In this document: piece after piece, positions 1 through 64,000 of the stretch | How positions within the stretch are numbered: position 1 is the first letter of the stretch | How the letters are laid out: the number at the start of each line of letters is the position of its first letter | From: Cloeon dipterum | Lineage: Eukaryota; Arthropoda; Insecta; Ephemeroptera; Baetidae | Direction of reading: 5' to 3' | NCBI RefSeq assembly: GCF_949628265.1 | Contig: NC_088790.1 | Span: 31,562,545 to 31,626,544 of the forward strand | DNA: 64,000 bases | The notes under the pieces: model-generated | The model's database searches: none | What the model was told of the DNA's origin: nothing | Seen by the model: only the letters and a program-made list of their open reading frames with translations | Program-made: the position numbers and the translations under genes

Positions 1-255
1 CCTCGTGGAAGCAAAAATTTAACTTAATTTGGGTTAAATTTTATTTTAAATTAAAAAATTCCAATTATTCCTACATGTAACGGAGTCAAACCATTTTTAA
101 GGTTCGTTTAATTAGTAAAAATAAATATTTTGATAATTTTTATCGTTATCTTACAGTGTCTAACTAATTAAATAAAAACAGAATCTATTTATATCCCAGA
201 ATTTTTAATTACGTCGTAAAGATAAAATCTAAAACTAAAATAAATTTCATTACAG

Positions 256-3200
256 ACGGTCCAGCATGGATTTCCAAGCAAACCGACTGCTCTGGCTTAC
301 GATCCGATTCTCAGCCTGCTCGCGATCGGCACCGCCAGTGGAGCAATCAAAATGTAAATAAACCTTAAAGCTGCGTGTTTAAATCTTAATTTTAAATTGT
401 TCAAAAATAGATTCGGAAAGCCCGGAGTGGAGTTTTACGGCCAGAACGAGGTTTCCGACGGTTGCGGAATTAATAAGATAATTTTCCTGAACGGCGAGGT
501 TAGTTTTAATTAAAATAACGAGAGTTTCATCACGATTTTGTCCCGAAAAAGGGCCGGCTGATCACCATCCTCAACGACAACTCGCTTGTTTTGTGGGAAA
601 TCGAAGAGACCAAATGTGCCAAATTAGTGAAAGTTCGAGCGCTCGCCCTCGAGGGAAAGTGAGTGAAAGACAGAAAATTCAGTGGTTAGAATTTATCATA
701 TTTTTTGTCCAGGCTGAAGAGAATTTCCGCTTCTCGACTAGAAAGCGGAAATCAGCATTTACTTCTGGGAACGGAAGGCGGAAACGTGTACCTCCTCAAC
801 ACCCGCTCCTTCCAAATGGAGGAAAATATCATCTACCAAGATGTCGTTATCCAAAAGTAATATTTTTTACTCTCTTGAGTAGTACTAATTCCTCGTTCAG
901 TGTGCCTGAGGACTACAAAATCCGGCCGGGAGCCGTGGAGGCGCTCGAGGAGATGCCGAACAATCCGAAAAAGCTGTTAATCGGCTACAACCGCGGCCTG
1001 ATGGTCTTGTGGGACAGAGAAGCTCAGCGCACCGAGCAGACCTACATCAGCACGCAGGAACTGCAGAGCTTCAGCTGGCATCCGTCGGGCTCCAAGTTCA
1101 AGTCGGCTCACAACGACGGCAGTCTCGTCACCTGGGACGCCTCCGTCGGGGGCCGAACGCCGCTCGAAGAGCCCACCACAATTTACGGGCCCTTCCCGTG
1201 CAAGCCCATCACTAAAATCCAGTGGCACGACAGCAAGAGGTTGGTTAAAAATTAATTAAATTGTATTTTGGGCTATAGGGATGTTTCCTTCGACCGGATT
1301 TTGGTTTAAAAAAATAATATATTTGTTGATGTGCGTGAAACCGAAATTTTATGGCGCTGGAAAGAGGGGCGTAACCCAGGGAATACGATATGGCGGTGCA
1401 GACACTGCTCGCCGCTCATAGGGGGCGTGGTGCGCCGCCATATTATATTCCCTCGGTTACGCCCCCCTCTTCGTCAGTCAATTTCGGCTGTTTCGACGAT
1501 TAGTATTTTTTAATACCAAAAATTCAGTCAATGGAAACATCCCAATTAATTTTAAAGGTGTTAGGCTGATGTTGAATAATCTAATTTCAGTGAGGAACTG
1601 GTTATTTTTGGTGGTGGAATGCCGCGGGCGAGTCACTCGGACAGGTACACCGTGACAGCAATGAAGGGGACGGACGAGAAGCACGTAGTCTTCGACTTCA
1701 CGTCTCACGTGGTCGATTTTCTGACAATAATGCCTGAGAAAAATGCGGCAGCTGGTGAGCACCCATTATTTCTAATTTAATTCAAATTAATTAATTTCTC
1801 GCGGAGCAGGTGGTCAAGCGCTGGTTGTTCTCGCCGAAGAGGAAATAGTGGTGATCGACCTGTCGGACCCAGAGTGGAGAATGATTCCGCTGCCTTACCT
1901 AGTGTCTCTGCACGCGTCCGCCGTCACTTGCCTGCAGATGGTTTCGCCCGTGCCCCACGCTCTGTGGAGCTATCTCAAAAAAGCCGGCCGGCAAAGCGAA
2001 GCGACCTACTCCAACAGCGCCTTTCCCATCACTGGGGGACATTACGCCAATGAACAGCCTGAAGGGGAGGAGGAAAAAGAGTCCATTCACGAGCTGCTGT
2101 TGACCGGACACGAGGACGGATCCGTTCGCTTTTGGGACGCGGACGGAGTGGCCCTGGCGCCGCTCTTTAAGTTCAGCTCGGAGCCGTATTTCACGACTGG
2201 TGATGACTTTGACGATGACATAGCCGACGATGCTGGTGATGAAGAGGACTGGCCACCTTTTAGAAAGGTATTTAATATTTCCTGAAGCCACATTTTCGTA
2301 TTCCTAGGCGGGGTAAATAATGGTTTCCATAAAAAAAAATTTGTGGTGCAAAGTAAAACACGTTGCTTTTATAGCCTCTGCTTGCACGTCACAAATTGTT
2401 ATTTGATCGAATTTTTTGGCCCTGAGGAATTGAATTGATTTTATTAATTTTAAAATATAATTTGTTCAGGTTGGATGCTTCGATCCGTATTCGGACGATC
2501 CCCGACTAGCTGTGAAGAAGGTAGCACTGTGCCCGTTCACCAGCACGCTGATTGTGGCCGGCACCGCGGGACACATTTTAATAGTAAAGCTGAAAAATCA
2601 GGACGAGCCTCCCAAGAAAATAATCGTGAGTGAAATAGTCACGAAACCTTTTTTATTTTATGATAAAATCTCGTCAGGGAACGGTGATGAACATCGTACG
2701 GGACAGGGACGGATTCGTGTGGAAGGGCCACGACCAGTTGAAACTGGCCGAGAGCAAGGGCAAAATGAAAAAGCAGGCTGCCCAGAAGGGCGCGACGGTG
2801 GAGGCCCTGGTGCAGCTGCATCCGCCGGCGTCCATCACGGCCATCACTCTACATTCCACCTGGGGCGTCCTGGCTGCGGGAACGGCTCACGGCCTCGCCG
2901 TTTACGACATCGTCAGACACGTCTCCATCCAGACCAAGTGCACTCTCAATCCTAACGGTACATTCCAGATGAATTATTAATTATTTAGAAATTAATTGGG
3001 CTTTTTTTAGACTTGTCTGGAGCAGGCGACACGCCGATCTCGAGGCGCAAGAGCTTCAAGAAGAGCTTGCGCGAGTCGTTCCGACGGCTGCGGAAAGGCA
3101 GGTCTCAAAGAAACGCCAATCCCAACAAAGCAGGCTCCCCTGCTGCCTCGCCATCCAAACCTGAAACGTGAGTGCCTACGACAAAACTAAGAGGATTTAA

Positions 3201-6200
3201 ATATAAATGATTTTCACAGCTCTCAACCTGGAGGGGCTGCGGGAACGTCAGTGGCTTTGTCCAGACCTGTTGAGCGGCAGGTCGAAGCGAGGCCGGTCGA
3301 AGACGCCCTGGGCAGCATGGTCAGGTGTCTCGCCCTAGAAGACACCTTCCTCGTCAACCGTAAGTTCTACTGACTTAATAAAATACAGTAAAGCAACGGC
3401 CGAACACTTAATACGAGTTTTGGTATGCCCTTTACGAGGCAGGTGCTGGCTACCAAATTGTCATCTGAGTTTATTTTTTAGAAGTCCGGTCCTAATGACG
3501 CAGAATTTAACGGCAAATCTGATGAACGTTGGTTTTTTACTGTATGAGCCGAGTTAATAATTTTTTCAGCCAAAACATGCAATATTTGACACTTGCCAAC
3601 TTTGGTTTTCGGTGCCCAGATGGGGCCCTATGGGCTGGACGGCCCCGATTCGAGTACCAATCGATGCCCCATGGTGAGGCGCGTCCGACCGTTTGCGGTT
3701 TTTCAGAATTGGACCATTTTTCGAAATTAGAAAATATAATTTCAGCCAAAGTTTCAAAAAAGTCGAAATTTAAAAAACAAATCAACGTGAAACTGATTTC
3801 CCCGGAAATTTAAAGGGTCTTATCAACTCCATTACACGTGCAGCTCCAACGCCGGTCTGCAAACCGATTTTAAGATTTTTGCGCCCATAGAATAATGAAA
3901 ATTAATTTTTTTCGGTTTTTCGGCTTCGCGCGATGAGCAATTTTTACACGCGAAAATGGTTTTATTTTTGTTAAAATTCGGCCGATCGTCCGATCGTTGA
4001 CCAAGACCCCTCGTCGGACACGTCTTAGAAGGGGCTTTGATCTGCGGTACCCTGATGACCTTTTTCAGGGTACTCCGCGCCCTGAGATTCGCTTAGGTGC
4101 CGTTTTTTTAGGGTTTTCAGTACTTTCGGGCACAATTTGGAGATAATTTGCGAAGATTTGTTACCCTTTCCCCACCGACCTTCCTCAGGTCACATAATTA
4201 CAGTTTTGCCAGCGGCGTTGCTAATTTTTTTGAAATGTTTGTCAATTTCGCCGCCCATCCAGATGTCCGAAGGGGCCAAAGGGCGCAAGCCACTTTTTTT
4301 AAAATTAAAAATTAATTTTTTTACATTTAGTAATTAATATACTTTCTTATTTTCAGAGCAAGGAACGTCGCCGACGTTGTGGGCCGGGACAAACAGCGGC
4401 AACGTGTTGATATTCGCGGTGACCGTGCCGAAGGGAAATAAACGGAAAGACGAGGACGTTTCCTGCCAGCTGGGCAAGGAGATCCAACTCAAGCACAGAG
4501 CGCCCGTGGTCAACATCATCGTGTTGGACGGCATCGGCTCGCCGCTGCCCATCCCTGGGGAGGTGAACGCCGGCCTCGTTCCCGCGCCTGACATCGTCGG
4601 GCCGCACCGAGTAGTCATTTGCTCCGAAGAGCAGTTCAAAGTAATAAATAATAATTTTATAAGTCTTAATTAAATTAATTTATTATTTTGAATTTAGACC
4701 TTCACTCTTCCTACCCTGAAGCCGTTCTGCAAGAGCAAACTGACAGCCACCGAAGGGTCAATGCTGCGGAGAGCAGCTGCCATTCGTCTCACGCCGTCCA
4801 ACGTCCGGGCCGAAGAAGCGCAGTACGCCTTGTTCGGCATCACAAACATGGGCGAAATCCTGTCGCTCACGCTTCCTGACCTCAGGAGACTCCTGGCTGT
4901 GCCGTGTATCAAGAGGGAAGACATTAAGTAAGTCTTTCTGAAGGAAAATCCGCCTCTCGGAATGTCGGAACTTACGTAAAATTTTTTCTTGCGTTCTAGT
5001 GAGGTTAGAACATCAAAATTTGGGTCAAAAGATGGATAATTTGACGGCAAATAATTGTTGTATTCGCAAAAATTAATTTGGAATATTTTAAATTGAAATA
5101 GATTTAAAATTTATTTTTAAATGTAGAATAATTTGGAAACTAGATGTTTAATTTATTTTTTAAAAAGGGTTTAAGTGTTACCCTAAGGGTTAAGAACATG
5201 CCTAGAAATTTTCAGGGTGGTGAACCTTTTAATTTTTTAGATGCAGAGGGTCAAAGGTAAATAAACGGATATTTTTTAAGTTTGGGGGAAAATTAAAAAA
5301 TTTAAAACGTTCTATTGGTTGATTTTTACCCTTGAAACAATGTTTTGGGTCCCGTTGAGGTCACTCAAGACCATCAGAACAAGTTATAAATCGTACCCTG
5401 GCGTCAGGGTAGCCCTCAGAATTATCAATATCTTCAATTATCATTTTGTTTCAACTTTAATTATGTCGAGAGCTTTTAGAAAAATTTCTTTATTACAATT
5501 TGACCTTTTGGGAGCTATCAGGGTGCTCAGGGAACGATATTTTATGCATGTCAGGGTCATTATGTTAAATATTAAATTTAATTGTTTCAGTGGCATCTCG
5601 ACGCTGGGATTTTCCCGCAGCGGCGAAGCCATTTTCCCTGTGTCGTCGAGCGAACTGCAGAGGGTGAGCATGGCGACGCAAAAGGTGACGGAGCTCAAGT
5701 GCCACCTGACCAACATGACGCGCTGCAAGCCGGAAGCGACGACCAACGGCACCACGAACGGCGACGCCGCGTCCGAGAGTGGAGCTTCGGAGGCCGGTAG
5801 CAAGAAAGGTACATCGCAAAGGTGACTCGCAACTATGCGTGTCGTGTGCAACCAAAACCAGACAGCATGATGCCTCCTCGAAATCGATCATTTGTGGCAT
5901 GAGTTTCGTCCCAAAGTTCCGAAACCCCTTTTTTTGCTCGCAGATTTCCTATTTTTTCTTGCTGCATGGAGTAAAAAGAATTTTCTTTTTGATAGAATGA
6001 TTCCAATTTTGGCTTTTGTTTCAGATGAGGCAACTGGAAGCGCGAGTCTCAACGTTTCGTCAGGAACAGAAGAACAGCTGGAAGTTAGCATGGGAGAGCT
6101 CACCTTGGATTCGGTCAAAGATCATTTAGCGTGAGTCGATTCTTTTCCAAGGAACGCCTAAAACTAGGTGCAACACTTTTAACTGTCTTAAAAGTGTGCC

Positions 6201-8503
6201 TCTGTAATTTTTGTAACTAAGTCATATTTTTTTAACCAACAAACCTACCCAGTAAAGAAAATACAACAAAATTTAGAATTTTTTTTCTATTTTTTTCTAC
6301 ACAAAATAAGTTGTTTAAAAAAAAATCGGCGATTAGGTCTAAAAGACGCAGAATCTGATGAACTTAAGCTTTTTACTCTACGATCCATAGGAGCTGAGTT
6401 TTAAATTTTTTAATTTAAAAAAAACGCGATTTGTGACATTTTAACTTTTTAATTTCGGGGCCCTATGGGCCCGACGGCGCTGATTAAGGTACCAATTGAT
6501 GCCCCTTGGTAGGGCGCATCCAGCCGTGTGTGGTTTTTCAAAATTAGATCTTTTTTGAATTTTTTAAAAAAAAAATCTTATTTGCCGAAATTTTGAAAAA
6601 GTCGAAATTTTTAATGAATTCCGCCGGCCATGTCTCGGTCTAGGTCAAAAATTCGAATGAATGGCTCCTAAGTTGACGCGAAATTTATCTAGGATCATTT
6701 TAAGACTAAATAAGAGCTGATCTGATCGAAATCCTACGAGAAGATAATTTTTAAACTTTGAAAAACGTGATTTTTGCACTGCCTCCATACGGATTACATG
6801 GGAAATCGATTTTTTCCTGGACGGGGGATTATAATGGGTTCTCTCCTAATCCATCGCACGCAAGGAACCGCCGTCGGTCTGGAAACCGATTTTCAGATTT
6901 TTCATGCCCATAAAAAAATTAAAATTAATTTTTTTCGGTTTTTCGGCTTTGCGACGCGCAAAATGGTTTTATTTTTGTTAAAATTCGGCCGTTCGTCCGA
7001 TCTTCAAGCACGACCCCTCATCAGATAGGTCTTGGACGGGGCTTTGACCTGCGGTACCTTAATGACCTTTTTCAGGGTACCCCGCGACCTGAGATACATT
7101 CCCAGGTCGGTTTTAATGCTTTTTCACCAATTTTGAGCACATTTGGTGATAATCAGTGACGATTTTTCATCCGTACTTGTCACCGACCTTCCTCAGGTCG
7201 CGCGACCTGAAGACGTTTTTTCCTGCGCCTCGACGGACAGTTTCTTGAAGGGCCCGAGGGGCTTGTTGATCCTTTAATGCCTGATTTCTATTTCCATTTA
7301 TCAGTATGACTTGATTAAAAATTTGAAACGGAAACAATGTGCAGCCCCAGCTCACCCGGAGTGACGACCTCGACCCCAAAGTCCTCGCCGAACGCCAACA
7401 ACTCCACTGCTATCAATTCGTCGACGCCGAACGAGAAAAAAGAGGCGGCTGCAGCCTTGAAGAACGGCGGCAACAGTCAATCGACGGAGCAGAGTAAGTT
7501 TAGTCGATTCGCCGGCCGTATCCTTGTGCATGCACCAATTTCCCCAAATTCCGTATCAGCTTTTAGCCTGTATGTACACGTATTCTAGCGTCTAGTCTAG
7601 CTTTTGTCGAGAGTAGTCGCGGATAGCTGCTAATGCATAGCGTGCAATTGTGTGTAGAAGTGCTTGACACCCCGCCCGACGTTGTTGATCAAGAAAATGA
7701 TGCAGAAACGGCAACGGCGGCGGCGGCGGCACCAACACCCGAGCCGCACAGTGAGGTCAGACTCTCCGCCATGCTTTCCCGCTTTCGGTCTTTGGTGGAG
7801 GAATTTAGCAAATTATTCTGTCTATCAACAGCTCTGATTAACATCGCCCTCTTTCCCTCTCCATTAATCGGAATAATATGATTATTTAATTGTTAATTGT
7901 TGGAGTTAGTTAGTTGGTTGGTAGTTAGTTGTTGCCTTCGAAGGACAAAAATTCGCTTATTTGAATTTTGAATCCTGAAATCAAGAAATTTTTAATATTT
8001 GGAGCTGCCAAAAGATTTCATTTTTTAATAACACGTAACACAAACTAAAGATTAATCGATTCCAAAGCCAATATTTGGTTTTTAATTGTATTTAATTTCC
8101 CAAAACTCATTTGATGGTCCTAGAAAACTGAAAAACACATTTTTAAATACATTTTAACCTTTTTTGTGTCCTTTGAATGCTAATTATTCTGTAAATATTA
8201 TTAAAACTTAACCAATAATTCCTTACTGCAATTTACAAGGCCAGAAAATCGCTGACCATGTGGAAATTTCCCCGATATCTCTCTGTCACGATTGGAAATT
8301 TGGCCGATCTTACATGTTACAATTTCCAATCACGACAGAAAGAGAAAAAATATTTTCTGAAAAAACCAGCGGCACAAAGACTAACAATTTTACTAATAAA
8401 TGATTGTTTTTTGACAACTTTTGTAACAAAGTTGTCTTCGTTTTTGCAGATTAATGGCAGTGCAGACGGCAAAGCTCCTTTGGCAATCTCCGAGGATCTG
8501 TGA
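256..8503 (+). CDS. l(2)gl: Lethal(2) giant larvae homolog (5' end missing)
   Basis: Cortical polarity and tumour-suppressor WD40 protein that acts with Scribble and Dlg and is antagonised by aPKC. Exons: 256-353, 411-498, 552-658, 713-856, 901-1239, 1591-1754, 1810-2267, 2470-2625, 2678-2957, 3011-3167, 3220-3359, 4357-4640, 4698-4927, 5591-5808, 6025-6130, 7345-7493, 7658-7755 and 8450-8503; all phases close (about 1089 residues). The first visible exon encodes [17 protein letters not shown], the start of the first propeller in this family, so only about 30 N-terminal residues should lie upstream. The exon at 3011 encodes the basic aPKC target loop [20 protein letters not shown], which separates Lgl from tomosyn. 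[12 protein letters not shown] near 6110 is the conserved late Lgl segment. The last two exons are the least certain: the 7658 exon uses a modest GTCAGA donor, and without it the frame stops at once in the 8450 exon. Several introns are filled by repeats A, D and E. Confidence 0.93.
1278..1547. repeat. Repeat A, copy 1 (inverted-repeat element)
   Basis: Bounded by GGGATGTTTCC (1278) and its complement GGAAACATCCC (1537-1547), with internal GTGAAACCGAAAT-type and TTCGGC..TTTCGAC segments that pair. About 270 bp in l(2)gl intron 1240-1590, nearly filling it. No coding capacity, so MITE-like. Confidence 0.7.
3485..4300 (+). repeat. Repeat D, copy 1
   Basis: Carries the D blocks: GACGCAGAATTT, GGGGCCCTATGGGC-type segment, ACCAATCGATGCCCC, ATTCGGCCG and the CTTTTTCAGGGTAC segment. 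It fills l(2)gl intron 3360-4356. Confidence 0.7.
5190..5560 (-). repeat. Repeat E, reversed copy
   Basis: Reverse-strand CTAGAAATTTTCAGGGTGGT, CCCTGGCGTCAGGGTAGCCC and ATCAGGGTGCTCAGGGAACG blocks in l(2)gl intron 4928-5590. Confidence 0.5.
6330..7260 (+). repeat. Repeat D, copy 2
   Basis: Has the full D block order including GGGGCCCTATGGGCCC, GATGCCCCTTGGTAGGGCGC and GACCTTTTTCAGGGTACCCC. It fills l(2)gl intron 6131-7344. Confidence 0.7.
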
Positions 8504-9540
8504 GAGCTACGCGAGCGTCCGGCTGTCTCCTCCTCGCCCTGACCTGAAAGACTTCACAGTTATCCAACTTTTATGTTATGGATCTTAATTTGCATTTGGC
8601 GGCACGCATTTTGGAACCGGCGTTGCGTGTTCTTTCGTATTTTTCATTGGACGAGAAAGAGAGAGAGAGAAATAGAGAGAGAGAGAGCTTTTAAAGTTTT
8701 TTAACTTGGAGAAAAACGCTTTTAGTTTTCATAAAATGCAACTTAATTCGTCTACTCGACCAACGATTTTTCTCTTAAGTAGAAATTAAATTATAAAATG
8801 TGAATTTGAAAGGTTCACACGCCTCATTACTTCCTATTAACTTAAAATCGGCATCTTTAACCCCATCTGAAAGGTGATAGTTCGACTTCCCAAAGTTTAA
8901 CACGAGAGAAAATAGTAAAAAAGTTGTTTTGCATATATCGTTTGTTGCACTGTAAGAGTTTGAATAATTAATTTAAAATAATATAAATGGGCTGACCGAC
9001 TCTTTTGATTTAATTATTGCTGTACATAATTGCGCACCCTTAGACTGGTGGTAGCAGCAGTTTCGTCGTACCATGCAGAAATTTGCAGTTATTTTTTTAA
9101 GAAAGAAAATTATCACGCTTCAACCACAGCAGCTAACAGATATGGTGATCATTTCATAGAGGAGCTATCAAAGTATCTAATTTCTGTGTACTTACGAATC
9201 GTAAATTAATTTAATACTTAACTAATACAAAAACGGAGAGGTGTTATATATTATCTGTTTTCGCCTGACAGGAGGAGAGATATATATTAGTTATTATTAA
9301 TTTTGTTAAAGACATCATCGATAGACACACTTTTTTGCCATGTTTTACGAGAGCATCACCATTTATTATACATTTATAATTGTAACTTTTGTTCGTCGTA
9401 ATAATATAGCAGCGCTTCAATCCCGATCCACTCAATAGTATTATTGAAAAGTGCATCAAATTGCTCGGAAATGTTTAAACGTTCTACATTTGAATAACAT
9501 GATGTGTTATTTTGAATAAACTGAAATTTTTAACCTATTT
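8504..9540 (+). other. l(2)gl 3' untranslated region
   Basis: AT-rich sequence after the proposed stop codon. It contains an AG dinucleotide run at about 8655-8688 and an AATAAA signal at 9515-9520, a reasonable polyadenylation site. No coding signal is visible. The exact transcript end is inferred from the AATAAA only. Confidence 0.5.
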
Positions 9541-10780
9541 TCGCTTGTTTTATTCGTCCAAAACTGTTTAAAGACTCTTTATTGAGCCAAATTTTAAATT
9601 AAAAACCGTTATAAACATCACTGGAAACCAGATTAGCACGACGCACACAAGTATGGCGTCGCTTTGGGTTGCACGGCGCTTTGAAACGAGTAAATAAACA
9701 ATAAATAAATGTGGTTAAGAAGTGATTTCAACAAACAATTTTGATATAATCAGTTCACATGAATGAATTACGCCGATTAAATCAGAAAATCACTCACAAA
9801 ACAATCACTGGCAGATAAAAAGAGAGCTCAAGATTCCCACTTAGCGACGCCATCTTGGATCTGTCCGGCGGGAACCAATTTTCTACGTGCTTTTTTGTCC
9901 CCTGTGAATTCTTAGAAAATAATTCACCTGATGAAAAATCAAAATTCATCGCGAATTTGCCATTAAACTCCCTCTTATTGAATAAAATCCGTTAAACTAC
10001 ATAAATTCAGCGAAATTTAATCAAGAATTTCATGCCAATCACGAAGAAATCACAGCAAGACCAAAGGAATTCCTTTTTGTAACCCGATCTGTCCATGTGT
10101 TCATTCATTCGTATAAACTTTCAAACTTTTGGCGCGCTCCCGTCGCCGTCAGTCAGTGCGCAAGGCATACGGGGTACTGGAGCCAGGCGCCATTCCGCGA
10201 GGTTGACGAGAAAGAATTCGTGGATTTTAAGGTCCAAGTTGCACGCTTTTTGCACTTTGGCGTTCGGCATCGGGAGTCAGCAGGATCGCGACCTGATTCC
10301 AGATCGAACCAGGCGCAAGCCGCCTTTCTGAGGTACGTGAGAGGCGTTCGGCGGGCGTCAGACGTGTTCGATTATTGTCTGCTCGCCCGTCCGTGGAGTG
10401 GAACTTTAAAACCTTCGAGGTACCTCACCTCTGAATTGACTCTCGAGTCGCGCTTTTTGGTTTTGCGACCCTAGGTCACGCCTTCTTCCTTCCGCTGCCG
10501 AATTATCAAACCTGAGCAGTTTGAAGAATTCGAGTTTTAAGGCGAAATTTTTGAGTTATTTTCATGAAATTTTGATGATAAACACAAAATTTTATTATTT
10601 CCGGGGCGAGTCATGAGACCAGTGATAAGAATTTTGAAAACTAAACTCTTGAATTTATATATTTTAACAGTTTTTTGTTTTTCTAAGAAAAGGGGCGTTT
10701 ACCCTGCTGGCACGTCACTAATTTATTTGTTTTCCTCTGACAGCTCTGTAAGTCTGCAAATTGGGCCATAAAATCAAACC
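9541..10780 (+). promoter_or_regulatory. Intergenic region with PPP6R promoter and likely non-coding first exon
   Basis: AT-rich to about 10,090, then GC-richer. A YY1-like GCCATCTTG motif lies at about 9850. A strong donor (GAG|GTACGTGAG) occurs at about 10,332 and a pyrimidine-rich acceptor ends at 10,743, 37 nt before the PPP6R ATG. This fits a non-coding 5' exon ending near 10,332 spliced to the start-codon exon. The transcription start is not identifiable, and the open frames at 10,095-10,474 look like chance frames in a GC-rich leader. Confidence 0.4.
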
Positions 10781-13700
10781 ATGTTCTGGAAGTACAATGC
10801 TGGTGCCTGTTCTCACCTAGAGACACTACTTAGCAAAGAGGTGAGTCCTTCAAAATAAATTAAATTCGTCTATTAATTTTAAATTCCTCAGGACGTTACC
10901 CTGGAAGAGGTCTTGGACGAGGAGGACATAGTACAAGAATGTAGAGTTCAAAACAAGAAGCTCATTGACTTGTATTTAAATATTTATTATTTAATTTACG
11001 AATTAAATAATTTAATTTCACAGTTTAATGCGGCCTGACATTTTGGAGCGACTCGTAAGTCTGACCACAGAAGAGCCTTCAATAGAAATCGAGGAGAAAC
11101 ACCGATTTCGACACCCGAACATTGCTTGCGAATTGTTAACTTGTGATGTGCCCCAGCTGAACGAGCGCTTGGCCGGCAACGAGGCGCTGCTGATCAAGCT
11201 CTACTCGTTCCTCCAAAACCCCAACCCCCTCAATCCGCTGCTGGCCAGCTTCTTCAGCAAGACGCTGACTGGCCTGGTCACCAGGAGAGCCGAGCAGGTA
11301 CGCCACGAGTGCTTCTTGGTGTGGCTTTTTAAATTGGAGACGGAAATGGGAAATTTGTCGATGGGATTTATTTTTTATGATAATAAATAGCTTGTTTTCT
11401 AACATTTTTCGGTATTAAAAAATCGTCACTGCCGCGCAGGTCCTTTCAAGATGGCGTCCGTTAGCGTCAAATGAGTTTTTGCCTTAAAATTAATCAAATT
11501 TCCCAAGTCTCAAGTCTTTCAATCGCTAAAAAATTGTGCTAGTCGCTTTGCGGTCTGGATTTTGATTTTTCGAGAATTAAAAACACTCAAACAGATCTGA
11601 AATCCAGCTGTTGCAGGCTTTGCCGATGATGTATCTAGAAAGCCAGACTCTTAACTAATTATCTAATTTACAAATTGAACCAGTAAGCAAGTCTCAAGTA
11701 ATTAATTTTCCTCGCTCCTCCTTTGTCCTCGCCTCTGCTACCTCGCCTCTTTCCCTCGGCATGGTCGATTCGTACCGATTTCTCACCTGTCCATTCCTGC
11801 CACTAGAACTGGTACTCCTATCAGTTCACCTGCTTGCAGGTTTTAGAATTCTTGAAGAATCAGGAAGACGCCGTTGGCTTGTTGCTGAAACACCTGGGCA
11901 CCTCGGCAATCATGGATCTGCTCCAACGGCTTATTACCGGCGTCGAGGGCAACGACATGAGGAAAAACGCTCTCTCTGTGAGTGATTTAATACCTTGGAA
12001 CTAATTTTAATTAATTTAAATCTTATAAACGAGTGGCTTGGGCCCTTCGGGCCTCCAGACGGGTCCATCGTGGCGGCGAAATTGTCCGAAAGATTAAAAT
12101 AAACAGTCTATATTTTATAAAAATTCGAAGAATGGTCCGATTTTAGAAAACAGGACACGGCTGGACGCGCCTCACAGAGGGGCATCGATTGATACCTGAA
12201 TGGGCACCGTCCGGCCCATTGGGCCCCGTATGGGCCCAGAAAATAAAATTTAGACATGTCACTAATCGCGGTTTTTCAATTTTAAAAATTAATAATTCAA
12301 CTTCTATGGTTCGCACAGTATAAATATAAAGTTATTTAAACCTTCCGCAAAATTCTGCGTATTTTAGACCTGATTTCCGCCGCCACCAACCTTTTATTTT
12401 AATTTATATTTTTTTAAAATTTCCATATTTCTGCCTCTCCGCGAGAAATCATTTGATTTTAATTATTTTTTGAGTGGTTGGACGGGCAAAACGTGATCCA
12501 GCGCATCATCCAGCTGATGGGACCTGAAACCGAGCCCGAAAGACACTGCAACGCGTCGCAGCTGCTGCTTGATGTGATTAGAATATCGAGAGACAACTTC
12601 GGAACGTGTCCCGTCGAGAGCGGCGGACCCGATCCGATCCTAGAGAGACTAGAGTCGTGAGTGTTTACAATTTTTAATAACACCTCGCTCTTAATTAATG
12701 AACACTCAACTGCCAGGCCGGAAACTGCGTCGACCGTTTTGGACTTGATGCTCTCTGGCGGGGACCAACGTAGTGAGAGCGCGATTGTCGGCGGAGTCGC
12801 CGTCCTCCTCACCCTTCTCGAAACCAGTCGCATCCCTTCGTAAGAAATTTGTTTAAGTTTTTTTTTTTTTTTAAATAACTAGAACTGACTTCCAGGGAGG
12901 ACAATCCAGAAAAGAATGAGAGTTTCTGCCAGAGCAACATTTGCAAAGCCATCGTTCCTCGACTCAAAGACCTTCAAGACGTGTTATTAAACCCTCCAAA
13001 GAAAGCTGCGATCAAAACGACGGCCGAACACCTCGATCCTCCCTTCGGAAACACTCGCCTGCAAATTTGCCGCCTTATAACAGCACTTGCCGCCACTCGG
13101 GAGGCTCAGGTTTTATCCACCCTAGCAGAATTAGGCACCTTCGGCGTTTTACTGGTACGAATTCAACAATGAGGATGTTTGGCACCAAGATTTTTCGTAT
13201 TAAAAGTGCTAGATTTATTTTAATGTGCCTGAAACCGAAATGTTTGGCGTCAAAACAGCCAAAAAGGGCGGCGAAATCGAGGGAATACAGTATGGTGGCG
13301 CACCACGCCCCTATGAGCTTCGAGCAGAGTCCCTCGGCTATTTCGACGTCGAAAATTTTGGTTTCACTTAAATAAAAATAATCTAGTATTTATTATTATT
13401 AAACTCTGGTCAGGGGAACTTTAACAATTCTTAGGGATGGAATTAATTGAATTGTTTTTTTTTTCAGGATTTGTTTTTTAAGTACAAGTGGAACAACTTC
13501 CTCCACTCTCAGGTCGAGTTTTGCATAACAATGCTGCTGCAAGTGCTGCCTTCTCCGGAAGACGCTCTTTTGAATCAAACGGTGGTGATCAAAAGCTCTG
13601 GATCGAGTCCCTCGACTCCGCCTGCAGAGCTTGCAGACGCGGGAGACGTTCCAAAGAAGGAGGTGGAGGAGAATGCGGAGGCGCCGCAGGTGGAGGAGGG

Positions 13701-16055
13701 GCAAAGCGGTGTTCCGGTTCCAGCTGTCGATTTAAATCCGCTTGTGATCAATGTAAGAAATTATTTTTACGTAGAAATTTAAAATGATTAGGTAAATTTG
13801 CAGTTGTTTGGTGAAAGTCGTCTGTTGGAGAGGATCATTGAGGCCTACAAAGAGGACGATGAGTGCGTTTCATAATTTATTTTGGTCCGAAATCGATTTC
13901 TTAAACCGATTTGTTACACAGCGGGTCATTATCTAAAGTTCGAAGCGGCTACTTCGGCCACTTGCTGCACATCTGCAACTGCGTAGCGCAGAACGTGACT
14001 GACGAGATGCTGGAGAGGCTGGTGCCGAGCGAGGAAACGCGGCGCCAATGGAACGAGCTGCTCGACGGGCAGATTTCCACGGTTAACAAGATACAATCAG
14101 AGTTCCTGGTAATTAATACAAGACTCTTAGGAGTTTTTAATAGAAAATGTTTTGCTCGTAGGGAGGGCAGCACCCATCCAAAATGATTGAGTCTGAAGAA
14201 AATGATTACCCTATGATTCCATTTACGCAAGAAGAGACGGTTTTACAGAATTTCACAGAGTTGCTCAGTTGTTACAAGTCGTCGCCCTTTTCCGACGGCT
14301 CCTCCTACGACGACAACCAGTTCTTTGACGGAGACGATGTGTTGCAGTAAGCCAACCGTTTTAATCTCATTTAATAATTTAATAATATAAATTTTAAATT
14401 GCAGACAATGCAGTCTGGGTGAAATGAGAGTGAGAGAGGATCTGTTCTCAAACATGTGCAAAGAGAAGTCTGGTATTGAAGAGGACGATTTCGAGCACGA
14501 GCTCAACTTCAACTCGCCGACCTCGGCGAATCCGCCCGTTCTGAGAGCCCTGGACAGTGACGACAGCGACGAAGGCGAGCCCCCGCACACCTTTCCCGCC
14601 GCCCCACCGGCCAGCATGGAGGTGGACACTGTTGACCGTGAGTTTTTTTTTGCTTATTAATTGATTAAATCGATTTTAAAAAATAAATAATTTTAGCCTG
14701 GGCTGATGCGGCCGAGGCGTCGGACGCCGCCGCCGTGACCGAGGAGGACCCGTGGGGCGCGAGTGACGCTCCTGCAGAGAAGGAGAGCAGCGACCAAGAC
14801 GGTTGGGCCAATTTCTGTGCCTTTTCATCCGCGACCGAAGCAGCCGTTGAAGGTTTGCACGCCATTTAAAATTAAATTTTAATCAATTAAAACTGTTCGT
14901 TTGGCAGTAAAAGACGTAGAAAATAATCAAGGTAGAGAGGCAGCTGAAAGCGCATCGGAAGATACAAATGCTAATCCCCCGTTTGACGTTTCCGATGAAA
15001 ATTCTGAGCTTGTAGACAACTATAGGTAAATCTGCGATTTTACGAAGAAGGTTTTATTGATTTCAACAGACCTTCGCCCAGGTTTCTTTCGCAAGGACTG
15101 ATGTCTGCTGACGGTGCGGTGGCAGAATCGCCTGCAACTCCAAGTGATACCTCAGCTGAGCCGCAACAAGTGGACCAGCCGCAATCGCAAAGTCAAGAAA
15201 TCCCTGTTTCAGAGTAAGCCTCCATATCCACGAGAATTTTTTATTATAAAAACCTTCAGGGTCAAAACCGGGAGAGACCTTTGCCTCTGGAGTTTTTGGT
15301 ATTTAAATTTGCGTGAAACCGAAATGTTTGGCGTCGAAACTGCCGAAGAGGGGAACACAATATGGTGGCACAGACACTGCTCGCCGCCAAAAGGGGGCGT
15401 GGTGAGCTGCCATATTGTTGTCCCTTCAACTGTTTCGACGCCGAGCATTTAAGTAAAATCTCGTTAAAACACCGAGATAAAATTTAAAAATTATTTAACA
15501 CGATTTTAATTTAATTTCCAGCAGTTGCACAAAAACGTCGTCCTCGGCCGAAGGTGAAGGAAGCATTTAGTAGCGAAATTTGGCCTCGTCCCCGCCCGCC
15601 CGCCCCATGCTCATTTTCGCCGCGCCCCCCGGAGAGAGGGGGCCGCGGCGGCGTTAAAATAAATTCCCCAAAAGCCGATCGCAGCAGCACGTGCAATTGT
15701 AAAATAGGTCCGGCCGGCGTTGTTAGAGCAGGAGAGATCACGTTTATTGATTGATTGATTGATTGGTGCCTTGTACCATAAAATATTCCACGAAGTAATA
15801 TGTACGTATATTACGACAATGTTCTGTGTTACGCCATGCCACGCCGCCAGCCAGCCAGCCACATGATTGATTCATATCTCGTTTTGCCCACCGTCGTCGT
15901 CGTCGTCGGCCTCGGCGCCACAGCATCCATTATCGCAAAGTGCAAAATGTTCCATTTTGTTTTGTTTTCTGAAAAATATTGCTAGCCAAGATAGTTCCGA
16001 TGGGGAAGAGGAAGTACCAAAACCCGCAGTTACCTACACACTGAGATCCGATTAA
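10781..16055 (+). CDS. Serine/threonine protein phosphatase 6 regulatory subunit (SAPS family)
   Basis: Regulatory subunit that targets the PP6 catalytic subunit (Sit4 in yeast). Exons: 10781-10840, 10892-10971, 11024-11297, 11840-11977, 12475-12656, 12717-12839, 12896-13154, 13468-13752, 13804-13862, 13922-14108, 14162-14346, 14405-14637, 14697-14852, 14908-15025, 15070-15213 and 15986-16055, giving 850 residues with all phases closed. The start MFWKYNAG matches the family N-terminus MFWKF. Family blocks follow in order: NPLLASFFSKTL, LNPPKKAAI, then DLFFKYKWNNFLHSQVE. The C-terminal third is acidic, low-complexity and Trp-Ala rich, as in vertebrate PPP6R proteins. The last exon (encoding SSDGEEEVPKP) joins in phase 2. 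A competing exon from about 15,523 would end at a TAG at 15,566-15,568 and could be an alternative C-terminus. It corresponds to the fly gene fiery mountain, but I do not assign a symbol. Confidence 0.93.
12040..12370 (-). repeat. Repeat D, copy 3 (reversed)
   Basis: Reverse-strand version with GGGGCATCGATTGATACC and GGGCCCCGTATGGGCCC blocks. It fills most of PPP6R intron 11978-12474. Confidence 0.65.
13172..13385. repeat. Repeat A, copy 2
   Basis: Shares the GAAACCGAAATGTTTGGCGTC block, the GGGAATAC..TATGG segment and the TATTTCGACGTCGAAAAT end with the other A copies. Lies in PPP6R intron 13155-13467 and fills most of it. Confidence 0.65.
15283..15465. repeat. Repeat A, copy 3
   Basis: Contains GTGAAACCGAAATGTTTGGC, CAGACACTGCTCGCCG and GGGGGCGTGGTG blocks also found in copy 1. 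It is in the last PPP6R intron. Confidence 0.65.
15746..15909. repeat. Three short microsatellites in the last PPP6R intron
   Basis: TTGA units at 15,746-15,764, GCCA units at about 15,846-15,861 and CGT units at 15,892-15,909. A GC-rich island (about 15,585-15,725) precedes them. Confidence 0.75.
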
Positions 16056-16599
16056 CGTTTTTTTATATCTGAAAAAAATTCTTTTGATTATTTTGTTTTT
16101 GGGGGGTTCGTGCGTGAACATTTTCAAGTGCAGCGTGCGCTCCTTGGTTTGGAAAAAATTAAGTGAATGATTGCTGGATGCCAAAAGGAAACCCTTGTTA
16201 TCATGTGAAGTGTTAAGAAATTAGCAACTGTGATGGATATTATTCCAAAGTAGTGTCTTCAAATAAGAGTTGTTTTTATCGAGATGAGAATGCGCGCATT
16301 ACACACATACACACACAACACAACACACACTCTAGTTAGCTCAAAATCCATGTCAAGTGTCAAATTGTTTGCCCTGTCATACACTTTCACTTTATTATTT
16401 TTCTACATTCTTGACTACAACAACATCGCAACTCGCCAGAAAATCGTCGGATTGGTTGCTTGAAAATCTTCACTGTGAGGCCATAACATAGCCAAAGTTT
16501 AATGTTGAGAAAAATAAATTATTATCATCAGACCAAACAACATATTTGGCCCTCTTTTATTCTAAACAAAACCATTTAAAAATAAAATAGAGAATTAAT

Positions 16600-16870
16600 A
16601 GAACTTTTGCTCGAGAACGTAATTTTGGGAACTTCAGGGCTTTCCCTGAGCGCCCTGATGGCTTCCTCAGGGTCAAATTACACATTTTCTGAAAGATCTT
16701 AACTTGGTCGTTCCAATGATGTGCAGATCTCATAATTGAAACCTTTACAGAGCCCATCAGGGCGTCGTTAAAGTGGCCACAAAACGGGATTTGAATGATC
16801 CGAGGGCTATCCTGGCGCCAGGGTTCGATTTCTTACCTTTTGTAAGGGTCTTGCTTGATCACAGGAGTGA
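16600..16870 (+). repeat. Repeat E, tandem unit 1
   Basis: TTTGCTCGAGA, CTGAGCGCCCTGATGGCTTC, CACATTTTCTGAAAG, AGTGGCCACAAAACG and GGCGCCAGGGTTCGATTTC. The next copy follows about 310 bp later in the same orientation, forming a tandem pair. Confidence 0.7.
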
Positions 16871-16909
16871 CCACGAGCATGAATCAACTTGAAAAATGAA
16901 AATAGGGAA

Positions 16910-17240
16910 TTTTTCGAATTTTTGCTCGAGATCGCGATTTTGGGCACATCAGGGCGTTTCCTGAGCGTCCTGACGGCTTCCACAAGGTAAAATTGCACAT
17001 TTTCTGAAAGCTCTCAACCTGTTCATTCCAACGGTGTGCATATCTCGTAAGTGGAACCAATGTAGAGCCCGTCAGGAATCATTAAAGTGGCCACAAAACG
17101 TAATTTGAAGGATATTTTTTTATCTTCCGAGGGCTACCCTGACGCAAGGATTCGACTTCTTACTCTTTCTAAGGGTGACATATGATCACAGAAGTGACTC
17201 CCAGCATGTTCTGCAGGTCAAAATCAACTTGAAGGGCAAT
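16910..17240 (+). repeat. Repeat E, tandem unit 2
   Basis: Same block order as the unit at 16,600 (TTTGCTCGAGA, CTGAGCGTCCTGACGGCTTC, AGTGGCCACAAAACG, CTACCCTGACGCAAGG). Confidence 0.7.
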
Positions 17241-17735
17241 TTAAATTTTTTAAATTGTCAACTGAACTTAAAAAATATTTTTTTAACTTCCCTTACCTCA
17301 AAAAAACTAAAAATGTCAGGGCGTTTTGCTCTCAATTATGACAAAATTTTTTCCTTATTTTAAATAAAAATTTACAATCCTGTTTTAGAGGTTTAGAAAA
17401 TTTTAAAATTCAAAAGTTCCAATTTAAAAAAATGTTCCCAGTTTAATTTGGCACAAACTAGAGATTTCTCATTATTACAAACTTTTCCCAGGTTTTAAGT
17501 CTCTTCGTAAAAATTTGATTTAAATTTTGAAATAAAACGCTTAAAAAGTAATATACAAGAATCATTTAATTCCCATTTTGATGAAACATGTACCAGAAAC
17601 ATATTAGTGGGAGGCGTCACTTCTTTAATTAAATACAACAATTTCTGTGAAACATGCATGGAATGAAAAATACAATTTATATATATATTAGCGTCGGCCT
17701 TTTTTCTTTCTTTTTTTACTCTCCGGAGAGAAGGA

Positions 17736-18539
17736 TCACAAGATAAACTTGACTGTCAGCAGGATAATAAGCAGGGTGATGACCATGCCGGCGATCAGCA
17801 GCACCTTGTCCTCGGCGGCCCGCTTTTCGATATAGCGAATCGTCGTGTTTGACAGGCCGAGCGTGCCTGCAATGTCCAAAATCTTCCTCCGCGCGCCCTT
17901 CAGCACCGTCCGCTGGTCCCGCATTGATTCCAGGATGCTCGACCCTGAATTCAGCAGGTCGTCCATCCCCCTGTTGGCACCCTGGGGAGGAATGGAATTT
18001 AATTTAATTTTATTAATTGAATTAAATTAAAACACGCACCTGTAAGGCAGTGTGGTGTTGCAAGGACAAGTCAATATTGATGCTGGTGTCTTCGGCACTT
18101 GCCAGGGTTGTGAACCTCCGCGTCAAAAGCTCCTCCCGTTCCTGCTCCTCCTGGATTTTCTGCACCTTTTTGTGTTGCAGCATTCGCAAGGAAGCCTATT
18201 ACCGATGATTAATTTTTTTAACCATTTATATAATTTTTTAAACGTACTTGGTGGTGTTGGAGGTCGTACTTGACTTGGTCAACTTTAAATTTTACCGCCT
18301 GGCGTCTAGAAACAGGTTCTCGAAAGACCAGCGATTCCATTCGCTCGCAATTACTGAAATTTTGATGATTCAGTCGGGAATTTCAGGAATCTTTGTTCTC
18401 ACCTTGTGGCCTTGTCCAGTCGGGCCTGAATTTCCTTCTCCAAATTATCAGATTCGGGTCCAAAGACTTTGTCAAAGCGTTCGAAGCCCTGTTGCACTTC
18501 GAGAAGAAGCTTGGAAGTCTCGTAATATAGAATATCCAT
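17736..18539 (-). CDS. Membrin: Membrin (Golgi SNAP receptor complex member 2, Qb-SNARE)
   Basis: Qb-SNARE of the ER-Golgi and cis-Golgi fusion machinery. Four exons in transcript order: complement 18539-18403, 18353-18248, 18195-18040 and 17981-17736; all phases close, giving 214 residues (human GOSR2 is 212). The N-terminus is MDILYYETSKLLLEVQ. A helical region includes VDQVKYDLQHHQ, matching human VDQLKYDVQHLQ. The SNARE helix contains LGLSNTTIRYIEKRA, a GOSR2 signature, and the protein ends with one hydrophobic tail anchor (VLLIAGMVITLLIILLTV). The neighbouring minus-strand mRpL36 gene lies upstream with its stop 431 nt from the Membrin ATG, so they are probably separate transcripts. Confidence 0.95.
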
Positions 18540-18970
18540 TTCTAGTCTCTTTCAAACCATGCACAAAACAAAATTCCGGGACGACAGACCCGTTATTACA
18601 TGAAATTTTACAATTCACAAGAGAAAACAGGCTTTAATTCCCGTAAAAATAGCTCCACGTCCCTGTCACTGACGACCGAGGCGGCACAGCAGCAACTCAC
18701 CGACCACGCCCCCCACCCATATGTTTCTGCAAGTAGAGTAAAGCTAAGGAGATGCGAAAAAGAGAAGAAAGAGTGGGGGAAAGAAACCAGCGAACAAGCG
18801 ACGTTCGCCCCCACTCCTTTTCCTCTTCTGGCCGCTGTTTCGCATCTCCTCGCCATACTCTCCTTATTTCTGGTGACACGCCCCCCTCACTTCACTAAAA
18901 CGTGCTAATAAATATTTACAAATCCATTCATTCTTCTTCTAACTCACTAAAAAACAATCCGATTGTCCTT
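18540..18970. other. Membrin promoter / mRpL36 3' flank
   Basis: About 430 nt between the Membrin ATG and the mRpL36 stop, both minus strand. It must hold the Membrin 5' UTR and promoter and the mRpL36 3' UTR. No TATA box or clear polyadenylation signal was recognised. The open frames on both strands have no recognisable content. Confidence 0.4.
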
Positions 18971-19333
18971 CTACCAAGGGCGTTGCTTGCACTGCATGGG
19001 CCCTGGGGACAGGACCCAGGTGAATTTTTCCCTGGGCGCGAACGCGGCCGCCTTGTGCCTTGGCTTGCTCTTGCACATGACGTACTTGCGGCCGTCCCTG
19101 TACACGAAGTAGCAGTCCTTGCAGCGTCTCTTCAGCGCGCCCTTCTGCTTGAGGCCGCAGCTGGGCACCGCCAGCAGGTTGCTGCCCGCCGGAAGCTGCA
19201 GCAGGGAGGGAAGCGGCTGCCGCGCCTGGGCCAAAAGGTGGGCGCACCGGCTCTGGGCGAACTGGCCGCTGCTCGCCAGAACGCAGGCCACTCGCGGTAT
19301 CACGCTTGACGTGAAAATTCGCGCCAGGTTCAT
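18971..19333 (-). CDS. mRpL36: Mitochondrial ribosomal protein bL36m
   Basis: Large-subunit mitoribosome protein near the peptidyl-transferase region. Single-exon frame of 120 residues. An N-terminal stretch of about 65 residues with Arg and Ser and few acids fits a mitochondrial presequence. The bL36 zinc-ribbon core follows: [19 protein letters not shown] then MCKSKPRHK, with Cys-X2-Cys, a third Cys and His as zinc ligands. About 26 residues continue past PRHK and end QRPW; bacterial and human bL36 end soon after this motif, so this is a C-terminal extension. The start at 19,333 is the first in-frame ATG before the presequence-like region. Confidence 0.93.
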
Positions 19334-20188
19334 TCTGTAGAGAGGAAAATTCTTTTCTTGAAGGGTCTGTCGGAAATGGTGGAGAGCACCGCTGGAAAAT
19401 GAGGGATGAAGGAAACCCCGAGGTTAGCCAGCTGCACGAAAGAATGAACGGAGGTTTTGTTTTTTCGGTGAACGGTGAATTTGGAAAATAAAAACCGGTT
19501 TTCAACTAATCAGATTTCAGGCGTTTATTTAATTATTTCAAATTTTTAGATTTTTTATTCAATTTCATCCTAAATTCTTTTTAGAAACTGATTTTTGATG
19601 AGATTCGGGTCATCAGAATTTAAAAAATAAAAAACCGGTACTCATTAGAAGATTTAAAATTTTTGAACGATTTACGTCTCGACACGAACGCGAAGGGTAA
19701 AATCCATGGTTGCGCAAGGACTTTTGGGACTTTTGGTTTTACACCTTTACATTTTACCACTTGAGTAACCCTGACCAAAGGTTTCGCCCACAGGGCCCGC
19801 TTAATGGCCGAGAAATAAGGGTCTGAACTTTGCAAAAAACGCATTTCGCCAGAACACGGTTTTAATTTTCTAATAATTCGACGGTTTGGCGGATTTTAAC
19901 TCACAAGATCTTAAATGAAAGGTATCGGTGAGTACTATCACATGACCTACCCTGATGACCTTTTTCAGTGTACCCCGCACCCTGAGATCGGTCCCAAAGC
20001 CACTTTTCGCGATTTTTCGCGCCACTGACAGTTTGAATACATCATAAACTGGTCCAACCGGGCAATCAGAGACTTTTTTGTTTGGAGCACGAAGAAAAAG
20101 TCAGTCCTGTGATGTTACTAACCGAATTTTCCAGTAAAAAACGACCATTTATATATTTATTTAGCTCATATGACATAAAAAACGTTCG
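19334..20188. other. mRpL36 5' flank and lectin 3' flank
   Basis: No gene seen. The first roughly 150 nt are likely mRpL36 promoter and 5' UTR. A fragment of repeat D lies at about 19,840-20,070. The remainder is AT-rich and should include the 3' UTR of the minus-strand lectin gene, but no clear polyadenylation signal was chosen. Confidence 0.4.
19840..20070 (+). repeat. Repeat D fragment
   Basis: 3' part only: AATGAAAGGTATC, CCCTGATGACCTTTTTCAG and CACTTTTCGCGATTTTTCGC, closest to the D copy in BRAT1 at 37.8-38.3 kb. Confidence 0.55.
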
Positions 20189-21890
20189 TTAATTGAGCTC
20201 GCAAATAAATTTGAGTTTGGTAGAACAGTCCTCGTCGTGCCAACGGAAAGTGTCTGATTCATTGCACAACTGAAGGCAATTTTCCTTTCCATCTGCATTG
20301 TCTGGCTGGTTTTCAGCGAACAAAGTGAATAACGCTCCGATGTCCTCTCCCGTTGCGCTCCAGTAAAAATGCCCCTCGGAATCCAAATCAGTGCCCGAAG
20401 TCCAGTAATGCACCGTCCTTTCCCCTTTGTAACTCTCGTTCGTCGTGTTCACTTTGAAAAGAAATAAATTCTTTGGGTAATTTCACCAGGTTGCGAAAGC
20501 CTTTATAGTTTGTAAAGCTGCCGAGAGATGGCGCGAACGGTTGCTTTCGATTTAAATTTTTAGCCGAATCATAGAAAGCGATTCTTCAAAAGAAAAACAT
20601 CTCTGCGGCGGTGAAAGTAATTTAATTGGTGGCTTATTTGAACACCAACTAGAGTGGATAATTAAATTCATTATTTTACCGATCGCATGATAAATTGCGG
20701 TGTTTTCTTCTTCTGATTCCACGCTGGCCAGCTCCATTCCGACAGATTTGCAGAATTTTCCCGCCAAATGCCAGCTCAACTATGCATGGAATTCAGTAAT
20801 TAAATTCTGCAATGGTTTCAAGATAAAATATTTTTTAATTACGTCGTCGGTGCTGATATAGTACTTTGAGCCCGGGAAAAGTGAAATTAGCCTTCCTGTC
20901 AGGTTCGCGGCAGCAAGTCTTTCTTCTAGAAATTGCAATAAGATATTTTTTATGGTGTCTATATATTTAATATTTTGTAAAGACCGTCTTTGACGTAGTT
21001 TCTGAGCACACCAATCGATTCCTGAGGGTCGAATTAGGTAAAATTGATGTTTTTTCTGTTAAAAAAGTCGAGCGCGACGTGCGAACTTTTTTCCCGCCAA
21101 AACAATTAGAACGTATTTGTGAGAACTGCGCATGCGTGAGAGCTGGTTTGATCACTTGCCTATACGAATGACTTCTTTGTCAGATCCAGCCAGCTCTGAC
21201 GCATGCGCTCTTCTCGCATTCATTATTGTTTTGGCGGGAAAAAAAGTTCGCACGTCACGCTGCACTTTTTGGCCGACAAAAACATCCTTTTGACCTAATT
21301 CGACCCTCAGGAATCGATTGGTGAGATCAGAAACTTCGTCAAAGACACTCTTTAAACAATAATGAGCACTTACTTGTCTTTCTTGCGACGTCATTTTCGT
21401 TGCATTCCCTGTTAAATAGTTTTTAGCAACCAAAAGAACCGAGAATTTTAGTTTCGGTACCTTTGTTGTTCCTGGAGGAAAGCCTTCTGCAGCTCGCACT
21501 TTTCCAATTTGATATTTCCGTTTTCATGCAATGTATCGATCAGACGATCAAAGAGCACCTTGGTAATTCCGAACTGGCCCATTGTGCCCCTCAGTTTTTC
21601 CTCGACGACCTCAACCCTTTTATCGCACAGCTTCTTTTCCAACTTAACGAGGCTAGAAAATTCAATTTAAAATTAAAAATATAATAAGAATCAGAGATTT
21701 ACTCAGTGTAAGGAACCGTCTTTTTAACACAGTCCTGAAAAAATATAGAACAAATTTAGCGAATTAAATATATAATTAATTTTTTTTTTACCAGATTTGG
21801 TTGCAAGTCTTGCTCTTGTGAAGAATCTTCAGCGTTGCTGTTGCTCGTGAAAAGCACAAAAAGTAAAATAAATATTTTCAAGAATTCCAT
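20189..21890 (-). CDS. Secreted C-type lectin domain protein
   Basis: Exons in transcript order: complement 21890-21792, 21734-21703, 21652-21461, 21408-21374, 20925-20843, 20779-20680 and 20451-20189. All seven phases close to 267 residues, including a 35-nt micro-exon. The N-terminus MEFLKIFILLFVLFTSNSNA is a signal peptide. A charged, mostly helical segment of about 100 residues follows. The C-terminal C-type lectin fold has WHLAGKFC, ELASVES, YWTSGTDLDSEGHFYW, QPDN, a cysteine pair in NCLQLC, DEDC and KFICE, so the canonical disulphide cysteines are present. QPD in the long loop predicts galactose-type rather than mannose-type (EPN) binding. Arthropod secreted lectins of this kind often act in immune recognition; that role is inference. 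Repeat B fills most of the intron between the micro-exon and the fifth exon. Confidence 0.9.
20978..21355. repeat. Repeat B, copy 1 (long inverted repeat)
   Basis: Starts AAAGACCGTCTTTGACG and ends CGTCAAAGACACTCTTT. Arms of roughly 150 bp pair, including CAATCGATTCCTGAGGGTCG, CCCGCCAAAACAA and GCGCATGCGT. It fills nearly all of a lectin-gene intron. No open frame, so MITE-like. Confidence 0.75.
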
Positions 21891-21951
21891 ACTGTCGCTC
21901 TCGGTTGAAGATTCTTATTAAAATGATTAGATCTCGCTGGTTTAAATCCAG

Positions 21952-21960
21952 TTTATATAG
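21952..21960 (-). promoter_or_regulatory. TATA box of the lectin gene
   Basis: CTATATAAA on the minus strand lies about 62 nt upstream of the lectin ATG. This spacing fits a TATA promoter with a leader of roughly 30 nt. A TATA promoter suits a regulated secreted lectin better than a housekeeping gene. Confidence 0.55.
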
Positions 21961-24660
21961 AAATCGGAACAATTAGCATTATATTCACACCCTTGACCTT
22001 TTAATAGTGCTTTAGATTAAATATTAGTTATTAGCAATTCTTGCTGTCATTTTACGATAACCCTTGTGAGTAAGATGTAATTTTCATTTGCTGAGTTTGT
22101 TTGTCCTATTTTATTTTATTTTATTGGATAAAAATTGGTCGAGGTCTTCTAATAAATCAATCAATATTTCCAGGAGAGATTTCATAAAATGGCCAGCAAT
22201 TTCGAATTTTTTGAACCTTGTTTAATGTCAAAAGATGCCTAATTAGACAGCCGACAACTTATATGTTCACTCTAATTTATTATTTTTAAATAAATTTAGG
22301 AATATCCAAAACGTTTCATGTTGGCCAATGTGCAAATAAATAATTTTTGGATGGAGAGACCAACAGTTTTAGAGGTACGCGGAAGGTTCAAAGTTTAAAA
22401 ATCAACATTTTCTGAGTCCGGTAAAAAATTGGAAGTAAATAAATAAATAAATAATTCAAATAAACATTTAATTTTGACCAGAGATATAAATCATAAATAA
22501 AAAAGCATGATTTTCTCCTGTGACGACACATTTATATCTGTTGAGCAGACTAATTGGCGCGTTGAACCGTTGGGGGTGGGTTGGGGGAGAGAGAAGGAAG
22601 AAAAAATGCACTATATTGAAGCAATAAATCCGCGGCAGTTGAATTACGGGTGCGGGAAGTCGGCATCGGCGCCCCTTGACTTGATTTCCCAGCCGAGATA
22701 GCATCGAAATTGCGCCGACTAAAAATACGCGGCGCGCGCGATATGGCTCAGCGTCCGAGAGATGCCGGCAAGCGATAAAACGCACACACTACCATTCTAG
22801 CTATAGCCTCCCCTTTCCCAGAAGCCGCAGCCAGCCACTAACTAAACTGACTTATTGCCACTCTGCGAAAGAACAAAATAATACGCTTTTTGCTTACTAA
22901 AAATTTAATTTGAAATTTTTACTCGGAAAATTAATATTTTATTTTGTTTCTTTCAATTAAAATTATATAATATTTTTTCCTGTTTACTCAAATATAATAG
23001 TTATAAAAATAAACAAAATCCAACAAACGTTAAATCTTCATTTCCTAACAACTAAAATATTTACGAGATTTTTATCATAAATTGTCTCTCAAATGTTAAT
23101 TAATAATGTTAAGAAGAAGAAGAAGCATATTTGACTAAACTGGATTGGATTATTTTCTATAAATTTATATATTTTCGGCGAAAATTTCTAACCAGTGTTT
23201 TAAAGAAAGTTTCCTTTAATTAGTGCATTATTTTCTCCCAGCCTTTGCGATTATTATGATGTTCAAAATAAAGGAAGGGAGAATAAATATCTGCTCACAC
23301 GCAAGAGATGAAAAATTCGCTCTACTTTTGTGCTACGGTTAGTTGCTCCCTTGCACGTGATCGCGGAAAGAGTACTCTCAATGAAGCAATTGCGCAAATA
23401 TTTTTAACATTACTTATTTTGAACTGCAAGGAAAGTAAAGTGTCAGGTACCGTGCGTGTCAAGGCGTTAAATAACCAGCAATTTTCTCTAAATAAATAAT
23501 AAAATATATGGAATAAGTAAACGCTCATAATTTTTATTTACTTTTTGCTACAAGTGCCATTTTGTGTTTATTTTCCACATAAAAAAACGATATTTTAGTT
23601 AATTTCCAACGTGAAAACCGTATAAGAGTGACACATTTTCTGACGAATTTTAAATTAAAAGCGTCCTACGGATTGTTTTGTGAACAGGGGCAATCGGGAG
23701 AGGGCGTAGCCGCCGCAGGAATTTTGCAATGGGGGCGTGGTCTCTAAGGAAAGCATACACAAAGAAGGCGCGCAATGTGCGGCAAAAAAAGCGCGGGAAA
23801 ACGTAAAAGTTGCCGTTTTCACCGAGAATCATAGTTTGTCAGAAATAATCGACTCTTAAAATACAGCAAACTGCGTGAAAACTCATAATTCGCACTCAAT
23901 TGATGGTTTGAACCGCCAAATGAGTGCGAATCATGAGTTTTAAAGCCGACAACATTTAAAAAATTGCGTAAAATGTGAAATGGTCAAATTCGCGCGGTTT
24001 TGCTCCTGCCACGCCCCTTTAAAAGAATTCTGGTACTGCCACGCCCATTCAACTGCAAGGTACGCCCCTCTTAGATCACTTTGTAGCTTAATTTAATGAG
24101 TTAAAATTTTTTAAATCGGTATTAAACGATATATAGTGCTGTTAAAAATGATAAAAAATAACTAAAATATATTTTTTGAATTTAGAAAACTGATGATTTA
24201 CCAATTAATTCTAAAAATTGATTTATTTCATAATCTTTAAAAAAGAAAAAACACATACTGCAAAAATACGGAATTTGAAGAACCAATTTTAAATTATTCC
24301 TTTTATTTGATGAACTCTGAAGCGTGGCGAGAGCGAGACGAATCAAATTGCTACGCATTTGACATGAATTTCCAAGCGAAAGCGCTTTTTTCACGCATGA
24401 CAGGCGCGTGGACAGATGCAGAATAATTCCAGAAGGGGTGCTTTTCCGGCCGGAGGACAGAAGAGAGCTGAATGGCCAGTTGCGCAAGGTGGCCTAGCTT
24501 TATATTCTGTTATTATTATTATTTCGGCGGCGTTTCGGAGTTCGTTCTGCTGGGCAGGTGTGCTGTACAATACAATTGGTGGCGGCGCGCAGGGGAACGA
24601 ACGAACAATCGCGGTGCGCGGGGGTGCAGGGGGTGCGGGGGGCCGGCCAGCGAGGGGATT
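21961..24660. other. Intergenic region between lectin and FoxJ1 genes
   Basis: No convincing coding exon. Contents: AT-rich DNA, an AAAT tetranucleotide run near 22,438-22,455, a GC-richer block at about 22,550-22,830, a short perfect-stem hairpin at 23,878-23,946 and GC-rich DNA from 24,400 that leads into the FoxJ1 promoter. The open frames in this interval show no recognisable domain. Confidence 0.4.
23878..23946. repeat. Short hairpin repeat
   Basis: AAAACTCATAATTCGCACTC and its near-perfect complement GAGTGCGAATCATGAGTTTT flank a loop of about 20 nt. No transcript evidence is visible. Confidence 0.6.
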
Positions 24661-24790
24661 TATGTATATTTTATAGGGCCCTGCTCGCGGCGTGCATCGA
24701 TTTACCTGGCACAGTCACGAACACGCAGAGAGTGCCTCAAGACACACCACCGACCCGAACTATGCTGCTGCTCTGCCTGCACCTGAGCTC
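24661..24790 (+). promoter_or_regulatory. Putative FoxJ1 core promoter and leader
   Basis: A TATATTTTATA-like element at 24,665-24,675 lies about 120 nt upstream of the proposed ATG at 24,791. If this is a real TATA box, transcription would start near 24,700 and the upstream in-frame ATG at 24,692 would be excluded. GC-rich sequence precedes it. No RFX X-box was found next to it. Confidence 0.4.
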
Positions 24791-32983
<8,193 letters not shown>

Positions 32984-35426
32984 CTGCCGTCGTCCCGAAA
33001 TTCCCGGTTTTGAAGTTTTCGTTTCATTTTTTTAAGTTAATTCAAAGATTTTAGTTGAATTTTAATTTGTTGAAGGCAGGGTTTGCCAATTTTGCAATGC
33101 GCAAAAATGTATTTGTGGATTTTTGCGTCAAAACAGCTGGAAAAATTACCAGTTTTGGGTTTTCTGCATTTTTCCCGAATTTAACCTTGAAAAGGTCACA
33201 TTTCGCGACTAAAAAACCGTAAAAAACAAGTTTTATTTTTCGGGAAAATGCTTTTTTTGCGAACCCTGCTTAAACGTCGTAAAAAATATGCAACGAAGAG
33301 TTTTTCGCTTTGATAATTTCTTTTTTTTGCATTTTTTATATTTGGATTGGGAATTTTCACTGCTTTGGAAAGTAGAAAACACGAAAAATTATAAAATCTC
33401 AGCGATTTTATTTTTTTCTGTCATTGAAGCAACAGATTTTGAACGTAAATTTATTAATTTGTTGAAAACCTGACTGAAAGTTAAATTTGTAAGAAAATTA
33501 AGATCTTTAGAGGCATTAAAAGGTGATTTAATTTATTGTAGACTATATTTTGCTTGAAATATGGCTTTAAAATTTTGATTTTGAGTGTAATTGGTGCCGA
33601 AAAGTCAATTAGACGTAGATAAAACGTTAAAAATTCCCAACCCAATCATTTTTTAAATTTCAAGACAAGATTGTATAGCAAAAAAATCTTTTTTTGTTAT
33701 TTATTTTGTGATTTTTCTTCATTTGTTGTTTCTACGAATTTTTCTAATTGATATAAACATTTTAATTTACATTTTCTTTCTTTTTAAACGGGATAAAAAT
33801 TAAACCGGGCGTTTGGAACCTTTTAATATCTGCTATTCCTCTTCCTTCGTCCCTGGAAATACTCTGTCGCTCCCCGGAAAGCAGAAACCCCGCGATTTAC
33901 ACGATTTTAATTTCGTTCGAGCTACGTTTGATGGTGAAAAATATAATTTATTTTTAGAAAACTGGCTAATTTGACCGCAGGAAAAAATCAGGGTTGTTTT
34001 ACTGGAGCGAAACTAATCGCATTCGCAATAAAATCCATATTTTTCGGTTAAATTTTTTATATTTAAAAACGTTTTCGTATGCTCCAAATGATTCCTGAGG
34101 GTTGAAATAGGTAGGAAATATATTTATTTCGATCGTAAAACGTTTTGTGACGTGCAAACAGAGGCGCAAAGCGAAAAAACCATCGCGCGCAACGCAAGAA
34201 TTTTTTGGTTGCTATTGCGCACGCGTCACTCCTCTGACGAGAGAGAAATCTGCTCAGATCCAGCACGAGCAGCGAAGCTCACGCAGTTCAAGCATTCACG
34301 TGACTGTATCCCGCCATCTCATTGGCCGAGAGCATTCACGCTTATCATATATCCCCACTCTGTGGAGTGTGACATGCGCAGCAGAGAGCGCCGCTGCTTA
34401 GTTAGAGGAAGTGGAGGGGAGAAGCCGAGAGAGATGCACCAATGAGATTGCGTGATTGAGTCACGTGACTGCTCTTGCTAAATATGCGCAGATGTCTCTG
34501 CCATCGCCTGCTCTCATGGCTGTGACGTCAGAGGGCTGACGCATGCGTTGTAGCGACCAGAAAATTCTTGCATTGCTTTGCTTTTCAGGCTGAAATTCAA
34601 ACCTTTTTTTAGACAAAACAGATTTTTCGCCATCGAATTTTAAATTTTTGGAGGAAAGCACAATGTTTTAACTTGCTCAAAAACATTAATTTTATTAATT
34701 AATTTGCCATATATATTTATAATTGTGTTGAATTTTTCCCTATGGTCCATCTCCTGTCAAGAGCATTCCACTTTCGAGTGTCTTCCTAGTTTAATTTCAC
34801 CTCCGACGACAGATGGATGTGCTGCGACACGACTTTTAAAAAGCGCCTGCCGTTTCGCGACTGGTGCTTCTCTTTTACCAGATAATACGTTGTACATTTG
34901 CACCAAAAAACCTTTTAATACGTTTGGAATGAGCACAAAGTACTAATTTAAAAGTTTCCTGAACGCAATAAAATTTGCTTGCCTTTTAGAGTAACGAAAA
35001 TAAATAAATAAAATACTCTAGTCCGTCCGCGCACCAAGATGAATTAATATTTATGATTTATGAGGAAATTGTCGTTAATTCTGTTGGAAAAAAAGTGTGT
35101 TTTCGCACAACTCGAGTGAAATTAGCGTTTACACGATGTAATGTGGAGAACACTTACGCCTAAATATCTTCCGTCCAATGTTTGAAAAGGATATTGACAT
35201 AGTGGATATATTTGTATCTAGTCCAGAAGAAATTGTTCCGTCCAAGGATACGACAGACCGACTTCTTGCTTTTTCGTTTGTAACTGTGATTGTGCATTCA
35301 ATGCAAGAAGAAAAATCGATATTTTAGAATATCTAGGCTTATTTCTCGTCTTTTCTGTTTGAAATCGACCAATAAATAAATAAATAAATAAATTTCAACG
35401 GTTTAAACGGAATTTTATTTAAAAAT
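32984..35426. other. FoxJ1 3' flank and BRAT1 3' flank
   Basis: No gene seen. AT-rich 3' UTR of FoxJ1 follows the stop codon, but its end is not clear. A family C element lies at 34,070-34,610. AAAT tetranucleotide repeats occur at about 35,370-35,393. On the minus strand an AATAAA falls within about 20 nt of the BRAT1 stop codon. Confidence 0.4.
34070..34610. repeat. Repeat C, copy 2
   Basis: Contains GATTCCTGAGGGTTGAAAT at one end, then the full C motif set (CACGTGAC twice, ATTGG, TGACGTCA at 34,523-34,530, ACGCATGCG). Lies downstream of FoxJ1. Confidence 0.7.
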
Positions 35427-38400
35427 TCAGTAGCAGTCCATGTCGTTTGTGTTGTGTTGGAAATCCCTGGCCTCGAGCATGTCCGTGAGGAGGCTCTCGA
35501 GGTGGTCGTGCGTCCGGAAGAGCCAGTCCTCCTTGCAGCTGACGATCTGGTCCACGTCCATGGCGCCGGCCGCCTTCAGGAAGTCGTCCGCCGACACGAG
35601 CAGCACCTGCTGCGGCGCCGCCGGCTGCATTTCCGACACCTGCAGCTGCGTGCGGCACACCGCCGCCAGCAGCGACAGGTCCGACGCGCCCACGATGCCG
35701 TCGATCACGCTGTTGCTGTTGGCGCTCTCCATCGCCACGTCGCTGTCGGACGCTCGGTTCGCAGGAATTTCTTTGGTGACGGGTTTTTCTTGCGCAATCG
35801 AGTCCTGAATGGAAAATAAAATAATTTTCTCAATTAATTTAATAAAATTTACTCACGTTTTGCTGTTCCGAATTTGTCCCTTTGACCAAGAGACCGTGCT
35901 CGTCGAGCTGCTGCAGAAAGTGCTTGACAATTTCAGCCGCCTTCCTCACGACGTGCAGGTCCGGGTCGTCGAGCGCGGAGAGCAGCACCGAGAGGCAGCG
36001 GACGCGCGACAGCTCGTTCAGCACCTGCTGCAGCCGGTTCTGCACCTCGCGCTTGTCCAGCGTCACGATCCGCCGCGTCGTGCTGCTGAAGGTCACGTCG
36101 GGGAATTTGCCGTCGATCATTCCTTGGGCTGTCAGCTGCTGCTTCATCACCGTCTCCCAGAAGAGCAAGGCGCCTACTTTCACCTCCCAGTGCAGGTCCG
36201 TCGCCGCCGCCGACGCCATCACCAGGTACAGATTCTCCTTTTCATCAGATCTAAAATTTTATAAAAAAGCCACATGAATTTTTAATAACCACTGCCTTTT
36301 AAAAACAAAAAAAGGTCGAATTTGTGGATAATAATTTAAAAATTTGAGTATTTCTGGTTCCTGCTTATCGATACAAAAATTCTGACTTCAAATTCGAACT
36401 CAGCAGGGTTGAAAACCTATTAAATGACACCAAACTCGACTATCAACAGGACATTTTTTCGTGCCCTAACCTCAGGGTCAGACCCTGAAGGTTAAACCTG
36501 ACCTCTAATTCTCTAATTAAGTTTCCCTGAACCTGAAAATTTTAATTTGACCATTGATTTGCACATTTTCGATTTCAGGTTAACGTCAGGGTCGTACCCT
36601 GAAGGTTAGAAGTTAGAATATACCTGAAAAGGTTGTCTTACAGAATTTTAAAGGGTAAAAATGGATCTTTTATGAAAGGAAAACTTACTTGAGTCTGTCG
36701 TACTGCAACATGGCGGTGGCAAGCGAGGCGGCAGGGTGTCGGACGAGCCCTTCCGAGTCCTGGCAGAGGATGGTGGTGAGAAGGTGCGGCACGTTTTGCT
36801 CCTTGAGACACCTGTCCCAGTAGTGCGGCACGGCCACCATGGTCGACAGGCATTTCAGCGCCGAGCTGCGAACGTAGCCGTCCGAGTCGCCCTGAGCCAT
36901 CGACACGACCTGACCGCACAGACTGTGCTGAATCAGGTGGTCCTAAAAATCAAATCTTCACTTCAGCAATTGGCGTAGACTGATTTAAGTTACAAGAAAT
37001 GCTTCACAGCAGGATTTAATCTGAAATTTGTTATTTTTTATTTTAATATAAAGCGCCACCTGCGGTGCGAAGTGGCAACTAGCCCATGGCTACGGAAAAC
37101 TACACAATTTATTTATTCTAGCCCTCAGAAGTGATATCTTTTAATCTGTTTGCATAAAATATGAATTTCCCCGCTTGTAAATAATAAAAATCTAACCTGG
37201 AATGCTGGGAACTTGTCAATGGAGATTTTAGCTACGACTGCGACGACTTCGAGGGCGCTGTCCCGCACCTCCCAGCTCGAACTCTGCAGACATTTATACA
37301 GCTGCGGCCCCAGGTTTTGCAAATTTCCCTCCAGAGTGTTCGTGAGCAGGGCCAGGTTGGGCGGCAGGAAATCCTCCACGGCCCGTCGCATTACTTGCAA
37401 GATAAGACAGATCTGACAAAAAAGGAAATCAAGAAATTTAAAGGGATTTTGGTTAAATAAAAAACTAACCTGTTGGTCTTCCAGAGCAGTCTCGCAGAGC
37501 AAATCTTGCATGTAGTGCAGAATCTCGACCGTCTCGAAGCTCTCGGTCCAGGTGAAGTGGAAATGGTCCATCATCTTGATCAACGCCTCCAGAGCCGTCT
37601 TCATCAAGCCACTCTCCTGGATCTCGATGATTTCGTTGTTGTTGCTGCTCACCAGCTGCACCACGATGCACATCAACGCCCGAAACACCTTCAAACTCGT
37701 CGACTGAAAACACAACGATAAAAAATTAAAAAAAATCAGAAGAACAGGGGATTTTTTGTGCAGATATTAGGGGCTTTTGGGGCGGAGGGGGAGGACGGGA
37801 TTAGAAATGGTGTCTTACATGCGCAGAATTTTACCACGAGTATATAGTAAATTGGTTTTTTACTCTACGGCCAATAGGAGCCGAGGTATTGATTTTTAAA
37901 GGTAAAAAACGTGTTGTGACATTGCAAATTTTAGTTTTCGGGGCCCAGCGGGGGCCCTGTGGGTGTAAGGTCCATGATTTTTGCTCCAGTCGATGCCCCT
38001 TGCTAAGGAACGTTTGCCCGAGTGCAGTTTTCCAAAATCGGATCATTTTTCGAATTACTGCGATTTTTTTACGTCCAAATTTTGGAAAAACTCAAAATTT
38101 CACAAAAATTCGACAGGTTGATGAATTTTAAATCAAAAGGTCTTGAATGAAAGGTCTTGATAAGCCCTATCACCTACCCTACCCTGACGACCTTTTTCAG
38201 GGTAAACCACCCTGAGATCTGTCCCAGGGCAACTTTTCGCGATTTTTCCGCCCATTTTGCCACAACTTGTTTAAAATAATAGGTTAAAAATGAATAAAAT
38301 GAATTAACAAACCCTTTCCAAGACGTCCTTGAGCTGGAGGAGGGAGTGGATGCTTCTGCAGGCGATTTTCTGGTGGTCGGTCTGGCTGAAGCACAGTTTG

Positions 38401-41400
38401 CGGAAGTAGCAGCCGGCCACCTGCGTCTCCGAACTCGTGCAGCAACACAGGTTCTCCAAGAAGTTCTTGATGGCTTCTTTGATGTCGATGTCGTCGTTTT
38501 TGTTTTTCATCACAGGCATCAACTACAAAAACAAAAAATGCATTACTTAATTGTGCTTGTTCGTCTATTTTAGAAAAAAAAATTAAGAATGTTAAGTTTA
38601 CTTTAAAGCCTAAAAACTAGACCTGGCAACCTCATGAGGATAGGATTATCATTTCTAAACCAAAAAGGTCAATAATTTATGATTAATAATTGTAAAATAA
38701 TAATTTCTGCTCCTAATCAGGTAAAACACTGAAAATTTTCGTTAGTTTTTAGCTTTAAAAATGCTTGTTAAACATTTTTTTCAAGAAAATAAGAAGAAAT
38801 GTTTCAAGAACCGGTTTCAGAATTATTTTTCGGCAGTTTAGTCTTTTAATTTGAACTCTGAAGTGCTGAAAACCTATGAAAAGACACCTAATTCGATGAA
38901 ATTGGAAATTCACGCAATTTTGAATCTCAGGGCCACGTCAGGTACAGACCCTGAAGGTTGATTTCAACATAAATAGGTCCACCCTAGGCCTTCTTGGTGT
39001 TTTTAAGTTAATTAAAAGCGAATAAAATTTACTTTAAGAACGAGAGGCGGTCTGCGCATGCGTGGCCAAGCAGGTTTTTAATTTTAAAATTCGATTTGCA
39101 GCAAAACCGTTTTGATTTAAGCTTTGAAATTTGGTGTGCTTGTGCAGAATTTGATGGGCTACATTTTAGCCCTGAAGCCCGAAAAAATCGGAGGGTGACA
39201 TCATCCCTTAATTTTGAATTTTCTAAATTAGGTCGCGAAAGGTGACCTTGACCTTCGACTGGCAGATTTTTTGTAAATAGAAAAGTTGTTTAGGATCGAA
39301 AACTAGGTCGAATAGTGAAAATTTCAGGGAGATATCTCAACCCAGTCAAGAGTTACAATTTATTAGAATTCGATTTTCGGGGATTTTTTATGCCGAAAAA
39401 AGGGAACGCCCCCTTTTCCGAGCCTTTTACCTAAAATTACCATAAAATTGACCTCCAAACTCGCGGAGAACGCTCTGATGAGTTGATTTTTCCCTCAACT
39501 CTGTATTTAATTCGCAAAAAATGGAATAAATTTGTTCGAAAAGGAAACTAACCTGTACGTAGACGATTTGGACGTCGTACGAGTACTTTCTGTGTACGCA
39601 CTGCACGCGGGGCTGCACGATTTTCCAGTATATCTGGCAGTGGGCGGTGAGGACCTGCACGGTGGCGATTTCCTTGAGCACCACCAGCCGGCGGATGAGC
39701 TCGAGCGAGTCGTGCTCGAGCGCTTGCAGCGCCTCGTCGGTCGGCTGCACCGCGCAGAAGAGCAGCAGCAGCTCCAGTTTGGCCACTTTCACAAGCACCA
39801 CTTTGTCCAAATTCGCGATGCTCAACAAGTCACTGCAAATCGGCTTGAGCCGCTGCCGCACCAGGGCACACACGCCCGGCTTGTTTTCTCGCAAGGTCTC
39901 TTCGAGCACCGAAATTAGCAAGTCGGCGGCCGCGTTCAGGTCCGTTTTGTTGCTTTCGAGGGTGTCTAGCGCACCCTGAAGGATTTCGCTGCACAACTCA
40001 CGCTTCGAGGGGCTCGCTTTCATGATGAAATTTTTTAGGAAAGTCTGGCACTCGCGGGACACGTAGATGCTGCTGTTTTTTTCGTACAGCTTCTTCACCG
40101 TCCTCCAGATATCTATTCACACATCGAAATTTAATAATTTAATACATATTGCCAAATTTATGAATTCCGCAGCAATCGACGAAGAATTTTAATTCAAATA
40201 AATGCCAAAAGTGCTCAAAAGTACTGAAAAACCAATAAAAACCGGCCTGGGAGCAGATCTCAGGTCGGGGTACCCTGAAAAAGGTCGTTTGAGTACCTGT
40301 CCGATGAGGTGTCGTGGTCGATGATCGGACAAACAGCCGAATTTAAATAAAAAATAAACCGAAAAGCTTTAAAATTGTGCAAACTTCGGGGACATTGGCG
40401 GCGACGGGGGCGGAGGGGGCGGGCGGAGGGGGCGGGCGGGGGCAGCAAAGGTGTCTAAAAGACGCAGAATTTTACGGCGAGTCTAATAAACTTTAGTTTC
40501 TTACTCTACGGCCCATAGCAGCCGACTTATTAATTTTTCAAGTCCAAAAAACGCGATTTGTGACATTTCAAATTTTTGCTTTTGGGGCCCAAGCGGGGCC
40601 CTATGGGCCGGACGGCGCCGATTTGGGTACCAATCGATGCCCCTTGGTAAGGCGCGGCCATCCATGTTCGGTTTTCCAAAATTGGACCATTTTTCGAATT
40701 TTCACGATTTTTTTGGCAAAATTTTTCGGAAAAAATTTACAAAAATGTTTTTTTTTATTAAAATTCAACCGTTATTCCGATCAACAACCACGATCCCTCA
40801 TTGGACAGGTATAGGACAGGGCTTCGACCTGCGGCACCCAAACGACCTTTTTCAGGGTACCCCGCGACCTGAGATCCGTTTTTAATGATTTTTCAGTAAT
40901 TTCGAGCACATTTGGCGAAAATTTATCGCCGATTTTTCTCAGGTGGCGCGACCTGATGACTATTTTCATCGATTTTGCCGGCGCCGACGCTAATATTTAA
41001 GTCTTTAAGCTTTTCAAACCTGAGTTTTCGAGAAATGTGACGCCGGCGTTGTGACTGAGGAGGAAGGACACCATCTGGACGAAGGAGAACTGGATGGAGA
41101 CATTATTGGTCACGATCCACCGAGGCGACGAGGTGATCCTCTCTGTCGACTCGCGCACCTCGACCAAGGAAAAGGTCTGCTCGTTCTTGATCACCAGGCC
41201 GTGCAGACGCAGCGAGAACGAGAGCAGCGTGTCTCCGACGGCGCCCTTCTCGAAGGACTGCAGCGCACACTCGCAGAACGCACGGCACTCCTGAATGTCC
41301 AGAAGCGCCGCAGTGTACTCTTAAAATTAGAAAAAATAATAAAGATTGGTTTGTGTGAATTTTTGGTAATAGGTACCATCCTTGGAGAGTTGCGTCAGGA

Positions 41401-41500
41401 GCTTCTCCAAACACGTGTCGTCGATCACTTCGTGGTCATGCACCATGAACTTGGTCAGCAGAGTTTTCAGTTTCAGCTGCAGCTTCAAGTCCACGGCCAT
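35427..41500 (-). CDS. BRAT1: BRCA1-associated ATM activator 1 homolog
   Basis: HEAT-repeat protein first linked to ATM signalling and now known to bind the INTS11/INTS9 cleavage module of Integrator. Exons in transcript order: complement 41500-41377, 41319-41020, 40112-39553, 38522-38313, 37703-37470, 37412-37197, 36942-36689, 36250-35857 and 35804-35427; phases close to 889 residues (human 821). Matches to human BRAT1 include DDTCLEKLL near the N-terminus, LSFSLRL, SWEVRDSALE (human CWEVRDSALE) and DLHWEVK (human DLDWEVR). The protein ends LLTDMLEA...NDMDCY; the human protein also ends in DCY. In Integrator complexes the extreme C-terminus of BRAT1 is reported to enter the INTS11 active site, so conservation of DCY argues that this contact is ancient. 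Introns carry repeats D and F. The gene diverges from Polr3E. Confidence 0.93.
36380..36640 (+). repeat. Repeat F, copy 1
   Basis: GAAAACCTATTAAATGACAC, GACCCTGAAGGTTAAACCTG, TTAAGTTTCCCTGA and GTCAGGGTCGTACCCTGAAG. In a BRAT1 intron. Confidence 0.6.
37776..38280 (+). repeat. Repeat D, copy 6
   Basis: G-rich head, CAGAATTTTACCACGAG, CAGTCGATGCCCCTTG and GACGACCTTTTTCAGGGTA. It fills BRAT1 intron 37704-38312, antisense to the gene. Confidence 0.65.
38850..39000 (+). repeat. Repeat F, partial copy 2
   Basis: GAAAACCTATGAAAAGACAC and CAGACCCTGAAGGTTGAT blocks in another BRAT1 intron. Confidence 0.5.
40200..40345 (-). repeat. Repeat D fragment (reversed)
   Basis: Reverse-strand 3' part: AGATCTCAGGTCGGGGTACC, AAAAAGGTCG and GTGGTCGATGATCGGAC. 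It faces the next copy across a G-rich stretch in the same BRAT1 intron. Confidence 0.6.
40388..41000 (+). repeat. Repeat D, copy 7
   Basis: G-rich head (40,388-40,442), GACGCAGAATTTTACGGCGA, GGGCCCTATGGGCCGGACGG, ACCAATCGATGCCCCTTGGT and GACCTTTTTCAGGGTACCCC. Lies in BRAT1 intron 40113-41019. Confidence 0.7.
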
Positions 41501-42307
41501 TTTTTATTTTGATTAAAAATAATTATTGCTGAAATAAAGAAAAACAGACGATTTTAAAGTTGGAACAAGCTTCTTGAGTTTTTATTGTAAAAATGGAGGG
41601 GAAAATTATCTTCCTATGTACTAGAATAGATTAGGCTTGCAAAACATACCGGCCAAAATTATACACACTTCACAGTCAGAGATAAGATAAGAATGAAATA
41701 AAACGAGAGTTCTCAATGCACGGCATTAGATGCTCTGGTACTTCATAACGGATGCCAAATAGCGCATGACAGATTAAAATTAACGAAAAGCCACCTACCT
41801 GGATTTAATTTAAACTCGATACACTCTCGGAATTACTGTAATTATTGCGAAAAAATCGTCGTATTTTCGGTATTTCAAGCCGGCTGGCTCAGGCTGGATC
41901 TCCGGTACCATCGAAGGGGGTGTGGCACCAATGAATGTAAACAGAGAGTGGGGTGTGGGGAGAGGAGTTTAGATAATGAAACTGGTTCCGGCGGATGTTT
42001 ATTGAGTTTGAATATTAGACATCAGAAACGGTCTTAATATTTTATATTTCACAAAATTATAACTGAAGGCTCGTTTCTGGTGCTCGACATGGTGTACCCC
42101 AACTCTGTTTCTACTGCTACCATCCGTGCTCCCTTCTCTAGTCCCTGTTTACATCCTTTGGTGCTACGCCCCCTCCAGCCTCCTCTCATGTTGTTTTTAC
42201 CGTTTTTACAGTGCATGTGACTGCATGGTGCCTGCAGCTTGGATAAGCTTGCTTGGACTGTGCTGCTGAAGGCCTGATTTTCTCCAATTAGGACTGTTTC
42301 TGGAGCC
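41501..42307. promoter_or_regulatory. Divergent promoter region of BRAT1 and Polr3E
   Basis: 807 nt between two start codons pointing apart, so both promoters must lie here or in its flanks. No TATA box was recognised on either side, which is common for housekeeping genes. The open frame on the minus strand at 42,049-42,342 has no recognisable domain. Confidence 0.5.
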
Positions 42308-45045
42308 ATGTTCGAGCAAAAGTCGCCCCCGCATTCATTCACGAATGGAGTGGAGGAAGATGATCCCGTTGTTCAAAGGGTAAATAGACGAAAATAAAAT
42401 TTTCTTAAAGAATTTTTATTATTTTGGCGTTATACTTAATTTTTAGATTCCAGTCCATCTTTCCAAGGGATCTGCAGGTCAGCTATTCCTGTTCGAGTCC
42501 AGCCCTAACGTTTTGATAAACAATCTGGACGGTGACAGAATCGTGAAGGTATTCAGTTGTAGTCTTGTTAGTTGAAAAAGCCTCAATATTATTTTTTTAG
42601 TCCCGGATAAAGCCAAAGCAGCAAAAGGTCGAGCTGCACCTGAAACTGGACGTTGAAAGCAGCAATTTCAACAGAGATTTGGCTCGAAAACTCGCCAGTG
42701 GAGCTCCAAAGACCAGTGTTGATGCCTCAAAGTAATATTTTGTCCTCTTCCATTGCATTTATTCTTATAAAAATAATTTAGAAACCTCGTTGAGACGCAA
42801 ATATTGACGTCTTCACTGGCGGTGCCGCAAAATCCTGAGAGATTCGCAATCGCAGTCGCACAAAGCGACGGCATACACCTGAATCCACTCTCAGGAATCG
42901 TCTACTTGAAACCTTCCTTCGGATACCTGGACACCACCACGAAAAAAAGGGAGCAGAAAGAAGGTTCGTGCTGATTGATTGAAGAATGCTTGATTTAAAA
43001 TCCAATTTTCAGGCGGCCCGCCCACTGTGGAGGCAGCAAAACCAGTGACGGTCAAGTTTTCTCGGCAGAGCGCCAAGCAGCTCAAGTCGAACCAGGTTAA
43101 AGCCGACCAGCAGAAAATGCAGGAGGAAGAGCCGTGGTGCGATACCGAGTTCTTCGATTCCACCCACATTAATTCAATTGTAAGGAATTAATAATTTCCG
43201 CGGCACAAATCATAATTATATAATTATAGTTGTTGTTATTTTATATAATTTATAAAATCAACGTTTTGTTCAACTTTCAGAGAGAAAGAGAAAAGCTGAA
43301 CTGCGACCAGACAGACCAAGATGTGAGCAACTTCTTTTGCGAGACTGCCGAGTCGTATTTGCCCGTGTTGTGTCCGTCGCAGCCGAACGAAATCTCGGAC
43401 GAAGTGAAAGCGGACAGTATTTTGTCCGCGAACGAACTGAGCAAACTCCCCTTGAACGAACAGATTAAGGAGAGAATGAAGCAAAGTAATTTAAATATTT
43501 ATTTACTCTAATGATCGAAAACTAATATGATCTTTTGGTTCAGTGCATCTGACAAAATTCTCAAGACTGAAACGCCTGCTGGGCGGCTCGTACTCAGAGC
43601 AGGAAATCATCTCTGGATTATGCAGAGTTGCAGATTTAATCAAAGGAAATTGGGTTTTGAAAAGCTCTCTGCTCTTCGATAAAGAGTTCACAAGCATCAG
43701 AGGAGTCTGTGGGGATAGACTTGCAGCGGCCAGAGACAAAATCGTGAGTGCAGACGATTATTTTGGATTTTAAATTGGTTTATTATTTTATTTCCTTAGC
43801 GACTTGACTTCTAAACTTTTAAAATCGTTCATTTTTTTGTTTGACAAGTTTAAAATTTTATTCTAGTTATATTTCTCACCTGAATATGAACTTAACTGAA
43901 ATTCGCCAAACGAATTTTTGCCGCCAAAAGTTCCCCGTTCATTTTAATTACCTTGTAGATCTCTTAATTTGCTACCAATGAGCAGAAAACTGTCTACTTG
44001 CCGGTAAAAATTGGATATTTATCGATTTCTAATCGCAGAAGTCGATTGTATTGCGAATGAAAACACGCAAATTTGAAAAATTCTTTGATTTAGGAATCCT
44101 AAACGCTGATTGGCTGACGCAGCAAGCATATCAACAGTTTCCACGGTTGCTTAGCAACGCAACTGCTGAAATTTCAGTTTCGTCAGCCAATCAGCGACGA
44201 GGATTCTACAAAAGCAAAGAATTTTCTCTGCTTTCTGTGAACTTCATTGCGAATTAAATCGGAGAAAGCAACCAAGAATCTTGAATGCTGATTGGCTGCC
44301 GCAACGCGCGTGTCGCAGCAGCTCCCGCGGTTGCCTAACAACAGCTTTGTATTTTTGCTGACATGCGCGTTGCGTTCTCGTTCTCAGCCAATGAAGAATT
44401 CTTCAAGCAAAGAATTCTTGCTGCAGTCTTTGATTTTGGTGTTTTTCTCCGCAATTAAATCTGTTTAAATCTACTCTTAAGAGTTTCTGCGATCATAAAT
44501 CGATAGATTAACTCTTTACCTGCAATTAGACACCAAAAACAATCGATTTCCCGCTCATCAGAGGCATTGAACAAGGTTGTTCTTTTGCGGGAATTTTCGC
44601 ACGTTAAAACATTAAAATTCGTCTTTTTAACACAGCTGCTGACTTTCAAAACAAATGACGCCGTGATTTGCAAGAAATTAGCCAAAATGACGAAGATCCC
44701 GGCCGATGACGTCATTGAGATATTGAAGAAAATCGCCGACAAAATCTACAAAGTTGGGTGGAAGTTCAAGTTGGAGGAAGACACCCAGTTTTTGAATAGG
44801 TACGGACAATCTTATCAAATATTTATTTTAAAATTCATATTTTCTTTTATTGTAGCTATCCAGAAATAGCTGACAAGCAGAAAATGCATTTCGACACGAG
44901 GATTCGGCACCAGGAAAAAAAGGAAGAGGAAGAGGCGGCCGAGGCCAAAGTGGCCGCGAAGAAAGCCAAACTTCAAACTGGACGGCAAAGAAAAAACAGT
45001 ACGCGCTCGAGAAAAGACTCGCAGTGCTCCGACATCGGCTCCTAG
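42308..45045 (+). CDS. Polr3E: RNA polymerase III subunit RPC5
   Basis: Subunit of the RPC4/RPC5 heterodimer, a TFIIF-like module in Pol III initiation and termination. Exons: 42308-42379, 42447-42548, 42601-42731, 42782-42963, 43013-43179, 43281-43485, 43544-43743, 44636-44799 and 44856-45045; phases close to 470 residues. The N-terminal half is the RPC4-binding dimerisation fold: DDPVVQRIPVHLS, LKLDVESSNFN, LNPLSGIVYLKPSFGYLD. Further on, LKRLLGGSYSEQEIISGLCRVADLIKGNWVLKS resembles the RPC5 winged-helix region, and KLPADDV-like IPADDVIEILKKIA plus VGWKFK matches the last winged helix. It is shorter than human RPC5 (708), lacking much of the C-terminal extension. The tail is basic and Lys/Glu rich. 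The 0.9 kb intron before 44,636 holds repeat G. Confidence 0.93.
44030..44470. repeat. Repeat G, copy 1
   Basis: Two related halves, each with ACGCTGATTGGCTG-type and GCAAAGAATTCTT-type blocks and a near-palindromic X-box-like motif (GTTGCTTAGCAAC at 44,146-44,158 and GTTGCCTAACAAC at 44,330-44,342). It fills part of Polr3E intron 43744-44635. Confidence 0.6.
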
Positions 45046-45294
45046 CACTCCGTGCCTAAACAAATTTAAAAAAAGCGCAAAAATTAGGATGCCTTACATA
45101 ATTTCTGCTAAAATCTTATGCGAATCGGTGACAACTGTTATAAATCTCTATACCAGACAGAATTCCATCTGTGGCAAATTAAAACTAGTTGAATAACAAT
45201 CGTTTTAAGTAACAGTCCGCTTTATTTATTTGATTCGTACACATATAATAATAATAATAAGCTTCAGTTCTGTTTCAACTAGAGAATAATATTT
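45046..45294. terminator. Convergent 3' ends of Polr3E and the MINPP1-type gene
   Basis: 249 nt separate two stop codons facing each other. An ATTAAA on the plus strand at about 45,178 can serve Polr3E. Overlapping AATAAA signals on the minus strand at about 45,219-45,230 can serve the phosphatase gene. The two 3' UTRs may therefore overlap or nearly touch. Confidence 0.5.
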
Positions 45295-48200
45295 TTAAAA
45301 GCGAGAAACGAGAGTGGCCACAAGAGAAATAATGAGCGCTGCGACGCTGAGGGTCGCGTGTGCGGCGGCGTCCTTGCCGGCGCAGGTTCGGTTCACGTTG
45401 CACTCGTCGGCCAGCGGCATGAACTGCTCCCTGACGAAGTCCCAGGTGCACAGCCCGGCGTCGCACCCTGGCATCGGCAGCACGCTCTCCTGCAGGTAGA
45501 ACACCACCTTCTGGTCCACGCTGCCGCTCGAACCCGTGCAGTTGAAGAAGACGGCCATCAGGTTGCTGCCGAACGGAGCCAGGGCCGAGGTTTTCCACTG
45601 CCGCCGAGTCTGGCTCGCGTAGTTGTTGTAAGACGGCGCTGGCTGGTCGTTTGCGACGCCCAGACGAGCCAGCAGGGTCATCACTGACGTCAGGTGAGTG
45701 AAGTAGAACACCCCCGATGGTTGGTCCGCCACTCCGTTGGCCACGTTTCTATAAATTTAAAAATTTAATTTACGATATCAGAACCTTAGACAGCCAGGGC
45801 TCACAAAAACCTGTAATTTTTATGAAAACCTCCATGTTTTTTTCTAAAATAATTGCGGTTTTACAGTTTGATGGCCAAATATTTAATTTTTATGCTACGA
45901 ATTTCACAAAATTAGGTATTTTTAATGTTTAAGCTATTTTAGAAACTCAAATCTAGCGTTTATTTTTGTTTATTTTACTTCCTATGCCAGCAATAATTTA
46001 AAAACCACATTTTGCTATGTTCCAATCGATTCCTGAAGGTCAAAATAGGCGGGGTAGATATTTTTCTGGCCGAAAATCTCGTTTTTTACGTGCGAGCAGA
46101 GGCGCAAACCTCACGTTTCTTCGGCGCGCGCAACGTAAGAATTTTTTGATTGCTACTGCGCATGCGTCATCACTCGGACATCACAGCCATGCTTCCAAGC
46201 TGAATGAGCAGGCGACAGTAGAGACATCTGCGCATACCCTAGAGCAAAGAAGCGCACACGTAGTTCTAGAAGTCACGTGACTCAATCCCGCCATCTCATT
46301 GGCCAAGAGCAATCACGTGCTATTCTTGCTACTCCCTTCTCTTGTGACGTGCGCAGAAGAGTGCGCGCCACTGCTTGGAGAAAGTGGAGGGGAGAAGCTT
46401 GCTCTTGGCCGGAATTGAGTCACGTGACTGCTCTTGCTGGATATGCGCAGATGTCTCTACCGTCGCCTGCTCTCTCAGCTTGGAAGCATGGCTGTGACGC
46501 CAGAGGTGACGCATGCGCAGTAGCGAACAACAAATTCTTGCGGTTTTTAGGCCAAAAAATTATCTTTCCTTCCTAATTCGACCCTCAGGAACGTACGCAA
46601 ATGTAATTCCAGTTGGTTTTTAAATGAAATTAGTAAAAAATCACCAGCTTACCTAAATCTGTACATCATATCTTGCACCAAGGGGCAGCCGATCCTCAAA
46701 TTAATACTATTTCCGTATCCGGTGTTGTGGTAGAACCTCAAGTCCTCTGCATATTCAATGAGCTGAATTTTAAAGCAAATTAAAATTAATAATTCTCGAA
46801 TAAATTAATTTGAATTACCTTTAAGTCATCTGGAGTGAAAAGGGCGCACCACGGGGAAACTATTTTAATATTATTCGCCTTTTCGTACCGGCAAATATCG
46901 TAGGCGTAGAGAATCGTGTCTGAAATAATAATTTAGTTACCATTTTATCGGAATTTTTTAAAATTGTTAATACCTTGGGTCAAATTGTATCTGAAGCCGA
47001 GCCTCTGGCTGACCTCGTAGACCATCCGGTTAAATTCGGGAAGGGCCAAAAACTTCTCCATTGGCCTGAGCGTTTCAGGATTGCCGTCGACCAATCCTTC
47101 CCACGCCAGACAGTTGTGATAACTCTGCAAATTCATTTATATTAGATCAGAAATTGAAAAAATTAATTAATAAAAATTACCTTGAGTAAAGTGTCATTGT
47201 TGCCATTGGACTGAAATCGAACTTGCGTGCTGGGAAATAGTCCCTCGGCAAAGGACTCAGCGCTGATTTTGGCTCGCTGGGTGTTTGTGTGTTTAAACTG
47301 TAACAAAATTGATTTTTGTCTATCATTGACCCAAAAAAATCACAACATTTTTAAAACTCTAACATGTCTGGTTACTACTTATCTATATTTAAATTCTGAC
47401 TTCAAATTTGAACTTGGCAGTGTCGAAAACCTATGGAACGACACCAAATTCGACCATCGACAGGACATTTTTCGTGTCCTTACCTTCAGGGTTGACCCTG
47501 AAGGTTGAACTTGACCTCAAATGGTCCAATTAAGTTTCCCCTTACTTGAAAATTTTTTATCTGACTAGAATTCTGCAAATTTTTAATATCTTGGTCACGT
47601 CAGGGTCGTACCCTGAAGGTTGGACACAACTTGAAAATGTCAAATTTGGTTACCCTTGGTTTGCTTTAAAAAAAAGCAAAAATAAATTCGATAGAATTAA
47701 CGTTGGCCACAATATTAATTTCAGTTTCTCGTCAGGGTCGCACCCTGAAAGATTGAAATCGACCTGAAATGAAACAACAAATGTGCCGAAAAGACGCAGA
47801 ATTTTACCGCGAGTCTGAAAACGTTTGGATTTTGACTGTACGACCCATAGAAGCCGAGTTATTAATTTTTAAAGTCCAAAAAAGGAATTTGTGACATTTA
47901 AAACTTGTGTTTTTCGGGGTCTGTGGGCCGGATGGTGCCAATTTGGGTACCAATCGATGCCCCTTGGTCAGGCGCGTCTGCCCATGTGCGGTTTACCAAA
48001 ATCGGACCATTTTTAGAATTTTTACGATTTTTTCCGGCCAAATCTTAATCTTAAAAATGGTTTTATTTTTATTTAAATTCAGGCGTTTGTCCGATCATCG
48101 ACCACGACCCCTTATCGGACAAGTCTTTGATTGAGCTTTTACCTGGGGTACCCTAACGACCTTATTCAGGGTACCCCGACCTGAGATCCCCTTAAAGGCT

Positions 48201-50677
48201 GTTTGTTAATGTTTTTTCTACCTTCGTTACAACTCAAGAAATTAATTCGTGATTTTGTGATGAACTCCGGCCAAATTTCATCTGGGAAAATGGGTGTTTG
48301 TGTGTTTAAATATATTTTTTTCTAGCATTGACCCAAAAAAAGCATATTGATCCGTCTCATTAACGAAAAGCACACATTTTTCAAAAAGCCGCTCGTATTT
48401 ACACTTTGTTTTGACGCGTTGCTATCCACAATAATATTCCATTTCGAGGTCGAATCTGCGTTTGTTATTATTATAATTTTTATCTCACTCACCACGTACG
48501 ACTGCTCGGTGTACTCCTGCGCCGAGAACAGTTCTTCAAATTTGGTGCGCACCCTTTTGCCCATGAGGTTCATGTCCTCTCGGCCTTGCTGCGAAATTCC
48601 ATCCTCCTCCGCCGAGTTGAACGTGTATTGCCACTGCTGCAAGTTCTGCGCGTCCGTCGGACACAGTTTGCTGTCTAAAATTTAAATAAATTACAAATTG
48701 ACGGTCCCGGCCGCTCGGGGCAATTTGGATTTTGGTCACGCACAAAAAAGGTGCGTGACCATGTGAGTAAAAATTAAAAAGGGGTGGAAACGGAAATTCT
48801 TTTGTGGTGAGAGACGCATGTTTATCATTTGGAATTGTTTGATAAATTCTAGAATTAGTCACACACATATTTCTTTTCGTGCTCTACTTGCCAGTTCTTG
48901 ACTTAATGTGTTTACAAAATGATAATTCTGCTGCTGCCTCTGTGTAATGCTAAGTGGATTTGTTAGCAATGAGGTGTAAAAGGTTATTCCTGCCTGTCTG
49001 AACAATGTCATTTGCTTCTTCTCAGCGTGGAAAATAAATTTTTGAAAGTTGAAATAATTAATTAGAAAGTAAAAGTCCAAGAAATAATTTAAAATGGATT
49101 AAAATAAGACTTATCCAGAAAAAAATAGGAAAATGACTCTGATTTGACCTTTAGAGCAACTTTAGGGCGTTTCCTGAGCGCCCTGGTACCTTTCAAAGGG
49201 TAGAATTGCACATATTCTGAAAGATCTCGACTTGACCTTTTCAGTGGTGTGCAGATCTGATTATTGGAACCATTACAGAGCTCGTCAGGCGTTGTTAAAG
49301 TGGTCACAAAATAGAAATTTAATTAAATCGAACTTTTGAGGGCTACCCTGACGCCAGGGATTGATTTTGCACCTGACCTGAAGGTTTTATCTGACCTCAG
49401 GGGTGTCTCTAAGTATAATTAGAGAGTAAAAATTTAACAATCCGTGCAATTTTTATTTTCTAAATTTTCTCCTTTTACTCAAAACTCAAAAGCACCCTTT
49501 TTCCGACCTGAAGGATAATTTTCTGTTGCTAAAAAAAGGATTTAAAGAAGCTAAAGAGCATTCTAAACAATTTTAAATTGTCGAAACGATGTTTCAGAGT
49601 AAATCAGGGTGTACCCTGAGCACCCTGATGGCTTCCAAAGGATTAAATTGCACATATTCTGAAAGCTATTAATTTAAACTTTTCAACTTTAATAGGTTTT
49701 TCTTTTAAAACCATTACAGAGCCCGTCAGGCGTCGTCAAAGTGGCTACAAAATGCGAATTTTATTAAAATTTAACCAAAATTTCAAAATTGCGCAGATTT
49801 TGAGGCGAGGGCAGGCGGGGGCAACAAAAGTGCCCAAAAGACGCAGAATTTTACGGTGAGTCTGAAAAAGTTTGATTTTTTACTGTACGACCCATAGCAG
49901 CTGAGTTATTAATTTTTAAAGTATAAAAAACGCGATTTGTGACATTTACAAATTTTGTTTCCGGGGCCCAGGCGGGGCCCTATGGGCCGGAAGGCACCGA
50001 TTTGGGTACCAATCGATGCCCCGTGGTAAAGAGCGTCCGCCCATGTACGGTTTTCCAAAATCGGACCATATTTCGAATTTTTACGATTTTTTTTCGACCA
50101 AATTTTCGAAAAAGCCGAAATTTTCAGTTTTATTTTTATTAAAATTCAGCCGTTAATCCGATCATGGACCACGACCCCTCATCGTACAGGTCTTTAATTG
50201 GGATTTTACCTGGGATACCCTAACGACCTTTTTCAGGGTACCCCGACCTGAGAATTCCTCCTAAACCTTTAAGTTTCATATTCAAGCTTCGTTAATTAAT
50301 TAAAAGACAGTCCCAGGCCCTTTTCCTCTCACAGATATAAATTTCAGGTACGAAAACTCACTTCTTTCCTCGTAGTTCCTGTTGATTTCGTCCCTGAGTT
50401 TTGTAATCTGCCTGAGTCTTTCTGCCTCGGCGCCGTTGGGGTTTCTGGCGCCGTGTCGAGCGACCATCCACACCATCAGCGGCTTGCAGCCCGGAATGCC
50501 GCGGACGTCGCTCTGGCCCGCCGGGCCAGCTGTTCGTCCTGTCGAGAACTCGTAGGCGGTCCTGGTGCCGAACTGCAGGTACGGGTCCTGGTCCGAGGCG
50601 TAGCACACGTAGGGAGTGGCCGCAGCCGCCAGCCGTCCCAGCACCACGGCCCAAACCACCACCACCACGCTCCACAT
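45295..50677 (-). CDS. Multiple inositol polyphosphate phosphatase (histidine acid phosphatase)
   Basis: Secreted or GPI-anchored phosphatase that removes phosphates from inositol polyphosphates; MINPP1 branch of histidine phosphatases. Exons in transcript order: complement 50677-50362, 48674-48493, 47297-47181, 47124-46974, 46919-46819, 46762-46653 and 45748-45295; phases close to 476 residues. Signal peptide: hydrophobic VVVVWAVVLG near the N-terminus. The catalytic RHGARNP lies at about residues 74-80, the RHGxR phosphohistidine loop. SPWCALF, DLRFYHNTGYGN and the C-terminal region follow the family order. N-glycosylation sequons are present. The end is hydrophobic (LSVAALIISLVATLV after a small-residue stretch), a typical GPI-attachment signal as in insect Mipp proteins. 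At the proton-donor position the protein reads FTHLTSVM where vertebrate MINPP1 has HAE; see findings. The two longest introns are repeat-rich. Confidence 0.92.
46018..46600. repeat. Repeat C, copy 3
   Basis: Most complete copy. It is bounded by CAATCGATTCCTGAAGGTC and TTCGACCCTCAGGAACG, which relates its ends to repeat B. Internal CACGTGAC, ATTGGCC, GCGCATGCGT-type motifs and TGACGCCA replace a perfect CRE. Lies in an intron of the MINPP1-type gene. Confidence 0.75.
47395..47770 (+). repeat. Repeat F, copy 3
   Basis: GAAAACCTATGGAACGACAC, TTGACCCTGAAGGTTGAACT, AATTAAGTTTCCCCTTA and GTCAGGGTCGTACCCTGAAG. Lies next to repeat D in the MINPP1-type gene. Confidence 0.6.
47785..48250 (+). repeat. 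Repeat D, copy 8
   Basis: GACGCAGAATTTTACCGCGA, ACCAATCGATGCCCCTTGGT and CATCGACCACGACCCCT blocks in an intron of the MINPP1-type gene, antisense to it. Part of the usual 5' GC-rich block is deleted. Confidence 0.65.
49125..49420 (+). repeat. Repeat E copy in MINPP1-type gene intron 1
   Basis: GGGCGTTTCCTGAGCGCCCT, CACATATTCTGAAAGATC, GTTGTTAAAGTGGTCACAAA and CTACCCTGACGCCAGGG blocks. Confidence 0.6.
49560..49765 (+). repeat. Repeat E partial copy
   Basis: GTACCCTGAGCACCCTGATG, CACATATTCTGAAAGC and CGTCGTCAAAGTGGCTACAA. It follows the previous E copy in the same intron. Confidence 0.55.
49800..50262 (+). repeat. Repeat D, copy 9
   Basis: G-rich head, GACGCAGAATTTTACGGTGA, ACCAATCGATGCCCCGTGGT and CGACCTTTTTCAGGGTACCC in the first intron of the MINPP1-type gene. 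Confidence 0.7.
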
Positions 50678-52228
50678 TTTGTTTTTCTTTAAAATTAATT
50701 CAAAAATGTTTCTGTAAAAATAAAAATGGATGATTTTTGTTAATTAAATTTAATTTATGTGATAATTATTTTTAATTTATAAAAAATAAATCGTTTTGGT
50801 AGCAGAGCCCCCGGCTAAATGGTGTAAATTTCTCTAATTACAACCTGTGAACACACTTTCTCAGGTAACTCACACCGAGATGCAAATTAATTTAATCTGT
50901 TTCACCGCGAAAGTCGGATTGCATTTCTGAGAAACCAATTTTGCAATTAATAGACCGCTTATTGAATTAATTACCTGCATCAATCGAGCGGATGCGTTCG
51001 TTCGTTCTTTCGTGGAGCTGATGAGGCGCGCCGGGCAGAAACTGTTAACTGACTGCGACGAGAAGCGGCACAGGCATTATTTTCGACTGCTCCGAAACCC
51101 CCTCCCTGATCCCTGAAGCACACCACGATACGCGGCCGCCGCCGCGGAGCAGAGAAGGAATTTTCGTGAAGCCGGCCGCCGCGCTCTCTACCTGCTGCCG
51201 CGGATAATTTACCAAATATGTAGCAGAGAAAGAGGATATATGGGTCATAAAAAGCATTTTAAGTGATCTTTTTATTTTACAGTTAAAAAACAATGCTAAA
51301 ATTAAGGAAAAACTGTTAAAAAAAATATTTAATAAAATTAAAAGGCTTCCGACATTTTCATTCTTTGCATTTTTCTAATTTACTGTAGTGAATTTCTAAG
51401 AATTGTTATAAAATTACCGTCTAAATCGGCTCTGAACAGCTTATTTTTTTCTGTAAACCCGCTGATAATTATCTAAAAATCCAAATTCTTTACCAAGGAA
51501 TATTTAGATTTATTTCTAATCGAAGAAGGATTTTTAATCGTTAATTAAATAATTTAAAGCAATTTTTAAATAAATATTACATCAATTGTCATCTCTAAAC
51601 TCCATTTTATATTCTTGGTACATGACTTAATCCGAAAAAAGTATTAAATTCGCTGCAATTCCACCGAACGACGCGCAAATATGGCGTAAGATAGGGTACA
51701 ACGCTTAGAAACAGGTAAAAAATACTGATAATTTAGTATTCATCAATTAATTTCGCCGATCCATGCAGAAAACACCAGCAACGCTCATTCAGAAAGCAAT
51801 TTTCTCAAAATTCCGACGCCATTGTGTTTTTAACCGTTAGAAAACAATTGAAACGCGAATCTGGTCTCCGCTCTTTGCTGCAAAATCGCTTTTTCCTGTT
51901 AACATTCCCGTACTTTTACTTTCGCGCGCTTTGTTTCGTGCATTTAAAGCCACAGAATTTACCGCAAATTGTGCAACCTAACAAAATTCACTAAAATCCA
52001 AAACCTTTTTAAATCGCTTTAAGCGTCTATTTTTTCCTTAAATTTTCATTTAAAAACTTAAACTAAACTATTTAAAAATATATTTGCTTTTCAAATCAAT
52101 TTATATCTCAATTAATCTTTTCCCTTTATTTTGTGTTAAGTTGGCGCCGCCGTATCCGAATCTGATGCTGACGAGCCAGCGGTGAGCGTGAGCGCCGGCT
52201 GTGTTAGACATCACCAAATGTTTTTGAC
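50678..52228. other. Intergenic region between MINPP1-type gene and eIF3b
   Basis: Head-to-head spacer. It starts with the 5' UTR and promoter of the minus-strand phosphatase. A GC-rich patch lies at about 51,000-51,200 and the rest is AT-rich. No gene, RNA or repeat of the families named here was recognised. The eIF3b promoter elements are given separately. Confidence 0.4.
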
Positions 52229-52369
52229 TATCGATTTAAATCGATATATATCGTCTGAAAAAATATCGATGTTAAAATATCGTCCTATATAACCTATGTT
52301 AAGCCACAAAAAAACATCGATAAAAATCGATAAATATCGTCAGAAAAAATATCGATGTTAAATATCGAT
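52229..52369 (+). promoter_or_regulatory. Cluster of seven ATCGAT (DRE-like) motifs upstream of eIF3b
   Basis: ATCGAT occurs at 52,229, 52,239, 52,265, 52,316, 52,326, 52,351 and 52,364. Each matches seven of eight bases of the DRE consensus TATCGATA, bound in flies by DREF at housekeeping promoters. The last copy is 68 nt before the eIF3b ATG. Two arms (from about 52,258 and 52,343) are near duplicates. Function is inferred from motif density and position. Confidence 0.5.
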
Positions 52370-52436
52370 TTTTATTTGGCCATGTCTAGGCTGTGTGCTG
52401 CTGCTGCTTCCGCCATTGCCCCACGAGGTTTCCAAG

Positions 52437-55400
52437 ATGGGAAAAAAGAAAGAAGGGGATAAATCCCCTCGGAATTTCGAAAACAATCGTTTCAACCGCT
52501 CAGAAAGCTACGGAGATGACGAGCCGAATTTCAGCGACGACGAGAACTTCGAGGACACCATCACGGACGAAGGTGAGGCTCCGCTTTCTCCGTGTCCAAA
52601 GTGAACACGTTGCGCCGGCTGGCCCGACCAGCTACCGGGCCAAACCCCCAGCAGCTTTCACCGGAAAATGCCGAAAATGCCGAGATTTCAGTGTTTTGGC
52701 TCGATTAAATTGTTTTCTGGCCATTTATTGTTTGTTTCCTGTGCGTAGAACTGCTCGCTGAGTTTTTGATTCACCGTCCGAGGGAGGAGGACAGTTATGA
52801 GGGCATCATCGTGGTGGACGGCGCCCCGCAGGTCGGGCCCGAGCGTCTCGAGAAGCTCAAGGGCGTCATCAAGAAGATGTACGGCAAGTTTGGGACCATC
52901 ATCAACGAGTTCTACCCCACCGACGAGAAAAACGTCACCAAAGGGTACTAAAAATTCATGTTTTAAAGGGTTAAAAATTAATCTGAACTTCCCGCAGGTT
53001 CATTTTCTTGGAGTACAAGAATCCGAGCGACGCCGTGGACGCCGTCAACGCGACCAACAACTACAAACTAGATAAGCAACATACTTTTCTCGTGAACCAC
53101 TACAGCGACTTTGAAAAGTGAGTGGTTTTTTTTATTTTTAGGGCATTATTTAAATATTTAATTCCTACGTGATGATAAATTATATTTGTGTGAAACTCTG
53201 TGATGCACAATAGGCTTAATCTTTTCTGAAAAAGGTGCTCCGAATGTTGAACTGAAATTGATAAGACTTATTTGTTTTTAATTTTTGTGGTAATTCTTTG
53301 TTTTAGGTATTCGAATATTCCTGACGAGTGGACGGTGCCCGAGCCTCAGGAGTACAAGGACCAGGGCAATTTGCACTATTACCTGCTGGACCCTGACGCG
53401 TACGATCAGTACTGCCTCATCTGCTCGTCCGGATCTACGGTTCAAATTTGGCAAAATGCTGCGCCCGAGCCGACAGTTGTCGAGGAACGACCGGTAAGTC
53501 TCTTTTAATAATTATTTAAATATTTAATCCCTACAGGATGACAAATTAATTTTGTGTGAAACTCTGTGATGCACAATAGGCTTAATCTTTTCTGAAAAAG
53601 GTGCTCAGAGCGTTGAAATGAAACTGATAAGATTTGTTTCTGTTTTTAATATTTATGGTAATTTATTTGTCTTAGAACTGGACGGAAACGTATGTGCGAT
53701 GGTCGCCGTTAGGAACCTACATGGCCACCTTCCACGCAAGAGGCGTCGCTCTCTGGGGCGGGCCAAAGTTCAAACAAATCATGAGGTTTAGCCACACTGG
53801 AGTGCAACTCATTGACTTCTCTCCCTGTGAAAGGTAATTATTTCAGTTCCGTCTTAGGGTCGGGGGCGGCGAAGGGGCCTAAAACATGCAGATTTTCACG
53901 GCGAGTCTGATGAACTTTGGTTTTTCACTGTGCGACTCATAGAAGCTGTGTTATTAATTTTTCAAGTTGGAAAAACGCGATCTGTGACATTATAAACTTT
54001 GGTTTGTGGGGCCCAGGCGGGGCCCTATGGGCCGGATGTGGCCGATATGGGTACCAATCGATGCCCCTTGGTAAGGCGCGTCTACCCGTCTTCGGTTTTA
54101 CAAAATCTGACAATATTTCGAATTTTTACGAATTTTTTTCAATCGATTTTTAGAAAAAGTCAAAAAATTGTTTTATTTTTCTTAAAATTCGGCCGTTTGT
54201 CCGATCGTTGACCGTGACCCCTCATCGGACAGGTCTTGGACTGGGCTTTGACCTGGGGTACCCTAACGACCTTTTTCAGGGTACCCCGACCTGAGATCCG
54301 CTCCCAGGCCGATTTTTAAAGCTTTTTCACTAATTTCAAGCACATTATTGTCGATAATCAGTGCTAATTATTCACCCTTTCCTCTCAGTTGTCATTGACC
54401 TTCCTCAGGTCGCGTGACCTGAGGACTGTGTTTTGCTGTTTTTTGACAAATGGGGCAAAAGTCACTTGTTTTTTAATTATTTTTCCCTTTTTTTACAGAT
54501 ACCTTGTAACATATTCTCCTGACGGACCGTCCGATCAGCGTCGCGTGATCATTTGGGACGTCAGAACTGGTGCTGAGAAGCGGTCGTTCTCTCTAGATGG
54601 CGTGTCCCTGTGGCCCGTGTTCCGGTGGTCGCCTGACGACAAGTTCTTCGCTCGCATCGGCCAGGATGTGCTCAGCGTTTACGAAACACCGGTATTTACT
54701 TGTTTTTATTTATTTATTAATCCCGTTTTCCTATAAGCGGCATCTTACACGATGAAACAATTATATTTTGAGTGAAACTCTGTAATCCACAAAAATATGC
54801 CTAAATTTTTATCTGAGGGATGCCCTGAACCCTTTTTTATTTTTTATTGTCTCTTAATTAATCTCCTGTAAACCTCTTTGTCCTTATTTTAAACATAAAT
54901 GAACTATAATTCACGGTTTTCCTTTAAATTTTGTAGTCTTTCGGTCTGCTGGACAAGCGGAGCATCAAAATCCCCGGCATCCGGGACTTCGCGTGGTCGC
55001 CGACGGACAACATTCTTGTCTACTGGGTGGCCGAGGACAAGGACGTGCCGGCGCGCGTGTGCCTGCTCGAGATCCCCAGCAGGCAGGAGGTGCGTGCCAA
55101 CAACCTGTTCAACGTGGCCGACTGCAAGATCCACTGGCAGAAGTCGGGCGACTACCTCTGCGTCAAGGTCGACCGCTACTCCAAGGTCAAGAAGGAGAAG
55201 AACGACGCCAAGTACAGCGTCAGCTTTTGCGGCATGTACTACAACTTCGAAATCTTCCACATGCGCGAGAAACTGATCCCGGTGGACAGCGTCGAGATCA
55301 AGGAACCGATCCACGCGTTCGCCTGGGAGCCGGTGGGATCCAAGTTTGCCATCATCCACGGCGACCAGCACAGCATCAACGTTAGTTTCTACGGCGTCAA

Positions 55401-57659
55401 GCAGGGACAGCCTCCATCTTTGCTCAGTGAGTTGTTTCAAATTAATTCAAGAATTCAGAGTTAGAACAAATGAGAAATCCGCGCTCAATAAGTGTCTGGG
55501 AGGGAAGCAACAGCTGTTTCAGGCGATAGTAGAGACATCTGCGAATATCTAGCTAGAGCAGAGAAGGTCACAGGCAGCTCTAGAAGTCACGTGACTCAAT
55601 CCCGCAATCTCATTGGCTAAGAGCAGGCACTAGCATTTCGTGCTTCTCCCTACTCTTGTAATACCCCCCCTCTGAGGAGTTAGAAATGCGCAGTGGAGTG
55701 CGCACCATTGCTAGGAGGAAGTGGAGGGGAGAAGCTTGCTCTCGGCCGGAATGGAGTCACGTGACTGCTCTTGCTGGATATGCGCAGATGTCTCTGCCGT
55801 CGCCTGCTTTCTCAGCTTGGAAGCATGGCTGTGACGTCAGAGGGAAGACGCATGCGTAGTAGCTACCAGAAAATTCTTGCGTTGCGCGCGCTTAAGAATT
55901 ATTTAAAAAATTGTCTTTCAATCATTTTGCAGAGAAATTCGAAAAGAGGCAGTGCAACCACCTGTTCTGGTCGCCGACTGGGCAGTTCATCGTGCTGGCT
56001 GGTCTGCGCAGCATGCACGGCTCGCTCGAGTTCATCGACACGAACGAGTTCGTGGTGATGAACGCCGGAGAGCATTACACGGCCTCGGACGTCGAGTGGG
56101 ACCCCACCGGCCGATACGTCGTCACCGGCGTCTCCTCCTGGAAACAGAAGGTGGACAACGGATTCTGGCTTTGGTCATTCCAGGGCAAGAAGCTGAAGAA
56201 GCACAACATCGACGGCTTCTGCCAATTAATGTGGCGGCCGCGGCCGCCGTCTCTGCTCAGCGCCAAGCAGCAGAAGGAGATCAAAAAGAACCTTAAGAAG
56301 TACACTCCGCAATTCGAGAGCAAGGATCGCATGCGCTCCACCAGGGCTTCCAAGGTATTCAAATGGTTATTATTCTCCTGATCGGCTTTGCTAAAGAAAG
56401 GTGAAATCTAGGAACTTATTGAGAAGCGCTGCCAGCTGATGAAGACGTTCGAAGAGTACCGCCAGAAGAACATCGCGGCTTGGAATGAAGCCAAAACTCG
56501 TCGTCTTGAACTTCGTAACAGTAAGTTTCTCTTTTGATGGAAAAAATTTGCCTCTAAAAAGATTCTTCAAACCAAATTTCATCTTAATCGAGCAAAAAAT
56601 GCGAGATTCGCGAGAATATACGGTCACGTGACGTAGGCGAGCGCGCTGATTGGTTGCAGGACACGCCCACTTTTTCAGTCATAAACGGAAACAAAAATTC
56701 TTGGTAGCCTACGATCGGGTTTTTGGTATTCAAAATCGGCCACAGGAGAAGGGGGCGTAACCGAGGGAATACAATATGGCGGCGATCCACACCCCCTTTC
56801 GCGCGTTGTCAGCGACGAATTAAATTCTTTACTCAAAGAATCCTCGACGCACGTCAAGAACTCCTGCAGTTGTCTAGCAACAGTTTAAATTCATAGGGAA
56901 ATACACGGGAAACGGAAATCAGGGAAAGCAGCAAGAATTCTTTGATCAAAGGATTCTGGACGCTGATTGGTTTACGCAGAAGCACGTCAAGAGCTCCCGC
57001 GGTTGCCTAGTAACAGCTGAATTGCGCGGGAGAATCTGACATTCGCATGTTTAGCGAAGAATTTTTGCGGATTTTTCCTGTTTTCTAACGGTTTTAACAA
57101 CTATTAATGAGTTTCTGCGATTGTATTTCGATGGGAAAACTCTTCAGCTGCTAAAAATCGGTTCCCAGCTCGTTGGTAGTGGCAGAATGGAAAGAATTTT
57201 ACCAAAATTCTTCAGGCGTTAACCTAAATTTTTCAATTTGCAGGCAATTTTTACCTTTTTCCACTGAAATAATAATCGTTTTGCACTTCTCTAACTGTCG
57301 TCCGACAATGAATTTCCCATCAAACACAATTTCAGCAGAATCTTGCCGTTTTAGTTGTGTTGTGACTGAAAAGTGGGCGTGGCCATAATCCAATCTCGCG
57401 AATCTCGCGCGAGAGATCGTGAGAAACAAATGAATCGCTGAATTCTCAATTTTTCGTTCTGACATTCTTTACTTTAAACGACCGTTATTTAAATAATTCT
57501 CTTTTTTTTGTAATTTTGACTAACGAATTTAACATTGGAACTGTGAATTATTTTTTTGAAGATGTGGACACGGACGAACTGGAGTCTGACACAAAGAACG
57601 TCGAGGAGGAGGAGATTGAATTCTTGGTCAAGGAAGAGCACACTGTGATCGAGGAGTAG
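52437..57659 (+). CDS. eIF3b: Eukaryotic translation initiation factor 3 subunit b
   Basis: Scaffold subunit of eIF3, which binds the 40S ribosome and recruits mRNA. Exons: 52437-52572, 52749-52944, 52998-53117, 53307-53493, 53676-53833, 54499-54691, 54937-55426, 55933-56354, 56412-56520 and 57562-57659; all phases close to 702 residues, close to insect eIF3b. An acidic N-terminus ([20 protein letters not shown]) precedes an RRM from about residue 62 to 145 ([23 protein letters not shown]). The WD40-like propeller includes [67 protein letters not shown]-like [11 protein letters not shown] and [16 protein letters not shown]. The end [16 protein letters not shown] is the conserved tail that binds eIF3i. 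Introns hold repeats D, C, G and a set of mutually homologous introns. AATAAA for the transcript is at 57,982-57,987. Confidence 0.97.
53118..53306 (+). repeat. Homologous intron, member 1 (eIF3b intron 3)
   Basis: 189-nt intron whose sequence matches eIF3b intron 4 from near the donor to near the acceptor. The segment 53,185-53,240 is identical over 56 nt to 53,551-53,606. Confidence 0.85.
53494..53675 (+). repeat. Homologous intron, member 2 (eIF3b intron 4)
   Basis: 182-nt intron homologous to intron 3. Both contain TTATTTAAATATTTAAT near the 5' side, GTGTGAAACTCTGTGATGCA in the middle and TTTTTAAT with GGTAATT near the acceptor. Confidence 0.85.
53857..54460 (+). repeat. Repeat D, copy 10
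   Basis: G-rich head, TTTTCACGGCGAGTCTGATG, ACCAATCGATGCCCCTTGGT, GACCTTTTTCAGGGTACCCC and CGACCTGAGATCCGCT. It fills eIF3b intron 53834-54498. Confidence 0.7.
54692..54936 (+). repeat. Related intron, member 3 (eIF3b intron 6)
   Basis: A segment at about 54,757-54,825 with GAGTGAAACTCTGTAATCCA and GCCTAAATTTTTATCTGA is a diverged relative of the central part of introns 3 and 4. Confidence 0.6.
55480..55900. repeat. Repeat C, copy 4
   Basis: Shares CACGTGACTCAATCCCG, CACGTGACTGCTCTTGC, TGACGTCA (55,832-55,839) and ACGCATGCGTAG with the other copies. It occupies most of eIF3b intron 55427-55932. Confidence 0.75.
56700..56800. repeat. Repeat A, fragment
   Basis: Shares the GGGGGCGTAACCGAGGGAAT and ATATGGCGGC core with copy 1. 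It is in eIF3b intron 9, next to repeat G. Confidence 0.45.
56790..57140. repeat. Repeat G, copy 2
   Basis: GGACGCTGATTGGTTTACGC, GCAAGAATTCTTTGATCAAA and two X-box-like motifs (GTTGTCTAGCAAC at 56,869-56,881 and GTTGCCTAGTAAC at 57,002-57,014). In eIF3b intron 9. Confidence 0.6.
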
Positions 57660-58968
57660 TCGGCGTCGCGGTCCAGTCAAACATTCATCTTGGAAACCTT
57701 GGCAAGCAAGCACAAGCCGCGCCCGCCTCTCCGCCTCTCTTGACAGCCCATCACCGCCGCTCACTTGTCAACTAAAAACATTGATTGTTGCACTCGTTCA
57801 CTCACCCTGGTTATTTGTTTAATTATTGTAATTTAAAACTGTGAGGATGAGCCAAGCCGAGTCGTCCATCTCGCCGCCCGGCTGGCTCCTTCCAATTCGC
57901 TTTTTTGTTTGCACTCGTCAATTTGAAATGGTGAACGGAAAAATTTACCATGCCCCCTACAGATTAGTTTGAGTCTGGAACAATAAAATGTTTTTAGTTA
58001 CTTGAAAGGAAAATTCATTGTCATTTCTTTTATTGAACTGCACCATCAAAAACACGTCAAATAGTTTGTCCTACATTTAAAAACCTGAATATATATTAGA
58101 CAAGAGCACCAGAACAGGTACAAAATCAAACCCTGGCGTCAGGGTAGCTCTCGGGCGAAATCATTCAATTTGCATTTTTTTGTCCATTTTGGCAACACCT
58201 GATGGGCTCTGTAATTGTTCGATTTGCAAGGTTTGCACAGCGTTGAAAAGGCCAGGTTGAGAGCTTTCAGAATATGTGCATTTTGACCCTGAGGAAGCCG
58301 TCAGGGCGTTCCCAGAGCGCCCTGGTTTTCCGTAAATCTCGATTTCGAGAACTCATTTTTTTAATTTCAGATTCCAGGCTTTTTAAAATTAATAATTAAT
58401 GTATTAAAAATATTTAAATAATTCAAAAAATTTTATTAAAAAATCCATTTAAATTTTTAGTTAAATAAAGAGCAATTTTGCAGCTCCTCTTAAGGATTTT
58501 CCTGTTTGTAATCAAATGAAATAATTATGATAATTACACGTGCGGAACAAACAACAAATTATCCTAATTGATTAATTAATCTGCCAAGAGATGTCCCGGC
58601 AGAAGCGGCGAACCTGGCGCATTCCTCGGCCGGGCCGAAAAATCGCTTCCTGAGGCCCTCTGGCGCGCGTGTGGCGAAGCAGGAAACATATATATTTTCT
58701 AACTGTTCCGTGCTGATTGATCACCTTCAGGTCGGGGACAAACACCTGTGATGCCTCGCGTTGTAATTGTTTTGAAGCGCGGCCCGTGACAATTTTTTGC
58801 GGTGCGCATCGCTGAATTTCGTGTCGACGTCGACATCGCCGCGATTCGCCGAGATGAGCTTCGTCGACGTGGTGTTCGCCGCCGAAATGGGCTGACTACG
58901 TGACCCTGCCGAGTCCGTTTTGGACGCATTCCAACAATTTCTTTTATTTTAATTCCAATCAAAAAATA
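57660..58968. other. eIF3b 3' flank and fritz promoter / leader
   Basis: eIF3b 3' UTR runs to the AATAAA at 57,982. A reversed copy of repeat E follows at about 58,100-58,345. From 58,580 the DNA becomes GC-richer and is probably the fritz promoter and leader. A short upstream frame (ATG at 58,854, TGA at 58,893-58,895, 13 codons) lies 73 nt before the fritz ATG. No further gene was seen. Confidence 0.45.
58100..58345 (-). repeat. Repeat E, reversed copy after eIF3b
   Basis: CCCTGGCGTCAGGGTAGCTC, GAGAGCTTTCAGAATATGTG and GAAGCCGTCAGGGCGTTCCC on the plus strand are the complement of the E blocks. Confidence 0.65.
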
Positions 58969-61900
58969 ATGCTGCTCGGCGAGGCGCTCTTCTGGACCCT
59001 GAAAGACGACGCGCTCGTCATCCCCAGTACCGACTACGGCGCCTTCAGGTAATTTATTTTATTTTTTAAATAGAAATTGCCGTGAAGGAATTTTAATTAA
59101 TTTTTTATTGCCTGCAATAACTCGTTTCTTATTGCAATTTCAGGTATAGCGATAAGAAGGGATCGTTTTATTTGGAGGCAAAGAAGTTCTACACGGCCTC
59201 GAGAAGCTCTTTCGACACCTCAGGCCACAAGGGTAGCACCTTCAAGAAGGACTGCCTCAGAGAATTAGAGGTATTATTTAATTTATTTTACTTTTAGCTG
59301 CAATTTGAACGAATAAAAACAGGTTTTCAACGCAATTTCCTATTTACTTTAAAAGCTTTTTAACAATTAATCATCAAACTGGGCCAGGAAATTTAATTTT
59401 TCTTTGTTTAAATTTATAAAAATTTAAATAAATCTATTTTGTATTCAATTAATTCGAAAAAGTTAAATTAGAATGATTTTTGGGAAGAATTTTTATTTGG
59501 AAAATTGTATTTTTTATTGATTGATTTTTTCTCTGATAAATTGCGAATTGCAGGAGTTGATATCTCAGCAAAGAGTTGTGCAATGCTGCTGGCGGAACAA
59601 CACGGTGCTGCAGATGCTTTTTTCCTCTGGGTTGTTCGCCTACGTCAGGGTGCATCCTTTAAAAGGGGACATCGAGAAAATCACCTTCGACCGATACCTG
59701 GTCGGAAAACTCGCTGCCGAGTGCATCACCGATGGTAAATAATGGGAATTTTTGTTTAATTTATAAAATTCTTAGAATTTGAAAAAATCTACTAAGAAAA
59801 TATTTAAAAGGTCTGGAACAGAAATTTTTAAAAAAAATCGGGTTCACGAAATCGAGATTTTGGGAAATTCAGGGCGCTTCAGGAACGTCCTGATGCCTTC
59901 CTCAGGGTCAAATTGCACATATTCTGAAAGCTCTCAACCTGGCCTTTCCAACGGTGTGCAGATTTTGCAAATCGAACAATTACAGAGCTCGTCAGGTGTC
60001 GTTAAAGTGGCCACAAAATGAGAATTGAATGATTTCGCTTGAGAGCTACCCTGACGCCAGGGTTTGATTTTCTACCTGTTGTGATGGGCGTTTCTGACCT
60101 CAGGGGTGATCCGATGCATTTTCCAAGGGATAATATCAACAGATTTTTTAATTTTGAATTTAACACAATTCACCGAAACTAGAAAAACCATTTTTTCCAC
60201 CTTTGACCCTTTGTATCTCAAAAACCAAGAGTCGTACCACCCTGAAATTTTCCTGAAATTATCCGCACACTTAGAGCAACATTTTATCCATGACTCAGAA
60301 CAATAAAATTAATTCAGTTTTTGAGATATTCAAAAATTTAAAATTCAATCCAAAATTACTCAAATTTGGAAAATTCCAAAAAATAAGGTTTAAATTCAAA
60401 ATTCATAGGTAGTTTAACTAGGCATCTTTTGGCGCTAAATATAACGTTCTAGCATAATTAGAACTCTAGAAATTATCATTTTAGTGAAAAAACGACAATT
60501 TTATATAAAAAAATCGCTAAAATTAAAATAAAAAATGGCGAATTTTTCAGTGGTGTGCAGCAGGGAGAGCGTGATAGTGACGTACAGCAGCAACGTGATC
60601 TCGCTAGTGAGTCTGCTGAAGCCGTCCAAGCACCCGGACAAGCTGAGCAGGCAGGACCCGCGTCTGAACACGTTCGAGCTGGCCGGTCCCAGCGGACGGA
60701 GGCTCGAGAGGAAATTGTCGCTCAATCCCGAGCACAACATGGTCTTGGTGTGGTGGAGGTATTCGCAGAACGAGCTCTACCCGTGGAGTCCCATGACCAA
60801 AGACTGCGACCGCGCCAATTTGCTCGTCTACAAAATTTCAGAGTGAGTTTGATCGGGATTTTTTTGCTTTAAATTGATTTTGTAAAAATTTACAAGTTAC
60901 TGTGCTTTCTTCACTTAGTTTGATTTATTTTGACGTGCTGAAAACCAAAATCGGTTAAGATAAACGTCGTAGAATCGTGAAAAACTATTTTTTTGAAATA
61001 AAAAATCTTTTCCGAAATTCCTACGGCGATTGACTGGACTGATTTTGGTTTTCAGCTCGTCAAAAGAAAGATAAAATTAAGTGAAGAATGCACAGTGGCA
61101 AGATTGAGTCTAAAATCGGAGCAGAAGTGCCTTAAAAATAAATTTATTACTAAAGTATACAGTGGCGCCATCTGTTGGCCGCTTTGAACACTAAGGGATT
61201 ATCTCGGCTTCTAGAAGGGCAAATGAGACAAACTCAACGCCGTTTGAGAGATAATTAATTAGGTAACAAATCGGTAATTAGTGTCAAGGTCGTAGGTTAA
61301 AGGTCAAGGTCACTAAAATTTGATTTAAATCTAAAAATTGAGGATAGCTATCAAAGGGCTGAATTTTTTTCAATATTTTCAACGTAAATATTGTTCCAAA
61401 TTTAATGTTCTGTTGGTATAAAAATTTGGGTGTTTGGAAAATGTTTCATTTTTGAGATATTTTCCGTGAAAGTTTAAAATACGTGATTTTTCGGGCACCA
61501 AAATTCAGGGTAAATTACAAAGTTTAGATTTCTGGCCTGATTTTGACCAGAAAATGACCACCTACCGATGAAGATTAATTATTAATGAATTTTTCAGGGG
61601 TTGGAATTAATTATCCACCCCTAAGGAGGTCTCCGGGGGTGAATTTTGGATTTTTTATGATTAACCAATATTTCATCTAATAAATTTTAATTTTTACCCT
61701 TCGATTCAGGTCAAGACTGGAGCTTCTTTGTTTTTACAAAACGGAAGCAGACCCTTTGATGATAAGTTTCAGCAAGATGCACCCGAACCGCATTTTCCTC
61801 GTCGAGCAGAAAGTGTCATTAAAAAATGTGAGACCGAAATTTATAAATTAAAAACCAGAATTTAACTCCCCATCTAATTTTCAGGGCGAAGTGAACGTGG

Positions 61901-63942
61901 AGAGCAGCCAATTCGAAGTGTCCAAGGTGAGCATTTCGCGGACGAGTCCGGTGGACGTGCTGCAGCTGAAGACGGAGGTGTGCAGCGTGGCCCAGAGTCC
62001 GTCCGAACACACCCTGGCCCTGGGCTGCATCGACGGCTCCGTCCTGCTCCACTCCACCTGCGCCTCCATCCTCGTCAAATCGCTTTTCGTGCGTGGACAG
62101 AGACGAATTATTTTGATTTAAATTAATTTAATTTGAATTATTTTTAGATTCCGTACCACCTCGTTTGGCATCCGGACGGCGCCTTGCTGCTGGCTGCAAA
62201 CGAAAAGGGCCAAATCAGGTGCTACGACTTGGCGCTCGCCCCCATCAACTTCCAAATCGCCAGTGAAACACCTCAGAGCTGCAACTTCCTGGATCTCTCC
62301 CCCTACTTCAGGTCTGATTTCGAAATTTATCAGGTTTTCGGGAAAAATCGACTGTAATTCTTGCTCAGGTTGAGATTTTAACCTGAAATTTTCATGTTTC
62401 ACCCTGAATTTTGAGGTTGAAAAATTTTTACATTTGAGAAAAAGTTGTGGGTCGAAGATAAAGGTCACCTTTTTCGACCTTTTTCCGAAATTCCGTTTTT
62501 TCAGGGAGTTAGCCACCTTTGATTCTTTTAAGTTGTTAGAATAAATTGTAGCCCCTAAAATTCTGTACAAGAGCATCAAAATTTTATTGGTCTACTCACA
62601 GTAGTTCCGCTGCAATTCCGGTTTGAAGTTTTTACCCTGGTAACCCTGGTGAATAACCTTTTTCCTTTTAATGCGATTAATTTAATTTTCAAGGGTTTAA
62701 ATTACTTTGGATCACTAACAGGACCGAAATACAACCTTTTAGGACCAGGTTGGACCTTCAGGGTCTCACCCTGAATTTACCCTGAGACTGAAAAATATTT
62801 AAATTGGCCAAATTAAACAAAAGAGGTGTCGTTTTATAGGTTTTCAAACGTCCTGAGTTCAAATTTTAAATTAAATATCAACATTTATAAAAATTTAAAT
62901 TGTTAATATTTTTTAATTTTTATTTCAGAGGCCAGCCGCATTTATCCAACATCTGCTGGAACAGACAGTCGGACGTGTCAGGGTCCAATTATTCAGCGAC
63001 CTCCGATGGTCTGGTTTTCATGCTCTTTTCGAGGTGAAATTAATAAAAAAAGCCCCTTGTCTTCAACTCAATTAATAATTTTTATTTTAGGGGCCCGTGC
63101 GTGGCTCTCAGGGTGATCATCGGCGGCGGCCTGGGAACGGGCGACCTGAGCCTGACGCCGGAAAGGCTGGTCTGCATGTATTTGAAGTCGAACCTGGTCG
63201 ACTGTGCCATCAATTTGCTTCGCTGCTTGAGCTGGGAGAACCAGGGTCAATCGTGCATCGCCGCCTTGCACCTCATTATCCATAATTTAATCGCTAAAAG
63301 ACTGACACCACGTTCCGAAGGTATTCAATTTTTCTTCTAAGGATTTAATTCTGTTTTATGATAATTCTAAAAAAATAAAAATGAATTTCCAGTACAACTA
63401 GAGGCGGCGCTGGGAATCTTCATGTCCCCGACGGTGCCTCTTAGCAAATCCGTGGAGAAGAAATACGGCCACATAGTTCACAGTTTCGCCAGAAAATTCT
63501 TCTCCCACATTTTAAGGTAGATAATTTATTAATTAAAAATCAACCAACCAATAAAATAATCAAATTTTCAGATTTAATCGGCTAGAACTGGCCTTCCGTC
63601 TGGCAATCGACATCGGCGACTGTGATTTGTTCCTGCTGCTGCACTCGCAAGCCAAAGCGGTCAACAACCTCGAGTTGGCCAAGGCGGCCGTCGAGTACGC
63701 CGACCAGCTCACCAGGGAGCTCAACGACGACTCCGAGTCGAGTAAATTATTTAAACACCATGCAGGGGAAGTCGGAATTTTTAAAAAATGATTAATTTAT
63801 AGCGTCGTCACATTGCTCGCGGTCTTCGTGCTCTCAGTGCGGCAGCGACGGACAAACCGAGACCGAGGTCAAGCGCCTCAGCTTCACGGCGGCCCAGAAA
63901 AACGCAAAGGTCACCTTTTCTGAAACGGTCACTCACATTGTG
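58969..63942 (+). CDS. frtz: Fritz / WDPCP planar cell polarity effector (3' end missing)
   Basis: WD40 protein of the CPLANE complex that links planar polarity with ciliogenesis and actin or septin organisation. Exons in the window: 58969-59048, 59144-59270, 59554-59734, 60551-60842, 61710-61827, 61885-62088, 62148-62311, 62929-63033, 63091-63320, 63393-63516, 63572-63741 and 63803-63942; phases close to 645 residues and the frame continues beyond a donor at 63,943. Matches to human WDPCP are colinear: ELEELISQQR (human ELEELMQNSR), DRYLVGKL (DRSLVGKL), WHPDGALLLAANEKGQ (CHPSGAILLVGSNQGE), DLALAPINFQ (DMALSPINIQ), ARKFFSHILRF (ARRFFHHLLRY) and AIDIGDCDLF (AVDVGARDLF). The start MLLGEALFW corresponds to the human MSFCLTELHLW start. 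The segment after residue 600 is Ser-rich and less conserved. Confidence 0.94.
59850..60310 (+). repeat. Repeat E copy in fritz intron
   Basis: AACGTCCTGATGCCTTCCTC, CACATATTCTGAAAGCTCTC, GTCGTTAAAGTGGCCACAAA and CTACCCTGACGCCAGGGTTT, then ACCACCCTGAAATTTTCCTG, so this is one of the longest copies. Confidence 0.65.
62600..62880 (-). repeat. Repeat F, reversed copy 4
   Basis: Reverse-strand GTGTCGTTTTATAGGTTTTC and CTTCAGGGTCTCACCCTGAA blocks in a fritz intron. Confidence 0.45.
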
Positions 63943-64000
63943 GTAAGGACGAAATTCTTGGAAGGATTTATCGGAGGAAAATTCGGATAGGAAGCAAATT

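Follow-up and report, generated by a model that had tools for sequence, protein, structure and literature searches.

Introns 3, 4 and 6 of the eIF3b gene of Cloeon dipterum share a core that is very probably a box C/D snoRNA, hosted by eIF3b and multiplied by intragenic (cis-) duplication. The features of the sequence point to a probable C/D snoRNA family hosted by eIF3b, whose three copies within the gene are here called A, B and C (in introns 3, 4 and 6, respectively); the duplication process itself is already known. This reading offers an ordinary cause, namely an intron-encoded snoRNA duplicated inside its host gene, in place of a story of intron gain. It would also add a probable set of eIF3b snoRNA genes with a testable prediction, 2'-O-methylation at G42 of the 18S rRNA. 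A caution follows for animal genes in general: where near whole-intron homology is met, intronic RNA genes should be checked for before introners are invoked. Coordinates given without a contig refer to the window, that is, the whole 64,000-nt stretch of DNA that was analysed, and the gene features described below lie on its plus strand.

The host is a genuine eIF3b gene. Splicing out eight introns, placed by hand, yields a continuous eIF3b frame with a single stop, which falls towards the end of the final piece (ended at an arbitrary point, 56570). Chains of eIF3b in the PDB match residues 1-390 of the product (best E 1.1e-152, with residues 25-390 aligned), and the match extends through the places where introns 3, 4 and 6 were spliced out. 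Intron 3 (53118..53306; 189 nt, phase 2) is the host of copy A, intron 4 (53494..53675; 182 nt, phase 0) that of copy B, and intron 6 (54692..54936; 245 nt, phase 0) that of the diverged copy C; splicing at each of them restores the eIF3b frame. The initial annotation, which had drawn attention to the likeness of these introns, gave the coordinates and sizes of introns 3 and 4 exactly. It was also right that duplication of exons is no explanation: compared over 40 nt, the exon sequences flanking introns 3, 4 and 6 resemble one another no more than the 95th percentile of shuffles, and this, together with the frame, rules exon duplication out.

Introns 3 and 4 are identical in 158 of 192 aligned columns, and their local alignment scores 248, where the best of 300 shuffles scores 62; an ungapped repeat pair of 135 nt within them reaches 89%. 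Homology becomes clear from base 28 onwards in intron 3 and from base 18 in intron 4, and it continues to the acceptor AG, pairing 53145..53306 with 53511-53675. The two introns had been described as aligning from near the donor to near the acceptor, and the acceptor half of that description stands. Their last 40 nt are homologous with a score of 23, which none of 2000 shuffles reached, while the same comparison among the other 27 pairs of eIF3b introns gave -14 to 7. At the donor, homology is not detectable: a score of 2 for the first 27 nt lies inside the range that the other 27 pairs cover (-9 to 6). Of the 27 nt taken from intron 4, 10 belong to the homologous part. Inside the homologous segment, the reported 56-nt identical block (53185..53240, identical to 53551-53606) was recovered exactly, with a mismatch at either side. 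When the 175 ungapped columns were shuffled 20,000 times, a run of this length appeared just 120 times, so conservation is higher in the block than in the remainder of the pair.

Intron 6 resembles the other two in a much narrower stretch. Its local score is 88 with intron 3 (shuffle maximum 67) and 86 with intron 4 (shuffle maximum 62), each with 300 shuffles. Scored separately, the core reached a value found in 0 of 300 shuffles in both comparisons, which bears out the earlier claim that intron 6 carries a diverged version of the core. For the flanks, the score was equalled in 68 of 300 shuffles on the 5' side and 78 of 300 on the 3' side in the comparison of introns 3 and 6, and in 6 and 202 of 300, respectively, in that of introns 4 and 6, where the 5' value is a weak hint of slight similarity. 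The similarity of introns 3 and 6 ends at two short motifs that can be read as C and D boxes.

The class features of box C/D snoRNAs are given in a review, in the part of it available to us (PMC8162545). As criteria we used a C box (RUGAUGA) near the 5' end, a D box (CUGA) near the 3' end, a length of about 60-90 nt, a guide of about 10-21 nt that is complementary to rRNA or snRNA and adjoins D (or D'), and a terminal stem joining C and D. Copy A, predicted at 53164..53235 with its ends placed by a weak CCT/AGG stem, has the C box GTGATGA (53169..53175), an exact RTGATGA, and the D box CTGA (53226..53229); between them, D'-like (within ACTCTG) and C'-like (TGATGCA) boxes at 53195..53207 are putatively assigned by position. 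Copy B, predicted at 53530..53601 with ends that are likewise putative, has the C box AGGATGA (53535..53541) and the D box CTGA (53592..53595). Copy C, a C/D snoRNA-like unit at 54739..54824 with a diverged guide, has the C box ACGATGA (54749..54755) and the D box CTGA (54813..54816). Thus, the D box is exact in all three copies, and the C boxes of copies B and C each depart from RTGATGA by one base, at position 2.

The dimensions also agree with the class. From C to D the copies span 61, 61 and 68 nt (A, B and C), and copy C measures 86 nt from stem to stem. Most intronic C/D snoRNAs lie at a conserved distance upstream of the acceptor or branch point, according to the same portion of the review (PMC8162545); in eIF3b, the D box stands 77 nt (A), 80 nt (B) and 120 nt (C) before the acceptor. 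A perfect 6-bp terminal stem (GGCATC/GATGCC) closes copy C, and CCT/AGG is all that was found in copies A and B. Copy C (54735-54830) folds with a z of -3.31, only 1 of 200 shuffles being as stable, and copies A and B are no more stable than shuffled sequence (z +1.05 and -0.08). A core with C/D snoRNA anatomy and an 18S guide would explain why it is that particular stretch of the introns that is conserved, a point that the initial annotation had missed.

The putative guide of copy A, GGCTTAATCTTT (53213..53224), is antisense to positions 39-50 of the 18S rRNA over 12 Watson-Crick base pairs, with one unpaired base before the D box; in copy B, the 18S complement at 53579..53590 is identical and equally placed. 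The 18S gene used is that of the same genome, located with a sequence pattern and delimited with Rfam. As the base five upstream of D pairs with G42 of the 18S rRNA, the guide would predict 2'-O-methylation of G42. Across the genome, the guide followed by its D box occurs twice, both times in these introns.

How much this complementarity is worth depends on where it is asked for, and it was noticed before it was tested. The window has 596 CTGA boxes, counting its two strands. When 18S, 5.8S and three pieces of 28S were taken as the target set, 8 of these boxes had at least 9 antisense nt at an offset of 0-1, and only those of copies A and B had at least 10. In 60 first-order shuffled windows (mean 399 boxes), the numbers were 8.65 at 9 nt, 2.13 at 10, 0.5 at 11 and 0.1 at 12, and the last of these, divided by about 399 boxes, gives a probability of about 2.5e-4 for a 12-nt match at any given box. 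A 12-nt match is therefore not remarkable somewhere in the window, but it is improbable at a D box that is fixed by the remaining anatomy. Among 34 C-like boxes in the window, only those of copies A and B belong to a C..D pair with a guide of at least 9 nt, the pattern used ([AG][TCG]GATGA) having been chosen after the three copies were seen; the strict pattern RTGATGA gives 16 boxes on both strands of the window. Since copies A and B are homologous, their shared guide counts once.

Further guides were sought in 18S, 5.8S and four pieces of 28S (877, 323, 324 and 2256 nt; the rDNA is partly N and the 28S incomplete). In this set, no target was found for copy C next to its D box, its best stretch being 8 Watson-Crick pairs, and no D'-adjacent target was found. 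A 13-nt stretch on the D' side of copy B (9 Watson-Crick pairs and 4 G-U) that can pair with 18S 1468-1480 was set aside, as it does not adjoin the D'-like box. The rDNA array itself (contig C5, 1265185-1496443) contains seven 5' ends of 18S on the minus strand, and the pattern for the 3' domain of 28S matched once, on the plus strand. Matches to 28S in the rDNA stretches of the array are incomplete or shortened, and the stretches contain 4545 to 7500 N each.

We take plant and Cloeon 18S numbering to agree in this region, which would put G42 four bases from the plant site Cm38. In the portion of the 18S site table of PMC11542601 that was available, which lists plant sites and includes human, yeast and algal sites solely where these are shared with plants, G42 is absent and the local entries are Am28 and Cm38. 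The Drosophila 18S site named in this region, in the accessible text of PMC13228274, is Am28.

Rfam was consulted at several scales. A scan of the whole window at gathering scores returned 0 matches, and membership in a described Rfam family was rejected, nothing having come above cut-off. A match above an Rfam cut-off is not required for the C/D class; as none was reached, no described family is claimed. When the 111-nt core of intron 3 was scanned alone, 9 of 11 matches up to E 10 were to C/D snoRNA families, on the plus strand, all of them sub-threshold. The corresponding 111 nt of copy B gave 5 matches, 4 of them to C/D families (one of these on the opposite strand), again all sub-threshold, and one control stretch of the same size from intron 6 (54826-54936) gave 0. 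With RF00152 (SNORD79), copy A aligns with its C and D boxes in register, far below threshold (19.4 of 47 bits) and with no shared guide shown.

A scan of the whole gene (52400-57600, E up to 10) gave 4 weak matches, none on copies A and B. One lies on copy C, RF00477 (snosnR66), at 21.5 bits and E 8.7, with the most bits and the third-best E-value; the C and D boxes are in register here too, far below the cut-off of 65 bits and with no shared guide shown. The other matches are to the opposite strand, at other places in eIF3b: mir-H20, snR76 (E 7) and sR42 (E 5.5). The last two are C/D families and are apparently matched by chance, so weak C/D matches are not rare, and the support that Rfam lends to a snoRNA is weak.

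These weak Rfam scores, the chance C/D matches elsewhere in eIF3b and the poor folding of copies A and B would suit an explanation that needs no snoRNA, in which the core is a shared intronic element of splicing or transcription, or an old non-functional fragment of a repeat, and the box and guide matches arose by chance. Yet chance would have to bring together a C box, a D box, their span, the distance to the acceptor and an 18S guide in register, and to confine the similarity of introns 3 and 6 to the unit from C to D. We regard this explanation as unlikely.

The likeness of introns 3 and 4 had also been attributed, as one option, to introner-like gain, in which a mobile unit bringing its own splice sites would have inserted recently at both places. 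Two features fit: homology stops at the acceptor AG without entering the exons, and the phases of introns 3 and 4 differ, as expected of scattered insertions. Introners would, however, be expected in many copies that make up introns across the genome, and those recognised here lie in one gene. When both introns together, the core of intron 3, intron 4 and intron 6 served as DNA queries against the whole genome (190 Mb, 10 contigs), matches were found in these introns only; the counts are lower bounds, as common words were skipped. A similar search with a repeat in intron 5, serving as positive control, listed 50 matches at 72-100% identity (1002 candidates, 40 of them scored). The sensitivity of the search has a limit that leaves some room for introners: intron 3 or intron 4 as query found the other but not intron 6, so copies equally diverged would be missed.

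Two further searches looked for additional copies. A 21-nt core pattern with at most 2 mismatches was found across the whole genome in introns 3, 4 and 6 and at one place on contig C1, and the reversed pattern, as control, gave 0. The place on C1 (16383025, 2 mismatches) was rejected as a chance match, after a 501-base stretch had been read by eye and no accompanying guide seen. A sequence model built from the three copies and scanned over the window gives its own sources 94, 92 and 75 bits, as it must by construction; among the 61 matches listed, the best of the others has 9.6 bits, so the window shows no other clear copy. Within the reach of these searches, the core is not an abundant dispersed element. 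The initial annotation had proposed a genome search with the intron sequences and had reasoned that an ordinary repeat would have its copies mostly outside introns; no clear matches outside eIF3b, and no clear copies outside introns, were found in the 190 Mb.

The ends of the homology also speak against introners, which should be alike from splice site to splice site. Introns 3 and 4 share the acceptor end, but homology at the donor end is undetectable; their exon flanks are not alike above shuffles, and intron 6 has essentially the core alone in common with them. Target-site duplications or terminal inverted repeats, which many but not all introner families possess, were looked for by eye at the three junctions, and none were seen. 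Furthermore, among the animals and land plants surveyed in PMC9860276, introners are reported in only two groups, both animals, in the available part of that paper. Introner-like gain is thus not supported, and we consider it highly improbable; the copies found and the ends of the homology led us to reject an introner or a dispersed repeat.

With a snoRNA as the shared unit, two rounds of copying give the simplest account. The older one involves intron 6 and can be made out in little more than the core; in the younger one, which links introns 3 and 4, the flanks can still be recognised. An older intragenic duplication would have left the core in intron 6, where the guide of copy C has diverged and its target may be lost, and in a younger duplication the snoRNA and the flanking intron down to the acceptor would have been copied between introns 3 and 4. 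The most likely route is recombination or gene conversion between existing introns. The undetectable homology at the donor end favours copying into an intron that already existed, and transfer between existing introns was rightly among the options first put forward. In one scan, no relatives of eIF3b were found in viral contigs.

A real snoRNA is also compatible with a single intron transposition, by reverse splicing into the mRNA and copying back, which would make one of the two intron positions new. Near whole-intron homology with the acceptor as its 3' limit is what such an event would leave. However, it would copy the full intron, and the donor-side 27 nt of intron 3 and 17 nt of intron 4 are not detectably homologous; later change could hide this, and the event seems to us very unlikely. 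We give a slightly smaller chance to the combined proposition that the snoRNA guides an unlisted site (G42) in the 5' domain of 18S and that its segment created or replaced the neighbouring intron, travelling with intron gain.

The snoRNA would be encoded in introns of the eIF3b pre-mRNA, the intron being trimmed to the snoRNA after (or during) splicing, and the trimmed RNA would assemble with the C/D proteins. The guide of copies A and B could then pair with 18S 39-50, and the ribose on which fibrillarin would act, according to the fifth-nucleotide rule, is that of G42, which may thus be methylated.

Such a family has close parallels. Duplication of snoRNAs in cis, into other introns of the same host gene, is described for chicken and platypus in the part of PMC2653536 available to us, and cis-duplicated snoRNAs of nematodes and platypus are cited in the accessible text of a paper on sponges (PMC3412847). 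As in those cases, so far as these excerpts go, the eIF3b copies would be C/D paralogues in different introns of one protein-coding host; in contrast to them, introns 3 and 4 of eIF3b also keep a recognisable flank down to the acceptor (PMC2653536, PMC3412847). Among the literature matches listed, no report of an eIF3b-hosted snoRNA was found.

The Drosophila isoforms CD5a, CD5b and CD5c offer a second comparison (PMC13228274, available in part). They are likewise similar isoforms that do not necessarily have one target: guidance of Am28, close to the 5' end of 18S, is predicted for CD5b and CD5c but not for CD5a. The eIF3b guide and its predicted site (18S 39-50, G42) differ from theirs. Introners, as described in the accessible part of PMC9860276, are also similar introns at different positions, but in eIF3b there are three copies in one gene, with no detectable homology at the donor end and with a third copy that is similar in the core only.

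Several other repeats were observed in and around eIF3b. Directly upstream of the start codon (52230-52362), an ATCGAT-rich motif occurs in two 47-nt copies (91%). The repeat in intron 5 (53870-54400) is a dispersed element of about 500 nt with at least 50 matches, itself included, on contigs C1-C5; two further listed copies lie within the window, at C5:31612376-31612797 and C5:31594519-31594976. Intron 7 (55520-55806) contains imperfect inverted repeats, one of 42 nt with 86% complementarity and one of 30 nt with 80%, whose arms lie 142-203 nt apart; they are MITE-like by form.
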